Positions 1 through 64,000 of a stretch of DNA of 64,000 nucleotides are shown here, in pieces. The stretch lies in contig JARXAK010000202.1 of NCBI GenBank assembly GCA_029865885.1, positions 1 to 64,000 on the forward strand. Reading direction: 5' to 3'. The notes under the pieces were generated by a model. That model saw nothing but the letters and a program-made list of their open reading frames with translations, was not told the DNA's origin and ran no database searches. The translations under genes and the position numbers were made by a program. This DNA comes from Rhizobium sp. GTDB lineage: Bacteria > Pseudomonadota > Alphaproteobacteria > Rhizobiales > Rhizobiaceae. Within the stretch, counting starts at the first letter, position 1. Every line of letters starts with the position of its first letter.

Positions 1-705
1 CCCCTCGACATCCCGCAGGTTCACGTCATTGCCGAGCGTCGCGCCGATGATCTCGCCGTCGGAACGAACGGCGAGAACGATTTCTGGCTCGGGATTATTC
101 CACTGTGAAATCGGATGGATGCCGACGGTATCCCCGCAGGTCACGGAGGACATCGGCTGCGCCTTGGTGAAGATCTCCGCATCAGGGCCAATGCCGACTT
201 CCAGATACTGCGACCAGAGCCCCATGTCCTGCAGCAGAGCCTTGACCTTGGCCGCCTGCTCCGAGCCGGCAGCAAGGCCCCTCAGGCTGTCACCCAGCAC
301 CGGCGCCAGCTTTTCGCGAATGGACTGCGCGCGGCCGGAATCGCCCTTCGCCTGCTCTTCGATCACGCGTTCGAGCATGCTGTCGGCAAAGGTCACGCCG
401 GCGGCCTTGACCGCCTGCAGATCGATGGGTGCAAGCAGGCGTCCGACCTCGCCGGACAGGATCTGGTCGAGCGTTCCCAGCGCCGGCAGGCGCTCATGAG
501 ACATCAATCGCTCGGCAAGGTTTTCAATTTCGAACAACCCCGAGACAGTGGGCGCGATGCCCGTCAGATCGAAAACCACCCCGCCACGCACGAGGACCGG
601 ACACGGTCCGCCGGCAGCATCGGACCAGACGCGCCCCACCAATACGGCCTCGGAGGCATCCTCCGGCAGGATATAAACGGACCCCAGACGTTCTCGATGC
701 AGCAA
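1..705 (-). CDS. Fumarylacetoacetate hydrolase (FAH) family protein, C-terminus beyond window edge
   Basis: Minus-strand open frame from a TTG at 705 preceded by AAGGAGGAGG; reads ...LHRERLGSVYILPEDASEAVLVGRVWSD...IFTKAQPMSSVTCGDTVGIHPISQWNNPEPEIVLAVRSDGEIIGATLGNDVNLRDVEG, an FAH-type active-site region. Absent from the ORF track because it is open at the edge and has a TTG start. Confidence 0.75.
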   Translation of the reverse strand, partial: MLHRERLGSVYILPEDASEAVLVGRVWSDAAGGPCPVLVRGGVVFDLTGIAPTVSGLFEIENLAERLMSHERLPALGTLDQILSGEVGRLLAPIDLQAVKAAGVTFADSMLERVIEEQAKGDSGRAQSIREKLAPVLGDSLRGLAAGSEQAAKVKALLQDMGLWSQYLEVGIGPDAEIFTKAQPMSSVTCGDTVGIHPISQWNNPEPEIVLAVRSDGEIIGATLGNDVNLRDVEG

Positions 706-763
706 GACGGACCTCCTCCTTGTCCTCGAAACGGAGCGCGCAGACAGAGCGCACTATTGTCCG

Positions 764-776
764 GATGTCTGACAAC
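764..776. promoter_or_regulatory. Candidate GntR/FCD operator (GATGTCTGACAAC, reverse complement GTTGTCAGACATC)
   Basis: Near-palindromic 13-mer upstream of the FAH gene; closely matches the one at 1851-1863. Confidence 0.45.
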
Positions 777-866
777 CCTTGAAGCAATTTCATAGGGTCT
801 GATTTTCCGACTGTCTACCCCGGACGGCGAGCTTGCGGACAAGCCAAGCCACCCTTCAGCGACCTG

Positions 867-1593
867 TCAGAACTGTTCGAGACTAAGATCGATGCGGCTT
901 GCCGCACCATGCAGATGGGCTCTCATCGCCTCGCGGGCGCCCGCTGCATCGCGGTTCGCGATCGCATCCCGCAACCGCACATGTTCTGCAATGGTCACCT
1001 CGACGATCTCTTCGAGAACGGCGCGCGAGCGCGCGGCATCAATGGCCATGCTGATGCGCTCGGCAATGAAGCCGATGAACAGCGCGAAATACTCGTTATG
1101 GGTCGCTTCTGCCACGGCCCTATGAAAGACGAGATCGGCAACGATCCCCTGCTCGGTCCACTTTTCGGAGCCGGTCATGCGGGCAAGAGCCTCGTCGATA
1201 TTCGCCAGATCGGCCACTGTGTGATGCACGGCCGCGAGCCCGGCAGCTTCGATCTCAAGCGGCACCCGCAGCTGGAAGAGCGCGCGAAAGCTTTGAGGCT
1301 CGGAGAGAGCGCCATCCTTGATGCGGATCGGCCGGGCTGAGGGTTCGCTGACAAAGGCGCCGACGCCCTGCCTGGTTTCCACAAGCCCTTCGTTGCGCAG
1401 TTGCGCAATCGCCTCGCGCACGACCGAGCGGCTGACGCCGAGCGTCTTGGCAAGCACATGCTCGGTCGGCAGCCTTTCCCCAGGCTTCAGCCGGCCCTGG
1501 TTGATCTCTTCAGCGAGTTGCGCGGCGATGCGGGCAGGCAGGTGCTCGCTGCGCCTGATTTGTCCGAAACTCAACTGCCCCAGGTCGATCGAC
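867..1593 (-). CDS. GntR family (FadR/FCD subfamily) transcriptional regulator
   Basis: Winged HTH 'ARIAAQLAEEINQGRLKPGERLPTEHVLAKTLGVSRSVVREAIAQLRNEGLVETRQGVGAFV' followed by an FCD-like all-helical domain; start chosen at MSIDLGQLSF. Confidence 0.9.
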
Positions 1594-1850
1594 ATGCCTG
1601 CTCGTCTCCTTGCCACCCGCTCCGGTATTTCACGAATCCGCACCGGAATTCAATTGGCAACCAGGGTTCATGATACCCCAGGGATCAATGGCCCGCTTGA
1701 TGGCAGCGATGAGCGAAAGCCGCTCATGCTTGCGGCATTGCCCGCTGGCCCCTTGCCTTGGATAGCGCGGGGCCCTCGCCGCCAGGCATCGTCCGGGCGG
1801 CCCGACACACGATGGACCACAAAATTCAGCGTCCGGCAAAGCATCATCTG

Positions 1851-1863
1851 GTTATCAGACAAC
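1851..1863. promoter_or_regulatory. Candidate GntR/FCD operator (GTTATCAGACAAC)
   Basis: Near-perfect palindrome upstream of the denD-like gene; same consensus as 764-776. Confidence 0.5.
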
Positions 1864-1940
1864 ATTACCGATGTTTTTTGCATTTGGCCCTTGTGTCGGC
1901 GCGCGTGGGGTCGAAGAATGCTCTCGGAGGAGACTGTTTC

Positions 1941-2924
1941 ATGCATATTCTGGTGATTGGCGCCGCCGGCATGGTCGGGCGCAAGCTCGCACAGAAGCTG
2001 GCGCAAGACGGCGCGCTGCAGGGACGCGAGATCACGGCAATGACGCTCGCCGATGTCGTGCCGGCAGAAGCGCCGTCCGATTTCAGCGGCCATGTGACGA
2101 TCGAGACGGTCGATCTGTCGGAACCGGCCGCAGCTGAACGCCTGACCGCCTCGCGTCCCGATGTCATCTTCCACCTCGCCGCCATCGTCTCAGGTGAAGC
2201 GGAGCTCGATTTCGAAAAGGGGTACCGGATCAATCTCGACGGCACCCGCACTCTCTTCGAAGCTATCCGCGTCGCCCACACGGCGGACGGCTACCGCCCC
2301 CGGCTGATCTTCACCTCGTCGATCGCAGTCGTCGGCGCGCCCCTGCCCTATCCGGTTCCGGACGACTTCCACACGACGCCACTCACCAGCTACGGCACCC
2401 AAAAGGCGATCTGCGAGCTGCTGCTTTCCGACTACTCCAGGAAGGGTTACTTCGACGGGATCGGCATCCGGCTGCCGACGATCTGCATTCGTCCGGGCAA
2501 GCCGAACAAGGCAGCCTCGGGCTTCTTCTCCAATATCCTGCGCGAGCCGCTGGTCGGGCAGGAAGCGGCCCTGCCGGTAGGAGAGGATGTCCGCCACTGG
2601 CATGCATCGCCCCGCTCGGCCGTCGGCTTCCTGATCCATGCTGCCAACATCGACCTGGAAACGGTCGGTGCGCGGCGGAACCTCTCGATGCCGGGCCTCA
2701 GCGCCACCGTCGGCGAACAGATCGACGCCTTGCGCCGCGTGGCGGGAGAAAGGGCGGTCAAGCTCATCCGCCATGAGCCCGATGAGATGATCATGCGCAT
2801 ATGCGCAGGCTGGCCATCAGACTTCGAAGCCACCCGCGCCCGCGCCCTCGGTTTCACCGCCGAAAGCTCCTTCGATGAAATCATCAAGGCGCATATCAAC
2901 GACGAATTGGGAGGACAGCTGTGA
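1941..2924 (+). CDS. denD: NAD-dependent epimerase/dehydrogenase, DenD (D-erythronate dehydrogenase)-like
   Basis: MHILVIGAAGMVGRKLAQKL Rossmann motif, SDR-type 'SYGTQKAICELLLSDYSRKG' active site; overall DenD-like. Confidence 0.75.
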   Translation: MHILVIGAAGMVGRKLAQKLAQDGALQGREITAMTLADVVPAEAPSDFSGHVTIETVDLSEPAAAERLTASRPDVIFHLAAIVSGEAELDFEKGYRINLDGTRTLFEAIRVAHTADGYRPRLIFTSSIAVVGAPLPYPVPDDFHTTPLTSYGTQKAICELLLSDYSRKGYFDGIGIRLPTICIRPGKPNKAASGFFSNILREPLVGQEAALPVGEDVRHWHASPRSAVGFLIHAANIDLETVGARRNLSMPGLSATVGEQIDALRRVAGERAVKLIRHEPDEMIMRICAGWPSDFEATRARALGFTAESSFDEIIKAHINDELGGQL

Positions 2925-3823
2925 CGGAAATGGCCAGGAGGCAGATCGCCTTTCTCGGAACCGGCTTGATGGGCGCCCCGATGGCGAGACGATTGCTCGC
3001 CGCGGGCTTTCCTGTGTCCGCCTGGAACCGTGACCTGAGCAAGGCAGAACCATTGGCAGCCTTCGGCGCCCGGATCGCAGACAGCCCGGCAGAGGCCGTC
3101 GATGGTGCGGACGTGGTCTTCACCATGCTCTCGGATGGTACGGCTGTCGATGACGTGCTCTTTGCCCAGAGCACGGTCGATGCACTCAGAACAGGCACAG
3201 CCGTCATCGATACCTCCTCCATCGCGCCGCCGATTGCACGACGCCATGCAGCCCAGCTCGCAGAATTGGGCATCGCCCATATTGACGCGCCCGTTTCGGG
3301 CGGCGTTGTCGGCGCAGAAGCAGGAACACTCGCGATCATGGCGGGAGGCGATGCAGCCCTGGTCCAGAGCCTTGCCGATGTCTTCGCACCGCTCGGCCGC
3401 GTTACCCATGTCGGCCCCTCGGGTGCCGGCCAGATCTGCAAGCTCGCCAACCAGCAGATCGTCGCAATTACCATCGGCGCGGTGGCAGAAGCCATGATGC
3501 TTGTCGAGGCCGGCGGCGCCTCGCGGGAAAAATTCCGGCAAGCGATCCGCGGCGGCTTCGCCGAAAGCCGGATCCTCGACCTGCACGGCCAGCGCATGGT
3601 CGACCGACGTTTCGAACCCGGCGGCCCGTCCCGCCTGCAACTGAAGGACTTAGATGCCGTGGCTGCCATGGCCGAGACCTATGGCCTGGACTTGCCGCTG
3701 ACCTCGGATATCCGCCAGGCCTTCGAAACCTTCGTGGCGGACGGAAACGGCGACCTCGATCACAGCGCCCTTCTCCTTCACCTGGAAAAGATCAATCACC
3801 GCAAAGGTGCCGCAGATGAATGA
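2921..3823 (+). CDS. NAD(P)-dependent oxidoreductase, 3-hydroxyisobutyrate dehydrogenase family
   Basis: IAFLGTGLMGAPMARRLLAAGF; 'DAPVSGGVVGAEAGTLAIMAGG' and 'GPSGAGQICKLANQ' signatures. Confidence 0.85.
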   Translation: MTEMARRQIAFLGTGLMGAPMARRLLAAGFPVSAWNRDLSKAEPLAAFGARIADSPAEAVDGADVVFTMLSDGTAVDDVLFAQSTVDALRTGTAVIDTSSIAPPIARRHAAQLAELGIAHIDAPVSGGVVGAEAGTLAIMAGGDAALVQSLADVFAPLGRVTHVGPSGAGQICKLANQQIVAITIGAVAEAMMLVEAGGASREKFRQAIRGGFAESRILDLHGQRMVDRRFEPGGPSRLQLKDLDAVAAMAETYGLDLPLTSDIRQAFETFVADGNGDLDHSALLLHLEKINHRKGAADE

Positions 3824-5600
3824 CACCGAAAAGCCCAAACGCCGGCTCCGCTCCCAGGACTGGTTCGACAATCCCGATCATCTCGACATGACCGCGCTCT
3901 ACCTGGAGCGCTTCATGAACTACGGCACGACACCCGAGGAGCTGCGCTCCGGCAAGCCGATCATCGGCATTGCCCAGTCGGGCTCGGACATCAATCCGTG
4001 CAACCGCCACCACCTGGAACTGGCCAAACGCGTGCGCGACGGCATCCGGGACGCGGGCGGCATCCCGATCGAATTTCCGTCGCATCCGCTCTTCGAGAAT
4101 TGCAAGCGACCGACGGCAGCCCTTGACCGCAACCTCGCCTATCTCGGCCTTGTCGAACTGCTCTACGGCTACCCCTTTGATGGCGTGGTGCTGACGACCG
4201 GCTGCGACAAGACCACGCCATCGGCACTGATGGCCGCGTCCACGGTGGACATCCCGGCAATCGTTTTGTCCGGCGGCCCAATGCTCGACGGCTGGCATGA
4301 CGGCGAACTTGTCGGATCCGGCACGGTCATCTGGCGTTCCAGGCGCAAATATGCCGCCGGCGAAATCACCCGCGAAGAGTTCCTCGAACGCGCGCTCGAT
4401 TCCGCCCCGTCGCCCGGTCATTGCAACACCATGGGCACGGCCTCGACCATGAATGCCATTGCAGAGGCACTCGGCATGTCGCTCACCGGCTGCGCCGCCA
4501 TCCCAGCCGCCTATCGCGAGCGTGGCCAGATGGCGTATCGCACGGGCAAACGCGCCGTGGAACTTGTCCTGGAGGACGTCCGGCCTTCGGACATCCTGAC
4601 GCGCGACGCGTTTCTCAATGCGATCCGCGTCAACTCCGCGATCGGCGGCTCGACCAATGCCCAGCCGCATCTGATGGCAATGGCCAAACATGCCGGCGTC
4701 GAACTCCTGCCCGAGGACTGGCAGGTTCATGGATACGACATCCCGCTGCTCGCCAATGTGCAGCCGGCCGGTGCCTATCTCGGCGAACGGTTTCACCGTG
4801 CCGGTGGTGTCCCCGCGATCATGTGGGAACTGATGCAGGCCGGCAAGCTTGAGGGCGGATGCAGGACAGTCACCGGCCGGACAATGGCCGACAACCTGGA
4901 AGGCCGCACGGCAAGCGATCGCGAGGTGATCAAGCCCTATGGCGAGCCCCTGCGGGAGCGGGCGGGCTTCATCGTTCTCAAGGGCAATCTCTTTGATTTC
5001 GCGATCATGAAGACAAGCGTCATCTCGGAAGGCTTCCGGATGCGATATCTGCAGGACAAGGGTCGCGAGGGCATATTCGAGGGCCGCGCCATCGTCTTTG
5101 ACGGCTCGGAAGACTATCACGCGCGCATCAACGACCCAGCTCTCGATATCGACGAAGACTGCATACTTGTTATTCGCGGCGCGGGACCGCTCGGCTGGCC
5201 GGGCTCGGCGGAAGTGGTTAACATGCAGCCGCCAGACCATCTCATCAAACGGGGCATCCTGAGCCTGCCGACAATCGGCGACGGACGCCAGTCCGGCACG
5301 GCCGACAGCCCCTCGATCCTCAACGCCTCGCCCGAAAGCGCGGCCGGCGGCGGCCTGGCCTGGGTTCGCACAGGCGATGTCATCCGCATCGATCTCAATC
5401 AGGGTCGTTGCGACATGCTGGTCGGGGACGAAGAGATTGCGAAACGCAAGGCAGAGGGCATACCGGCCGTGCCGGAGGATGCGACGCCCTGGCAGCGCCT
5501 CTATCGACAGACCGTGACACAGCTCGCAGACGGCGCAACGATCAGACACGCGGAGGATTTCCGCCAGATCTCCAAGACACCGCAGCGCCACAACCACTGA
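3816..5600 (+). CDS. IlvD/Edd family dehydratase (sugar-acid dehydratase, arabonate/xylonate-dehydratase-like)
   Basis: Motifs IGIAQSGSDINPCNRHH, TTGCDKTTPSALMAA, CNTMGTASTMNAIAEALGMSLTG, NSAIGGSTNAQPHL; ATG at 3816 within the 3807 ORF. Confidence 0.9.
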   Translation: MNDTEKPKRRLRSQDWFDNPDHLDMTALYLERFMNYGTTPEELRSGKPIIGIAQSGSDINPCNRHHLELAKRVRDGIRDAGGIPIEFPSHPLFENCKRPTAALDRNLAYLGLVELLYGYPFDGVVLTTGCDKTTPSALMAASTVDIPAIVLSGGPMLDGWHDGELVGSGTVIWRSRRKYAAGEITREEFLERALDSAPSPGHCNTMGTASTMNAIAEALGMSLTGCAAIPAAYRERGQMAYRTGKRAVELVLEDVRPSDILTRDAFLNAIRVNSAIGGSTNAQPHLMAMAKHAGVELLPEDWQVHGYDIPLLANVQPAGAYLGERFHRAGGVPAIMWELMQAGKLEGGCRTVTGRTMADNLEGRTASDREVIKPYGEPLRERAGFIVLKGNLFDFAIMKTSVISEGFRMRYLQDKGREGIFEGRAIVFDGSEDYHARINDPALDIDEDCILVIRGAGPLGWPGSAEVVNMQPPDHLIKRGILSLPTIGDGRQSGTADSPSILNASPESAAGGGLAWVRTGDVIRIDLNQGRCDMLVGDEEIAKRKAEGIPAVPEDATPWQRLYRQTVTQLADGATIRHAEDFRQISKTPQRHNH

Positions 5601-5696
5601 GGTCGGCAAAGTCAAAAAGCGACACGCACGGAGAAAGCGAGCCCCAGCGGCGATTGGCGTATCTGCTGATCACCCCATGACGGGGGGAGCACTGAG

Positions 5697-5819
5697 ATGA
5701 CAGACACAAGCGAGGCGGCTCTGATGACAGCTGGCGGCAACCATGCAGACATCGCCTCTGTGTCCATGAACCGGAAACATATCATGGCCTGCATGGAGCG
5801 CTATCGCTCCTACCGGTGA
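5697..5819 (+). CDS. Putative 40-aa small protein
   Basis: ATG...TGA encoding MTDTSEAALMTAGGNHADIASVSMNRKHIMACMERYRSYR, preceded by GGGGGGAGCACTGAG; below the ORF-track cutoff. Confidence 0.3.
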   Translation: MTDTSEAALMTAGGNHADIASVSMNRKHIMACMERYRSYR

Positions 5820-5983
5820 AGCCGAAACACCGAACGGCCTTATGGCGGCGACACCCGTCAGCCCTGTCTGGCGAGCGGATATAGAAAGAGCGCCCGGATG
5901 GAGCGCTCGCATGCTTTCAAATCGGGCTGGTTGACCGGCCGTCAGACAGGACGCTCACAAAAGCGCCCTACCAAAACTTAGGA

Positions 5984-6148
5984 TCAGTAGCGCGGGAAAT
6001 CGGCCGGGTTGATGCCGAGCGTCTTCAGGTGATGGTCCTTCGGACGACGGTGTCCTTCGACAGCAGCCGCTGCGGAGCTTGCTGCACCGAGAACGGCGAA
6101 TGCACGACCGAGGAAACCCTGCTGGATGGACTTGCGGAGGCTAGACAT
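5984..6148 (-). CDS. Small hypothetical protein (about 54 aa)
   Basis: MSSLRKSIQQGFLGRAFAVLGAASSAAAAVEGHRRPKDHHLKTLGINPADFPRY; Ala-rich helix followed by basic tail ending LGINPADF. Confidence 0.45.
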   Translation of the reverse strand: MSSLRKSIQQGFLGRAFAVLGAASSAAAAVEGHRRPKDHHLKTLGINPADFPRY

Positions 6149-6235
6149 TTCTTTGCTCGCTTTCTTCGTTTGCAAGAAGAAGATGATACTCCGGCGACAA
6201 AATTACAATGGACGGAAAGTCACGCCAGCCATGCA

Positions 6236-6272
6236 GCCGATGCAGGCCGAGTTAATCAGATCCTGCATCGGC
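6236..6272. repeat. Perfect inverted repeat, 11-bp arms and 15-nt loop, just downstream of tctA
   Basis: GCCGATGCAGG-N15-CCTGCATCGGC; possible transcript end or processing hairpin, but no T-tract. Confidence 0.55.
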
Positions 6273-6289
6273 ACATGGTAATTTAGACA

Positions 6290-7807
6290 TTAGTCTTCGC
6301 TGGCCGCCACCTGGGCCAAAACCTTGCCCTTGCCCCGCGCCCGAAGGATCATCGGGACAAAGAGCGCGATGGCCGCAAGCGCCAGCAACACCGCCGCAAT
6401 CGGCGAGGTTACCAGAACCGTCGGATCGCCCTGGCTGATCGAGAGCGCACGACGCAGCTGCTGCTCGGCCATCGGGCCGAGAATGAGCCCGACAATGACG
6501 GGTGCGATCGGGTAACCGAAGACGCGCATGACATAGCCGAGGATGCCGAACGTCAGAAGCAGGCCGAGTTCGAACACCGACGGATTGGCACCGATCGTCC
6601 CCAGCGTCGCGAACACCAGAATGCCCGCATAGAGCCACGGCTTCGGGATGGTGAGAAGCCGCACCCAGAGGCCGATCAGCGGCAGGTTCAGCACCAGCAG
6701 CATGAAGTTGGCGATCAGCAGCGAGGCAATGAGACCCCAGACGAGCTGCGGATTGGTTGCAAACAACAGCGGGCCAGGCTGCAGACCGAACTGCTGAAAG
6801 CCCGCAAGCATTATGGCCGCCGTCGCCGTGGTCGGCAGGCCGAGCGTCAGCAACGGAACGAGCGTTCCCGCAGCCGAGGCGTTGTTGGCGGCCTCCGGCC
6901 CCGCAACACCTTCGATGGCACCCTTGCCGAATTCCTCCGGATGTTTGGTGAAGTGCTTCTCCGCCGAATAGGAGAGGAAGCTCGACACGTCAGCACCACC
7001 GGCCGGCATGGATCCGATCGGGAAACCGATGGCTGTGCCGCGAAGCCAAGGCTTCCAGGACCGCTTCCAATCGGACTTGTTCATCCAGAGAGACCCGCGC
7101 ACCGCTTCAACCTTTTCCGGTGCACGCGCGCCTTGGGCCGCAATATACAGCGTCTCGCCGATCGCAAACATGGCGACCGCAAGCGTGGTGACCTCAAGGC
7201 CATCAAGCAGGTCCGGCACACCGAAGCTCAGCCGCGTCTGGCCGGTCAGCTGGTCGATACCGACGATCGAAAAGGCAAGGCCGACAAAGAGCGCCGTGAG
7301 CCCCCTGAGCGTCGAATCGCCGAAGGCTGCGGAGACGGTCACAAACGCCAGCACCATGAGCGCAAAATACTCACGCGGCCCGAAGGAGAGCGCGAATTTC
7401 ACGACGTATGGCGCGATGAAGGCGAGAGAAATCGTCGCCAGCAGACCGGCAACGAAAGAACCGATGGCAGCCGTCGCAAGCGCTGGACCGCCGCGGCCCG
7501 CGCGGGCCATCTTGTTGCCCTCGAGCGCGGTGACGATGGACGCGCTCTCGCCCGGGGTGTTGAGCAGGATCGAGGTCGTCGAGCCGCCATACATGCCGCC
7601 GTAATAGATGCCGGCGAACATGATCAGCGAGCCCGCAGGATCGAGCTGATAGGTCACCGGCAGGAGAAGCGCCACCGTGAGCGCAGGGCCGATGCCCGGG
7701 AGCACGCCAACAAGCGTTCCCAGCGTGACGCCGATGAGTGCGTAAAAGAGGTTGATAGGCTGAGCGGCGATCGCCAGCCCCTGAAGAAGGAAATCAAACG
7801 TATTCAC
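6290..7807 (-). CDS. Tripartite tricarboxylate transporter permease TctA family
   Basis: [54 protein letters not shown] signature; multi-TM. Confidence 0.95.
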
Positions 7808-7817
7808 GGGGTTCCCC

Positions 7818-8312
7818 TCAGAAGAACAGGCGTTCGAGCGGTCCGGCCGGCAAGGACAATTGCAGGAAGCGCGCGAAGACGATCCACACGACGAAAGAGA
7901 GTGCGATGCCCGCAGGCAAAGAGATCCAGAACTTGCGCTTTCCGAAACCGGCAGCGGTCATGGCAAAAAGGATGCCGGTGGCGATCGAAAAGCCAGCGGT
8001 CTTCAACAGCAGCATCTGCGCGGCAAGCCCCGCGACGATGAAAAGAACAGGCGGGACCTCCTGATGCTCCCGCTCCGGAAAATCGCGGCGCAGAGCCGCA
8101 AACACCGTCCAGATGGCAAGCCCGATCAGACCGAACGCAATGCCCTTCGGCACGGTGGCGGGACCGATTCCGGAATAGAGATTGCCGCCCTGGAGCCGGG
8201 CCACGTCGTACAGGATCAGGCCGGCAATGGCAGCCAGGACCACGGCCACGGCCAGCGCCGCCCAATCAGGGCGGCGCGTACGATGTGTGGAAGAGCGCTC
8301 TTCCGTGCTCAT
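7818..8312 (-). CDS. Tripartite tricarboxylate transporter TctB family protein
   Basis: Small 4-TM protein between tctA and tctC, TctB-like; overlaps tctC stop by 4 nt. Confidence 0.85.
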
Positions 8313-9253
8313 TTCACCAGACCGATGTCTTTGAGGATCGTCCCGGTCGCGGCGATGTCCTTGGCAAGCTGCTCCTCAAAGGCCGGACCAGCGAGATAGG
8401 TATCCTGCCAGTTCTTGGTCTTCAGGGTTTCCTGCCAGCCGGCAGACTTCACGAGCTTCTCAACGTCAGCAGAAATCGCAGCCTTCTGCTCGTCGGTCAG
8501 GCCCGGAGCGGCAGCCACCATGCGCCAGTTCTGCAGAACCACGTCGAGACCGCTTTCCTTGAGCGTCGGAGCGTCGGCACCGGCGATGCGCTCGGCGCTG
8601 GAAACGGCGAGCAGACGCAGCGCACCGGCGGCCACCTGGGCCTGGAATTCGCCGTAGCTCGAAATGCCGACGGTCACCTGACCGCCGAGGATCGCGGCAA
8701 GCGCTTCGCCACCGCCGGAATAGGCGATGTAGTTGATCTTGGTCGGATCAACGCCAGCAGCCTTTGCAATCAGGCCTGCACCGATATGGTCGGTACCGCC
8801 GGCCGAGCCACCAGCCCAGGAAACCGAACCGGGATCAGCCTTCAGCTTCTCGACCAGCTGGCCGATGTTCTGAATGTCGGAACTCGCGGGAACGACGACG
8901 GCCTGGTATTCACCGGTCAGACGCGCGATCGGCGTGACGTCGGCGAGCGTGACGGGCGACTGGTTGGTCAGGATCGCGCCAACCATGACATAGCCACCGA
9001 CGATGAGCGCATTCGGGTTGCCCTTCTGCTGGCTGGCGAACTGGGCAAGGCCGATCGTGCCACCGGCACCGGGAACGTTCATGACCTGCACATTGCCGGA
9101 AATGCCTTCAGACTGCATGACAGCCTGCAGCGAGCGGGCCGTCTGGTCCCAACCGCCGCCAGGCGCTGCCGGCGCCATGATCGTGTAGTCTGCAGCCACG
9201 GCCGGAAGGGCGAGTGCGCCAGCAAGGAAAGAAGCCAGGAAAAAGTGTTTCAA
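8309..9253 (-). CDS. Tripartite tricarboxylate transporter substrate-binding protein (TctC/Bug family)
   Basis: Signal peptide, '[21 protein letters not shown]', '[14 protein letters not shown]'. Confidence 0.9.
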
Positions 9254-9583
9254 GATAGTCCTCCACCATCAATGCGGCTCTTGCCGCTTTCGAATGATCT
9301 GTGGGGAGAACGCAGGTATGCGCAGTGCGGACCGAACCGCTTCAGGCAGAGCCTGCTCCTCCCATGTCCCATCTCTCCCGCCTCCACGGGAAGATGTGAC
9401 CATAGGCCTAACAGCAGAACCTGTCATCCACCTGTCACCGCAATGGCGCCGAGTTGCAGATTGCAAAGGCAATCATAGGAGACTGCGGGCGCTCACCCAG
9501 GAAGTCGGCGCGTGAGGCCAAGAGATCGATCGCAGGAGCAGGCTTGAGGCTTCGCGATCATCGGGCAGACGTCCTTCGATGTC

Positions 9584-9859
9584 TCAACGACGGGCTTTTT
9601 CCCAGATCGTCCAGCCGCCGAGGATAATGCCGAGGATGATGGCGTTCGACAGGATGCCGAAGCCGATGGCCGGGGTCCGGTCGATGCCGGAGCCAGCGGC
9701 TGTGGTGAGCGGAATGAGGATTGCGACGAACACCGCACCCATGGCAAGCGGGGTGAGCAGCCCCATGGTCTGTCGCGTGCGCATGGCAGTCACGACGAGA
9801 AAAAAGATCAACCCGATCCTGAAGGGATCGATCAGTTGAGAAAAGACGATATCGACCAT
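9584..9859 (-). CDS. Small predicted membrane protein (about 3 TM)
   Basis: MVDIVFSQLIDPFRIGLIFFLVVTAMRTRQTMGLLTPLAMGAVFVAILIPLTTAAGSGIDRTPAIGFGILSNAIILGIILGGWTIWEKARR; start placed at an internal ATG. Confidence 0.6.
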   Translation of the reverse strand: MVDIVFSQLIDPFRIGLIFFLVVTAMRTRQTMGLLTPLAMGAVFVAILIPLTTAAGSGIDRTPAIGFGILSNAIILGIILGGWTIWEKARR

Positions 9860-10080
9860 GGCTGCCCCTCCCTCAAGGTCCAAATTCCGAATTTCGAACG
9901 GGTCTTGCAAGCGGTCCCGCTTCATCAGACGTTATGCGGCAGAACCTCATGCGTCTAGCCTAAGGCAATGAAATTCAGCCACTATTCGAGCCTGCTATGG
10001 CATGAGCCGGAGCGAAGTCGGCTCTCAACCTTCATCATCGCGCCGGTGGCGCAGATTGCCCGCCGGCAAGATCCTGCCGT

Positions 10081-10113
10081 GAAAGAAAACAGGCCGGCGA
10101 GACGCCGGCCTGT
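10081..10113 (-). terminator. Rho-independent terminator of the MFS gene
   Basis: Perfect 10-bp stem ACAGGCCGGC-GTCTC-GCCGGCCTGT followed by TTTCTTTC on the minus strand, about 30 nt after the stop. Confidence 0.85.
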
Positions 10114-10143
10114 CCTGGATCATCAGTGGATTGTCCGACAGGA

Positions 10144-12012
10144 TCAGTCCTTGAAGATGTCCTTCTTGTGAGTATTAGCCGGGACCAGCAGGGCGCCGAT
10201 GACGACGGTCGCAGCGGCGATGATGATCGGGTACCACAGACCACCGTAGACGTTACCCGTCTGGGCGGAGATCGCAAACGCGGTCGCCGGCATCAGGCCA
10301 CCGAACCAGCCGTTGCCGATGTGATAGGGCAGCGACATGCCGGAGTAGCGGATACGGGTCGGATAGAGTTCGACCAGCATCGCGGCAATCGGACCGTAGA
10401 CCATCGTCACCAGGATGATGAGGTAGGTCAGGATCGCAATCAAGGTCAGCTTCTGGGCCGTGAAGATGTCGAGGAAGTGCTGTGCCCTGGCCACGGTCGT
10501 GTTGGCCTCTGCCGACAGCGGGTAACCCGCAGCGGTCAGCGCTTCGTTGACGGCCTTGTTGAAGGCAACCGATTTGCCCTTTTCGGCATCAAGTGCAGCC
10601 TGTGCCGCAGCAATGGCAGCCTGATCGCCGCCAGTCTTTGCAGTCTCCAGAGCAGCGGTCAGTTCCTTGACGGTCGCTGCGTTCTGGGCAGCGTCATAGG
10701 AGGTGACGATCGTTTCGCCAACCTTGATCTGCGCCACTGCGATGGCTGGATCGAAGTTGGTGGTATAGTTGACCGAGGTGCGTGCAAGCGTTGCCTTGGC
10801 CACGTCGCAGGCATTGGTGAACTTGACCGTACCGGTCGGGTTGAACTGGAACGAGCAGTCCGCTTCGTTTGCCGACACGACGACCGGGGTCTGGTGAGCG
10901 GCATAGAGCGCGGGGTTTGCGGTCTTCGTCAGGAGCGGGAAGACGAAGTTGTAGGTCAGGGCCGCAATCAGGCAGCCTGCCAGAATGATCGGCTTGCGGC
11001 CGATGCGGTCGGAAAGTGCGCCGAAGAACAGGAAGCCGCCGGTGCCCAGGACGAGCGACCATGCCACCAGAACGTTGGCGGTGAAGCTGTCGACCTTGAT
11101 GACGTTCTGCATGAAGAACAGCGCGTAGAACTGGCCCGAGTACCAAACCACAGCCTGACCGGCGACGAGGCCGAAAAGGGCGATCAGGGCGAACTTGCCG
11201 TTCTTCCAGGTGCCGAAGGCTTCGCGCAGCGGTGCCTTGGATGCTGCACCCTCTTCCTTCATCTTCTTGAAGGCCGGGGATTCATGCATGTGGAGACGGA
11301 TATAGAGCGAGATGGCCAGAAGCACGATCGAGCCGATGAACGGGATACGCCAGCCCCACAGGTCGAAGGCCTTGATCATCTTCTCGGTGCCGTCGGGGTT
11401 CAGCACGACAGCGCCTGCCGCATCAAGAACCGGAGTCGGATCCCAATTGGCGTTTACGTAGCCCTGGACCGACAGAATGACGATCAGCGAGAGCAGGAGC
11501 CCGAGCGTCGCCGTGGTCTGGATGAAGGCCGTGAAGTAGCCGCGCTGGTTGGCCGGTGCATGCTCGGCCACGTAGACGACGGCACCGCCGTATTCACCAC
11601 CGAGCGCCAGGCCCTGCAACATGCGCAGGATAATCAGGATGATCGGCGCCGCCGCCCCCCATGTATTGTATGTCGGCAGCAGGCCGACCAGGAAGGTCGA
11701 AATACCCATGATGAGGATGGTCATCAGGAAGGTGTACTTACGACCGACGATATCGCCGAGTGCACCGAAGACAAGCGCGCCGAACGGGCGGACGATGAAG
11801 CCGGCAGCGAAGGCGAGCAGTGCAAAGACGTTGCGCGTGGCTTCAGGGAAGGCCGTAAAGAATTGCGCGCCGATGATCGCCGCGAGCGAGCCGTAGAGGT
11901 AGAAATCGTACCATTCGAACACAGTACCGGCAGACGAAGCGATGATGACCTTTCGCTCCTCCGCCGTCATGGGGCGCGAACGATCCCCGACGTTCATTTC
12001 CGTAGTTGCCAT
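10144..12012 (-). CDS. MFS transporter, metabolite:H+ symporter (MHS/ProP-like) with large soluble insertion
   Basis: GTVFEWYDFYLYGSLAA, RPFGALVFGALGDIVGRKYTFLMTI, RMLQGLALGGEYGGA, LSDRIGRKPIILAG; start MATTEMN. Confidence 0.9.
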   Translation of the reverse strand: MATTEMNVGDRSRPMTAEERKVIIASSAGTVFEWYDFYLYGSLAAIIGAQFFTAFPEATRNVFALLAFAAGFIVRPFGALVFGALGDIVGRKYTFLMTILIMGISTFLVGLLPTYNTWGAAAPIILIILRMLQGLALGGEYGGAVVYVAEHAPANQRGYFTAFIQTTATLGLLLSLIVILSVQGYVNANWDPTPVLDAAGAVVLNPDGTEKMIKAFDLWGWRIPFIGSIVLLAISLYIRLHMHESPAFKKMKEEGAASKAPLREAFGTWKNGKFALIALFGLVAGQAVVWYSGQFYALFFMQNVIKVDSFTANVLVAWSLVLGTGGFLFFGALSDRIGRKPIILAGCLIAALTYNFVFPLLTKTANPALYAAHQTPVVVSANEADCSFQFNPTGTVKFTNACDVAKATLARTSVNYTTNFDPAIAVAQIKVGETIVTSYDAAQNAATVKELTAALETAKTGGDQAAIAAAQAALDAEKGKSVAFNKAVNEALTAAGYPLSAEANTTVARAQHFLDIFTAQKLTLIAILTYLIILVTMVYGPIAAMLVELYPTRIRYSGMSLPYHIGNGWFGGLMPATAFAISAQTGNVYGGLWYPIIIAAATVVIGALLVPANTHKKDIFKD

Positions 12013-12448
12013 TATTCCCTCCTCCGTGAATGCTGGCCTCACGTATCGACCTCGTCCCTAGACAGGACAGGCCGCCCGTAATGTTGAACTAACTCCCACC
12101 CAACAGAGCAGACCTATCTGCCCCGAATTCCGCCACCTTCCGGCTGCGGATGCTGGAAACCCTCCGATTGATCGGTACAAGTCCGATGCCAATCTGTACC
12201 ATCGGGGCGCATGCGTGGAGAGATCAACCTTCGTCTAAGAGGCGAAGGGCGCAGCGGACGCGCTTAGACCAGCAGTGGTCGACACTCCTGGCATTCGGGC
12301 AAATGCCCCTGAAAGCCATGCAGATTTTGGCTGATGTCCGCAAAACCAGCGGCTCATCAGCGTGCGCGGCAGGCAGCTCCGAGACGGAGGCACAACCAGA
12401 ACCTGCCGAAATCAATGTTAGCTTTTTAGCCCGCAGCCAGGTGCGGCT

Positions 12449-12796
12449 TTATCTGAACAGCCGCTGCAAGCGCGGCCGGATGCGCAGGAACTGCCGATAG
12501 GCAGCCTCGAAAAACGGGCTGACGGGCTTCCATCCCGCCAGCAGCCCGAGGGGGCGCAGAAGCGGTATGGCACGCCACATGGCGGCAAAGGCCTCGGCGC
12601 CGGACAGGAGTTTTCCCGCCTCCTCTGCATGGAAACGGGCCAGAAGCTCGGCCCGATCGACCGGACAGGTGCCAGCCGGATCACACGCATCGATGAAATT
12701 GATCGCACCGTGCCGATCGAGACGGCGCATCAATGCGATCTCGCGCTGGCAGAGCGGACAGCTGCTGTCAAACCAGACGGTCACCTGCGGAGACAT
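12449..12796 (-). CDS. DUF393 / DCC family thiol-disulfide oxidoreductase-like protein
   Basis: VTVWFDSSCPLCQREIALMRRLDRHGAINFIDA: CPxC in the N-terminal DCC-type context. Confidence 0.85.
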   Translation of the reverse strand: MSPQVTVWFDSSCPLCQREIALMRRLDRHGAINFIDACDPAGTCPVDRAELLARFHAEEAGKLLSGAEAFAAMWRAIPLLRPLGLLAGWKPVSPFFEAAYRQFLRIRPRLQRLFR

Positions 12797-12946
12797 GGTC
12801 GCCTTTCACCGGAAGAATTCCGTACCCTTAACTTGGGGCGAAAGGTGACCTGTGGCAATGCGGCGTCCCGCCGCTGCCGCCGCCTGCCCGCCTCCGCAAA
12901 AATAGCTGACGCCTGCGGCTGCGACACTCCGCGCGGGCGGTGGCCT

Positions 12947-14047
12947 TTACAGTCTCCGATCTGCGGCCCGTGTGGCATCGTTCATCGCCCGCGCCAGGAG
13001 CAGCATCACGAGCGCCTGACCGTAAGGGGCAGGCACATTCGGGATCTGGCGATAGAATTCGAGCGTGTGCCCCATCGGCGTTCCGTCCGAGACCTGCAGG
13101 ACGATGCCGCTGGCGTCAATGCGCGTCAGAACCGCCTCAAGCGCCCGCTCAGCGACGGGTCGGTAGCTCTCGTCGACAATCCCGAGATCCATGCCGCGCA
13201 GGATGCCATAGGCGATGGCTGCCGTGGCGGAGGTCTCCTCGGGCGACGTCGGATCGCAGACCAGAGTGTTGAACATCCCGTTTTCGCGCTGGTGAGCGGC
13301 GAGCGTCTTCAGCTGCGCGCCGAGGATATGGACCAGATGCCGCTTGAGGTGTTCAGGCACGTGATCGACAAGACCGAAGAGTTCGGGGATGGCCACCGTG
13401 ATCCACGAATTGCCACGCGCCCAGAAAGCTTTGGCGAAATTGTGCCGACCATTGAAGGTCCAGCCGTGATACCAAAGCCCCGTAACCGGATCGGCGAGAT
13501 AGCGCTCGTGGACCATAAACTGGTAGAAGGCCTCCTCGATCCAGTCCTGGCGGCCGAAACGCTGACCGGCCCGGGCAAGGAACAGGCAGGTCATGAAAAG
13601 GGTGTCGTCCCAAAGCTCGCCGTCGTTCATCCGCTCCTTGACGACATGCTGGAAGCCGCCATCCTCGGTCTTGGCCAGAGACGTGACGAGCCACTGGGCC
13701 CAGTCGCGAACGAGCTCTTCCCAGTCCGGTCGCTCGACGTGATCGATGAGCACGCAGAGTGGCAGCATCGGGGAGCTGGAATTGACCTGCCGGGGCGGCA
13801 GGCCGCGCCCGATCTGCCAATCATACCACCGGGCAATCGCCTCGATCAGGGACCGGTCGTTGACCGCCTCGGCATGGCGCAAGAGGCCATAGATCCCGAC
13901 GCCAACCTCCCAGTCCCATTCATCGAACTGGAGATCATAGCCACTGTCTGAAAGGTCTCCGGTCTCGTTGATGCCCTTCAGTCTGGCAAGACCGACGGCG
14001 ACACGGGAAAGAGCTTCTGAAAGAACTTCGGGAGCGGGGAACAACAT
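12947..14047 (-). CDS. Glycoside hydrolase family 88/105 (unsaturated rhamnogalacturonyl/glycuronyl hydrolase)
   Basis: LWDDTLFMTCLFLARAG, WARGNSWITVAIPEL, TSATAAIAYGILRG: YteR/GH105-like alpha/alpha barrel signatures. Confidence 0.85.
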   Translation of the reverse strand: MLFPAPEVLSEALSRVAVGLARLKGINETGDLSDSGYDLQFDEWDWEVGVGIYGLLRHAEAVNDRSLIEAIARWYDWQIGRGLPPRQVNSSSPMLPLCVLIDHVERPDWEELVRDWAQWLVTSLAKTEDGGFQHVVKERMNDGELWDDTLFMTCLFLARAGQRFGRQDWIEEAFYQFMVHERYLADPVTGLWYHGWTFNGRHNFAKAFWARGNSWITVAIPELFGLVDHVPEHLKRHLVHILGAQLKTLAAHQRENGMFNTLVCDPTSPEETSATAAIAYGILRGMDLGIVDESYRPVAERALEAVLTRIDASGIVLQVSDGTPMGHTLEFYRQIPNVPAPYGQALVMLLLARAMNDATRAADRRL

Positions 14048-14071
14048 GCGCGAAAATCCTGGGCTTGAAGA

Positions 14072-16582
14072 CTAGAAGGAAACGGCATCGACCCAACGGA
14101 TGAGGGGATCGATGCTTCGGTTCGGAAAAAGGTAAGGCCGGTCATCGACCGAAAGGCCCTCGGTCCAGTCGAGAGTGAGAAGCGTCCCATCCGCCTGCCG
14201 GGCGCGGACGCTCTGTCCGTCCAGACCAAGGTCGAGGCTGATCGCGGCAAGCTGCGACCGGAACTGAGCGAAGCTGTCGGCATCCGCCCCTTCAGCCACC
14301 ACCACGTACCAGGCGATATTCGTCCCCCGCGCACGAAACTCGATACCAGCCCCGGGGCCAGTCTCAAGCGGCAAAATGGGGCTCGTCGCCGTCATCGCGG
14401 CAAAACCATCACCGCTCTTGAGGATGATCCAGTTGTCCGCAAGGATCACTGCGTCGAATGCACGTCTCTCGACATAGGCATGGGTAAACGGGAGCCGCGC
14501 ATCCGCCCCGAGGTCGTAGAGCAGGAGCGCTGCATTGCCATATTGGGCGGCACGCGGCATCGATCCGTTGCCGGCCCAGTAAGACGGCCGTTGGTGGCCC
14601 CAGGGATCGTCCTCACCGGGATGATTGACCCAGGCCTTTGCCAGCGGATCGGCGGCAAAACGAACATCCAGAATGTGCTGCTGGTGTCCGCGCCCGCCAG
14701 GCTTGCCGTCCATGGTCGATGAAAGCTGAACGGCTGCCGTCTTGTAAAGGACGAGCCGGGCCGCCTCGTCATGCCCCTGAACATAATGGGCCGTAACAGC
14801 CTGGCCTGCCGGCGGATCGACGACGCCTTGCGCAGCGTCAGGGGGTATGTAGGACCCTGCGGCAAACATCGGCAGCGCCGCAACACCGTCGTTCAGCCAG
14901 CCCTGACCGAAGGCCACGGTCGCAAAGGGTGCAAGCTCGGTCAGTGGCCCGGCCCGCAACTCCTTGTCATAGGCGCGCCCCATGGTGCCGGCAGGGACCC
15001 CGGCCAGCGTATGCAGACCGATCATCAGGAAGAGCCGGTCGAGGAGCTTTCGCGCCCGATCCCGGACATCCCCCTCGGCCAGATGCTCAAGCGCCAGCAG
15101 CCCGATGAAATCGATCGGGTAATAGGCGGCGGAATTCCATTCGGCGAGACCGTGCGCCTCGACCGACTCGAACCAGCGCATCAGACGATGATGAGCGAGT
15201 TCAGCCTGCTCACGACCGAAGCGGCCGGAGCATTCGAAGCGCTGATCCGGATAGAGGCGTCCGGCCAGATACTGGGAAACGTGGAAACACAGCACATGGT
15301 TCTCGCTCCAGAACCACATCACGTCATTGCCCGGCTCATCCACCCAGTAGCGATAACTGAGAATGCTTCGGTCAATCTCCACCATCAGATCGGCGGGAAC
15401 ACGATCGCGATAAACTGCGGCCACCCAGAGCAGGGGTACCAGCACGAAATCCGAGCAATCCCGTCGCTCGTCGATCGCGGCAAGCGTATTGCCGATGATC
15501 TCGCGGAAAACACCATCGACAGGCAGCCCCGCTGCCAGAGCCGCGATCGCCCGACCGGCACGCAATTCGCCATGCCTTGCCATGTAATCGATTGCCACGG
15601 CCTTGCGCTCGTCCAAGGACAATTCGCGCATGTCTTTCGGCGCATCCTTGAAGGTGGCAAAGCCAATATGGCGCTCAACCCGGGTTTCGCCGACGGAGAA
15701 GGTCAGATTGAGCGAATGATAGGCATCCGGCAGCGATTGCGCCCCGTCAAGAACGAGACGGCGTTCCCCAGCCTTGAGCGTGCCTTGGGCATCCAGAAGT
15801 GGCGGCTTCCCGCGCATATGGACGCTCGGAAGGACTTTTCCGGTCACCTCCACATCCATCTGGGCGGACAGTCCGAACTCGAGAACAAGCCGGCCGTCCT
15901 GGACATGCATCGGGCTCGGCCGGACATCCGTCGCCAGAGCCTTGAGCAGCCCGATGACATCAGAAGACACATCGACCGGCAGATCGGCCCGGAGCGATGC
16001 TGCGCCAAGAAGCGTGAGTTCGAAGAACCAAAGCGCATCGCGCTCCGCCAGTTCCTCGGTCAGCATCACGACATCGCTGCCTCCGGCGGCAAGCGAAAGC
16101 TCGATTTCGGTGATGCTTTCCTTGTTGCGCTGGAACGGCTCGAATTTGGCGGCAAGGACACCGTCAACCCAGATATGCACACCACCGCAGGTCGAGAGCT
16201 TGAAACGGTGCGGGCCGGGAACCGCCGGCACGAGCCGGGTCCGCATCCAGCGCGAGAGGCGCGTCGGCCGGTGCCAGAAGTCGGAAAACTCGACCCGACG
16301 GTTGAAGCCTGGCAGGTAAAGCCCGGTGACTGGAAAATCCATCCGAAGCTCGACCGTTCTCGTGGCGATCTCTTTCCACAGAGCCACGCGGCAAGGCAGG
16401 TCGCCGACATCGACGAAGCCGTTGATGAAGCGGTAGTTGACCCGATCCTCCGCCAAGGCGGGCGCGCCCGGATAATAGGTCTGCCCAATGTCGCCCATCG
16501 CCCAGGCTGTAATGGAGCCCCCGGGCTCGACAACGAAACCCTGGGGTTCGCATGCCGGTTCGTGCGGTGAAACCTGCGTCAT
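14072..16582 (-). CDS. Large protein of unknown family in a glycan locus (putative carbohydrate-active enzyme)
   Basis: 836-aa ORF; N-terminal beta-rich region, central likely helical toroid region, C-terminal 'MDGKPGGRGHQQHILDVRF' and 'DNWIILKSGDGF' reminiscent of heparinase II/III-like C-terminal regions; no signal peptide apparent. Confidence 0.6.
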   Translation of the reverse strand: MTQVSPHEPACEPQGFVVEPGGSITAWAMGDIGQTYYPGAPALAEDRVNYRFINGFVDVGDLPCRVALWKEIATRTVELRMDFPVTGLYLPGFNRRVEFSDFWHRPTRLSRWMRTRLVPAVPGPHRFKLSTCGGVHIWVDGVLAAKFEPFQRNKESITEIELSLAAGGSDVVMLTEELAERDALWFFELTLLGAASLRADLPVDVSSDVIGLLKALATDVRPSPMHVQDGRLVLEFGLSAQMDVEVTGKVLPSVHMRGKPPLLDAQGTLKAGERRLVLDGAQSLPDAYHSLNLTFSVGETRVERHIGFATFKDAPKDMRELSLDERKAVAIDYMARHGELRAGRAIAALAAGLPVDGVFREIIGNTLAAIDERRDCSDFVLVPLLWVAAVYRDRVPADLMVEIDRSILSYRYWVDEPGNDVMWFWSENHVLCFHVSQYLAGRLYPDQRFECSGRFGREQAELAHHRLMRWFESVEAHGLAEWNSAAYYPIDFIGLLALEHLAEGDVRDRARKLLDRLFLMIGLHTLAGVPAGTMGRAYDKELRAGPLTELAPFATVAFGQGWLNDGVAALPMFAAGSYIPPDAAQGVVDPPAGQAVTAHYVQGHDEAARLVLYKTAAVQLSSTMDGKPGGRGHQQHILDVRFAADPLAKAWVNHPGEDDPWGHQRPSYWAGNGSMPRAAQYGNAALLLYDLGADARLPFTHAYVERRAFDAVILADNWIILKSGDGFAAMTATSPILPLETGPGAGIEFRARGTNIAWYVVVAEGADADSFAQFRSQLAAISLDLGLDGQSVRARQADGTLLTLDWTEGLSVDDRPYLFPNRSIDPLIRWVDAVSF

Positions 16583-17856
16583 GCTGCGCCCTCTCCCGCT
16601 TCAACAGCGGTGGACGGCAACGCAAGCTCGATCTTCTCCAGAAGTGTCGGCAGTTGCGTAATCTGTTTGATCGTGAGGCGCGGGCGCTCACGCCGGTTTT
16701 TCGGCTTGTGGGTCCCCCGCAACGACCACGCAAGGAAGATGCTGATGAGACCGAAACGGTTGGCGCCGAGAATGTCGCGCTCCAGATTGTTGCCGACCAT
16801 GACGGTACGTGCGCGGTCATCCTGCGAAAGGCCAAGCGCCTTGAATGCAGCCTCGAACATGCGGGGGGAAGGCTTCAGTTCCCCGACATCCTCAGAGATC
16901 ACATGCGCCTCGAAGCACGACCATAGCCCATGCTGGCCGAGCAAATTCTCAAAGGTCGCCCGAGGTCCATCCGCCACGAGGGCGAGACGGTGACCAGCCG
17001 TCGCCAGTTCCTGCAGCATGGCATCGGCGCCCGGAATGAGCTTGCCAGACACCACGACATCGGTTCCCGGCAGTTTCACCTCGGTCGACTCGTCGACAAG
17101 CGTGTCGCCACAGTCCAGCAAAACGGCCGCAAGATGCGGCACGGTCGTCGGCAGTCGCGCCGTCAGCGATAAAAATCTCTGGGGGATCCAGGCCTTTAAC
17201 GACGACCAGGGAAGCAGTTCCGGCTCAGCCGCCGCCGCCATTTCGGCAAACCTCCAGCTGGGCCTGAAGGCAGCCCGCTTGAGGAAAAGTCGGCCCAGAC
17301 GGATTTCGAAGCGCGACGCCGAGATGAGCCCGGCCTCCGAAAACAGATTGGAGAGATGGATACCTTCCTCGCCGGCAAATGACCCGCACATCGCGTCGAC
17401 AAAAGCGCCCGCTTCGTGCTTCATCGCCTTTGGATCGGCCCAATGGGCATGCTTGCCCGGCTCGATGAACAGCACAGGACGCAGCCCCTCGAGCGGTATG
17501 GAGCCATCCCGCCGCCGCATTGTCAGTCGCGCACCATGACGGGAAGCCTCGACCTTGATGACCCCGCCATCGGCGTCGAGATGAACCCAGACGTGTTCGA
17601 GGTCATAGAGATGCTGGATATCCCAGTCATACCAGATGGCATATTCGATCACGGTCCCGCTGCCGGGCCGGATCCTGAACTTCGATGACACGGATTTCAT
17701 CGCGTTGCGATAGACCGTGTAGCCCATGGCCAAAGGTGCGAAGGGCTCTTTCTCGTCGAGATTGAGCAAGGGCCTGTGGCGCATGGCGAGCGCATGGTCC
17801 GCCTCCAGGACTTCGAAGGCGGGGAAGCTGGTGGAGGAAAGGGCATGTGCGTTCAT
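16579..17856 (-). CDS. HAD-superfamily hydrolase with N-terminal Vps62-like domain
   Basis: C-terminal HAD motifs: LLDCGDTLVDES, ALVADG, LKPSPRMFEAAF, VMVGNNLERDILGAN. N-terminus 'IEYAIWYDWDIQHLYDLEHVWVHLD...VEASRHG...RPVLFIEPGKHAHW'. Start overlaps the upstream ABC gene stop. Confidence 0.75.
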   Translation of the reverse strand: MNAHALSSTSFPAFEVLEADHALAMRHRPLLNLDEKEPFAPLAMGYTVYRNAMKSVSSKFRIRPGSGTVIEYAIWYDWDIQHLYDLEHVWVHLDADGGVIKVEASRHGARLTMRRRDGSIPLEGLRPVLFIEPGKHAHWADPKAMKHEAGAFVDAMCGSFAGEEGIHLSNLFSEAGLISASRFEIRLGRLFLKRAAFRPSWRFAEMAAAAEPELLPWSSLKAWIPQRFLSLTARLPTTVPHLAAVLLDCGDTLVDESTEVKLPGTDVVVSGKLIPGADAMLQELATAGHRLALVADGPRATFENLLGQHGLWSCFEAHVISEDVGELKPSPRMFEAAFKALGLSQDDRARTVMVGNNLERDILGANRFGLISIFLAWSLRGTHKPKNRRERPRLTIKQITQLPTLLEKIELALPSTAVEAGEGAA

Positions 17857-18902
17857 CAGGCGCCAACTCCCACCAGATCGAGGCTTTCCGCATGATGGCA
17901 GCGCACCTGCCGCCCACCGGCGACGGTTCTCAACTCCGGTGTATCCTTGCGGCAGGCCTCGTCGGCATAGGGGCAACGCGGATGAAACGGACAGCCGCTC
18001 GGCACGTTCATGGCGTCGGCAATCTCGCCCTTCAAGGGCACACGCTTGCGGGCACGATTACCGCGCGGATCGGGCTGGGGAACTGCTGCCAGAAGCGCTT
18101 CGGTATAGGGATGCAGCGGCTTTTCGAACATCTTGTCCGTCGGCCCGACCTCCATCAGCCGACCGAGATACATCACGCCCACCCGGTCCGAGATATGCTC
18201 GACCATACCCAGATCATGGGTGATGAAGAGATAGGTGAGGCCCAGCTTTTCCTGTAGATCCTGCATCAGGTTGATGTTCTGGGCGGCAACCGACACGTCG
18301 AGCGCCGAGACCGCCTCATCCGCTGCGATAAAGCTTGGATTGAGCGCGAGCGCGCGCGCGATCCCGATCCGCTGACGCTGGCCACCGGAAAAGGCATGGG
18401 GATACCGCATGACATATTCGGGGCGAAGTCCGACAAGCCCCAGCAGTTCCGAGACGCGATCCTTGATCTCCGCAGGGCTGCCCATTCCATGGATGACAAG
18501 CGGCTCGCCGACGAGGTCGAGCAGACGCATGCGCGGATTGAGCGAGGAATAGGGGTCCTGGAAGATCATCTGCATTTCGCGCCGGATCGACCGCATGTCC
18601 CGGTCCCCGAGCCGGGTAATGTCAACGACATCGCCACTTTCCCGGCGAAACAGGATCTCGCCTGCCGTCAGGTCATAGGCTCGGAGGATCAGGCGTGCGA
18701 TCGAAGACTTGCCCGAGCCGCTTTCCCCGACCAGACCGAAGGTCTCACCCTTGCGAATATCGAAGCTGATGTCGTCGACGGCCTTGATCGTCGCGACCTC
18801 ACGGCGCTTCCATCCCTCGTAAATCGGGAAATACTTCTTGGCCCCGCGAACGGAAATCAACGTGTCCTTGTCGAGGCTGTTTTGAAGGGGCTTATGCATC
18901 AC
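17856..18902 (-). CDS. ABC transporter ATP-binding protein, OppF/DppF family
   Basis: Walker A GESGSGKSS, signature FSGGQRQRIGIARAL, C-terminal oligopeptide-type Cys-rich tail 'CPFHPRCPYADEAC'. Confidence 0.92.
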   Translation of the reverse strand: MMHKPLQNSLDKDTLISVRGAKKYFPIYEGWKRREVATIKAVDDISFDIRKGETFGLVGESGSGKSSIARLILRAYDLTAGEILFRRESGDVVDITRLGDRDMRSIRREMQMIFQDPYSSLNPRMRLLDLVGEPLVIHGMGSPAEIKDRVSELLGLVGLRPEYVMRYPHAFSGGQRQRIGIARALALNPSFIAADEAVSALDVSVAAQNINLMQDLQEKLGLTYLFITHDLGMVEHISDRVGVMYLGRLMEVGPTDKMFEKPLHPYTEALLAAVPQPDPRGNRARKRVPLKGEIADAMNVPSGCPFHPRCPYADEACRKDTPELRTVAGGRQVRCHHAESLDLVGVGA

Positions 18903-19954
18903 GCAAACTCCGCCGCAGGCACGATCTGGCCTGCGAAATGACAGCGTGCCTTCTGGCCGCTGGCGAACTGGATGTCGTCAGGAACCGTCGCGTCACAGAT
19001 CCCGGCCACGCCATGCAGACAGCGCGGATGGAAGGAACAGCCGGTCGGGACGTTGAAGGGATCAGGCACGACGCCGGCGATGGTGCGAAGACGCTTGCCA
19101 TGACTTTTGCCGAGACGGGGGATCGATTGCAGCAGTGCCTGGGTATAGGGATGCTTGGGCTCGTAGAAGATCTCGTCCACCGTTCCGGTCTCGACCACGC
19201 GGCCGAGATACATGACCGCGACCCGGTCGGCGATATCGGCCACCACGCCGAAATTATGCGTGATGAAGACGATCGCCATTCCAAGCTCCTGCTGAAGGGA
19301 CTTCAACAGTTCGAGGATCTGCGCCTCCGTTGTCACGTCGAGCGCCGTCGTCGGTTCGTCGGCGATCAAGAGCGTCGGATCGCAGGACAGGGCGAGGGCG
19401 ATCATCGCGCGCTGACGCATGCCGCCCGAGAGATGGTGCGGATAACGATCCACGATATCGTGTGGCCGGGGCATCTGTACCCGCGTCAGAAGCTCGATTG
19501 CCTGATTGCGGGCCTCGGCCTTGGAGACCTTCCGATGCAGCATCACGGTGCGCATGATCTGCGTGCCGATCGTGTGGACAGGCGACAGAGCCGTCATCGG
19601 CTCCTGGAACACCATCCCGATCTCGCCGCCGCGGATCTCGCGCATCTCCCGGCCCTGCCAGTCGAGATCGGAGATTACGGTCTCCTGGCCATTGCCGCGT
19701 CGAAAGCGGATCGAGCCATGGGCATTGATCGCGCTGCGCGGCTGGAGGCGCATGATCGACCGCGCGGTGACGGACTTGCCAGATCCGCTCTCGCCGACGA
19801 TGCCGAGCACCTCGCCCCGGTTGACGTGATAGGAGACCCCGTTCACGGCCTTCACCAGACCGTCGCGCGTCGGAAAGTGAACGCCGACATTGTCGAGTTC
19901 GAGGAGCCGTTCGGGTGCCATGGGAGCGTGGTGGCCTGTGTTCAGGGATGACAT
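18899..19954 (-). CDS. ABC transporter ATP-binding protein, OppD/DppD family
   Basis: Walker A GESGSGKSVTARSI, LSGGMRQRAMIALAL, tail 'CSFHPRCLHGVAGIC'; start MSSLNTGHH. Confidence 0.92.
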   Translation of the reverse strand: MSSLNTGHHAPMAPERLLELDNVGVHFPTRDGLVKAVNGVSYHVNRGEVLGIVGESGSGKSVTARSIMRLQPRSAINAHGSIRFRRGNGQETVISDLDWQGREMREIRGGEIGMVFQEPMTALSPVHTIGTQIMRTVMLHRKVSKAEARNQAIELLTRVQMPRPHDIVDRYPHHLSGGMRQRAMIALALSCDPTLLIADEPTTALDVTTEAQILELLKSLQQELGMAIVFITHNFGVVADIADRVAVMYLGRVVETGTVDEIFYEPKHPYTQALLQSIPRLGKSHGKRLRTIAGVVPDPFNVPTGCSFHPRCLHGVAGICDATVPDDIQFASGQKARCHFAGQIVPAAEFA

Positions 19955-19967
19955 AGAACCTCCTCCC

Positions 19968-21131
19968 TCATTGACCATAGGGATCGGCTGCATCGCGCAG
20001 ACCGTCACCGATGAAGTTGAATGCCAGCACCACCAGAACCACGGCGACGCCGGGCGCCAGCAACCAGGGAGCCATGGAGATCGAGCGAAGGTTCTGGGCA
20101 TCCTGCAGCAGCACGCCCCAGCTGACGACTGGCGGACGCAACCCGAGACCGAGGAAGCTGAGCGCCGTCTCGCCGAGGATCATTTCCGGGATGGCGAGAG
20201 TGAGTGCGGCGATGATGTAGCTCGTCATCGCCGGCAGCATGTGGCGTGTCACGATCCGGTATTCTGAGGCGCCTGCCAGACGCGCCGCAAGCACATAGTC
20301 TTCCGTCTTCAACGACAGGAACCGACCACGGACGACCCGCGCCAGATGGGTCCAGCCGATGAGGGAGAGGATGAGCGTGATCAGGACATAGACGAAGATG
20401 GGATCCCAGGCGATCGGCAGTGCCGCTGCAAGCCCCATCCAGAGCGGGATCGTCGGGATAGACCGGATGAATTCCATCAGCCGCTGAATGGTAGAGTCGA
20501 TGCGGCCACCGTAATAGCCGGAGATCGCACCCAGCGCGAGACCCAGCACAAAGGCGAAGGTGACACCCACGACACCCGCAGAAAGCGTCACCCGGGCGCC
20601 GTGGATGAGACGGCTATAGAGGTCGCGACCGAGCGAATCCGTGCCAAGCAGATTGATCTGTTGCCGACGGTCATCGATCCCGAAAAGCCGGAGACGCGTC
20701 TCCACCAGACCGAAGAAGCTGTAGGGCTCACCCTGAACGAAAAAGCGGATCGGCAGCGGCTTGCTTGTGTCTTCCTGATAGATCACCCGCGCGGTCTCAA
20801 GATCGCGCGTCCTCTTCATTGCGTAGATGAAGGGTCGATGCAGTTCGCCGTCGTGCAGGATGCGCACGCTGCTGGGCGGCGCGAGCGTGTTCAGGCGATT
20901 GATGGTGAAGGGCGCATAGGGCGTGAAGAAATGCGCGAAGATCGAAAACACCGACAGGATGATCATGAAGATCAGCGAGACGACCGCAAGCTTGTGCTTG
21001 CGATACCGCCACCAGATCAGCGTCCAGGGCTTCGCAGTATAATGGCTTTCGTCCCGGAACTCCTCCTTGGGCGCCAGCGGCGGCACACGGGGCGTGAGCA
21101 TGGGGGGTGAGAGATTCTGAAGGTCGGTCAT
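19968..21131 (-). CDS. ABC transporter permease, OppC/DppC family
   Basis: GTDSLGRDLYSRLIHGARVTLSAG and BPD-type permease core. Confidence 0.92.
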   Translation of the reverse strand: MTDLQNLSPPMLTPRVPPLAPKEEFRDESHYTAKPWTLIWWRYRKHKLAVVSLIFMIILSVFSIFAHFFTPYAPFTINRLNTLAPPSSVRILHDGELHRPFIYAMKRTRDLETARVIYQEDTSKPLPIRFFVQGEPYSFFGLVETRLRLFGIDDRRQQINLLGTDSLGRDLYSRLIHGARVTLSAGVVGVTFAFVLGLALGAISGYYGGRIDSTIQRLMEFIRSIPTIPLWMGLAAALPIAWDPIFVYVLITLILSLIGWTHLARVVRGRFLSLKTEDYVLAARLAGASEYRIVTRHMLPAMTSYIIAALTLAIPEMILGETALSFLGLGLRPPVVSWGVLLQDAQNLRSISMAPWLLAPGVAVVLVVLAFNFIGDGLRDAADPYGQ

Positions 21132-21137
21132 GGGGCC

Positions 21138-22124
21138 TCACGAGAACCGGATGCGCGGGTCGGACATGGCAAGCAGGATGTCCGAGAGCACCGTGCCGAT
21201 GACGGTGAAGACGCTGAGGATGAGGATGAAACTGCCGGCGAGATACATGTCCTGCATCTTGAGCGCCTGCAGCAGCAGCGGGCCTGTCGTCGGCAGGTTG
21301 AGCACGACAGCCGTGATGACATCGCCGGAGAAAAGCGCGGGCAAAGCCCAGCCGACGGTCGAGATGAAGGGGTTGAGCGCAACGCGGACGGGATAGCGCC
21401 ACACGACCGTACGCTCGCTGAAGCCCTGCGCATAGGCCGTCTCGACATAGGGCTTGCGCAACTCGTCCAGCATATTGGCGCGCATCACGCGGATCAGACC
21501 GGCGGCGCCACCGGTGGCGAGCACCACGAGCGGGATCCAGATATGCGAGAGCATGTTGACGAATTTGTCGAAATCCCAGGGCTTGTCCTGAAACTCGGGC
21601 GACACCAGCCCGCCGACGTCAAGGTTCAGCCAGACGAAGGACATCCACATCAGAACCAGCGCGAGCAGGAAGTCCGGCACGCCCTTGCCGAGAAAGCCAA
21701 AGACGGTGAAGACATAGTCGAAGACGGAATACTGCCGCGTCGCCGAATAGACACCCACGGGGATGGCGATCATCCAGGTGAAGATCATGCTGAGCGTGGA
21801 GATCGCCAGCGTCAGTCCGAGGCGATCCCAGATAAGATCGCTGACCGGCGCATTCCATTCCAGCGAGCGACCGAAATCGCCATAGAAAACAATGTTGGAG
21901 ATCCAGCGCCAGTATTGCACCAGGATCGGGTCGTTCAGACCATATTGCTGCCGCAACAGCTCTTCCTGCAACTCGGTGATATACTCACCGCCGCTGCGCA
22001 GCTGTGCCGCATAGGCCGAGACAAAATCGCCCGGCGGCAGCTGGATGATGACGAAGGCGATGAAGGAGACGAAGATCAGTGTGGGGATCGCCCACAACAG
22101 TCGTCGAACAGCATAGCCAAGCAT
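21138..22124 (-). CDS. ABC transporter permease, OppB/DppB family
   Basis: MLGYAVRRLLWAIPTLIFVSFIAFVIIQLPPGD start typical of OppB. Confidence 0.92.
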   Translation of the reverse strand: MLGYAVRRLLWAIPTLIFVSFIAFVIIQLPPGDFVSAYAAQLRSGGEYITELQEELLRQQYGLNDPILVQYWRWISNIVFYGDFGRSLEWNAPVSDLIWDRLGLTLAISTLSMIFTWMIAIPVGVYSATRQYSVFDYVFTVFGFLGKGVPDFLLALVLMWMSFVWLNLDVGGLVSPEFQDKPWDFDKFVNMLSHIWIPLVVLATGGAAGLIRVMRANMLDELRKPYVETAYAQGFSERTVVWRYPVRVALNPFISTVGWALPALFSGDVITAVVLNLPTTGPLLLQALKMQDMYLAGSFILILSVFTVIGTVLSDILLAMSDPRIRFS

Positions 22125-22267
22125 GCGCTTTACCTCTGTCTTGCCGGGCGTCGATGCGCAGCGGAACGACGCAACGTCGCTCCGTCTCGGCAAAATCCGC
22201 GAATATTGGATCAGATCGGAGCCCCGCAGCGCGCCCAAGCGGCATGCGGGGCTCCAGTTGGTTCAGA

Positions 22268-24172
22268 TTACTGCTTCATCCACATCTGCTGGGTGACGCC
22301 GAGACCGATACCACGTGTGATGTCGTCCTCGATCAGACCGTCGCGCATGTTCTTGAAGTCGTTCTTTGCAATGGCGATCGCCGGGGATTCGCCGACGATG
22401 CCGATGACCCAACCCTGTTTGACGAAGGTTTCGATCAGTTCGTTGAGGGCAGCGTCCGCCGCTTCGCGGTTCGGAGCCTTGGCGGCAGCATCCCAGCTTG
22501 CGAAGATCGTGCGGATCGGATGATCGGCCGGCGGCTCGATGCCCGAGACACCCTTGGTCGAGTACCAGATGTAATACTGATGGGCGTAGCTATCATTGCC
22601 CATCATGATGCGCGGGTCAGCCGCCACGACCGACAGACGGTCGAAGGGATACCATTGCATCTGGAACTCGTTGTTGTCGCGGCTGCCGTCCCACTGGGTG
22701 CGGTCGATCAGACGCGGCAGAAGCTCGATACCGATCTGCTTGTAGTTGTCGGCAACGATTTCCATGGTTTTCGGGCCGTTGGCATGCTGCATTTCGACGA
22801 CGATGGAGACGCGCTTGCCATCCGGACGCAGGCGAAAGCCGTCAGCGTCCTTCTTGTCCAGACCGATGCCATCGAGCAGCTGGTTCGCCTTATCAGGATC
22901 GAACTCTGCCCAGTGGGTTTCCAGATCGGCATTGAAGTTGGGCGAACCTGTCACCGGTGAGGCCTGCCGGGGCTCCGCAAGGCCGGTGAAGACCAGCTCG
23001 TTGACCGTTTCGCGATCGATGGCGATGCTCAAAGCCTGACGGAAGTCGGCATTCTCGTAGAGACCGCGCAGCACCTCGTCCTTGACGTTGAGGTTCGGCA
23101 CGAGCGACCAAGTCTGGGCCTGGTTCCAGCGGTAGACCTTGTAGTCACCCTTGGTCTCGTTTTCCTTGTAGAACGTGTAGTCCTGCGGCTCGACATAGCG
23201 CATCTGCATGTCAATCTGCCCCTGCACGATCATCAGGTTGAACGCTTCCTGCTCGCTGAACAGGCGATGCGAGATGCGGTCGATATAGGGCAGCTGGTTT
23301 CCGGCCTGATCGACGGCGTAGTAATAGGGATTGCGGACCATGGTGACGACTTCGGCCGGAGCCGGCGTCTCGATCTTCCAAGCCGTGATGACCGGCAGAT
23401 CCGGATTCTGCCACCATGCGGTCGCAGCACCCTTGGAGCCCCAGAGATCCTGCCACTTTTCAACGCCATACTTTGTCACCGCAGCCTGCAACTCGTCGGC
23501 GGAGGCGTAGTTGTTGTTGAACTGCTTCAGATAGTGCTTCGGGAACAGGAAGCTCGGACGATCAAGGCTCGGCTCGCCAGTCGAATCCTTCGCCAGGATC
23601 TCGAGGAAATAGACGTAAGGCTCCTCGAAGCTGACCTTGAAGGTGCGATCGTCAACAACCTCAAGCGTCATCGGCTTGCCGCCGGGGGCCAGCGTCTGGT
23701 CGATAGCCGGCATGATCTCCTTGTTCAGGAAGACGTCCTTGTACCAGAACTCAACATCCTCGGTCGTGACGGGATGCCCGTCAGACCACTTGAGGCCATT
23801 CAGAAGCGTGAAGGTGAAGGTACGGGAATCTTCGCTGACGGAGTAGGATTCGACATAGCCGGGCACCAGCGACAGCTTGCCGTCCGCCCCTTGCGACCAC
23901 TTGACGACACGCTCTTCCATCAACTTGGTCGGCCCCCAGCGATCGCCAGGGCCTTTGTAGCCACGCTGCCAGTTGCCGCCATACTGACCGACTTCGACGG
24001 CGTTCACGACGGTCGGCTTTTCCGGAAGGCGCTGCTCGACCGGCGGCAGCTTGCCTGCCTTCACCTGCTCCTGAAGCATCGGCGATTCATTGAAAGCCCA
24101 AGCAGAGCCCGCCAGGCAACAGGTCATCAAAACAGAAACCAGTGCCTTTGAAATTTTTTCATTGCGCATCAT
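22268..24172 (-). CDS. ABC transporter substrate-binding protein, SBP_bac_5 family (large, glycan-locus type)
   Basis: Signal peptide MMRNEKISKALVSVLMTCCLAGSAWA; 'YSVSEDSRTFTFTLLNGLKWSDGHPVTTEDVEFWYKDV'. Confidence 0.9.
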   Translation of the reverse strand: MMRNEKISKALVSVLMTCCLAGSAWAFNESPMLQEQVKAGKLPPVEQRLPEKPTVVNAVEVGQYGGNWQRGYKGPGDRWGPTKLMEERVVKWSQGADGKLSLVPGYVESYSVSEDSRTFTFTLLNGLKWSDGHPVTTEDVEFWYKDVFLNKEIMPAIDQTLAPGGKPMTLEVVDDRTFKVSFEEPYVYFLEILAKDSTGEPSLDRPSFLFPKHYLKQFNNNYASADELQAAVTKYGVEKWQDLWGSKGAATAWWQNPDLPVITAWKIETPAPAEVVTMVRNPYYYAVDQAGNQLPYIDRISHRLFSEQEAFNLMIVQGQIDMQMRYVEPQDYTFYKENETKGDYKVYRWNQAQTWSLVPNLNVKDEVLRGLYENADFRQALSIAIDRETVNELVFTGLAEPRQASPVTGSPNFNADLETHWAEFDPDKANQLLDGIGLDKKDADGFRLRPDGKRVSIVVEMQHANGPKTMEIVADNYKQIGIELLPRLIDRTQWDGSRDNNEFQMQWYPFDRLSVVAADPRIMMGNDSYAHQYYIWYSTKGVSGIEPPADHPIRTIFASWDAAAKAPNREAADAALNELIETFVKQGWVIGIVGESPAIAIAKNDFKNMRDGLIEDDITRGIGLGVTQQMWMKQ

Positions 24173-24188
24173 TGTATCCTCCCAGATA

Positions 24189-24204
24189 GCGAAAATATTT
24201 TCGC
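24189..24204. promoter_or_regulatory. Perfect 16-bp palindrome GCGAAAATATTTTCGC (candidate LacI-family operator)
   Basis: Located just upstream of the SBP start and between the SBP and the lacI-type gene; core AAAATATTTT repeated at 24269-24278. Confidence 0.6.
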
Positions 24205-24292
24205 GCATTTACCCTTGAATGCCTGCGATTTCGACAGATTTATACAGCGATATGGCAAAATCAAGATAAAAATATTTTCATATATACTTGGA

Positions 24293-25348
24293 TCAGATCG
24301 CCCTCGCACTCTCGCGTTCTATCAGTTTGCAGCCCAGCTCGATCCGGCAGGGCGGATGGTCTGGGCCGAAGACAGAAAGTCTGTTTTCGAGCGCCTGGAG
24401 CGCCAGCACCGCCATTTCCTGCAATGGCACGCGCACGGTGGTGAGCGGCGGCCGGGTGAGATCACCGAGTGCCACGCCATCGAAACCCACCACGGCGATA
24501 TCCTCCGGCACCTTCACGCCATGGGCGTGAAGAGCGGCAAGTGCCCCGACGGCAAGGTTGTCGGAGGCGCAGAAGATAGCGGTTGCGCCTTTGAGCCCGT
24601 CCTTCTCCGCCAGCAGTGAGGCGATTGCCGCCTCGCCGTCGCCCGGATTGTAGCCCTGAGCGATGTGGACACGCCCGAGATCGAGCGGCAATTGGCGCTC
24701 CCGATAGGCGTCGAGGAAGCCGTCGACACGCCGGGTAATCGTCCCGCGACCGCGCCAGGTGAGATGCAGGATCTGTCGGTGGCCCCGCGACAAAAGCCAT
24801 TCGGTGGCAAGCCGGGCGGCATAACGATTGCCGGGCGTGACCGTATCCACCGACATCGACGGGTCTTCCCCGTTGAGGAGAACAACCGCAATCCCGGAAG
24901 ACGCAAGCGCCCGCAGAAGCTTCGGATTGTCGTCGTAGACGAGGATGATGCCATCGGCATAAACCGATTTCGCCCCGTCGATGATCTCCTGCGCATTGAG
25001 TGCCTCGCCACCCGAATGGGCGACGACCCGCACACCCCGCCGCTCGCATTCCCGGGTGAGCGCCGTCAGCAGCGTCCAGGAAAAAAGATTCGTGTCGACA
25101 TGCGGAACATTCCCTGGCGGCACCGCCAGATAGACCGTCGAAAGGGAGGCGATCGAACCCTTCTGCTGTCGCTTGGCGAGATAACCGAGCCGCCTTGCCG
25201 CCTCCAGCACCCGGCTTCGAACCTCAGGCGAAATCGAGGCTGTTCCGTTCAACACATGGGAGACGGTGCTGAGCGCCACCCCCGCCTCGCGCGACACATC
25301 CTTGATGCCGACTTTCGGTCTGTCTGAAGTGTCCATTGTCTGCCTCAT
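24293..25348 (-). CDS. LacI family transcriptional regulator
   Basis: KVGIKDVSREAGVALSTVSHVLNGTASISPEVRSRVLEAARRLGYLAKRQQ; periplasmic-binding-like effector domain. Confidence 0.92.
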   Translation of the reverse strand: MRQTMDTSDRPKVGIKDVSREAGVALSTVSHVLNGTASISPEVRSRVLEAARRLGYLAKRQQKGSIASLSTVYLAVPPGNVPHVDTNLFSWTLLTALTRECERRGVRVVAHSGGEALNAQEIIDGAKSVYADGIILVYDDNPKLLRALASSGIAVVLLNGEDPSMSVDTVTPGNRYAARLATEWLLSRGHRQILHLTWRGRGTITRRVDGFLDAYRERQLPLDLGRVHIAQGYNPGDGEAAIASLLAEKDGLKGATAIFCASDNLAVGALAALHAHGVKVPEDIAVVGFDGVALGDLTRPPLTTVRVPLQEMAVLALQALENRLSVFGPDHPPCRIELGCKLIERESARAI

Positions 25349-26577
25349 TCGGCGTAGAAGGGGTTGGTGAACAGGCGCGCCTCGTTGCCGTGCCACACTT
25401 CGAAGCGAAGGAAACGGCCCAAGAGCCGGGTTTCGACCGTCAGGCGACGGTCCTGCGGCTGCCGTGTCTCCGTATAGCCGCGTTCGTCCACAATGCGGAT
25501 CTCGTCGCCGGAGGCGAGCCCGTCGAACGTAACCGCAATCGCGCTGCCGGACGCTACGCGCGAACCGAAGTCCGGATGCCCGTCGCCAGCGGGTTCGGCG
25601 GTGAGATCGTGAGGCGAGAAACTGACGACATTCCGGCCCGCCCGCACAGCCGAGAGAAGATCCGCAATCGAGCATCCGGTCACACGGAGCCGGTTGCTCG
25701 GATGCCCGTGACGACGACGATTCTTCAGATGGAAATCACTTCCCCCCGTGATCGGGATCTGTCGACCCGCCACCAGCAGTTCCTGCCAGAAAGCGAGCGC
25801 CTGCTCATTCATCGGTGTCCAGAGACCGTTCCAGATCTCCAGCGCATCAAACGCTCCCTCAAAGCCGGACTGCCATTTGCCGCCTGCGGAGTTCTGGAAC
25901 GGGTGGTTGATGACGATGGTCGCGCCATTGGCCCGCGCTTCGGCCATACGCTCGACCACCTCATGCGGCCCACGACAACGCCAGTCGGCAACCGGCCTGG
26001 CAAGGCCGAGGAAATTGGTGTGCCCCCAGAAGGAAGTGAGTTCCATGGCCGGGATCACGAGAATGCCGGGATCATCCGGCCGGATCGTATTTTGCGAAAT
26101 CGTATTGTGGTCGGTGATCGCCAGGAAATCGAGGCCGCCAGCCCGGGCACGATGGATGGCATCGAGCACGGTCACGCCACCGTCAGAATGCTCCGAATGG
26201 CTGTGCAGCTCGCCGACCAGCCATCGCGCACGCTTCTGGATCAGCCGGATCTTGAGGTCCACCTTGCAGGCGGGACCGATTTTGACGATACCGAGAACCG
26301 CATGCCACGACCCCGGCAACGGCCCGCAATCATAGCCGGGTGTGGCACGATCTTCCTCGACTGTGATGAACCCGCGCTCGGATCCGCTCCAGCCGCGCAT
26401 GCGACCATTCTGCGCCACCCCGAGGTCAATCACGCTCCCGCCACCGCCGAAGGGAAAGTGATAGGCGATCTCGATCCGCTCGATATCCGCCCCGACCTCG
26501 AACGGGATCTCGACGAAGGATTTCTCACCCTCCGGAAAGCTGTCGATGGTGACGTTGATTTCCTGGTCGACGCTCAC
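25345..26577 (-). CDS. CehA/McbA family (PHP-domain) metallohydrolase
   Basis: GELHSHSEHSDGGVTVLDAIHRARAGGLDFLAITDHNT, 'VIPAMELTSFWGHTNFLGL', 'TGGSDFH' PHP metal motifs. Confidence 0.85.
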   Translation of the reverse strand: MSVDQEINVTIDSFPEGEKSFVEIPFEVGADIERIEIAYHFPFGGGGSVIDLGVAQNGRMRGWSGSERGFITVEEDRATPGYDCGPLPGSWHAVLGIVKIGPACKVDLKIRLIQKRARWLVGELHSHSEHSDGGVTVLDAIHRARAGGLDFLAITDHNTISQNTIRPDDPGILVIPAMELTSFWGHTNFLGLARPVADWRCRGPHEVVERMAEARANGATIVINHPFQNSAGGKWQSGFEGAFDALEIWNGLWTPMNEQALAFWQELLVAGRQIPITGGSDFHLKNRRRHGHPSNRLRVTGCSIADLLSAVRAGRNVVSFSPHDLTAEPAGDGHPDFGSRVASGSAIAVTFDGLASGDEIRIVDERGYTETRQPQDRRLTVETRLLGRFLRFEVWHGNEARLFTNPFYAE

Positions 26578-29500
26578 GCGGCGCTCCTTCCCAGTTTCAG
26601 ACTGATGATTTCAAAGGGCTTGAAGGCAATTCGCAGTGGCTTCTCGACAGCCAGTCCATGGACCTGCTCTTCGAGCAGATCCACCACAGAGGCTCCGGTG
26701 AAGTCCGGCGCGAACGCGATCTCTGCGGACCGATGCCGCCCGGTTGTTTCCCAGAGCCGGACCACGACGCCGCTGCCATCTTCGGCCTCCTTCACCGCCT
26801 CGACGGCAATACCGTCGGTCAGCACTTGCAGGAGAGAACCGCTTGCAAGCGTCGATGCATGCGACACGGGATCGCCCGCGATCAGACGAAGCGGCAGATT
26901 GAAGTCTTCGGCCGCCCGGTGCACCACGTCCTTGTCGCCGTCATGCACCATCAGAGCATAACGGAATCGATGCTCGCCCTGGTCGGCATCGGGCCAGGGA
27001 TAGGTCGGCGAACGCAGCAGCGTCAGCCGCACAACTGTTCCCCGCGCATCGTAGCCGTATTTGCTGTCATTGAGGAAGGCGACGCCGAAATCGGGTTCGG
27101 TCACGTCGACCCAGCGCTGCATCACGCATTCGAAGCGGGCCTTGTCCCAGGACGTGTTGCGGTGTGTTGCCCGCCGCACATGGCCGAACTGGATTTCGGC
27201 ATCCACCGCCGCCGCGTTGACGGCCAGCGGAAAGGCCGCCTTTACCAGGGTATTGTGCTCATGCCAGTCGACAAAGGTGTCGAAGTCAACCCGCCGGGCA
27301 TCCGCTTCAAGCGCCACCACCTGCACGACGCGGGAACGCTCGTAGCGCCATTCGAGGCGGATGGCTGCCCGCAATGGACCACGTTCCACCACCTCCGCGC
27401 TCACAAGATCCTCGATTTCGAAGACCTGGTCCTCGAAATCGGCGTCGATATCCCAGGCATCGTATTCGGCCGGACGGTCGCGGAAGGCCTGCAGCCGATT
27501 GCCGATCTGACCGGCGTTGAAAATCGCCCGCCCCGTTGCCCGGTCGAGGAGATGCTCGATGCGACCGCGATCGTCAAAGAGGATCTCGACATGGGCATTG
27601 GCCAGACGACGCTCGGAGACCTCCAGATGCCCAGAACGGTCAGGGGAAGCAAGCACGGCCTGAAGAGGGGCGGATGCCAGCGCTGACACAGGTTCCAGCC
27701 ATGCTGCAGGAAGGCGGGCGCCATCGGCCCTGACGACCTCCTGCACCGCATGGCCCTCAAGCAGCGGCGACGAGACGAAACCGCCGCGGGGACGACCGGC
27801 GACATTGAGCACCATGCCTGCACCGCCGCCATCAATCCGGCCCGCAAGCTCCCGCGCCAGGGCCTCGGCCTCGACGAAGAAGGCATCGTAATCCCGGTCG
27901 CTGTCCTCATAGACCGCACCGATCGAGGAACCCGGCAGGATGTCGTGGAACTGGTTGAGCATCACGATATCCCAGAGGCGCCGGAGCTGCCGATGGGGAT
28001 AGGCGTAACCGCTCGCCCGCCGCGCCAGGACCGCCATCAGCTCCAGCTCCCGAAGCGCGATTTCGGCCAGCCGGTTGAAGCGCTTGTTCTTGGCGACGGA
28101 GGTCAGCGTGCCGCGATGGAACTCGAGATAAAACTCACCCACCCAGACCGGATAGCGCTGCGGGTTTGCCTTCATCTCGGCAATCAGCCGCTCGAAGAAA
28201 GGCCGCATCGCTCCATGCTCGACTTTGGGGCAGCCGGGAATGCCACGCTCCATGCGGCGGATATTGTGCAGCATCTCGCGGGTAGGACCACCGCCGCCAT
28301 CGCCATGGCCATAGACGAGGAAGAGCTCACCGCCGATGCGCTGCTGACCGTATCGCTTCCAGGTCCCCATGACATGCGTCGGCTTGAGGTTCGGGCAGTA
28401 GGTCGTGCCGATACTCTTGGTGTCATAGGGCTGCGTGGTCAGGAAGTAAGCGACCACCTGACTGCCATCGATGCCCTGCCAGAAGAGCTTTTCCTCCGGC
28501 ATCCGGTTGGTGTCGTTCCACGAAAGCTTGTGGGTGACGAAGCTGTCGAGCCCGGACTTCGCCATCAGCTGCGGCAAGGCGGCCGTATAGCCGAACGTAT
28601 CCGGAAGCCACACCATGCGCGGCCGGATACCAAAGGTTTCCTGATGGTAGCGGACCCCGTAAAGGATATGCCGGACCAACGCCTCACCGCCGGCGATGTT
28701 GACATCCGGCTCCAGCCAGAGAGCGCCCTCGATTTCGAAACGCCCGGCCGAGAATTGCCCCTGGATACGATCGAAGAGCTCCGGATAGTCCTCGCGCAGA
28801 TAGTCCAGCAGGACGCACTGGTTGTACATGAAACGGTAGTCGGGAAACTCGTCCATCAGCGAGAGCATCGTCGCCATGGACCGGGCCATCTTCTGCCGCG
28901 TCTCCCGCACCCGCCAGAGCCAGGCCACATCGATATGCGTGTGCCCGGTCGCGACAACCACGGGCTTTTCCTCGAAATCACCCGTCTCGTAGATTGCGGC
29001 AGCAATCTCGCGGGCAACCGACAGTGAGCGAGCGAAACGCGCCGGATCGCCGGGACGAAGATCGATAGCATCGACCGCCTGCTCCACCACGCGAAGTATG
29101 AAATGACGGCGCGGATCGTTCTCGTCCAGCAACCGCGCCACATCGAGCGGCACGCGCAGATCGTAATAGACCTCTTCGACCTCAGGGGCATGGCGATGCA
29201 ACGTCACCCCAAAGCCGATCTGCCGGCGATCCTCGATCGTCCCGGCCTCGATGAGAATGTCGTGCACCGCGCCGGAGACGGCATTGAGGTTCAGCGGAAA
29301 CTCCCGGTGGTTCGCGTCACCGCCCTGAACGATACGCCCGTCGACCCGCACCAGACATTGCGGATCGCTCCGCCCCATGACATTGCCGAAGGCGGCTTCG
29401 ATGCGACCGAAGATCCGCATTCCCTCGACACCGTCGGGCAAAACGATGCGCCCGCCGAACCAGAAGTAACCATCAGGCTCGCCCCAGATGTGATCGCGGG

Positions 29501-29657
29501 TGACAGGCACCCAGCCCGACCGGTCGGAAGGCACCATGACCGACCGCTCTTCCGACGCGGCCTGGCGATAGACGAGCGGCACATCCATGCCCATCGGTTG
29601 AAAAATGCGTTCGGCGAGGACCGACAGCAGCTTGTCGAGCTTGCGGATCGTTTTCAT
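26574..29657 (-). CDS. Glycoside hydrolase family 38 alpha-mannosidase
   Basis: TGHTHIDVAWLWRVRETRQKMARS, GALWLEPDVNIAGGEALVRHILYG, MVWLPDTFGYTAALPQLM, YGHGDGGGGPT, NQFHDILPGSSI. Confidence 0.95.
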   Translation of the reverse strand: MKTIRKLDKLLSVLAERIFQPMGMDVPLVYRQAASEERSVMVPSDRSGWVPVTRDHIWGEPDGYFWFGGRIVLPDGVEGMRIFGRIEAAFGNVMGRSDPQCLVRVDGRIVQGGDANHREFPLNLNAVSGAVHDILIEAGTIEDRRQIGFGVTLHRHAPEVEEVYYDLRVPLDVARLLDENDPRRHFILRVVEQAVDAIDLRPGDPARFARSLSVAREIAAAIYETGDFEEKPVVVATGHTHIDVAWLWRVRETRQKMARSMATMLSLMDEFPDYRFMYNQCVLLDYLREDYPELFDRIQGQFSAGRFEIEGALWLEPDVNIAGGEALVRHILYGVRYHQETFGIRPRMVWLPDTFGYTAALPQLMAKSGLDSFVTHKLSWNDTNRMPEEKLFWQGIDGSQVVAYFLTTQPYDTKSIGTTYCPNLKPTHVMGTWKRYGQQRIGGELFLVYGHGDGGGGPTREMLHNIRRMERGIPGCPKVEHGAMRPFFERLIAEMKANPQRYPVWVGEFYLEFHRGTLTSVAKNKRFNRLAEIALRELELMAVLARRASGYAYPHRQLRRLWDIVMLNQFHDILPGSSIGAVYEDSDRDYDAFFVEAEALARELAGRIDGGGAGMVLNVAGRPRGGFVSSPLLEGHAVQEVVRADGARLPAAWLEPVSALASAPLQAVLASPDRSGHLEVSERRLANAHVEILFDDRGRIEHLLDRATGRAIFNAGQIGNRLQAFRDRPAEYDAWDIDADFEDQVFEIEDLVSAEVVERGPLRAAIRLEWRYERSRVVQVVALEADARRVDFDTFVDWHEHNTLVKAAFPLAVNAAAVDAEIQFGHVRRATHRNTSWDKARFECVMQRWVDVTEPDFGVAFLNDSKYGYDARGTVVRLTLLRSPTYPWPDADQGEHRFRYALMVHDGDKDVVHRAAEDFNLPLRLIAGDPVSHASTLASGSLLQVLTDGIAVEAVKEAEDGSGVVVRLWETTGRHRSAEIAFAPDFTGASVVDLLEEQVHGLAVEKPLRIAFKPFEIISLKLGRSAA

Positions 29658-29679
29658 CTCTAATCCTTCCGGGCCGGCG

Positions 29680-31023
29680 TTACGACCAGACCGATGGCTG
29701 GTCCTGCATCACCACGATCGTGTCGGGGTGGAAACCCGCAGGAAGCGGAGTGGGCCGCGTCACCTCCACCCCTTCGAGAACGAGATTTTCGACATTCGAC
29801 GCAAAGACCCCGGGCATGCCGCCCGGATAATCCACGAGGCCGATGACCTTGCCGTCCTCCCCGCGCACCCAGGCGTTGGCCCGGCCGGCAGCATCCGGAG
29901 ACGGCGCGAGGTCAAACTTCGTCGGCCGCACATCATACCGGCAGGCATTGAAACGCCCCGGCGCCTGATGGATCGAGACGCGGCGCAGCGTGACGTTGCG
30001 GATGAGCCCCGGCTTGTCGGAATAGAGGTTGATCGCTCCTTCCATCCGCCCCCTTATGTCCTCGAACAGAATGTTCTCGATGGCACCGGCTGGCTGCGTG
30101 CTGCGGCGATCGAGCACCGTCGCTGTGATCGCCTCGCCCGAACCCCAGAAACCCTCGGGCGTCTCCCGGCAATCCAGCGTCAGACGCCGGAACGTGACAT
30201 TGGCCAGGCGTCCTCCATCGCGCGAGAACAGGCCGAGAGCGCGATTGCTGTGGGCGATGTCGCAGTCCTCGAACAGGATGTCGCTCATCTCGCCGAAACT
30301 CTCGGTCCCGAGTTTCAGAGCGCAGCTTTCGCTGATGATGCTGCACTTCGCCACACGGATCGAACGACACGCACCGATCGAGGCTCCGTCCGCTCCCCGG
30401 CTCGTCTTCAGCACCACGCCGTCATCCGCCGTATCGATGACGCAGTTCTCGATGGTGACCCGTTCGCAGCCATCCACCACAACGCCATCGGTGTTGGGCA
30501 TCTTGCGATCGTTGATGATACTGACGCGTTCGAGCCTGACATCCTCGCTGCGGATCAGATGGACGGTCCACATGGCCGACAGGCCGATCTTGATGCCCTC
30601 GATCTGCACATCAGAGCACCGATCGATCACGAGCGTACGGGGCCGGTGTCGCGATGGAATATGGGTTCCCATGTCCTCGAGCAGACCCTCGATAAAGGCT
30701 TCACCTGGCGCCTCGATCATACCTGCCCCCCGGATGCGGATCGAGCGGGCCTCCTGGGCCAGGATGAGAGCCCTGTCGGAATCCTCCGCAATGACGTCGA
30801 CGGTGTTCGATGCGTAGAGCGCATAGTCCGGATCGAAGCGAAGAATCGCCCCCTCATCGAGCCAGAGATCGGTACCGCTCGGAAGGCGCAAGGGGCCGCA
30901 GCGATGGACACCCTTGGGAAGCGACAGCGCGAGCCCGTCAGCGGCGGCGCTGTCGATTGCCTGCTGGAGCGATTGCCCCGGATCGGCAGGGTTCGCTGTG
31001 AATATTTTTCTTGATTTTTCCAT
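29680..31023 (-). CDS. Glycoside hydrolase family 28 (polygalacturonase-like)
   Basis: Parallel beta-helix with 'NTDGVVVDGCERVTIENCVIDTADDGVVLKTS' GH28 active-site motifs. Confidence 0.88.
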   Translation of the reverse strand: MEKSRKIFTANPADPGQSLQQAIDSAAADGLALSLPKGVHRCGPLRLPSGTDLWLDEGAILRFDPDYALYASNTVDVIAEDSDRALILAQEARSIRIRGAGMIEAPGEAFIEGLLEDMGTHIPSRHRPRTLVIDRCSDVQIEGIKIGLSAMWTVHLIRSEDVRLERVSIINDRKMPNTDGVVVDGCERVTIENCVIDTADDGVVLKTSRGADGASIGACRSIRVAKCSIISESCALKLGTESFGEMSDILFEDCDIAHSNRALGLFSRDGGRLANVTFRRLTLDCRETPEGFWGSGEAITATVLDRRSTQPAGAIENILFEDIRGRMEGAINLYSDKPGLIRNVTLRRVSIHQAPGRFNACRYDVRPTKFDLAPSPDAAGRANAWVRGEDGKVIGLVDYPGGMPGVFASNVENLVLEGVEVTRPTPLPAGFHPDTIVVMQDQPSVWS

Positions 31024-31247
31024 GACAAGCACCTCTTCCCAAGCAGTGACATTCTAAGAAAGCCCTGGAAAAGCGCGACTCTGAATGCCAAGTTCCGCAT
31101 ATCAAGCCGATTTCGCGTCAAAATGCCAAATGAAAATTTTTTTGCTTTTATCAGGACAACTTCGAACCGCCACAGCATCGCAGGAGCGGCCGGAACTCTG
31201 GAAGGAGAGAAGACCGATACGCACGCGACGAGAGCATGCGAGCGCAA

Positions 31248-31281
31248 TTTGGCATCGGCGCGAGCGGAATATGATGCTTTT
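31248..31281. promoter_or_regulatory. Candidate LysR-type operator, site 1 (TTTGGCATC-N16-GATGCTTTT)
   Basis: Same architecture and spacing as 33164-33197; upstream of the creatininase-family gene. Confidence 0.5.
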
Positions 31282-31334
31282 CGCGCCCCGCACTTTTGCC
31301 TTATCGAACGGGAAAGACAAAGCGGGACACGGAC

Positions 31335-32135
31335 ATGGCGAAACCCTTCTACTGGAACGAACTGACGACCTATGATTTCGCCGGGCTTTCACCAGAATCG
31401 ACCGTCGCCATCCTGCCAATCGCCTCGACAGAGCAGCACGGGCCCCATCTGCCGATCGCAACCGACGTCGCGATTGCCAATGGCATGCTGGCGGAACTCA
31501 AGAGCCAGCGTCCTGACGACCTCGATTTTCTGGTTCTGCCGACCCAGGAAATCGGCAAGGCCAACGAGCATGTCTACGGCCCCGGCAGCCTGTCATTCGG
31601 CCCTGAAATCCTCATCCCCGCCTGGACGGCGATCGGCGCAAAAGTCGCGGAAGCCGGCATCCGAAAGCTCGTCATCGTCAATTCCCACGGCGGCAATGTC
31701 GATGTCATGAGCATTGTCGGCAGGGAGCTGCGCGTCCGCCACCAGATGGCGGTCGTGTCCACGCAGTGGGGCCGCTTCGGCAATCCCGACGGCATGATCT
31801 CGGAACATGAAAGCCGCTATGGCATCCATGGTGGCGAAGTCGAGACATCGCTGATGCTGCATTTCCGGCCCGAGCTGGTGCGCATGGACAAGGCGCAGAA
31901 CTTCGTCTCGAAGGCCGAGGAAATGCGCGCCAATTCAAAGTTCTTGACGCCGCTTCCGCCGCATTCGCTTGCCTGGATCGCCCATGATCTTAATCCGTAT
32001 GGCGTGGTCGGCGATGCCTCGAAGGGCACGGCCGAAAAGGGCGCCGCGATCTGCAAGCATCAGGTTGAGGGCTTCATCGAATTGCTGCGTGACGTCGCCG
32101 CCTATCCGCTGTCGAACCTCTACACGCCGGGCTGA
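31335..32135 (+). CDS. Creatininase family protein
   Basis: VAILPIASTEQHGPHLPIATDVAIA, 'VIVNSHGGNVDVM', 'HGGEVETSLML'. Confidence 0.92.
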   Translation: MAKPFYWNELTTYDFAGLSPESTVAILPIASTEQHGPHLPIATDVAIANGMLAELKSQRPDDLDFLVLPTQEIGKANEHVYGPGSLSFGPEILIPAWTAIGAKVAEAGIRKLVIVNSHGGNVDVMSIVGRELRVRHQMAVVSTQWGRFGNPDGMISEHESRYGIHGGEVETSLMLHFRPELVRMDKAQNFVSKAEEMRANSKFLTPLPPHSLAWIAHDLNPYGVVGDASKGTAEKGAAICKHQVEGFIELLRDVAAYPLSNLYTPG

Positions 32136-32142
32136 GGACCGC

Positions 32143-33096
32143 TCACGACTGGCCGCGAATGGTCTCGGGGATATGCCCACGGGCCTTCAGATCCTGCACC
32201 AGCGCCAGCAGTTCCTGCATCAGGTATTCGACGAAGAGGCTTGTTGCGGAATCGAGCGGCGCCCGCGCCCGGGCAAAGAGCTTCATCGGTTGATGACGGA
32301 TATGCGCGTCTGTGAGAGGACGGAAGATCAGCTCGCCGCGCCGGCATTCGGCGACTGCATCGAGCGGATTGAGCATGGTGAGCCCTGTGCCGGCCTTGAC
32401 CAGTTGCTTCATCAGTTCGGCTGAATTCGTCTCGACGACAGGCTCGACCAGCAAGGGCAGAGGCGCAAGCGCGAGATCGATGATGTTGCGCAGGCTGGTG
32501 CCCGATTGCGCCAGAATTAGGGGCTCCTGCACCACATCGACCAGATCGATCGCCCCCTCCTCATGGGCCAGTCGATGCCCGGGCGGCAGCACGACGCCCA
32601 CGGGCACGTCGAAATTGGCAAGCGTCCGGATCCCCGGCGTTGCCGGAATATTGAAACCCAGCCCCAGATCCACCTCGCCGGTCAGAACCGGATTGATGGT
32701 GGTCGAGCCGCCATCATTGCGCAGCTTGATCTGAACGCGGGGATGGGCAGCAACGAAGCCAGCCAGGATTTCCGGCAGCGGCCCCGAGGCGAGACCGACC
32801 GTCGTGACCAGAGACACCTTACCGGCCTGCGGCGTCTTCAGGCCACGGATCCGCCCTTCGAGCCGCTCGTAATTCTTCAGAACGTCGCGGATATGCTCGA
32901 CACAGAGCTCCCCGGCAGCCGTGAGCCTCAGTCCTTTCGGCAACCGCTCGAAGATCGGCGCGCCAAGTTCCTCTTCGAGGGCCAGGATCTGGCGATTAAC
33001 AGCAGATGATGCGACATTGAGCCGGGCAGCGGCCTTCCGGATCGAGCCACAGCGGACGATTTCGTTGATGTAGACGAGCTTTCGGGAGTGCAGCAC
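32143..33096 (-). CDS. LysR family transcriptional regulator
   Basis: KLVYINEIVRCGSIRKAAARLNVASSAVNRQILALEEELGAPIFERLPKGLRLTAAG. Confidence 0.95.
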   Translation of the reverse strand: MLHSRKLVYINEIVRCGSIRKAAARLNVASSAVNRQILALEEELGAPIFERLPKGLRLTAAGELCVEHIRDVLKNYERLEGRIRGLKTPQAGKVSLVTTVGLASGPLPEILAGFVAAHPRVQIKLRNDGGSTTINPVLTGEVDLGLGFNIPATPGIRTLANFDVPVGVVLPPGHRLAHEEGAIDLVDVVQEPLILAQSGTSLRNIIDLALAPLPLLVEPVVETNSAELMKQLVKAGTGLTMLNPLDAVAECRRGELIFRPLTDAHIRHQPMKLFARARAPLDSATSLFVEYLMQELLALVQDLKARGHIPETIRGQS

Positions 33097-33163
33097 GGGA
33101 CCTCCGCTGCGTAAAAATTAGCCATGCCGCATCACTATGCAGCATTCCCGCGAGCAGTGCAAA

Positions 33164-33197
33164 AAAAGCATCGACGCGGACGAATTTTGATGCTTTT
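33164..33197. promoter_or_regulatory. Candidate LysR-type operator, site 2 (AAAAGCATC-N16-GATGCTTTT)
   Basis: Perfect 9-bp inverted repeat in the lysR/SBP divergent intergenic region. Confidence 0.6.
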
Positions 33198-33274
33198 CAA
33201 GACGCATGCCAGCCGATCAAATGTCAAAAAAGGGAGCCCAAAAACGGGTCCTGGAACGAACAGGGGAATGATCA

Positions 33275-34291
33275 ATGCGCGACACGCTCACCAAGACCAG
33301 CCTCTTTGCCCTGATGGGCTTTGCAGCTTCGCTGGCTTCCACTTCCGCCGCTCTCGCCCTCGACGAGGTCACCTACGGCACCAACTGGCTGGCCCAGGCC
33401 GAACATGGTGGCTTCTACCAGGCCGTGGCCGACGGCACCTATGAGAAGTATGGCCTCAAGGTCACCGTGGTCCAGGGTGGCCCGCAGGCTGCCAACCGCG
33501 CTCTGCTGATCGCCGGCAAGGTCGATTTTTACATGGGCAGCCCGCTCGGCGAGATGGACGCCGTGAAAGAAGGCATCCCGCTGATCGATGTCGCGGCGAT
33601 CTTCCAGAAGGATCCGCAGGTGCTGCTCGCCCATCCGGATCAGGGCATCGAGAAGTTTGCCGACCTCGCCAAGCTCGATAGCATCTTCATGGGCAAGGAC
33701 GGTTACGTCACCTATTACGAGTGGATGAAGAAGAATTTCGAGGGCTTCACCGACGAGAAATACAAGCCCTACACCTTCAACCCGGCCCCCTTCATCGCCG
33801 ACCCGAAGTCCGCGCAGCAGGGTTACCTGACTTCGGAACCCTATGAGATCGAAAAGCAGGCCGGCTGGGCACCGAAGGTCTTCCTTCTCGCCGACAACGG
33901 CTACAACCCCTATTCGACGATGATCACGACCACGACGACCATGGTCGAGAGCAAGCCCGATCTCGTCCAGCGCTTCGTCGATGCCTCGGCTGAAGGCTGG
34001 TACAACTACCTCTACGGCGACAACAAGGCCGCCAATGACCTCATCAAGAAGGACAATCCGGAAATGACGGATGGTCAGATCGAGTATTCGATCGCCAAGA
34101 TGAAGGAATATGGCATCGTCGAATCCGCCGAAGCGCTGGAAAAGGGCATCGGCTGCATGACCGACGAGAAGTACAAGGCCTTCTTCGACGCCATGGTCCA
34201 GATCGGCGTCCAGCCGGCAGACCTCGACTACAAGAAGGCCTACACCACCCAGTTCGTCTGCAAAGGCGTGGGCATGGCGCTGAAGAAGTAA
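33275..34291 (+). CDS. ABC transporter substrate-binding protein, NMT1/THI5-like (SsuA/TauA/ThiY class)
   Basis: Signal peptide; 'YGTNWLAQAEHGGFYQAVADGTYEKYGLKVTVVQGGPQAANRALLIAGKVDFYMG'. Confidence 0.92.
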   Translation: MRDTLTKTSLFALMGFAASLASTSAALALDEVTYGTNWLAQAEHGGFYQAVADGTYEKYGLKVTVVQGGPQAANRALLIAGKVDFYMGSPLGEMDAVKEGIPLIDVAAIFQKDPQVLLAHPDQGIEKFADLAKLDSIFMGKDGYVTYYEWMKKNFEGFTDEKYKPYTFNPAPFIADPKSAQQGYLTSEPYEIEKQAGWAPKVFLLADNGYNPYSTMITTTTTMVESKPDLVQRFVDASAEGWYNYLYGDNKAANDLIKKDNPEMTDGQIEYSIAKMKEYGIVESAEALEKGIGCMTDEKYKAFFDAMVQIGVQPADLDYKKAYTTQFVCKGVGMALKK

Positions 34292-34297
34292 TCCGCA

Positions 34298-34488
34298 CCT
34301 CCCCCTTGAGGGGGAGGTCGCAGCGAAGCTGCGGGTGGGGGTGATCGGCCGTATCCGCTCACATCACCCCACCCCGGCACTGCGTGCCGACCCTCCCCCT
34401 CGAGGGGAGGGTAAAGCATCAACCGCAATCCGATCTCCCCCCTTGAGGGGGAGATGTCCGGCAGGACAGAGGGGGGTGCCCCACCTCG
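34298..34488. repeat. Composite rhizobial intergenic palindromic repeat (RIME-like)
   Basis: Series of inverted repeats: CCTCCCCCTTGAGGGGGAGG, CCCTCCCCCTCGAGGGGAGGG, ATCTCCCCCCTTGAGGGGGAGAT followed by GTCCGGCAGGACAGAGGGGGGT; further copies near 38.94 and 39.14 kb. Confidence 0.85.
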
Positions 34489-34543
34489 CACCACCACCAC
34501 TGCCGCAACACCAGAATGCAACGCGGATGTAACGCGAGACAGA

Positions 34544-35374
34544 ATGACCAGTTTGCAAGCCACGGAAGCCCCCATCACCCCGCCCCCTCCCGAACAGCGC
34601 CGGGCGCTTGTGGTGATGAAGGACGTGTCCAAGGTGTTCTCCAGCGGCACGGTGGCCTTGACCGGAATGTCGCTCACCGTCAATGGCGGCGAATTCGTCT
34701 CGCTGCTCGGCCCCTCCGGCTGCGGCAAGTCGACGGCACTGCGCATTATCGCCGGCCTCGGCGACACCACATCCGGCACCATTGACTGGCCAAGCTCCCG
34801 CATCAATTCCAAAGGCCTGCCCGAGGGCGACATTTCCTTCGTCTTCCAGGAACCGACGCTGATGCCCTGGGCGACCGTCTTCGGCAATGTCTACCTGCCG
34901 CTCAAGCTGCGCGGCATCTCCAAGTCTGCCGCCAGGGCTGATATCCTGGCTGCCCTCGATCGGGTCGGCCTCAAGGATTTCACGGACGCCTATCCGCGCG
35001 AACTGTCCGGCGGCATGAAGATGCGCGTCTCGATCGCCCGCGCGCTGGTCACCAAGCCGAAGCTTCTCCTGATGGACGAGCCCTTCGCCGCCCTCGATGA
35101 GATCACCCGTCAGAAGCTGAACGACGATGTACTGGCCCTGTGGAAGGAAACAGGCATCACCGTCATCTTCGTCACGCACTCGGTGTTCGAAAGCGCCTAT
35201 CTCTCAAGCCGCATTGTGGTGATGAAGGCCCGCCCCGGTCGGGTCCATGCCGATTTCCCGCTTAAGACCAGCCTCGACCGAGACGCCTTTTACCGCACCT
35301 CGGAGGATTATCGCCAGGCCTGCGAAACCGTCTCCAGGACACTGCTCGAAGCGATCGGCGGGGAGGAACACTGA
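34544..35374 (+). CDS. ABC transporter ATP-binding protein (SsuB/TauB/ThiZ-like)
   Basis: LLGPSGCGKSTALRIIAGL, LSGGMKMRVSIARALVTKPKLLLMDEPFAALDEITRQKL; start MTSLQATEAP chosen because the upstream extension is repeat-derived. Confidence 0.9.
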   Translation: MTSLQATEAPITPPPPEQRRALVVMKDVSKVFSSGTVALTGMSLTVNGGEFVSLLGPSGCGKSTALRIIAGLGDTTSGTIDWPSSRINSKGLPEGDISFVFQEPTLMPWATVFGNVYLPLKLRGISKSAARADILAALDRVGLKDFTDAYPRELSGGMKMRVSIARALVTKPKLLLMDEPFAALDEITRQKLNDDVLALWKETGITVIFVTHSVFESAYLSSRIVVMKARPGRVHADFPLKTSLDRDAFYRTSEDYRQACETVSRTLLEAIGGEEH

Positions 35375-36168
35375 TGACCGGACCGGCCGAAACGCTCGCA
35401 AAGATCCTCGTCCCCATCCTCGTCGTCTGCACACTGCTGGTCATCTGGCAGGTCGGCGTCTGGGTCTCCGGCGTGCCGCAATACATTCTGCCAGGCCCGA
35501 TCGCCATTGCCGGTGCCCTCTTCAAGGACTGGGGCACGCTGTCGCCAGCACTCTGGGTCACCACCAAGATCACGCTGATGTCGCTGGGCTTGGCGCTTCT
35601 CGGCGGCGTCGGCATCGCGGTTGCCCTCGTCCAGTCGAAATGGATCGAGATCGCCTTTTACCCGATCACCGTCATCCTGCAGGTGACCCCGATTGTCGCA
35701 ATCGCCCCGCTGATCCTGATCTATTCTCCCTCGACACAAGTGGCGCTCCTGATCTGCGCCTTCCTCGTCGCCTTTTTCCCGATCCTCTCCAACATGGTCC
35801 AGGGCCTGAAGAGCGTCGACCACAATCTCCTGAACCTGTTCGATCTCTACGGCGCCTCGCGCTGGCAGACGCTGCTCTATCTGAAGCTGCCGGCCTCGCT
35901 CCCCTATTTCATGACCGGTTTGCGCATCGGCGGCGGCCTCGCGCTGATCGCTGCCGTCGTTGCCGAATTTGCGGCCGGTTCCGCTGGCGCCGGTTCCGGC
36001 CTTGCCTTCCGCCTGCTCGAGGCCCAGTTCCGTCTGAACATTCCGCGCCTTTTCGCAGCTTTGTTCTTGCTCTCCTGCCTCGGCGTCGTGATCTTCGCCA
36101 TCACCTCCTTCATTTCCTGGCTGGCGCTGCATCGCTGGCACGAGAGCAGCCTGAAACGAGAAAACTGA
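35374..36168 (+). CDS. ABC transporter permease (SsuC/TauC-like)
   Basis: BPD permease: 'LFDLYGASRWQTLLYLKLPASLPYFMTGLRIGGGLALIAAVVAEF'. Confidence 0.92.
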   Translation: MTGPAETLAKILVPILVVCTLLVIWQVGVWVSGVPQYILPGPIAIAGALFKDWGTLSPALWVTTKITLMSLGLALLGGVGIAVALVQSKWIEIAFYPITVILQVTPIVAIAPLILIYSPSTQVALLICAFLVAFFPILSNMVQGLKSVDHNLLNLFDLYGASRWQTLLYLKLPASLPYFMTGLRIGGGLALIAAVVAEFAAGSAGAGSGLAFRLLEAQFRLNIPRLFAALFLLSCLGVVIFAITSFISWLALHRWHESSLKREN

Positions 36169-37481
36169 TGTCGAGCCCGATTGCCAATCTGCCCGCCGCC
36201 AAGCGCTTCGTCCTTGCCAATGCGACGCTGCCCGAAATCTGTGTCGATGGTGTCGAGGCGCCCGCCTGCGAGGGCCTGATCAGCGCCGACATCGTTGTCG
36301 CCGAGGGCAAGGTCGAGGCCATCCTGAAACCCGGCACCGCCCCATCAGGCCTGCCGTCGACGGATCTCCGCAATGGCATGGTCTGGCCGACCTTCACCGA
36401 CATGCACACCCATCTCGACAAAGGCCATATCTGGGACCGCAGGCCGAACCCCTCAGGCGATTTCATGGGCGCGCTCGAAGCCGTGAAAACCGATCGCGAA
36501 GCCCGCTGGACGGCTGGCGACGTCAAGGCCCGGATGGAATTCTCCCTGCGCACGGCTTACGTCCATGGGACCAGCCTGATCCGCACCCATCTCGACAGCC
36601 TGGCGCCCCAGCACCGCATCTCATTCGAGGTCTTCGCCGAAGTCCGCGACGCCTGGGCCGGCAAGATCGACCTGCAGGCAGCAGCCCTCTTCCCCTTCGA
36701 CCAAATCACCGACGAAGCCTTCTTCAAGGATCTGGTCGAGGTCATCGTCGCCAACAAGGGTCTGCTCGGCGGCGTCACCTATCTGATGCCGGAGCTCGAT
36801 GAGAAGCTCGACATCCTCTTCCGCACCGCCTCCGAAAACGGCCTTGACATCGACCTGCATGTCGACGAGACGCAGGACAAGGAAACCCTGACGCTGAAGA
36901 CGATCGCGGAAGCCAAGCTTCGCAACGGCTTTGAGGGCGCAGTCACCGTCGGCCATTGCTGCTCGCTTGCGCGCCAGGACGATGATCTTGCAAAACGCAC
37001 CATCGATCTGGTGGCGGAGGCGGACCTCTCCGTCGTCTCGCTGCCGATGTGCAACATGTATCTGCAGGACCGTCACCCGGGCCGCACGCCCCGCCAGCGC
37101 GGTGTCACCCTGTTCCATGAACTCACTGCCGCAGGCGTCGCGACCGCCGTCTCCTCCGACAACACCCGCGACCCCTTCTATGCCTATGGCGATCTCGATC
37201 CCGTCGAGGTTTTTCGCGAAGCGGTGCGCATCATCCATCTCGACCATCCGCTGGATACCGCAGCGAGGGTCGTCACGCGCACGCCGGCCAACATTCTGAA
37301 ACGCCCCGACCATGGCCGCATTGCGGTTGGCGCCAAGGCAGATCTCGTCCTCTTCAGCGCACGCCGCTGGAGCGAATTCCTTTCCCGTCCGCAGGCTGAC
37401 CGCATCGTGATGCGGAATGGCATGGGCATCGACCGCAGTCTGCCGGATTACCGCGAACTTGACCCGTTGCTTGGAGCATAG
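36168..37481 (+). CDS. Amidohydrolase, cytosine deaminase-like
   Basis: WPTFTDMHTHLDKGHIW metal motif, 'HVDETQDKETLTLKTIAE', 'VTVGHCCSLA', 'SSDNTRDPFYAYGDLD'. Start at MSSPIANL rather than the 35247 readthrough. Confidence 0.9.
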   Translation: MSSPIANLPAAKRFVLANATLPEICVDGVEAPACEGLISADIVVAEGKVEAILKPGTAPSGLPSTDLRNGMVWPTFTDMHTHLDKGHIWDRRPNPSGDFMGALEAVKTDREARWTAGDVKARMEFSLRTAYVHGTSLIRTHLDSLAPQHRISFEVFAEVRDAWAGKIDLQAAALFPFDQITDEAFFKDLVEVIVANKGLLGGVTYLMPELDEKLDILFRTASENGLDIDLHVDETQDKETLTLKTIAEAKLRNGFEGAVTVGHCCSLARQDDDLAKRTIDLVAEADLSVVSLPMCNMYLQDRHPGRTPRQRGVTLFHELTAAGVATAVSSDNTRDPFYAYGDLDPVEVFREAVRIIHLDHPLDTAARVVTRTPANILKRPDHGRIAVGAKADLVLFSARRWSEFLSRPQADRIVMRNGMGIDRSLPDYRELDPLLGA

Positions 37482-37483
37482 AC

Positions 37484-38896
37484 ATGGCCGACTACGCCAG
37501 GATCAAACAGGAACTGGACGGCATCGCCGTCGAGGACAATCCGGCACTCGTCAAGCAGAAGAGCCGCGACTTCTACTGGTATTCGCCGATCCTGAAGGAA
37601 GAACTCGACAATGTCGTCGGTGACCTCGTCGTCTCGCCGACGACGGAAGAAGAGGTCATCCGGACGCTGAAAGTGGCCTATGCCCATGGCGTTCCCGTCA
37701 CCCCGCGCGGCGGCGGCACCGGCAATTACGGCCAGGCCATGCCGCTGTCAGGTGGCATCGTCTTGAACCTCATCAACATGAACAAGGTGAAGGAGATCCT
37801 GCCCGGTCGTGTCATCTGCGAGCCCGGCATCATCATCTCCGAGCTTGACCGCCAGACCAAGGAACATTCGGGCCAGGAACTGCGCTTCCATCCCTCGACC
37901 AAGCAGACTGCCTCAGTCGCCGGCTTCATCGCCGGCGGCTCCGGCGGCGTCGGATCGATCACCTGGGGCGGCTTGCGCGATCTCGGCAACATCCTGAGGC
38001 TGCGCGTCGTCACCATGGAAGCCGAGCCCCGCGTGCTCGAACTCTCCGCCTGGGACCTGCAAAAAGTCTCCCACGCCTATGGCACCAACGGCATCATCAC
38101 CGAAGTCGAGATGCCGCTGGCACCGGCTTATGACTGGGTCGATGTGATCGTCGGCTATGACGAGTTCATGGACGCGGTAAAATTCGCCGATGCGCTCTCC
38201 CATAAGAACGGCATCCTCTTGAAGGAAGTCGCCCCGATCGCAGCCCCCATCCCCTTCGACTATTTCACCCGCCACAAGCCCTGGCTGAAGGAAGGCCAGT
38301 CGGTTGTGGTGCTGATGGTCGCGCCGCATTCGATGGAGCCTTTCCTCGCGCTCGCCGAGCGGATGAAGGGAGACGTGCGTTTCCGCTCCGACACGGTCGA
38401 AAGCATGAAGGGCATCCCGCATGCCTATGAGCTCACCTGGAACCACACGACGCTGCGGGCGCTGAAGCTCGACACCAACATCACCTATCTGCAGGTCCAG
38501 TATCCCGGCCCCGACCATGTCGAGAAGGTCCGCGTGATGACCGAACTCTTCCCCGACGAGGTGATCGGCCATCTCGAATTCATCAAGTTCGACGGCCAGA
38601 TCCAGTGCGCCGGCCTGCCGCTGGTGCGCTACACGACCAAGGAGCGGCTGGAAGAGATCATCCGCATCCACGAAGAAAACGGCTGCCCGATCTTCAACCC
38701 GCACCGCTACACGCTGGAAGAAGGCGGCATGAAGCAGACCGACCAGGTCCAGCTCGCATTCAAGAAAGAGACGGATCCGAAGGGTCTGCTCAACCCCGGC
38801 AAGATGATCGCCTGGGAAAACCCCGATTTCGATTTTGCGGCGGGCAAGAATTATCTGTTTCCGGGGCTGGAGGTGTTTGCGGAGGCGGGGGAATAG
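37484..38896 (+). CDS. FAD-binding oxidase/dehydrogenase (PCMH-type, GlcD-like)
   Basis: VVSPTTEEEVIRTLKVAYAHGVPVTPRGGGTGNYGQAMPLSGGIVLNL; 'FNPHRYTLEEGGMKQTD'. Confidence 0.9.
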   Translation: MADYARIKQELDGIAVEDNPALVKQKSRDFYWYSPILKEELDNVVGDLVVSPTTEEEVIRTLKVAYAHGVPVTPRGGGTGNYGQAMPLSGGIVLNLINMNKVKEILPGRVICEPGIIISELDRQTKEHSGQELRFHPSTKQTASVAGFIAGGSGGVGSITWGGLRDLGNILRLRVVTMEAEPRVLELSAWDLQKVSHAYGTNGIITEVEMPLAPAYDWVDVIVGYDEFMDAVKFADALSHKNGILLKEVAPIAAPIPFDYFTRHKPWLKEGQSVVVLMVAPHSMEPFLALAERMKGDVRFRSDTVESMKGIPHAYELTWNHTTLRALKLDTNITYLQVQYPGPDHVEKVRVMTELFPDEVIGHLEFIKFDGQIQCAGLPLVRYTTKERLEEIIRIHEENGCPIFNPHRYTLEEGGMKQTDQVQLAFKKETDPKGLLNPGKMIAWENPDFDFAAGKNYLFPGLEVFAEAGE

Positions 38897-38939
38897 GCGT
38901 CGGGCCAGCTTTGACGTGGCTTCGGTAGGTGTCTGGGGT

Positions 38940-39005
38940 ACCCCCCTCTGCCCTCCTGAGCTTGTCGAAGGGCGGGCATCTCCCCCTCAAGGGGGGAGAT
39001 CGGGA
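38940..39005. repeat. RIME-like repeat copy carrying a nested CCTGAGCTTGTCGAAGG palindromic element
   Basis: ACCCCCCTCTG...GGGCATCTCCCCCTCAAGGGGGGAGAT, inverted relative to 34433-34488; the internal spacer is replaced by CCCTCCTGAGCTTGTCGAAGGGCGGG. Confidence 0.8.
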
Positions 39006-39139
39006 CGCGGCCGGTGCCTTGCCCATCCGATATCGATTCAGTCCGGGGTTAGCGATTGAAGACGCTGAATTTAGGAAAAACGGTTTGACGAGGTAACGCC
39101 ACCCACAACGTTTGAAGGAACGAAGCCGGCGCGCCCATC

Positions 39140-39188
39140 CAATCTCCCCCCTTGAGGGGGAGATGTCCGGCAGGACAGAGGGGGGTAC
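39140..39188. repeat. RIME-like repeat copy
   Basis: AATCTCCCCCCTTGAGGGGGAGATGTCCGGCAGGACAGAGGGGGGTA, near-identical to 34433-34478. Confidence 0.85.
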
Positions 39189-39408
39189 CCCTCGCTCAAC
39201 AGAATGCAAAGGACCACACACACCGCCACATCACCCCATTCCGAAGGTACTCCCGGCCGGACGTCTCCGGCTCATGCAACACACGACATGGCATCCCCCA
39301 TCCCTCGGCATCAGGCGGCGACGGATCGGGATGCTGGGACAAACGGCGCGGAAGTTTTCAACTGGACCCCGGCTGCGCAAGCGGCGGGCAACGACCTGGA
39401 GCTTTCAC

Positions 39409-39990
39409 ATGCGCGTACTCGTTCTCCACTCCCACCCCCTCGATGAAAGCTTCGGTCGGGCGCTTTACAAACTAACCTGCGAAAGCCTGGAAAAGGCCGG
39501 CCATGAGGTCGATGGCTGCAATCTCTACGAAGAGGGTTTCGACCCTGTCCTGTCGGCCCATGACCGGCGCGTCTATCACGACATTCCCGACAATCTCTCG
39601 CTGGTGAAACCCTATGTCGATCGCCTGTTGAAGGCCGAAGCGCTGGTCATCGTCACGCCGGTCTGGAATTTCGGCTTCCCGGCCATGCTGAAAGGCTATT
39701 TCGACCGCGTCTGGTTGCCCGGCGTCTCCTTCGACCTGGTGGACGGCAAGCTCACCCCGACGCTGCGTCATATCAGAAAGCTCGCCGCCGTCATGACCTA
39801 TGGCGCGACCCCGATGCGCGCCTTCCTCGCCGGCAATCCACCGAAGAAGATCGTCAAGCGCGTCATCCGCGCCCAGATCAAGATCGGCGCGCCGGTCAAA
39901 TACCTTGCCCATTACGACATGAACAACTGCACGGAAGAAACCCGTGCCGCCTTCATGGCCAAGGTGCGCCGCGAGATGGAAAACTTCTGA
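39409..39990 (+). CDS. NAD(P)H-dependent oxidoreductase, flavodoxin-like fold (NQO1/Kef-ancillary type)
   Basis: MRVLVLHSHPLDESFGRALYKLTCESLEKAGHEVD...VTPVWNFGFPAMLKGYFDRVW. Confidence 0.9.
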   Translation: MRVLVLHSHPLDESFGRALYKLTCESLEKAGHEVDGCNLYEEGFDPVLSAHDRRVYHDIPDNLSLVKPYVDRLLKAEALVIVTPVWNFGFPAMLKGYFDRVWLPGVSFDLVDGKLTPTLRHIRKLAAVMTYGATPMRAFLAGNPPKKIVKRVIRAQIKIGAPVKYLAHYDMNNCTEETRAAFMAKVRREMENF

Positions 39991-40005
39991 GATGGAGGCA
40001 GGCGG

Positions 40006-40395
40006 TCAGACGATCCTGGCCGCCGTCACCTCGACTTCGACCAGGAATTCCGGTCGTGTAAACCCGCCGACGACGAGCAGCGTCGAGACCGGTTTCGGAT
40101 CGAGCGTATAGCGATCGCGCACCGCCATATAGTCAGGAAAATCCTCCCGCCGCGTCACAAAACAGGAGATCCGGATCACATCCGCAAACGTCATCTCGGC
40201 CTCTTCCAGAATCGCTTTGATCGCCTCGAAACACAGCTCGGCCTGGCCGGTGACATCCGGTGGTATCGTGTCATCGGGCCGTATGCCGAGCTGGCCGGAG
40301 GTGACCAGAAGGCTCGCGCCCGGCGGCACGAGCAGACCGTGATTGTAATGCCCGAAGGGACGGCGGACGGAGGGAGGATTGAAGACCTTTTTCAT
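40006..40395 (-). CDS. RidA family (YjgF/YER057c/UK114) protein
   Basis: YNHGLLVPPGASLLVTSGQLGIRPDDT...PVSTLLVVGGFTRPEFLVEVEVTAA. Confidence 0.92.
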   Translation of the reverse strand: MKKVFNPPSVRRPFGHYNHGLLVPPGASLLVTSGQLGIRPDDTIPPDVTGQAELCFEAIKAILEEAEMTFADVIRISCFVTRREDFPDYMAVRDRYTLDPKPVSTLLVVGGFTRPEFLVEVEVTAARIV

Positions 40396-40484
40396 GGGCT
40401 TGAGCCTAGCGCGGCGAGCACGTGTGCGAAAGGGAAAAGCGTGCCTCCACTCGCCTTTTGGCCTTATCGATCCGGGCCTTTCGT

Positions 40485-41576
40485 CTAGCGAATACGCCGC
40501 CCCGAGGCATCGAAGAGAAAGCTGGTCTTCGCAGCAAGCCCCACCGCGATCTCGTCGCCGTAGCGCCCCCCGTGACGGCGCTCTTCCTGCTCGATAATGA
40601 TCTGCTCGCCGGGCACCGTATGCGCATAGACATAACTGGTATTGCCGAGATGCTCGACGACATCGACATGCGCCACCATCTGCGTATCCCCGCTGCCATC
40701 AGGCAGGAAATGTTCGGGGCGCACCCCGATGGTCACGGCATCGCCGACCTTTGGCGGGGTCGCGCAGGAAACCGTCAGCTGCGTATCCGGCCGCGCCGTG
40801 AGCGCCACCCTCACCTGTCCACCCTCCGCCTGCCCGATCACCACCGCCGGCAAAAAGTTCATCCGGGGCGAACCGATGAAGCCGGCGACGAACATGTTGT
40901 CGGGATCGTCATAGAGCACGAGCGGCGCTCCGACCTGCTCGACAATGCCGCCACGCATGACGACGATCTTGTCGGCCAGCGTCATCGCCTCGACCTGATC
41001 ATGCGTGACATAGACGATCGTGGCGTTGAGCTCCTTGTGCAGCCGGGCGATCTCGACGCGCATATGCACGCGCAGCTCCGCATCGAGGTTGGAGAGCGGC
41101 TCATCGAACAGGAAAACGTCAGGCTGACGCACGATGGCGCGGCCGATGGCGACGCGCTGGCGCTGACCACCGGACAGAGCCTTGGGCTTGCGATCCATCA
41201 GCGCATCGAGTTCGAGGATCTTCGCCGCCGCATTAACGCGGCGCTCGATCTGGTCCTTCGCCATGCCGGCAAAGCGGAGCGCAAAGCCCATGTTCTCGCG
41301 CACGGTCATGTGCGGATAAAGCGCATAGGTCTGGAACACCATGGCAATGCCGCGCTTGGAGGGATCGACATCGTTCATCACGCTGCCGCCGATCGTAAGC
41401 TCGCCTGCGGAGATATCCTCAAGCCCCGCGATCATCCGGAGCAGCGTGGACTTGCCGCAGCCGGAGGGACCGACGAAGACGACGAATTCGCCGGAGGAAA
41501 CTTGCAGATTCACCCCCTTGATGACCTCGAGCGAGCCGTAGGACTTGCGGATATCGGTGAGCCGGACCTCTGCCAT
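40485..41576 (-). CDS. CUT1 sugar ABC transporter ATP-binding protein (UgpC/MsmK/MalK family)
   Basis: VGPSGCGKSTLLRMIAGLEDISAGEL, LSGGQRQRVAIGRAIVRQPDVFLFDEPLSNLDAELR, C-terminal TOBE region. Confidence 0.95.
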   Translation of the reverse strand: MAEVRLTDIRKSYGSLEVIKGVNLQVSSGEFVVFVGPSGCGKSTLLRMIAGLEDISAGELTIGGSVMNDVDPSKRGIAMVFQTYALYPHMTVRENMGFALRFAGMAKDQIERRVNAAAKILELDALMDRKPKALSGGQRQRVAIGRAIVRQPDVFLFDEPLSNLDAELRVHMRVEIARLHKELNATIVYVTHDQVEAMTLADKIVVMRGGIVEQVGAPLVLYDDPDNMFVAGFIGSPRMNFLPAVVIGQAEGGQVRVALTARPDTQLTVSCATPPKVGDAVTIGVRPEHFLPDGSGDTQMVAHVDVVEHLGNTSYVYAHTVPGEQIIIEQEERRHGGRYGDEIAVGLAAKTSFLFDASGRRIR

Positions 41577-41587
41577 GTAAGCCTCGC

Positions 41588-43831
41588 TCAGGTGACGTTG
41601 AAGGTGATGCGCTGGGTCCCGAAGGGACGGCAAGTCGCAGTCAGCGTCAATTGGCCGGCTTCGTTTCCGGCTTCGACATAGACGCCAACGGCGCCACCCT
41701 TGAAGGACAGAAGCGAGGGGCCGACGATACGGCCAGGGCCCTCAAGCGAGACCTCGACCGGATCGTCGAAGAAGCCCAAGACATTGCCGCCCTGGTCGAA
41801 CGCCCGCAGCATCACGCGAACCGTGTCCTTCTCGCCAGCCCTGAGCTCGGTATCGTCAGCCGCAATGTCGAGTGTCGTCGGCAGCGGATCGGCCGGCAGA
41901 TGACGGCGTACAACCTCCTTGCCGTCGAGGAAGCCGACGAGTTCGCCATCCCGCCAGGTCATGCCCCATTCGCCGAATTCCTCCGGCGTCACCATGCCGT
42001 GGTCGAGAATGCAGGGCGGATGCGGCAGATGCGGATAGGTCTTGGTATCGGGTTCGATCCGCTTGACGATATGCCCCATGCGGATTTCGACATAGTCGCA
42101 ATTGGTGAGCACGATCAGCGGCAGCACGCCGCCGATATTGCGCTCGCCGCGTGCCCAGAAGCTGACCGGCTGAAGCACGATCCCATCCTTTGGATCGCCC
42201 TGCGAGGCATAGGCGTGACCGGCGAATTTCGGCTCGCGATACATGTCGGTGACGCCGTGATAGCAGATGCGGTCGCCGGAGCCGAAATCCTTGTGCGTGT
42301 TGTAGTCGAACATGCACCAGCCGGTGGAGCCTGATATCGACGGGTCGCCGGCAGCAGCATTGAGGATCGCCAGATGCCGGCCGACATGTTCAGCCTGCCG
42401 CTGCTCCTGGTCGAAGCGTTTGGTCGGATACATGTGACCGCCATATTCGGTGATCATGTAGGGCACCTTGCGGTCGAGCCCTGTCACCTCGCGCTGCTCG
42501 CGCAGCACCAGGCGCTCCCGGTTATGCCCCGGCATTTCCTCCATGCCGAGAATGAAGTCGTTCATTGTGTAGACGTCTTCGAGCAGCTCGCTCTCGGTGA
42601 TGTAGCGCACGCCGCCTGTCTGGCGGGTGGTATCGAGCGAACGCGCCATGGCATTCGTCGCGACATAGAAGTCATGGGCATCCTGGCTCTCGTTGATGCG
42701 CACGCCCCAGATGATGATCGAGGGATGGTTCCAGTCGCGCTCGATCATCCGGCGGACGTTCTGAACGCTCTCCGCCTTCCAGGCCTCGCCGCCGATATGC
42801 TGCCAGCCGGGGATCTCTTCGAAGACCAGCAGGCCGATCTCGTCGCAACGGTCGAGGAAGTATTTCGACTGCGGGTAGTGCGAGGTCCGGGCGATGTTGC
42901 AGGCAAGATCGAATTTCAGGATATCGGCATCCTTCTCCTGACCACGCCGGCCCATGGCATAACCCAGATGTGGCCAGGCCTGATGGCGGTTGAGGCCCCG
43001 CAGCTTGACCACACGGCCATTCAGCTTGAAGCCCTCGATCGTGTATTCGGCAGAACGGAAGCCGAAACGGCTCGTCGTCTCATCGGTACCGGCAGCGGTC
43101 TCCAGCGCAACGGTCAGACGGTAGAGCGCCGGATTGTCGATATCCCACAGTGTGATGCCCTGAAGTCCGGAAAAGCCGAGCGAGACCTCTGCGCCTGATA
43201 CGGTCGCCTCGGTCCGCGCGATCTCCTGACCTGCACCATCTTTCAGAACAGCCGTGACCTTGCCCGAAAGAGCCTGATCCGTCGGATTGGAAATCCAGAC
43301 CTTCGCCGTTACCTGCTTGGTTTCATCAAGCACATCCGGAGTCTCGATCTTGACGTTCTTGATCGAAACCGGCGCGGTGATCTTGAGCCAGACGTCGCGA
43401 TAGATGCCGGCATAGGTGAGATAGTCGATCACGCCGCCGAAGGGCGGGATTTCGGGGTTTTCCGAGCCGTCGATCTTCACTGTCAGCAGGTTGTTGCCGG
43501 CCTTCAGATGCGGCGTGAGCCTGGCCTCGAAAGGTGTGTAGCCATCCTTGTGCGCGGTGATCTCGGTGCCGTTGAGATAGACAACGCTATCGGCCATGGC
43601 GCCGTCGAAGACCAGCGAGACTTCTTTGCCGTCGAAACGCGGATCCCACGAGATGACCTTCTGATAGGTAAAGGCCTTCTGATAGCTCTTCTCGTCGAAA
43701 TAATTATAGGGCACCTCGACCGCCGTATGGGGAAGCTGGACCGTCTCGCCGGACTGCGAAGCCGAAGCAAAACCCGGCTCAAACCCGGCGCGGAAGGTCC
43801 AGTTCCTGTTGAAGTTTTCGGTAATGCGCAT
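41588..43831 (-). CDS. Glycoside hydrolase family 2 protein (beta-galactosidase/glucuronidase-like)
   Basis: Sugar-binding N-domain 'VVYLNGTEITAHKDGYTPFEARLT', 'GLNRHQAWPHLGYAMGRRGQEKDADILKFDLACNIARTSHYPQSKYFLDRCDEIGLLVFEEIPGW'. Confidence 0.92.
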   Translation of the reverse strand: MRITENFNRNWTFRAGFEPGFASASQSGETVQLPHTAVEVPYNYFDEKSYQKAFTYQKVISWDPRFDGKEVSLVFDGAMADSVVYLNGTEITAHKDGYTPFEARLTPHLKAGNNLLTVKIDGSENPEIPPFGGVIDYLTYAGIYRDVWLKITAPVSIKNVKIETPDVLDETKQVTAKVWISNPTDQALSGKVTAVLKDGAGQEIARTEATVSGAEVSLGFSGLQGITLWDIDNPALYRLTVALETAAGTDETTSRFGFRSAEYTIEGFKLNGRVVKLRGLNRHQAWPHLGYAMGRRGQEKDADILKFDLACNIARTSHYPQSKYFLDRCDEIGLLVFEEIPGWQHIGGEAWKAESVQNVRRMIERDWNHPSIIIWGVRINESQDAHDFYVATNAMARSLDTTRQTGGVRYITESELLEDVYTMNDFILGMEEMPGHNRERLVLREQREVTGLDRKVPYMITEYGGHMYPTKRFDQEQRQAEHVGRHLAILNAAAGDPSISGSTGWCMFDYNTHKDFGSGDRICYHGVTDMYREPKFAGHAYASQGDPKDGIVLQPVSFWARGERNIGGVLPLIVLTNCDYVEIRMGHIVKRIEPDTKTYPHLPHPPCILDHGMVTPEEFGEWGMTWRDGELVGFLDGKEVVRRHLPADPLPTTLDIAADDTELRAGEKDTVRVMLRAFDQGGNVLGFFDDPVEVSLEGPGRIVGPSLLSFKGGAVGVYVEAGNEAGQLTLTATCRPFGTQRITFNVT

Positions 43832-43840
43832 GAATAAGTC

Positions 43841-44662
43841 CTATTTCACGGAGCCGAGCATGCCCTGCACGAATTGGCGTTGCATGGCGAAGAAGACGAG
43901 GAGGGTGGGAAGGGTGGCGAGGATCGTGCCGATCATCACGGTGCCGTATTCGGGCGAATAGGCGGAGGCGAGCGAGGACACGACCAGCGTGATCGTCTTG
44001 GTGTCATTCGACTGCAGCACGATCAGCGGCCAGAGATAATTGTTCCAGTTCAGCATGAAGACGATGACGAAGGCCGCCGCATAGGTCGAGCGCATCACCG
44101 GAACATAAATGTAGAAGAAGATCTGCCACTCCTTCAGCCCGTCCACCTTGGCCGCATCACGAAGCTCGGTCGGAAAGGCTTTTGAGGCCTGGCGGAAATA
44201 GAAGATGATGAAGGCCGACGCGATCATCGGCAGCATGATGGCGATATGGGTATTCAGCAGCCCCGCCTGCCCCATCAGCATGAAGAGCGGGATCATCAGC
44301 GCCGCAAACGGCACCATGAGCGTCAAGAGGATCACGGTATAGACCCGCTCGCGCAGCTTTGAGCGGAACATCTCGAAACCGTAGCCGGCAAGCGAGGAGA
44401 CGAGCAGCGTCAGCGCCGTGCCGACAAGCGCGATCTTCACCGAGTTCCAGAACACCAGCGGCACATCCACCTGGGCGAAGAAGGACGCGATGTTGTCGAA
44501 GAGCGCCGTACCGAAGGTGACCTTGCCGCGCACGATCTCGCTCGTGGTGTTGGTCGCGCCGATCACCATCCAGATGAACGGAAAGATCGAGAGGAAGGCG
44601 GCAAGCGACAGCACGGCATACTGCACGATGTCGGGCAGCCGGCGGCGAAGCATTGTCATCAT
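43841..44662 (-). CDS. Carbohydrate ABC transporter permease (MalG-like)
   Basis: CUT1 permease: 'ELRDAAKVDGLKEWQIFFYIYVPVMRSTYAAAFVIVFMLNWNNYLWPL'. Confidence 0.93.
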   Translation of the reverse strand: MMTMLRRRLPDIVQYAVLSLAAFLSIFPFIWMVIGATNTTSEIVRGKVTFGTALFDNIASFFAQVDVPLVFWNSVKIALVGTALTLLVSSLAGYGFEMFRSKLRERVYTVILLTLMVPFAALMIPLFMLMGQAGLLNTHIAIMLPMIASAFIIFYFRQASKAFPTELRDAAKVDGLKEWQIFFYIYVPVMRSTYAAAFVIVFMLNWNNYLWPLIVLQSNDTKTITLVVSSLASAYSPEYGTVMIGTILATLPTLLVFFAMQRQFVQGMLGSVK

Positions 44663-45555
44663 TTGCGTTCCCTCGCGGCATAGAATTGCAGGAAGGAGAG
44701 GACCGCCACCATCAGCACGATGACATAGGAGACGGTTGCCGCATAACCGAAGCTCGGCATGAAACGGAAGGTCAGGTTGTAGATGTAGAGCGACAGCGTC
44801 AGCGTCGAATCCGCAGGCCCGCCTTTGCCTTCGGTGAAGTTGTAGACCTCGTCGAACAGCTGCAGCGTGCCGATCGTCGAGGTGATCGTGGTAAACAGGA
44901 TCACCGGTTTCAGCATCGGAATGGTCAGAAAGGCGAAACGCCCCCAGGACGGCACGCCGTCGATCTTCGCCGCCTCATAGATCGACCGGTCGATATTCTG
45001 GAGTGCTGCCAGATAGAAGATCATGTTGTAGCCGGTCCAGCGCCAGGTAATGGCGATGATGATCAGGACCTTGGCCCAGAAGGGGTCTGTGAGCCAGCCG
45101 ATCGGCTCGCCGATGATGCCGATCGTAAGCAGCGCATTGTTCACCACGCCGTCGAGCGAGAACATGCTCTTGAACAGAATGGAATAGGCGACCAGCGACG
45201 AAACGCAGGGAAGGAAGATCATGGTCCGGAACAGGCCGGAATAACGCAGCTTCGGATTGTTCAGCATGGCCGCCAGGATCAGCGCCATGGTGATCATGAT
45301 CGGCACCTGGACGACGAAGAAGATGACGGTGTTTTCCAGCGCCTTCCAGAAGACGGGATCGTTCCACAGCCGCACGAGGTTACCGGTGCCCGAGAACTTC
45401 AGCATCATCCCGCGTCCCGAATAGAAGGACAGCGCGAGAGAACGCAGGATCGGATAGAGCATGAAGAGCGAGATCAGCACGAGGGCGGGAGCGACGAACA
45501 GCCATCCGTTCACGTCGTAGTAGCGCCTCAGGCTGGATCTGGATGTGGTGGCCAT
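44659..45555 (-). CDS. Carbohydrate ABC transporter permease (MalF-like)
   Basis: 'YEAAKIDGVPSWGRFAFLTIPMLKPVILFTTI' EAA loop; start MATTSRSS. Confidence 0.93.
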   Translation of the reverse strand: MATTSRSSLRRYYDVNGWLFVAPALVLISLFMLYPILRSLALSFYSGRGMMLKFSGTGNLVRLWNDPVFWKALENTVIFFVVQVPIMITMALILAAMLNNPKLRYSGLFRTMIFLPCVSSLVAYSILFKSMFSLDGVVNNALLTIGIIGEPIGWLTDPFWAKVLIIIAITWRWTGYNMIFYLAALQNIDRSIYEAAKIDGVPSWGRFAFLTIPMLKPVILFTTITSTIGTLQLFDEVYNFTEGKGGPADSTLTLSLYIYNLTFRFMPSFGYAATVSYVIVLMVAVLSFLQFYAARERK

Positions 45556-45684
45556 GCGGTGTCCCCGAACCCGATCAGTGGTCACTGAACCTTGATATGT
45601 GAAGGGAAGCCGCGCGGCGCTTGCGCCGCGCGGCTCCGGGAGGACACGGGCCAGACCCCAAGGCCAAGCCCCTGTGGGATGGGT

Positions 45685-46953
45685 TTACTGGATCTGACCG
45701 GCGGCCTGCTCTTCGATCGCCTTCAGGACGTCATCGACAGGCGTTCCCTTGAGCAGCGCCGGGAAGTTGGCCGTGACAGCCGTGTCCAACTCGTTGGTGA
45801 AGATGCCGTAGTTGACGGCCGGCACCTGGACGAGCCAATCGGCAAAGTTCTGCCAGACCGTCTGGCCGCCGAAGAAGTCGTCTGGCTTCTGATAGGCTTC
45901 GCCGGTGCGGGCGGCGAGCAGCGAGCCGACGGCACCGCGCTCGGTCAGGATCTTCTGATAGAAGTCGAGATCCTTGGCATAGACTTCATTGAGGAAGTCG
46001 ATTGCTTCGTCCTTTTCAGCGGAAGCCTCAAGCACATACCAGCTCGAACCACCGAGGTTGGAGGCGGCGGTCGCGCCATCGATGCCAAGCTTCGGAATGG
46101 CGGTCAGGGCCCACTTGCCGGCCTGATCGGGCTGCGCCTTGACGGTGCCGGTGATCCAGACGCCGAGCAGGACGGCGGCGACATCGCCGGAGGTGAAGGC
46201 GTTGACGCCGTCGTTCCAGCCGCTGGTCGGCTTTGCCACGCCTTCGTTGACGATCCGCGCCTGGGTTTCGAGGGCTGCCTTCAGAGCGGCGTTGCCTGTG
46301 ATGTTGAGGCTGCCATCGTCCTTGAAATACCACTGGCCGCCAGACTGCATCATGATGCGGATCAGACCGCCGTCATTGCTGTCGAGCGCCATCATCTCAT
46401 GACCGGTCTTGGCCTTGACGTCCTTGCCGATCTCGATGAAGCGATCCCAGGTCAGGTTCTCCATGTCGGAGGCCTTGTAACCTGCCTGCTCCAGATAGTC
46501 CTTGCGGTAGTAGAGGCCGGTGACGCCGGAATCGAAGGGAACGCCATAGACCTGGCCCTCGAGGGTCATCAGGTCGACCTTGTATTTGGCAAAACCGGAA
46601 TAATCGATCTTGTCGGTCAGCGCAGCGAACGAGCCGGGGAAGGACTGCAGATATTTCTGCGCGCCGTAATCCTCGATCAGCACGATATCCGGCAGCGTGT
46701 CGGTCATGCCGGAGGCCAGACCCGTCTGCAGCTTCTGTTCGACATCGGCCTTGGCGAAGTCGACGATGTTGAATGTCGTGCCGGGGTTCTTCGCGGTGTA
46801 ACGCGCAGCGGCTTCCTTCATGATCGCGACATTGAAGTTCGGATCCCAGCACCAGATGGTGACTTCGCCGGCGAACGCAGCCGTGCTGCAGAGAAGTGCG
46901 GCACCCGTCAATGCTGCCGAGACGGAGCGCTTGAGCACGCGAGAATAATCCAT
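45685..46953 (-). CDS. Carbohydrate ABC transporter extracellular substrate-binding protein
   Basis: Signal peptide; 'EVTIWCWDPNFNVAIMKEAAARYTAKNPGTTFNIVDF' SBP_bac_1 features. Confidence 0.93.
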   Translation of the reverse strand: MDYSRVLKRSVSAALTGAALLCSTAAFAGEVTIWCWDPNFNVAIMKEAAARYTAKNPGTTFNIVDFAKADVEQKLQTGLASGMTDTLPDIVLIEDYGAQKYLQSFPGSFAALTDKIDYSGFAKYKVDLMTLEGQVYGVPFDSGVTGLYYRKDYLEQAGYKASDMENLTWDRFIEIGKDVKAKTGHEMMALDSNDGGLIRIMMQSGGQWYFKDDGSLNITGNAALKAALETQARIVNEGVAKPTSGWNDGVNAFTSGDVAAVLLGVWITGTVKAQPDQAGKWALTAIPKLGIDGATAASNLGGSSWYVLEASAEKDEAIDFLNEVYAKDLDFYQKILTERGAVGSLLAARTGEAYQKPDDFFGGQTVWQNFADWLVQVPAVNYGIFTNELDTAVTANFPALLKGTPVDDVLKAIEEQAAGQIQ

Positions 46954-47049
46954 GTGTTCCTCCCATTATGACGTTGAACGTGGCAGCCTCATCCCCTGCC
47001 TCAACGCCACTATTTCCGAAAAACGGAGGACAGCCAAGAAAATTTTTAC

Positions 47050-47059
47050 TAAATATTTT
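47050..47059. promoter_or_regulatory. Candidate LacI operator core TAAATATTTT upstream of the CUT1 SBP
   Basis: Same 10-mer, inverted, at 48232-48241 upstream of the lacI-type gene. Confidence 0.4.
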
Positions 47060-47108
47060 GTGCGCTGCGGTAAGTCATGAAGATTGCACAACCTTTCCTC
47101 GTCGAGGT

Positions 47109-48176
47109 TCAGTCGACCGGCAGCGTCTTGGAACTTCCACGCCAGACCATTTCTGTCGGAAGCGTAACATGTTTGGCGTAGTCGCGGCCATTCAGCCGCT
47201 CGACCAAGAGATCCACGGCCACTTCACCGATGAGCTCCCCGGGAATGCGCATGGTCGAGAGCGGCGGCATCAGAAACTGCGCAACCGGAATATCATTGAA
47301 GGCAACGACCGCGATATCCTCAGGGATCGAGAGGCCGGCCTCCTGGATCGCCCGATAGGTGCCGATCGCCATATTGTCGTTGGCCGCCACGATAGCATCG
47401 GGCCGCATCTCCAGGGCTAGCAAAGACTTCGCCTGCTGGTAACCCGTCTCAAGGCGCAAGTTCTGCCCGAAGCGTTCGCTCTGGCCAAGCGCCATGAGTT
47501 CGGGCTGGTAGCTTCCCCGCGCCTCATGCCATTCGATAAATGCCTTGCAGCGCTGTTCGCCATGCATCAGCGCATCATTGTCCATCAGCTCGTAACCGCC
47601 GACAAAACCGATCCGGCGGTAGCCAGCCTGCTCCAGACTGTCGAGGATGGTGGTCGTAGCCTCGCCCAAATCCGCCCGCACACAGTCGAATTGTGGCATG
47701 CGCGGATTGTAGTCGGCCATGACGAGATGCTGACAGACCTTGGCCATCGCCTCGATCTCCGCCTTCGGATGGTGCCCGACCACGATCATGGCCGAAATGC
47801 CGGTCAGCATGGCGAGATCCACGGGCACATCCGGGTTGAAAACGCGTGCGATCTCGATCTTGTACTCCCGGCAGCGCGCCTCGATGCCAAGCCGAACGCC
47901 AACATAATAGGGATCGACCAGCTCCTCCTGCGGCGCAAGGAAATGCACGATGGCGATATGGGCCGGCACCTCCGCATGGCTCGCCATCGGGATTGTCAGC
48001 GGAGGAAGCTGGGCATTCTTGCGCGCCCGCGGCGTCGCATAGTTCAGCGCTTCTGCCGTCTCGATGATCGCCTGCCGCTTGGCTTCCGACACCGAAAGCG
48101 TCTGGTCATAATTCAAGACGCGCGACACGGTGCCGGAAGAGACACCCACTGCCTTCGCAATTTCCTTGATCGTCAC
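47109..48176 (-). CDS. LacI family transcriptional regulator
   Basis: VTIKEIAKAVGVSSGTVSRVLNYDQTLSVSEAKRQAIIETAEALNYATPR; GTG start inferred. Confidence 0.92.
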   Translation of the reverse strand: MTIKEIAKAVGVSSGTVSRVLNYDQTLSVSEAKRQAIIETAEALNYATPRARKNAQLPPLTIPMASHAEVPAHIAIVHFLAPQEELVDPYYVGVRLGIEARCREYKIEIARVFNPDVPVDLAMLTGISAMIVVGHHPKAEIEAMAKVCQHLVMADYNPRMPQFDCVRADLGEATTTILDSLEQAGYRRIGFVGGYELMDNDALMHGEQRCKAFIEWHEARGSYQPELMALGQSERFGQNLRLETGYQQAKSLLALEMRPDAIVAANDNMAIGTYRAIQEAGLSIPEDIAVVAFNDIPVAQFLMPPLSTMRIPGELIGEVAVDLLVERLNGRDYAKHVTLPTEMVWRGSSKTLPVD

Positions 48177-48231
48177 CACGGCGGCCTGCCCTCCTCCACC
48201 TGTCTTCCCGAGGAGCTTGGTAAACCTCTGG

Positions 48232-48241
48232 AAAATATTTA
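48232..48241. promoter_or_regulatory. Candidate LacI operator core AAAATATTTA upstream of the lacI-type gene
   Basis: Reverse complement of 47050-47059; suggests autoregulation. Confidence 0.4.
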
Positions 48242-48367
48242 CTAGGCCAGCCAGGTGAGGGATACAAGCACTTCCTTGAACACGGTCGTTGCCGAAGGAA
48301 GGCACTGAGATCGACAGGGAGGCGACCGGCGCGAATTGCGTCGATCCGCCACAAACCCGGTGGCGCT

Positions 48368-48619
48368 CTAGGCCTGGGCCTCGCTGACAAAGGCCTCAAT
48401 CTCGGCAAGGCTGTCGAGACGGGTCACGTCGAAATCGGCGGCAGCAAGGTCGATGCCGAAGGTCTCTTCGAGCAACATCATCAGATGCGTGGCCGCCAGC
48501 GAATCCAGCCGGCCACTGAAGAACAGCGAGTCCGTATCGTGAAGCGGCTGTCTGTCGCCGCGCTCCTCGAGCAGCCCCTGAACCCGGGTACGGATGGACG
48601 CAATTTTCTCAACGGTCAT
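48368..48619 (-). CDS. Acyl/peptidyl carrier protein, DltC-like
   Basis: SLFFSGRLDSLAATHLMMLLEETFGIDLAAADFDVTRLDSLAEIEAFV: phosphopantetheine DSL motif in DltC-like context. Confidence 0.88.
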   Translation of the reverse strand: MTVEKIASIRTRVQGLLEERGDRQPLHDTDSLFFSGRLDSLAATHLMMLLEETFGIDLAAADFDVTRLDSLAEIEAFVSEAQA

Positions 48620-48625
48620 GGCAGG

Positions 48626-50110
48626 TCAAACTCCAAACAGGCCAAACAGGAAGTGGAAACGATCCGACAGCTGGCCTTCCAGCCAAACACTGTCGAAGAT
48701 TTTCAGGAAGCAGAAGAACAGGGCCACGTTGATCCGCGGCCAGACCTGGTGGCGCCAGAAGCCATCATCCGGCGAGGTCTTGCGGCCCCAGATCTGCGAG
48801 ATGATCAGACCGGCCGACAGCAGACACACATAGAAGGCGAGCGTTTCGAACCGGTCCAGTTCATCAAGCGGCGTCCCATCGGCAAAGACATGGGACACGA
48901 AAATGAGATGATAGAGGAAGTTGCCGAAACCGGCCGCACAGAAGGTCGCGAACGCGATACGCAGGCGTGGCGATGTCTTGAACCAGCGCATGAAGGCTGG
49001 ATAGAAGAAGAAATCGACCAGAACCTCTTTGAAGTAATAGTAGTAGCGGTTCCAGAACTCGGCGATCGAGCGGGAGGCCAGCGGGTTCACGGTGTTGCGC
49101 GGAATATTGTAACCCATCATCCGCGCCACGGCGACAATCGCATGGCCCCAGGCCGCAATGATCAGCAGATCCACGCCGTAATTGACGAAGAGACCCAGCC
49201 ACCTGAGCCCGATGGGCATGGCCGCCGCATCCACTGGATTGAGGATCATGAAACCGAGCTTCGGCACACCCAGCATCTCGTGGAACAGGGTCGTGACAGC
49301 CAGACAGGTCCAGCTGAGGATAGCCGTCCAGACCGCAAGCTTCAGCGCCTTCAGGCGCGTCACGGCCAGCGCTTCATCATCTTTCGCCTCGAACCGCTTG
49401 AGAAAGGACAGACCCTTTCCGATCGGTGCGACATCGCCGCCCCAGACCGGGCGCATGTAAAGCGCCCGGACGCTGTCGGGAGCTGCAGCCTTCGCCTTCA
49501 GGTCAACAGCCGCATAGGCCAGAAACCAGAAGCAGGATGCCCAGACGGCCACGAAAGCCCAGAGAATCGCATGACCGTAATTCCCCGGCGGCAAGAAGGC
49601 GGCAATGGCAAGCAAGGCGAGGAAACCGGTCAGCTGGACCAGCACCGGACGCCGCGACCACAGGCCGCTGCTCAGTCTCTGGCCCGCGATCATGGCCTGC
49701 GCAAAACCGAGGAAAAGCAACACGCCGGCAATTTGCAAAGCCAGCGGAGGCACAGAGATGCCGGTCCCAAGCGCCGAAGCCAGATCCGTGATCATCGCGT
49801 TCATGTCTGCCGTCCGGAAGGGCCGCAGCAGCAGAAACACCAGACTTGACGTGATGAGGATGGCGAGCCGGTGTCCCGGCCATCGCGCGGCGGCAAGGAG
49901 CGTCAGTCCGATCAGCACGAGCGCCGATAGACTGATCTGCAAACTCAAGCCGAGTGCGGCCAGAAACAGCACATGGATCAGGAGCAGACCGCGGATCGTC
50001 CCGACAAAGGCGCGTGCATCCGCATTCGTATCGATCGTCAGCCAGGAACGGCGGAGCTGCAGGAGGCGTTGCAAGGGACTTGCCCCTTCCTGCTCGGAGA
50101 TAAGGCTCAC
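48626..50110 (-). CDS. MBOAT-like multi-pass membrane acyltransferase (DltB-type role inferred)
   Basis: Many TM segments, 'SIAEFWNRYYYYFKEVLVDFFFYPAFMRWF' and 'GFGNFLYHLIFVSHVF' with MBOAT-type His. Confidence 0.7.
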   Translation of the reverse strand: MSLISEQEGASPLQRLLQLRRSWLTIDTNADARAFVGTIRGLLLIHVLFLAALGLSLQISLSALVLIGLTLLAAARWPGHRLAILITSSLVFLLLRPFRTADMNAMITDLASALGTGISVPPLALQIAGVLLFLGFAQAMIAGQRLSSGLWSRRPVLVQLTGFLALLAIAAFLPPGNYGHAILWAFVAVWASCFWFLAYAAVDLKAKAAAPDSVRALYMRPVWGGDVAPIGKGLSFLKRFEAKDDEALAVTRLKALKLAVWTAILSWTCLAVTTLFHEMLGVPKLGFMILNPVDAAAMPIGLRWLGLFVNYGVDLLIIAAWGHAIVAVARMMGYNIPRNTVNPLASRSIAEFWNRYYYYFKEVLVDFFFYPAFMRWFKTSPRLRIAFATFCAAGFGNFLYHLIFVSHVFADGTPLDELDRFETLAFYVCLLSAGLIISQIWGRKTSPDDGFWRHQVWPRINVALFFCFLKIFDSVWLEGQLSDRFHFLFGLFGV

Positions 50111-51753
50111 GAAACGCCCCCTTCAAGGAGGTCGCGTAGCGCGCGCCGATCCACCTTGCCGTTGATGTTGACGGGCAGCGCATCCTTGAGATGGATGACT
50201 TCCGGAACCATGTAGCGCGGCAGGGAGCGCAGCATATTCGCCTGGATCGAAGCGGCCGTTTCACCGCTGCCAGCGACGAAGCCGACGAGGCCCGCCGCAG
50301 AACCATCGATGAAGGGCCAGGCCACCACGGCAACGACCGTGCTGTCAGCCGCAAGCCTCAAGTGGGCCTCCACCTCTTCCAGCTCGATCCGGTTCCCCTT
50401 CACCTTGACCTGATTATCCGTCCGGCCGAGATGGTGGTAGATCCCCTCGGCGTCGCACATGCCCAGATCCCCGGTCAGGTACCAGCGCTCTCCGCCGATC
50501 TCGCGAAAGCGGTCCGCGGTCTGCTCCGGTGATGCGAAATATCCGATCCCGACCTGCGGTCCGCCAAGCGCGATCTCCCCCGGCTCGCCGGCAGCGACAG
50601 GCTGCAGGTCAGGACCAAGGATCGCGATCTTGCCGTCGCTGAATGGCGCGCCGATCGCCACGACGCCGCGCCCCGGCGTGAGCGGCATCTCCACTCCCAC
50701 GCTTTGTCTGAGCATCACCACTGTGCATTCCGTTGGCCCGTAGATGTTCTCGATGGCACTGTTTGGCGCAGCAACCGCCCAGGCCTCGACGGTGGCACCA
50801 GGGAGAGGCTCCCCGCAAAAGATCGACAGACGGATGGTCTCGAACAGACCGGGCTTTAGAGAACCGGCAGCGCGCATCATGTTGACGATGGTCGGCACGG
50901 ACATCCAGGCCGTGATGCCATGACTGCGGATGAAGTGCTGCGGCGCCGACAGTTCGAGCGCCGACATCACATGCAACGCGGCACCGGATTCCAGTGTCAG
51001 GAAGAGATTATGCACACTGAGGTCGAAAGTCAGGTCATGCGCTTCCGCCACACGATCCTGAATGCCCAAACCGGTCCAGGAGCGCGCCTGCGCCAGATAG
51101 GAAGCGAGCGAGCCGGCCGAAATGACCACCCCCTTGGGAAGTCCGGTCGTCCCGGAGGTGAAGATGATATAGGCCTCATGATCCGGCGCCACCATGACAG
51201 GTGCCGCAAGCGGTGCGTCGCTCAAGCCGTCCAGCGGCATGATCCGGGGATCGGTTGTTGCCGGCATGTCGGCCTTTTCCGGGCCGATGATGATGTCAGG
51301 CGCGGCAGCCATGACCTCCGGTGTCAAGAGACCGATGCCGTTGCGATCGACAATCAGGGCATCGAGGTCAAGCAGGCCCATCAGCTTGATCAGCCGCTCG
51401 GCTGGCCATTTCTGATTGAGCGGCACATAGGTCGCTCCAGCCATGCAGGCTCCGAGAACACCGACATAGCCTTCAAGGCTGCGGGTTGCCAGAATGCCGA
51501 CCCGCCGCTGCTTCAGCCGAGGCGCAAGAAAGCCGGCAAGCCGCGCGATCTTCTCCGCCAAGGCGTCATAGGTAAACTCGCGCCGGGCGACGACAAGGGC
51601 GGTTGCATTGGGGTGAGCCTGCGCGCAGTCCCAAAATGGCGCGGCGAGGTTGAAGTTATCAAGCCTGTTTTGCACTGGAACACCGTTCAAGATTTTAACC
51701 CGCGTCACTGTTGTCTGACTGTTGGATGGCGATGATCGGGGCGACGTCATCAT
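50107..51753 (-). CDS. Amino-acid adenylation enzyme, DltA/AlmE-like stand-alone A domain
   Basis: YIIFTSGTTGLPKGVVIS, LTFDLSVHNLFLTL (FDxS motif), LSIFCGEPLPGA, IENIYGPTECTV, GERWYLTGDLG, KVKGNRIELEEVEAHL, LPVNINGKVDRRAL. Confidence 0.9.
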   Translation of the reverse strand: MMTSPRSSPSNSQTTVTRVKILNGVPVQNRLDNFNLAAPFWDCAQAHPNATALVVARREFTYDALAEKIARLAGFLAPRLKQRRVGILATRSLEGYVGVLGACMAGATYVPLNQKWPAERLIKLMGLLDLDALIVDRNGIGLLTPEVMAAAPDIIIGPEKADMPATTDPRIMPLDGLSDAPLAAPVMVAPDHEAYIIFTSGTTGLPKGVVISAGSLASYLAQARSWTGLGIQDRVAEAHDLTFDLSVHNLFLTLESGAALHVMSALELSAPQHFIRSHGITAWMSVPTIVNMMRAAGSLKPGLFETIRLSIFCGEPLPGATVEAWAVAAPNSAIENIYGPTECTVVMLRQSVGVEMPLTPGRGVVAIGAPFSDGKIAILGPDLQPVAAGEPGEIALGGPQVGIGYFASPEQTADRFREIGGERWYLTGDLGMCDAEGIYHHLGRTDNQVKVKGNRIELEEVEAHLRLAADSTVVAVVAWPFIDGSAAGLVGFVAGSGETAASIQANMLRSLPRYMVPEVIHLKDALPVNINGKVDRRALRDLLEGGVS

Positions 51754-51797
51754 TCCGGTTGCGGTCCGCCCAATGCCAAGACCGGATCCCCGCCCCG

Positions 51798-52685
51798 CTA
51801 GAAGTCGGCGGCGACCATCAGCGCCGAAGCAGCGGCCGCCGACCCGACCGCCATCGATAGCCAGGGCCGCTTTTGCGAGACATCGATCGTGAAGAGATTG
51901 AGCGGAAAGAGGTGCTGATGCGATTGGGGTGACGCCCTTCGCTTCGGCGCCGGCAGATACCATTCGTCATCGAACCAGCGCCAGTCGTCCGCCCATGTCC
52001 AGCAGTCATGCCGCTTGTAAACGGCTGCCACTTCTTCCGCGAAAGCCTTGTCGGTTGGAAGACGGATCGGCTGCCCCGGAGAGGTCTGAAAATACCGCAT
52101 CGCCAGCGGCAGCGATCGGTTGGTGCAATAGTTCGACATCCAGAGATTGAAGCCGATCTCGTCTCTCAGGCCTTGCAGGACACGGAAGAGCTGAACATGT
52201 TCTTCGTGACCATACTCTCCCCAGGGGTTGTGCGTGAACACGTTCATGCCCGGACGCAGGCGAGCGCGCAGCAGCGCTTGAATCTTGACGAAGTTGTTCC
52301 GATAGGCCGTCAGAACACTGTGTTCGGCCACCCGCATTTCGCCCATGCCGACTTTGCCAAGCGCCCGGCGCGACATGCGGGTCAGCTCGCGTCGCTGGCT
52401 TTCAAAGCTAAGGACGAGACCATCCGGACTTTCGCGAGGGTCCTCCCAGCTGGCACAGCCAGCGGCACCGGATTCCGCAACATTGAGGCAGCTGACACCA
52501 CTCCTCGGGAAATCGGCGAGAGCCGCTGCCCGCTTCTCCCCCAGTCCCGGCTGCGCCCAGAAATCGCGAAACACCACGATCACTTCGTCGACATCCTTCA
52601 GAATGGCATTGAACCACAGCAATTCGTCGTCGGGATGGGCCGCAACGATGACGGAATTGTTCAAGAAGGCCGGGCGCTCGTTCAT
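51798..52685 (-). CDS. PIG-L/LmbE family deacetylase
   Basis: VIVAAHPDDELLWFNAIL (AHPDDE Zn motif) and 'NPWGEYGHEEHVQLFRVL' second His motif. Confidence 0.88.
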   Translation of the reverse strand: MNERPAFLNNSVIVAAHPDDELLWFNAILKDVDEVIVVFRDFWAQPGLGEKRAAALADFPRSGVSCLNVAESGAAGCASWEDPRESPDGLVLSFESQRRELTRMSRRALGKVGMGEMRVAEHSVLTAYRNNFVKIQALLRARLRPGMNVFTHNPWGEYGHEEHVQLFRVLQGLRDEIGFNLWMSNYCTNRSLPLAMRYFQTSPGQPIRLPTDKAFAEEVAAVYKRHDCWTWADDWRWFDDEWYLPAPKRRASPQSHQHLFPLNLFTIDVSQKRPWLSMAVGSAAAASALMVAADF

Positions 52686-53857
52686 CCATTGTCCTCCCCG
52701 GATGTCTGCCGGTGGGCAAAAGCTGTCGTGGTTGTGGGGGCGGCACCATCCCGCCAACGCTCGCGCCAGCGCAAGGCGGTCAGCGCCAGGGCTCCTCGCA
52801 ATGTCGAGGCCTGCGTCAGCGTATGCAGGGCCGTGGGCACCGTGCCGAAATCAGCCTTGAAGGGCTCGTCACCGATGGTGAAATCGAAGGTTTGCCCGCC
52901 AGCATTGATCCAGTCTGCAATCATGCCGTCATACAGCAGGAGACCTGGGGAATGACGGCCATGAGCCTGATAGTCGCACCCGATGAGCAGGTAATGAAGC
53001 CGCCCGCGCTCCGTCACTGAGAATGTGTAGCCGATCACCTCGCCGCCGACTTCCAGCGCATAGACCCGGGCAAAATCCGCTGGGGCGCCGGACTGCGCAA
53101 CGGTGCGATAGAAGGCCAGCGCTGCCGGTGCGGCGATCACATCCTGCTCGAAACGCCCCTCACGCAGCTCAGCCAACCGACCGATGGCCGCAGCAATGGC
53201 CTGCTCTCCCTCGATGACAACGAGCCGGGCACCATCCCCCTTGAAGAAGCGCTTGCGCTTGCGCGCAAGGTAGCGCGCAAAGCTCTCCGTGAGCGCCTGT
53301 TCGCGCCAGCGCTCCACGGGACCAGCAAGGGCAGTGGCATGTGCTGAAAATCCGAGTTTCCTGACGCTGCCGGGCAGGAGAGCCTGCCACAGCGGCAGAT
53401 GCTCATCCCTGATGGGCTTCACCCGCAACAGGTCGTGAGACGGCAATGCTGCGGCAAGGCTTGCGCGGATCGACCTGTGGTCACCCTGCATCTGCCACCA
53501 GTCGAGGTCGACGACAGGCGCCGCGTAATCACTCACGCCGAGATCGGCGCTTTCAAGGACAGTAACACCCGAAAGCTTCCGCACAATCAGCGGCAGGACG
53601 ATTGACGGAGGTTGCCCCGGTCCGGGTCGCCCGACCAACGCCACAGCGCGGGCCGCCCTTGAAGGGGCAAGATGACGATAAAACGCCTGGAGCCAGAGCG
53701 GATGCTGAAAGGCGGAAGCGCCGGAGCGTGCATAAAGCGCCGCGTAGTCGGCTGATTGGAAAAACTCTTCTGTAGAAACCTCGACGACAAACGGCATCGC
53801 CGCGCCTGCGCCGGCGCGACCACCATCAGTCAAACGTGGATCGTCTGCAACAACCAT
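52682..53857 (-). CDS. GNAT family N-acetyltransferase, CelD/BcsL-type (GNAT_6)
   Basis: 'SAFQHPLWLQAFYRHL', 'FARYLARKRKRFFKGDGARLVVIEGEQ', 'YALEVGGEVIGYTFSVTERGRLHYLLIGCDYQAHGRHSPGLLLYDGMIADWINAGGQTFDFTIGDEPFKADFG'. Confidence 0.85.
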   Translation of the reverse strand: MVVADDPRLTDGGRAGAGAAMPFVVEVSTEEFFQSADYAALYARSGASAFQHPLWLQAFYRHLAPSRAARAVALVGRPGPGQPPSIVLPLIVRKLSGVTVLESADLGVSDYAAPVVDLDWWQMQGDHRSIRASLAAALPSHDLLRVKPIRDEHLPLWQALLPGSVRKLGFSAHATALAGPVERWREQALTESFARYLARKRKRFFKGDGARLVVIEGEQAIAAAIGRLAELREGRFEQDVIAAPAALAFYRTVAQSGAPADFARVYALEVGGEVIGYTFSVTERGRLHYLLIGCDYQAHGRHSPGLLLYDGMIADWINAGGQTFDFTIGDEPFKADFGTVPTALHTLTQASTLRGALALTALRWRERWRDGAAPTTTTAFAHRQTSGEDNG

Positions 53858-54305
53858 GACCGATTGGATATCAAGCGAAGCCGTAAAGAAGATTAACGCA
53901 GAATGAACAATCGGGATTATCGTGAATCTTGAGTAAAATTCTTTGTTACCAACCGCACGGGACATGAAACGGCACAAACCGTATCTTGGCATCACGAACG
54001 CGTTACTGGAGAGTGGCAACGCGCAGTGGCATAAAGACGTATCCTCATGTATTCACCAATGCTGGCGTAAAGCAATTTTCACCGCTATCAACAATCAATA
54101 GTTGTCAATCTGCAAGTCGATGCCCGCTTAAGGATCAGATGAAAAACGCTCCGACACGAGCGCTGCGGCACGGCACCCTTTTCTCAAGGAGGGCTTGTGC
54201 TGGATAGCAATCCCATGAGACCGTGGGCTAAAGTGTTCACACTTCCGCTGTATCTCTCACCTGCAACGAAACAGGCAATTCTGCTCAACTCAAGGCGTCG
54301 AAGGA

Positions 54306-55466
54306 ATGAACGGGGCAGCATTTTTCCTGGTGGTCAACTTTATTGTCGCCATGTCGTTCAGCGCCGTCTTTATCGTGGTCGCCCGCCGCAGTCAGTCCCG
54401 CAGGGCCGCGATCTGGCTGGGAACCGGTTTCGGCATCGCCTCAATTTCCGCGATCTGTGAGCTGCTCGTGGCCTATACAGGCCAGCCACGGCTCTGGGCA
54501 TTCGGTGCCTTCGCCACAGTGCTGTCAGGATTGGTGATGCTGACCGTCGGCGTTGGGGAAATGTACCGCCGTCGCATTGATGCGCGGCTCATCGCCATTT
54601 TCGTTACCATCAGCCTGTTTGTGGCACTCGCGATCTATGATCTTCCTCGCGGAACACCTCTGCAGGCATTCCTTTACCAGAGCCCGTTTGCACTTGTGGT
54701 ACTCGCGGGTGCGTTCATGGTGCTGCTCGCCCGACAGCGCACGGCAATCGACAAGTTCCTGGGCGTCCTTTTGCTGGCAGCCGGCATCCACTTCCTCCTG
54801 AAGGCCGGACTGGCGGTGGCCCTGGGAGCCGGAACCACGGCCAAAGACTACGTTCACACGAACTATGCCCTCATCTCGCAAAGCCTGACAGCCGTCTTGA
54901 TGGTGGCGGTGGGACTGACACTGCTTGCCAAGCTCGTGCTGGAAATCCTGGCGTTGCAACGCACGGAATCGGAGATCGACAGCCTGTCAGGGCTCGCCAA
55001 CAGGCGCGGCTTCGACCGTCACGTCCAGTCTGTGCTGGCAAGCAATCCAGACGGACCCCATGCGATCATTCTCTGCGACCTTGATCATTTCAAGCGCATC
55101 AACGACACGTTCGGCCATCATGTCGGCGATACTGTCATCCAGGCCTTCGCCGAAAGCCTGACCCGTCACGCGCCCGTTCGCGCGGCAGTCGGTCGTCTCG
55201 GTGGCGAAGAGTTCGTCCTCTTTCTGCCCAACACACTGATCGATGATGCGGTTCAGATGGCGCAGCAGTTGAGGCGCGAGAGCATGTCGCTGAATGTTCT
55301 TCCGCACTCCTTGAACGTAACCGCAAGCTTTGGCGTTGCGCATGTGTCGTCGCAAACCGATCTTAGCGAGGCATTGCGTCGGGCAGATCAGGCCCTCTAC
55401 AAAGCCAAGGACGCAGGGCGAAACAGGGTCAAGGTCGCCACGCCGCAGGCGGCAACGGGCACATAG
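54306..55466 (+). CDS. Membrane-anchored diguanylate cyclase (GGDEF domain)
   Basis: About 6 TM N-terminus; 'DSLSGLANRRGFDRHV', 'LCDLDHFKRINDTFGHHVGD', 'GRLGGEEFVLFLP'. Confidence 0.93.
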   Translation: MNGAAFFLVVNFIVAMSFSAVFIVVARRSQSRRAAIWLGTGFGIASISAICELLVAYTGQPRLWAFGAFATVLSGLVMLTVGVGEMYRRRIDARLIAIFVTISLFVALAIYDLPRGTPLQAFLYQSPFALVVLAGAFMVLLARQRTAIDKFLGVLLLAAGIHFLLKAGLAVALGAGTTAKDYVHTNYALISQSLTAVLMVAVGLTLLAKLVLEILALQRTESEIDSLSGLANRRGFDRHVQSVLASNPDGPHAIILCDLDHFKRINDTFGHHVGDTVIQAFAESLTRHAPVRAAVGRLGGEEFVLFLPNTLIDDAVQMAQQLRRESMSLNVLPHSLNVTASFGVAHVSSQTDLSEALRRADQALYKAKDAGRNRVKVATPQAATGT

Positions 55467-55825
55467 TCCCTGGACTCCGATCGGGCTCAACGATCCCTAT
55501 GCCCGTATAAGCAAAGTGCTCGGTTGGCAGTCGGTTGACGTTGATCTGCTCGAACTGGGTTTCATCCGAGCCCGCCTTGTGGCGAGACAGGTCCACCGGC
55601 CGGTCACAATGCAGGTTCGGTGGAAAAAGATCGCCCATCGGCATCCTGGAGTACGTGGTGACGCATGGCATTGATGCGCTCCGGCTGGACAACGGCGCTG
55701 TGGCCCATCCAGGCGATGACGTCACCTCCGGCCTCATCGTCTGGGCAGCATCCATGCCAGGACAAAGGCCGAATTCCAGCCCATGCCAAGTTGACGGCGA
55801 ATAGCAGCTTAAAATAAAGTTAAAC

Positions 55826-55842
55826 TTACCGTGAAAATGATG
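55826..55842. promoter_or_regulatory. Candidate IacR operator near iacR (TTACCGTGAAAATGATG)
   Basis: Shares core CGTGAAAAT with the motif in the iacH-iacI intergenic region. Confidence 0.35.
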
Positions 55843-55882
55843 ATAAAGACCCGGCCCGGAATCCGGACATGGAGTAGCTTCT

Positions 55883-56332
55883 TTGAACGCCAAAATCGCA
55901 ACGCCGTACTCGAAGAAGAACTGGCCCTTCTATTGGATCAGCCGGGTCGACCAGCGTTATGTGCAGGTGCTCGAAAGACGGCTGAAGCCGATGGGGATCG
56001 ATGCACCACGCTGGCGCGTTTTGATGTCGCTGCGCGAGGACACCTATCTGTCGGTTTCCGAGATCGCGGAATTCTCCACCATGCGGCTCAACACGACCAC
56101 CAAGGTTGTGCAGCGTTTGATCGCCGACGGCCTGGTGACCACACGCGTGCGTCCGACCGATGCGCGAGCGACGGAGGTGAGCCTCACGCCAGAGGGCGAG
56201 CGCATGGGGACGCTCGCACTTGCAGAGGTAAGCGATATCTTCGAGCTGGCCTTCCGCGCCGTCAGCAATGAGGAGATGGACGTGCTCAACACAATTCTCG
56301 AGAAAGTGTTCAGCCAGTTGAATCGCATGTAG
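55883..56332 (+). CDS. iacR: MarR family regulator of IAA catabolism (IacR-like)
   Basis: MarR wHTH 'YLSVSEIAEFSTMRLNTTTKVVQRLIADGLVTTRVRPTDARATEVSLTPEGE'; adjacent to the iac genes; TTG start. Confidence 0.85.
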   Translation: MNAKIATPYSKKNWPFYWISRVDQRYVQVLERRLKPMGIDAPRWRVLMSLREDTYLSVSEIAEFSTMRLNTTTKVVQRLIADGLVTTRVRPTDARATEVSLTPEGERMGTLALAEVSDIFELAFRAVSNEEMDVLNTILEKVFSQLNRM

Positions 56333-56344
56333 GCGCGATGGGCC

Positions 56345-56854
56345 TCAACGGCCCGCTTCGGCCTGCAGATGATGGAAATGGCGGCCAAACCAGATCAGGC
56401 CCTGTGGCTGCTCAGCATGCAGTTTCACCGCGTCGACCTCGCAGGTCAGCACCGAATGGGAGCCGACCGAGCGCACATCGACGATGCGGCAGTCAAAGGC
56501 AACTTCGGCATCATCAAGAACCGGCGCTCCGGTTTCGAGTTTGACCCAATTGGCCCCTTCGAAGCGATCGCCGACATCCTTGCTGGCAAAACGGCGTGAC
56601 AGATCCTGATGCCGGCCGCCGAGAACGTTGACGGCCAGGACCGCATTTTCGACGAAGAGATCGTGACAGCGAATGCCGCGGTTGACACAGACGATCAATG
56701 TTGGCGGACTGTCGGTGACGGACACCACGGCAGAGGCCGTCATGCCGTGGCGACCTGCCGGGCCGTCCGATGTCAGGAGCGTTACGGCGGCGCCAAGACG
56801 GCTCATGCCCTCCCGGAAGGTCAAGGCGGCTTCAGTCGGCTGGGGTATCGTCAT
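56345..56854 (-). CDS. iacG: Flavin reductase, IacG-like
   Basis: 'FREGMSRLGAAVTLLTSDGPAGRHGMTASAVVSVTDSPPTLIVCVNRGI' flavin reductase-like domain; iac synteny. Confidence 0.85.
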   Translation of the reverse strand: MTIPQPTEAALTFREGMSRLGAAVTLLTSDGPAGRHGMTASAVVSVTDSPPTLIVCVNRGIRCHDLFVENAVLAVNVLGGRHQDLSRRFASKDVGDRFEGANWVKLETGAPVLDDAEVAFDCRIVDVRSVGSHSVLTCEVDAVKLHAEQPQGLIWFGRHFHHLQAEAGR

Positions 56855-56880
56855 TCTCGTCTCCCTGGCGCCGCAGCGCA

Positions 56881-57849
56881 TCAAACATCCAGAACCAGTT
56901 TCGAACTGCAGGACCGTGAACAGCAGGCACAGATCATCGTGCCCTCCTCCCGTTCGTCGTCGGTCAGGAACTTGTCGCGATGGTCGGGCGTCCCCTCCAG
57001 AACGTCGGTCACGCAGGTACCGCAGACACCCTCCTCACACTTGACCTCGACCTTGACGCCCGCCCGGGCGAGAGCCTTGGCGATCGTATCCTCTGGTCCG
57101 ACCGTCACCGTGATGCCGGAGCGGCGCGCCTCCACCTCGAAGCCTTCTCCCGATGTGTCGACATCGGCGGAGAAATACTCGCGATGGACGTTCGCCGGCA
57201 AATGACCGGCGGCTTCCGCGCCTGAGATCACCCAGTCCATGAAGCCCTGAGGCCCACAGACATAGAGATGCGTAGTCGCCGAGGGTGCAGGCAGATCGCG
57301 GTTGAGATCGAGCCGTTGCTCGGTCGGTTGATCATCGAAGTGGAAGACGACACGGTCTGCCCAGGGCGCGTCGACGATGATCTCCTGGAAGGCCGTAACG
57401 GCGCGCGATCGTGTGCAGTAGTGAAGCACGAAGTCTCGGCCAAGGGCATGCAGGCGACGTGCCATGGCAAGCATCGGGGTGATCCCGATCCCGCCGCCAA
57501 AGAGCACGGTCTTTTCCGCAGTCTCGGCGAGCGGAAAATGATTCCGTGGCCCCTCAACCTCAAACACCACACCCGGTCGCGCAAGCCGGTGCACGGCGGC
57601 CGATCCACCGCGCGTCTTCGGGTCAAGCAGGACGCCGATCTCGTAGAAGCCGGTCTCGGCCGGATCCGAGCAGAGAGAATACTGCCGCCACAGATCGAGC
57701 GAACCGTCCTTCAGCCTCAGGTCGAGATGTGCCCCGGCATCGGACTTGGGCAGAGGAGCGCCGTCTGCTCGCGCCAGCCTCAACCGCAGGATATTGCCGG
57801 GCTCCTCGTGGCGCTCTGCAATTTTCAGGTTCAAACGTTCGCTGGTCAT
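56881..57849 (-). CDS. iacF: PDR/VanB-type oxidoreductase (FMN/NAD/2Fe-2S), IacF-like
   Basis: 'FGGGIGITPMLAMARRLHALGRDFVLHYCTRS', C-terminal [2Fe-2S] 'KCEEGVCGTCVTDVLEG...MICACCSRS'. Confidence 0.85.
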   Translation of the reverse strand: MTSERLNLKIAERHEEPGNILRLRLARADGAPLPKSDAGAHLDLRLKDGSLDLWRQYSLCSDPAETGFYEIGVLLDPKTRGGSAAVHRLARPGVVFEVEGPRNHFPLAETAEKTVLFGGGIGITPMLAMARRLHALGRDFVLHYCTRSRAVTAFQEIIVDAPWADRVVFHFDDQPTEQRLDLNRDLPAPSATTHLYVCGPQGFMDWVISGAEAAGHLPANVHREYFSADVDTSGEGFEVEARRSGITVTVGPEDTIAKALARAGVKVEVKCEEGVCGTCVTDVLEGTPDHRDKFLTDDEREEGTMICACCSRSCSSKLVLDV

Positions 57850-57856
57850 ATCCACC

Positions 57857-58618
57857 TCACCGCATGTAGATGCCGCCATTGACGTCCCAGCAGGCGCCAT
57901 TGACGAAGTCAGCCGTCGGTCCGGCCAGAAGAGCAACGAGTTCGGCAACGAAAACAGGATCGCCGAGCCTGCCGACCGGGATATTGGCAAGAGCACCTGC
58001 CATCTTCTCCGGAGTGATCACGGAACGGACCATGGGCGTATCCATGGGACCCGGAGCAATCGCATTGCAGGTCACGCCGAAAGGAGCGAGATCGCGGGCA
58101 AACACCTTGGTCAGCGTCAGAATGGCCCCCTTGGAGGCTGCGTAGTGGGCGCCGGTTGCCGTGCCGCCATTCTGCCCCGCGAGCGACGCGAGATTGACGA
58201 TGCGGCCGAAACCGCGCTGCTTGAAATGTCGGCCAAAGATCTGGCTGCCCGCGAAGGTGCCGCCGGCATTGGTGGCGAGCACCGCGTTGAAATCGGCGGG
58301 ATCGATCTCGAGCAGTGGCTTGACCGCCGTTCGAGCGGCATTGTTGACCAGCACTTCGACAGAACCCCAGCGCTCGACACAGCGATCAAGGACCGCCTGG
58401 AAGTCCTCTGGCTTCGAGACGTCGAGCGTCGCGGTCACCGCTGTTTCGCCGGCGAGGTCGAGTTCGGAGGCGAGGTCTGCCCCCGCCTCCGCATCCATGT
58501 CGGTGATGACAACACGAAAGCCAGCCCGATGGAGCGCGCGGGCAATGTCGGCACCAACGCCACGGGCAGCACCCGTGACGACCGCCGTCTGGATTTTTTC
58601 AGGAAGAGGTGCTGCCAT
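57857..58618 (-). CDS. iacE: SDR family oxidoreductase, IacE-like
   Basis: AVVTGAARGVGADIARALHRAGF, 'GAHYAASKGAILTLTKVFARDLAPFGVTCNAIAPG'. Confidence 0.85.
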   Translation of the reverse strand: MAAPLPEKIQTAVVTGAARGVGADIARALHRAGFRVVITDMDAEAGADLASELDLAGETAVTATLDVSKPEDFQAVLDRCVERWGSVEVLVNNAARTAVKPLLEIDPADFNAVLATNAGGTFAGSQIFGRHFKQRGFGRIVNLASLAGQNGGTATGAHYAASKGAILTLTKVFARDLAPFGVTCNAIAPGPMDTPMVRSVITPEKMAGALANIPVGRLGDPVFVAELVALLAGPTADFVNGACWDVNGGIYMR

Positions 58619-59112
58619 CAGAACAAATAGCTGAACGAGTTCAGCATCCCATCCGAGTTGAGGAGACGCACCACCTTGCTGCGGATCTTGAAGCCCTCTT
58701 CCGAAGCGACCAGCACATGGCGGACATTGGCGGCCCAGATGCGCTGACGGCCGAACTTGTCCTCGACCACCTGCTCGGCGCTCGAGACCGTCACCGTGTC
58801 GCCCTCGACGCTATCGATGACGAAACGCGATACCGTGCGCACCGTACGCGCCGGCGGGGCCGACGAGATCGAGAAGCCCTGATGGAACCGTTGGATGCGG
58901 TCTCGCCGCATCCGGTCGTTGTCATGGCAAAGGTTCAACTGATTGTCGAAATCCTCGCCCTCTCCGATCGGCAGCGTGTAGAAGCCTTCCGGGATCCAGA
59001 GCGCGAGCCAGGAATCATAATCCTTGCCATCGAGCAGCGCCGCCTCGGCCCAGAGGAAGGCGCTGACCTTTTGCAGGAGCGCCAGATCCGTGGTTTTGAC
59101 CATCATGTTCAT
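58618..59112 (-). CDS. iacD: Aromatic-ring-hydroxylating dioxygenase small (beta) subunit, IacD-like
   Basis: 'FLWAEAALLDGKDYDSWLALWIPEGFYTLPIGEG...' beta-subunit fold; overlaps alpha-subunit stop. Confidence 0.87.
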   Translation of the reverse strand: MNMMVKTTDLALLQKVSAFLWAEAALLDGKDYDSWLALWIPEGFYTLPIGEGEDFDNQLNLCHDNDRMRRDRIQRFHQGFSISSAPPARTVRTVSRFVIDSVEGDTVTVSSAEQVVEDKFGRQRIWAANVRHVLVASEEGFKIRSKVVRLLNSDGMLNSFSYLF

Positions 59113-60383
59113 ACCGACATCATCCTCTTCCACATCTGATAGGCGGCACGCATGCCGGTCTCAGCGCTGATATGACCGCGCGGACCGAGATCGCCGGGTT
59201 GCTCGTCGACCAGGCCGCGGTTGACGAGGATGGGCAGGTCCTCGCCGCCCTTCGTGCCGCGCTGGACGCGTTCCCAGACCTCGGCATCGTCAGGCGATCC
59301 GAAACCCATGGGCCCCTGGAAATGCTCGTGCAGCCGGAGCCTGACGCGGTTGGCCGCAGCCGGTCCGCCATCCATGCCGATCGCGATGTGGCGAATGTCG
59401 GTGCGTTCCACGTTGACGGGTGTCAGGACGCGGAAGAAGGCGAGCGAGAAGGAGACGTTGGGGAAGAGATTGAGATTGAAGCCTGCGCCACCGACGGCAC
59501 GCACGATCTTCAAGACCTGCTCTTCGGGATAGCCATACTCGCGCAGTTCATCCACCAGCGGCATGAACCGTTCCTCGATCGGATCGTCGAGATGTTCGTC
59601 GAGATCGATGCGCTCGGGGATCATCACCATGACGGAATGGCCATTGCCGAGATCCTCGACATAACCCTTGCCCGTGTCGAGGAACTTGAAGGCTTCTTCA
59701 GCGTCGCCATCGAGCGACTGCATGAAGCTCTTGTGTACGACCGGGAAATGATAGGCATCGGTCGTGTTTTCGAGCTGGATCTTCCAGTTCATCGGCACCG
59801 TGAACTGGTGTTCTCCGAGAACCTTGACCGGAAAACCACCGCCCTGCTTCATGAACAGATCGATGTAGCGACACACGCCCGGGCCGAGGAAGTCGACCAG
59901 CGGCTCGATCTCGTCATTGAAGGTGGCAAAGATCATGCCGGCATAGCTTTCGGTGCGCAGCGTCTTCAGGCCATGCGCGCCCTTGTCGAAATCCTCGCCA
60001 TACTGTTCGGGATAAGGCAGGCCGCGAAGCGACCCGTCCAGGCCGTAGCCCCAGCCGTGATAGGGGCACTGGAAGGAAGAGGTCTTGCCCTTCTTGACCT
60101 CACAGACGGTTGCGGCACGGTGACGGCACCTGTTGACCAGGACATTGACCTCGCCTTTGCGGTCACGCACCACGATGACGGGCTCGAGCCCGACATTCGA
60201 CAGCTTGAACGACCCCTTGTCGGCGAGTTCGCTGTCATGCGCGACCCAGACCCAGGTGCGCTTGAAGATGCGCTCCATTTCGTCCTTGAACAGGTCGGCG
60301 TCCTCATACATCGCGGTCGCGACCTTCGCCTCCGAAGAGTAAAGCGCGTCGAGATCGCTGAATTTCTCTGCTGCGTCCAACAT
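59109..60383 (-). CDS. iacC: Rieske aromatic-ring-hydroxylating dioxygenase alpha subunit, IacC-like
   Basis: Rieske CRHR...CPYHGWGYGLDG; mononuclear Fe motif 'NTTDAYHFPVVH'. Confidence 0.9.
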   Translation of the reverse strand: MLDAAEKFSDLDALYSSEAKVATAMYEDADLFKDEMERIFKRTWVWVAHDSELADKGSFKLSNVGLEPVIVVRDRKGEVNVLVNRCRHRAATVCEVKKGKTSSFQCPYHGWGYGLDGSLRGLPYPEQYGEDFDKGAHGLKTLRTESYAGMIFATFNDEIEPLVDFLGPGVCRYIDLFMKQGGGFPVKVLGEHQFTVPMNWKIQLENTTDAYHFPVVHKSFMQSLDGDAEEAFKFLDTGKGYVEDLGNGHSVMVMIPERIDLDEHLDDPIEERFMPLVDELREYGYPEEQVLKIVRAVGGAGFNLNLFPNVSFSLAFFRVLTPVNVERTDIRHIAIGMDGGPAAANRVRLRLHEHFQGPMGFGSPDDAEVWERVQRGTKGGEDLPILVNRGLVDEQPGDLGPRGHISAETGMRAAYQMWKRMMSV

Positions 60384-60401
60384 GACAGCTCCTGTCCGTT
60401 C

Positions 60402-60764
60402 TCAGAGTTCGGGGATGGTGAGTGCGCGGCCCATACGGGCCTCGACACGCATGTATTTCCAGAGCCGATGATCCTCGTCATCGACCACGATCGTGCGCAG
60501 AAGGTTGCAGGCCGCGATCACCGACTGCCGGTCGGGAAAATCGCAGAGCATGTACCAGGTCCAGGGAAAGGCCGGCGACGTGCCGACCTGGGTCTGGTCG
60601 TCATCGAGTGTGCCAAGCACGGTGACGCCTTCCAGTTTGGCGACCCCGGACATGAAGGCCTGGGTGGCCTTCCAGACGCCGCCGATCTGGCTGAACGGCA
60701 GATCGAAGAAGGCGGGCTGGACGGCAAGGCACAGGAGGGTACGGATGGGTGTCGGTTCAGACAT
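60402..60764 (-). CDS. iacB: IacB-like small protein of unknown function
   Basis: 120-aa protein at the expected position between iacA and iacC. Confidence 0.75.
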   Translation of the reverse strand: MSEPTPIRTLLCLAVQPAFFDLPFSQIGGVWKATQAFMSGVAKLEGVTVLGTLDDDQTQVGTSPAFPWTWYMLCDFPDRQSVIAACNLLRTIVVDDEDHRLWKYMRVEARMGRALTIPEL

Positions 60765-60791
60765 CGGATGATCCTTTGCAATCTCTCAAAA

Positions 60792-61931
60792 TCACGGGTA
60801 GCCGGGAGGTGTCTGCTGTTCGAAGAGGGCGGCACCGGCAGCCTGCCAGCTGCCGGCATTGATGAAGGCGTGCTGGGCGACACAGGCCGCGTCGACCATG
60901 GCGCGACCGAGCGGATGGCCTGATGTCATGGCGTCAGACCCGCCGAGCACGAAAGCGATACGGGCGGCTTCGGCGCCGTCTTGCGCTGCCTTCGAGGCCG
61001 TATGGCGCAGTCGGATATGGGTCTGCCGGTCGATCTCGCCCTGCGTTTCCATCTGCCGCCAGCCGGTTTCGATGGCGTCGTAAAAGGCGGATCGCGCCCC
61101 GGCGAGCAGGCCCTCGGCACGGGCAAAATCAATCTGCACATAGGCGCGGGCTGCAGGGCTTGGCGCGCCCGTAATCGAGGTACGAGCAAGCGCATCGCTG
61201 CGGACCCAATCGAGTGCAGCACGTGCCGCACCGAGCCCCACCACCGCCAGAACCTGTGCGGCAAGCGCCATGGCCGGATAGCGGAAGATAAGGTCGTCCA
61301 TCTGCGGCTTGCCGCCGCGAATGAAGGTCCAGTCCTCAGGCACGAGCACGCCGTCAGCCACGATGTCATGGCTTCCGGTGGCTCTGAGACCGATCGTGTT
61401 CCAGGTTTCGTCGACCGTCACCTTGTCCCGCGGCATGATCGCGGTGCGCGGAAGAGGGCTTGCCTCCCCTTCGACCTTGATGCCGGCTCCGACGATGGAG
61501 GCGCCCATGACGCCTGAGCCCCAGGGCCAGCGCCCGCTGACCTCGAAACTGTCCCCGACGCGCCGCGCCGGCTGCGGGGGAAACATGGCGCCGGCAAAGA
61601 CCGTGTTCGGATCCGCGCCATAGATCTTGGCATAGGTCTGAGGCGGCAGCGCCGCCAGATAGGTGGCCGAAACACCGAAGCTTGCAACCCAGCCGGCAGA
61701 GGCATCTGCCGTGGCAATTTCCTCGATCAGCCGGCAGAAGGCCTGAGGGGTCAGACCGTCGCCACCGAAACGCTGTGGCACGAAGGCACGGTAGACACCC
61801 ACATCCTGAAACCGGCGCACGATATCGATAGGGATATGGCGCAGATCCTGGAAATCCTGTCGCCTGAGCTTGATCTCGGCCTTCAGCGCCTCCAGCGCGC
61901 TGGCTGGCGCAATGCTTCTATGGGAATTCAT
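60792..61931 (-). CDS. iacA: Acyl-CoA-dehydrogenase-like flavin monooxygenase, IacA-like
   Basis: 'TPQAFCRLIEEIATADASAGWVASFGVSATYLAALP', 'ETWNTIGLRATGSHDIVADGVLVPEDW', 'DAMTSGHPLGRAMVDA'. Confidence 0.87.
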   Translation of the reverse strand: MNSHRSIAPASALEALKAEIKLRRQDFQDLRHIPIDIVRRFQDVGVYRAFVPQRFGGDGLTPQAFCRLIEEIATADASAGWVASFGVSATYLAALPPQTYAKIYGADPNTVFAGAMFPPQPARRVGDSFEVSGRWPWGSGVMGASIVGAGIKVEGEASPLPRTAIMPRDKVTVDETWNTIGLRATGSHDIVADGVLVPEDWTFIRGGKPQMDDLIFRYPAMALAAQVLAVVGLGAARAALDWVRSDALARTSITGAPSPAARAYVQIDFARAEGLLAGARSAFYDAIETGWRQMETQGEIDRQTHIRLRHTASKAAQDGAEAARIAFVLGGSDAMTSGHPLGRAMVDAACVAQHAFINAGSWQAAGAALFEQQTPPGYP

Positions 61932-63109
61932 GCTTCTCCCCTCAAGTCTGAGAACATCGGGTGGTGATCGCAAAGAAAGCGGGCAACGGCACAGAGGCGT
62001 GCATCCGCACCCTTGCGGGCTATGAGCTGGATGCCGGACGGCAGGCCGGTCGACGTGGCGACCGGCAAGACGATGGCAGGGTGACCGGACAGATTGAATG
62101 GCCGCAGATAGCGGGTCAGCGGCAGAACTTTCGCAGGGTCATGGGCCTCGGTGAGGCGCGGGGGCGCCTGCGGCAGGGCTGGCGTCACGATCACGTCGAC
62201 GTCAGAAAGACACTGATCGACGGCCTGCGTGAATGCATCGCGAATGTCTTCGGCGGCCTCGAGCATGGCATCACTGATGGCCCTGGCGCCCTCAAGCCGC
62301 TTCCGGATATCGGCCCCGAAGGGCGCCCCCGCATCCAGATGGGCGCGATTTGCGTCGAGCGTTTCACGAGCGATGATCTCCATGCCGGCGCGAAAGGCCG
62401 CATCCACGGCTGGCAGGCGAACCTGACGCGTGACCATCCCGGCCTGGGAGATGGCCAGATGGGCCTCGATCATTTCAGGATCATCGGCGTCGTCGGTGAC
62501 ATGCCACGCAACGCGCGGTGCGCTGGTCAGCGTGTCCGTCCGGTAGCCTGGCACCATGATCTCCATGGCGCGGTCGATCATATCCATACTGCGTGCAAGG
62601 GGGCCGATGCAGTCGAGCGAGCTCAGCGCGGGCAGCGCTCCGCGACGATCAACGAGACCGAAGGTCGGCTTGAGCCCGATGATGCCACAGCAGATCGCCG
62701 GCTGGCGGATCGAACCGCCGGTATCCGTTCCGACGGCGAAATCGACGCAACCCGCAGCAACGGCAACCGCCGACCCGGACGACGAGCCGCCGGGAATGCG
62801 ACCGGGCCAACGCGGATTGACAGGCGTACCCTGAAACTCGTTCACGCCAGTCATGCCATAGGCGATCTCGTGCAGGCGGGTCTTGCCGACGATGCGACAT
62901 CCCGCGTCGAGCAACCGATCAACAACGGCGGAATTGCTTTGGGCCGGAGTGGCGTCCGCATAGGCGGCAGATCCGCAGCCCGTCCGATGGCCCGCCACGT
63001 CGAGGCAATCCTTGATCGCCACGGTCGGACCGCCATCAGCGCCGAGTGCCAGCATGCTGGCAAAAGCCGTTTCGGCAGCACTGCCGTATCGTCCGTTCCA
63101 GTTGACCAT
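61928..63109 (-). CDS. iacH: Amidase signature family protein, IacH-like
   Basis: 'PTVAIKDCLDVAGHRTGCGS', 'GRIPGGSSSGSAVAVAAGCVDFAVGTDTGGSIRQPAICCGIIGLKPTFGLV'. Confidence 0.85.
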   Translation of the reverse strand: MVNWNGRYGSAAETAFASMLALGADGGPTVAIKDCLDVAGHRTGCGSAAYADATPAQSNSAVVDRLLDAGCRIVGKTRLHEIAYGMTGVNEFQGTPVNPRWPGRIPGGSSSGSAVAVAAGCVDFAVGTDTGGSIRQPAICCGIIGLKPTFGLVDRRGALPALSSLDCIGPLARSMDMIDRAMEIMVPGYRTDTLTSAPRVAWHVTDDADDPEMIEAHLAISQAGMVTRQVRLPAVDAAFRAGMEIIARETLDANRAHLDAGAPFGADIRKRLEGARAISDAMLEAAEDIRDAFTQAVDQCLSDVDVIVTPALPQAPPRLTEAHDPAKVLPLTRYLRPFNLSGHPAIVLPVATSTGLPSGIQLIARKGADARLCAVARFLCDHHPMFSDLRGEA

Positions 63110-63123
63110 TATCACGTTCCTTT

Positions 63124-63140
63124 TTACGTGAAAATTACTG
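63124..63140. promoter_or_regulatory. Repeated motif A, copy 1 (TTACGTGAAAATTACTG)
   Basis: 16/17 identical to 63414-63430; lies downstream of a TTGACA -35-like hexamer (63154-63159, minus strand) for iacH. Confidence 0.55.
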
Positions 63141-63197
63141 TATATGGCCGTCCTGTCAATCCGCATTCTTCCGGATGCGACATTTTTTTGTTTAATA

Positions 63198-63209
63198 TCA
63201 ATAGCTTGA
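63198..63209. promoter_or_regulatory. Repeated motif B, copy 1 (TCAATAGCTTGA)
   Basis: Identical 12-mer at 63378-63389; arms TCAA-N4-TTGA. Confidence 0.45.
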
Positions 63210-63377
63210 TTGACTTCCCAAAGCTCCGCCACCGGCTTAAAGCCGCCAAACTCTCCGGATGGGGATCTGTGTGCGCCACCGATACGGCGGGCCAGGTGCT
63301 CTTTCTACCACGGAGAGGGCGAAATCAGTGTTGCGGCAATTGCAAATCTGTTTTCCGAAAGGGCTAGTGAAGAAAAT

Positions 63378-63389
63378 TCAATAGCTTGA
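63378..63389. promoter_or_regulatory. Repeated motif B, copy 2 (TCAATAGCTTGA)
   Basis: Identical to 63198-63209. Confidence 0.45.
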
Positions 63390-63413
63390 GGGCAATCGCC
63401 ATTAGATTAAATA

Positions 63414-63459
63414 TTACGTGAATATTACTGCTTGACGCGAAAACCGACCCCGATACGAT
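63414..63459 (+). promoter_or_regulatory. Motif A copy 2 (TTACGTGAATATTACTG, 63414-63430) abutting a sigma70-like promoter TTGACG-N16-TACGAT for iacI
   Basis: Motif ends 1 nt before the -35-like hexamer at 63432; -10-like at 63454. Confidence 0.45.
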
Positions 63460-63554
63460 CCGCACCGCGCGGGCGAAGAGAACAATGCCTTCGTCACCTG
63501 GTGACCGCACTTCGCCCTCCCGGAGAAGGCTCACCGCTTGTTAAGGGAAGTATC

Positions 63555-64000
63555 ATGACCGCACAGACCGACATCGCAGCCTTGCTGCGCCGCATCGAGG
63601 TTCTCGAAGCCGAAGCCGATATACGCCGCATCCAGGCGCGCTACATGTTCCTGTGCGATACGCCCAATCCGGAATTCGGCGTGGCAGACGACATGGAGCG
63701 CATCGACCGCATCATGCAGCTCTACACGGAAGATGCCGTCTGGGAAGGCGTCGGCGAATACTACGACAACCAGTTCGGCCGCGCCGTGGGCGCAGCCGCA
63801 ATCCGCAAGCATTTCGAAGGCTTCTGGGGCGGCAAGACGGACCCGGCGCTGATCCTCAATTGTCATTACCTGACCTCGGAGCAGATCCACGTGCATGAGG
63901 GTGGCACCACGGCAGACGGCCAGTGGGTCCACATGCAGCCCTGGCTCTTCTCCGATGGCAAGGCGCTGCTGCGCTCCTCGCGGCTCAACAACACATTCCG
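63555..64000 (+). CDS. iacI: SnoaL-like (NTF2 fold) protein, IacI-like, 3' end beyond window
   Basis: MTAQTDIAALLRRIEVLEAEADIRRIQARYMFLCDTPNPEFGVADDMERIDRIMQLYTEDAVWEGVGEYYDNQFGRAVGAAAIRKHFEGFW...; divergent from iacH; runs off the window. Confidence 0.8.
   Translation, partial: MTAQTDIAALLRRIEVLEAEADIRRIQARYMFLCDTPNPEFGVADDMERIDRIMQLYTEDAVWEGVGEYYDNQFGRAVGAAAIRKHFEGFWGGKTDPALILNCHYLTSEQIHVHEGGTTADGQWVHMQPWLFSDGKALLRSSRLNNTF

Follow-up and report, generated by a model that had tools for sequence, protein, structure and literature searches.

Adenylation, membrane-acyltransferase, carrier, acyltransferase and deacetylase genes lie side by side in a 64,000-nt stretch of DNA from a soil Rhizobium sp. 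(hereafter the window), raising the question whether their products form one dedicated surface aminoacylation pathway. As an earlier sequence-only reading had reported, the genes are all present and intact on the minus strand, where they occupy positions 48368-53857, uninterrupted, co-directional and closely packed:

52682..53857, minus strand: GNAT_6 (CelD-type, PF13480) acyltransferase, first gene of the operon
51798..52685, minus strand: predicted PIG-L-like metal-dependent N-deacetylase with a hydrophobic C-terminal tail (PF02585, E=1e-4, below the cut-off)
50107..51753, minus strand: stand-alone amino-acid adenylation (A) enzyme, AlmE-like (AMP-binding, E=7e-68), starting at 51753 or close by
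48626..50110, minus strand: predicted MBOAT-fold membrane acyltransferase with a GTG start (AF2 model and Foldseek)
48368..48619, minus strand: acyl/aminoacyl carrier protein (ACP) with a DSL phosphopantetheine site (...GRLDSLAATH...; PP-binding, E=1.7e-8)

Both 4-nt overlaps of that reading were found in the sequence: ATGA at 52682-52685, where the GNAT TGA lies over the PIG-L ATG, and GTGA at 50107-50110, between the A and MBOAT genes. The MBOAT-ACP gap is 6 nt and the PIG-L-A gap about 44 nt. This arrangement is more than chance, because the same operon is found in three close Rhizobium genomes (L022, L023 and L024; MBOAT 87-96% identical).

In profile searches, the A enzyme also matched the amino-acid adenylation domain model (TIGR01733, 303 bits) and it possesses Asp235, in support of its proposed role as a stand-alone enzyme for alpha-amino-acid activation. 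It had further been described as DltA-like, a point that we revise: judged by its sequence, the enzyme resembles Vibrio AlmE, which activates glycine, and not DltA. AlmE (4OXI) is its best single-enzyme match in the PDB, with 256 bits over the whole length versus 177 bits for DltA, and a search with the pocket gave E=2e-13 for AlmE, 1e-4 for the next best structure and 1.7e-3 for DltA. The DltA models reached 248 and 242 bits, for cut-offs of 476 and 560. The pocket code is DLHMICIVVK in the window, DLHLFCIIAK in the Rhizobiaceae loci L025-27 and D-L-H-L-F-C-L-I-A in AlmE (taken from alignments). Asp235, Leu236 and Cys301 are common to the window enzyme and DltA, but the pocket is closer to that of AlmE; it keeps both glycine-enforcing residues of the latter, Leu (L248) and Cys (C316), which matter for glycine as shown by mutagenesis (PMC11253843). 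Glycine is the probable substrate, or else another very small amino acid, with D-Ala as the main alternative; a residue other than glycine is conceivable because five of the nine positions compared carry a different residue in the window than in AlmE (window/AlmE: Met/Leu, Ile/Phe, Ile/Leu, Val/Ile, Val/Ala).

The membrane protein has no Pfam match whatever, PF03062 included, and scores 27 bits with the DltB model TIGR04091 (cut-off 375). Its AlphaFold model (pLDDT 88) nevertheless bears out the proposed MBOAT-like nature through its fold, the best Foldseek match in the PDB being DltB (8jem/6bug, E=1.7e-4, probability 1.0). On the strength of this model the protein is an MBOAT, nearest to DltB in fold; it also lies near LPCAT3 and HHAT, MBOATs whose direct acceptors are lipids or proteins. 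His401 is invariant in 36 MBOAT sequences, and the motifs EFWNRYYYYFKE and GN..YH are conserved. The FxYxxF acyl-Tyr shuttle motif was looked for near the C-terminus and was found neither in the window MBOAT, which has no Tyr among its last 22 residues, nor in any other of the 79 scanned sequences. A search of a plasmid collection returned no relative of this MBOAT.

Against NCBIfam, the carrier shows weak similarity to the OlsHI ACP and to DltC, all far under the cut-offs, the best match being the ornithine-lipid ACP (32 bits for a cut-off of 130). We rejected a link to OlsHI, since OlsH is GH3-like (PMC12493201) and has no counterpart in the operon. A carrier orthologue lies 3' of the MBOAT gene in nearly all clade-I loci.

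As a trio, the A, MBOAT and ACP genes recur in Rhizobiaceae, Bradyrhizobium, other Proteobacteria, Acidobacteriota, Nitrospirota and Desulfobulbaceae; their order is almost always A > MBOAT > ACP, and PIG-L and GNAT are usually missing. A species-wide scan found the order, with neighbours at most about 80 nt apart, in 27 of the 29 clade-I loci with both sides on the contig, and it was also found in 16 of 17 additional loci from Rhizobiaceae (neighbour genes were called by codon usage). Clade-II MBOAT loci were set aside as relatives, as their ligases lack Asp235 and they form a separate branch. The proposal of a Dlt/Alm-like aminoacyl-transfer unit is thus supported by a trio conserved far beyond the strain; the expected conservation of the neighbourhood holds for the trio, across several phyla, and fails for the five genes together. 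As for the surroundings, three gammaproteobacterial loci (L034, L042 and L050) adjoin a CptA-type phosphoethanolamine transferase (698 bits in L034, cut-off 404), one alphaproteobacterial locus (L048) lies behind WbuX, a surface-polysaccharide gene and a MurJ-like flippase, and an NRPS-type methyltransferase adjoins the trio in Bradyrhizobium and one Acidobacterium. Most loci lie amid unrelated genes (between mltG and yicC, behind cbb3 oxidase genes or beside sugar transporters), and the context therefore indicates no acceptor in most taxa. The likely function of the trio is to decorate the cell surface with glycine or a different tiny amino acid.

The remaining two genes behave as a unit of their own. 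The GNAT protein matches PF13480 well above the cut-off (E=5.4e-27, 95 bits, cut-off 22). The PIG-L protein reaches 23 bits with PF02585 (Pfam cut-off 28.2), and 18 of 19 homologues match this family at E<=0.001, at best 1.6e-7. The motif H.DDE...GHE.H, with the metal/catalytic residues H17, D19, D20, E21, H160 and H163, is invariant among the homologues, most of which share the hydrophobic C-terminal tail. A structure model built from four close sequences had a pLDDT of 47 and uninformative Foldseek matches, and a 19-homologue profile found nothing in the PDB. The search of the own genome with PF02585 gave no match above threshold, which is no evidence of absence because the operon PIG-L itself lies below it. 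In other Rhizobiaceae, GNAT orthologues are found directly upstream of PIG-L, this separate two-gene unit being present in about one in eight Rhizobiaceae. Most of them lack the trio, and the role of the pair therefore need not involve aminoacylation; the two proteins probably edit an N-acetylated sugar.

The five genes are accordingly two joined modules, the trio and GNAT-PIG-L, and not one conserved system. The complete operon occurs only in the window and its three close relatives; the five genes were not found together in distant genomes, where the two modules are separate. The earlier idea of one conserved pathway does not survive this distribution, and the proposed unmasking of an amine by PIG-L is not needed for the work of the trio, since in almost every genome the trio occurs by itself.

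Associations between the modules are nonetheless visible. A GNAT-MBOAT pair recurs independently in three genomes of another genus, with GNAT directly upstream of a second MBOAT, and all 8 further genomes in the MBOAT subclade of the window carry a GNAT orthologue, versus none of 6 other trio genomes (p=3e-4). This recurrence and the tracking of the MBOAT subclade by GNAT speak partly in favour of the five-gene reading. Among 32 PIG-L-positive genomes, trio and PIG-L co-occur in 8 versus 2.3 expected (p=6e-4, ancestry not corrected for).

Several described systems resemble the operon in part. It shares with AlmEFG, responsible for lipid A glycylation in Vibrio cholerae, a stand-alone A enzyme having D-L-H and Cys in its pocket, a separate small carrier, an acyltransferase and the Gram-negative envelope. 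The transferase is, however, an MBOAT, the LPLAT-type AlmG being absent from the operon; the order A-MBOAT-ACP and the additional GNAT and PIG-L genes also differ. DltABCXD, which D-alanylates teichoic acid, combines an A enzyme, a carrier and an MBOAT, and DltB is nearest in fold. Yet sequence similarity to DltB is minimal, the A pocket is AlmE-like with a bulky Ile at 322, the MBOAT C-terminus lacks a DltX-type Tyr shuttle motif and no DltD (PF04914) was found in the genome (assembly 86.7% complete) by a search that detects it in B. subtilis and L. lactis. Teichoic acid is, moreover, not expected in this kind of bacterium. MBOAT-SGNH systems of the PatA/PatB type share the MBOAT fold with its invariant His; the window MBOAT would use ACP instead of acyl-CoA, to judge from the gene content, and the operon has no SGNH partner gene. 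Lacking the shuttle motif and DltD, the locus thus belongs to neither the Dlt nor the MBOAT-SGNH type. In rhizobia, NodB/NodA/NodF unite a sugar N-deacetylase, a GNAT-like acyltransferase and a carrier; this deacetylate-and-reacylate scheme is a working analogy with no claim of homology, and PIG-L is not NodB. The Bordetella dra locus, which places D-alanine on an outer-membrane component, is an earlier Gram-negative example of amino acid addition of the Dlt type (PMC4448142, a review).

Gene set and order, protein families, the AlmE-like pocket, the MBOAT fold, and the modularity and recurrence of the genes are computed results. Beyond them we infer a substrate amino acid, an acceptor, chemical steps with their order and a surface function, and we consider somewhat probable a scheme in which glycyl-ACP made by the AlmE-like enzyme serves MBOAT transfer to an envelope acceptor, GNAT and PIG-L being a lineage-specific add-on. 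The AlmE-like enzyme would adenylate glycine (or a very small amino acid, mainly D-Ala) and load it onto the carrier pantetheine; the MBOAT would then move the aminoacyl group from the carrier to esterify a hydroxyl of a membrane-embedded acceptor, most likely LPS, a lipid-linked glycan or a lipid. Transfer in this scheme would do without DltX, DltD and a Tyr shuttle, and would thus be direct or proceed via a further partner. The accessory module would have joined only in the window's Rhizobium lineage, where PIG-L may N-deacetylate a membrane-associated amino sugar at the cytosolic face, and GNAT may re-acylate the freed amine or a position near it on that acceptor.

Other schemes share parts of this evidence. 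The MBOAT might esterify phosphatidylglycerol, diacylglycerol or another membrane lipid, a tRNA-independent synthesis of aminoacyl-lipids replacing MprF/LpiA-type tRNA chemistry. The trio without a glycan-acting partner (DltD/SGNH), a fold close to the direct acylators LPCAT3 and HHAT, and the many unrelated genomic settings, as a ubiquitous acceptor would predict, agree with this; the few informative contexts (CptA, WbuX) favour LPS or a surface polysaccharide, and we regard the lipid reading as a minor possibility. A dedicated five-enzyme pathway, in which deacetylation of an N-acetyl sugar by PIG-L yields an amine to which GNAT and/or MBOAT couple the ACP-bound amino acid as an amide, draws on the overlapping or close-packed genes in four genomes, the independent GNAT-MBOAT pair, GNAT in every MBOAT-subclade genome tested and an A pocket shifted to Met278/Val331 in most members of the subclade. 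We judge it unlikely: most taxa with the trio have it by itself, and most Rhizobiaceae with GNAT-PIG-L lack the trio; in addition, GNAT-fold enzymes usually use acyl-CoA, and those of FemAB type aminoacyl-tRNA.

In a more specific version, a membrane-bound amino sugar has its amine bared by PIG-L, and GNAT_6, working with the MBOAT, adds glycine to it from glycyl-ACP rather than from CoA or tRNA; we know of no GNAT that takes an aminoacyl-ACP donor, and hold this deacetylate-and-glycylate route, by which rhizobia would make an envelope glycan glycylated at N or O, to be quite unlikely. Least convincing is a small-molecule pathway, NRPS-like, in which the amino acid primed by A enzyme and ACP goes into a natural product or lipopeptide for secretion, with the MBOAT as its releasing or acylating enzyme. 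The A enzyme does score as an NRPS A domain, and NRPS-type methyltransferases adjoin some trios, but the neighbours examined include no condensation, thioesterase or further modules, MBOAT acceptors are membrane-embedded and the pocket is closest to that of the LPS-modifying AlmE, making this improbable.

In the open-access literature we found nothing relevant on GNAT/PIG-L pairs, Gram-negative A/MBOAT/ACP units or glycine on the LPS core, and the composite operon suggests a surface modification without a described counterpart there. The trio, an AlmE-like glycine enzyme with an MBOAT lacking the tyrosine shuttle, is spread over several Gram-negative phyla, and we found no description of it in the same literature. 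It looks like a third architecture for ACP-dependent envelope aminoacylation, beside Dlt (MBOAT with DltX/DltD) and Alm (LPLAT). If true, it would also test whether an MBOAT delivers an amino acid without an SGNH partner, and aminoacylation of LPS or lipids by the trio would be relevant to the surface charge of rhizobia, their tolerance of antimicrobial peptides and their interaction with plants.

The five-gene operon described in the sequence-only reading was confirmed in its genes, order and strand. Both overlaps are present, with ATGA shared between the GNAT and PIG-L genes and GTGA between those of the adenylation enzyme (A) and the membrane protein, and 6 nt separate the latter from the carrier (ACP) gene. 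The window genome is a draft of 4.0 Mb in 262 contigs, placed in the Rhizobiaceae by its named relatives.

53857-48368, minus strand: GNAT_6 protein, PIG-L, stand-alone adenylation enzyme, polytopic membrane protein and carrier, all co-directional
43841-48305, same strand, directly 3' of the operon: LacI-type regulator (EbgR-like), sugar-binding protein and ABC permeases

Members of the same gene clusters also lie 3' of the operon in L023 and L024, two loci of related genomes, their link to the operon not being evident.

The proposal that the membrane protein is an MBOAT was borne out by modeling, despite the lack of any match in a Pfam search and a DltB match of only 27 bits in NCBIfam. Among solved folds, its AlphaFold2 model (36 sequences, pLDDT 88) comes closest to DltB (E=1.7e-4, probability 1.0), with PORCN, HHAT and LPCAT3 next in line. 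The residue invariant across the family, His401, is probably the MBOAT histidine, as it is located ~45 residues past a RYYYYF motif. The PIG-L protein scores 23 bits against PF02585 (cut-off 28.2), a family matched by 18 of 19 homologues; the motifs H.DDE and GHE.H are invariant, and the hydrophobic C-terminal tail of most homologues suggests membrane association.

A single scan of a collection holding one genome per species yielded 62 relatives. Within clade I, the branch holding the window protein, the MBOAT has A as its immediate 5' neighbour and ACP as its immediate 3' neighbour at 27 of the 29 loci with both sides visible; the same order was found at 16/17 loci of further Rhizobiaceae genomes. 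Among the taxa with this trio are Rhizobium, Shinella, Bradyrhizobium, Altererythrobacter, Lysobacterales, Acidobacteriota, Nitrospirota and Desulfobulbaceae, and Rhodopila carries its genes in the order MBOAT-ACP-A. The core of the operon is the three-gene unit A/MBOAT/ACP, kept across several phyla. PIG-L and GNAT adjoin it, besides the window, only in L022, L023 and L024 (MBOATs 87-96% identical to that of the window). The earlier interpretation holds in part, for a Dlt/Alm-like trio up to the carrier and not for five genes as one conserved set.

The settings of the trio are many and unrelated: it is flanked by mltG and yicC in Shinella, in genus g124 it follows genes for a cbb3 oxidase, and two Rhizobium genomes have it adjoining an extensin-like gene. 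The informative contexts point to the envelope, owing to a CptA-type phosphoethanolamine transferase, accompanied by an 82-aa protein of unknown family, next to the trio in one gammaproteobacterial lineage (L034:6296-12685, L042, L050), and to genes for a WbuX N-acetyl-sugar amidotransferase, a surface-polysaccharide protein and a MurJ-like flippase before an alphaproteobacterial trio (L048:2532-9679), a candidate acceptor locus.

In Bradyrhizobium trios the A code differs, reading DNFFMGCCIK, and the trio is immediately preceded by a stand-alone gene for an NRPS-type methyltransferase; in one Acidobacterium such a gene lies downstream (loci of this observation: L040:4532-9304, L044-L049, L052 and L038:9654-11249). 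The substrate is possibly an N-methylated amino acid. A sister MBOAT branch from Accumulibacter, Verrucomicrobiota and others (L054-L083, e.g. L074:7467-13561 and L060:4518-8568) adjoins a carrier and a ligase without Asp235 (code GHCSHGASWK), in loci that also hold a methylisocitrate-lyase/PEP-mutase-type enzyme and LtaS/OpgB- or EptA/CptA-like phosphotransferases. It probably transfers a non-amino-acid acyl group.

In its way of working the trio resembles Dlt and Alm as far as the carrier. In Dlt and MBOAT-SGNH systems the acyl group passes to DltD/PatB via the Tyr of an FxYxxF motif, on DltX or the MBOAT C-terminus (PMC12148441); this motif was absent near the C-terminus in all 79 sequences scanned, and no DltD was found in the window genome (draft, 86.7% complete). 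The Alm transferase, AlmG, is an LPLAT-type enzyme (PMC3783018) and not an MBOAT. On these features we would file the trio under neither system.

The best single-enzyme PDB match of full-length A is 4OXI (256 bits; DltA 177), Vibrio AlmE with Gly-AMP (PMC11253843), and the pocket region alone matches it with E=2e-13, the next protein reaching 1e-4. Code positions were placed using a GrsA stretch and then checked against the 4OXI alignments, giving DLHMICIVVK for the window and DLHLFCIIAK for Rhizobium L025-27; the AlmE residues readable from the alignments are D-L-H-L-F-C-L-I-A. According to a review (PMC11253843), Leu248 and Cys316 set the glycine preference of AlmE, and smaller neighbouring residues make room for D-Ala in DltA. 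Since the window enzyme retains both the Leu and the Cys, and its position 322 is filled by a bulky residue, we predict glycine first and D-Ala second.

The second module, GNAT directly upstream of PIG-L, is a syntenic pair in many Rhizobiaceae with no trio nearby, PIG-L being found in 32/248 genomes. Three g124 genomes (L128:6525-9192, L141:663-3212, L142:8256-10885) carry one MBOAT in a normal trio and a second preceded by a GNAT orthologue alone, one of the three GNAT copies having an internal stop codon; these second MBOATs share a well-supported subclade with that of the window (support 100/99). The GNAT orthologue is present in 8/8 other tested genomes of this subclade versus 0/6 other trio genomes (p=3e-4), and 8 genomes hold both trio and PIG-L where 2.3 would be expected (p=6e-4). 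Neither test allows for common ancestry, and both are no more than suggestive of a tie between the modules beyond the window. The two closest rival explanations are a single five-enzyme pathway, as first proposed, which agrees with the contiguity in the window and L022-L024, and a route in which the trio would make an aminoacyl-lipid independently of tRNA. The acceptor, the bond type, the order of steps and the role of GNAT-PIG-L are what we infer.

In our preferred scheme, whose enzyme families, likely substrate class and gene linkage are supported by sequence and structure, glycine would be adenylated and loaded onto the carrier, and the MBOAT would transfer the aminoacyl group onto a hydroxyl group of some molecule in the envelope; in the window lineage, GNAT-PIG-L would edit an amino sugar, probably of the same acceptor. 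The trio is a broader and more useful finding than the five-gene operon.
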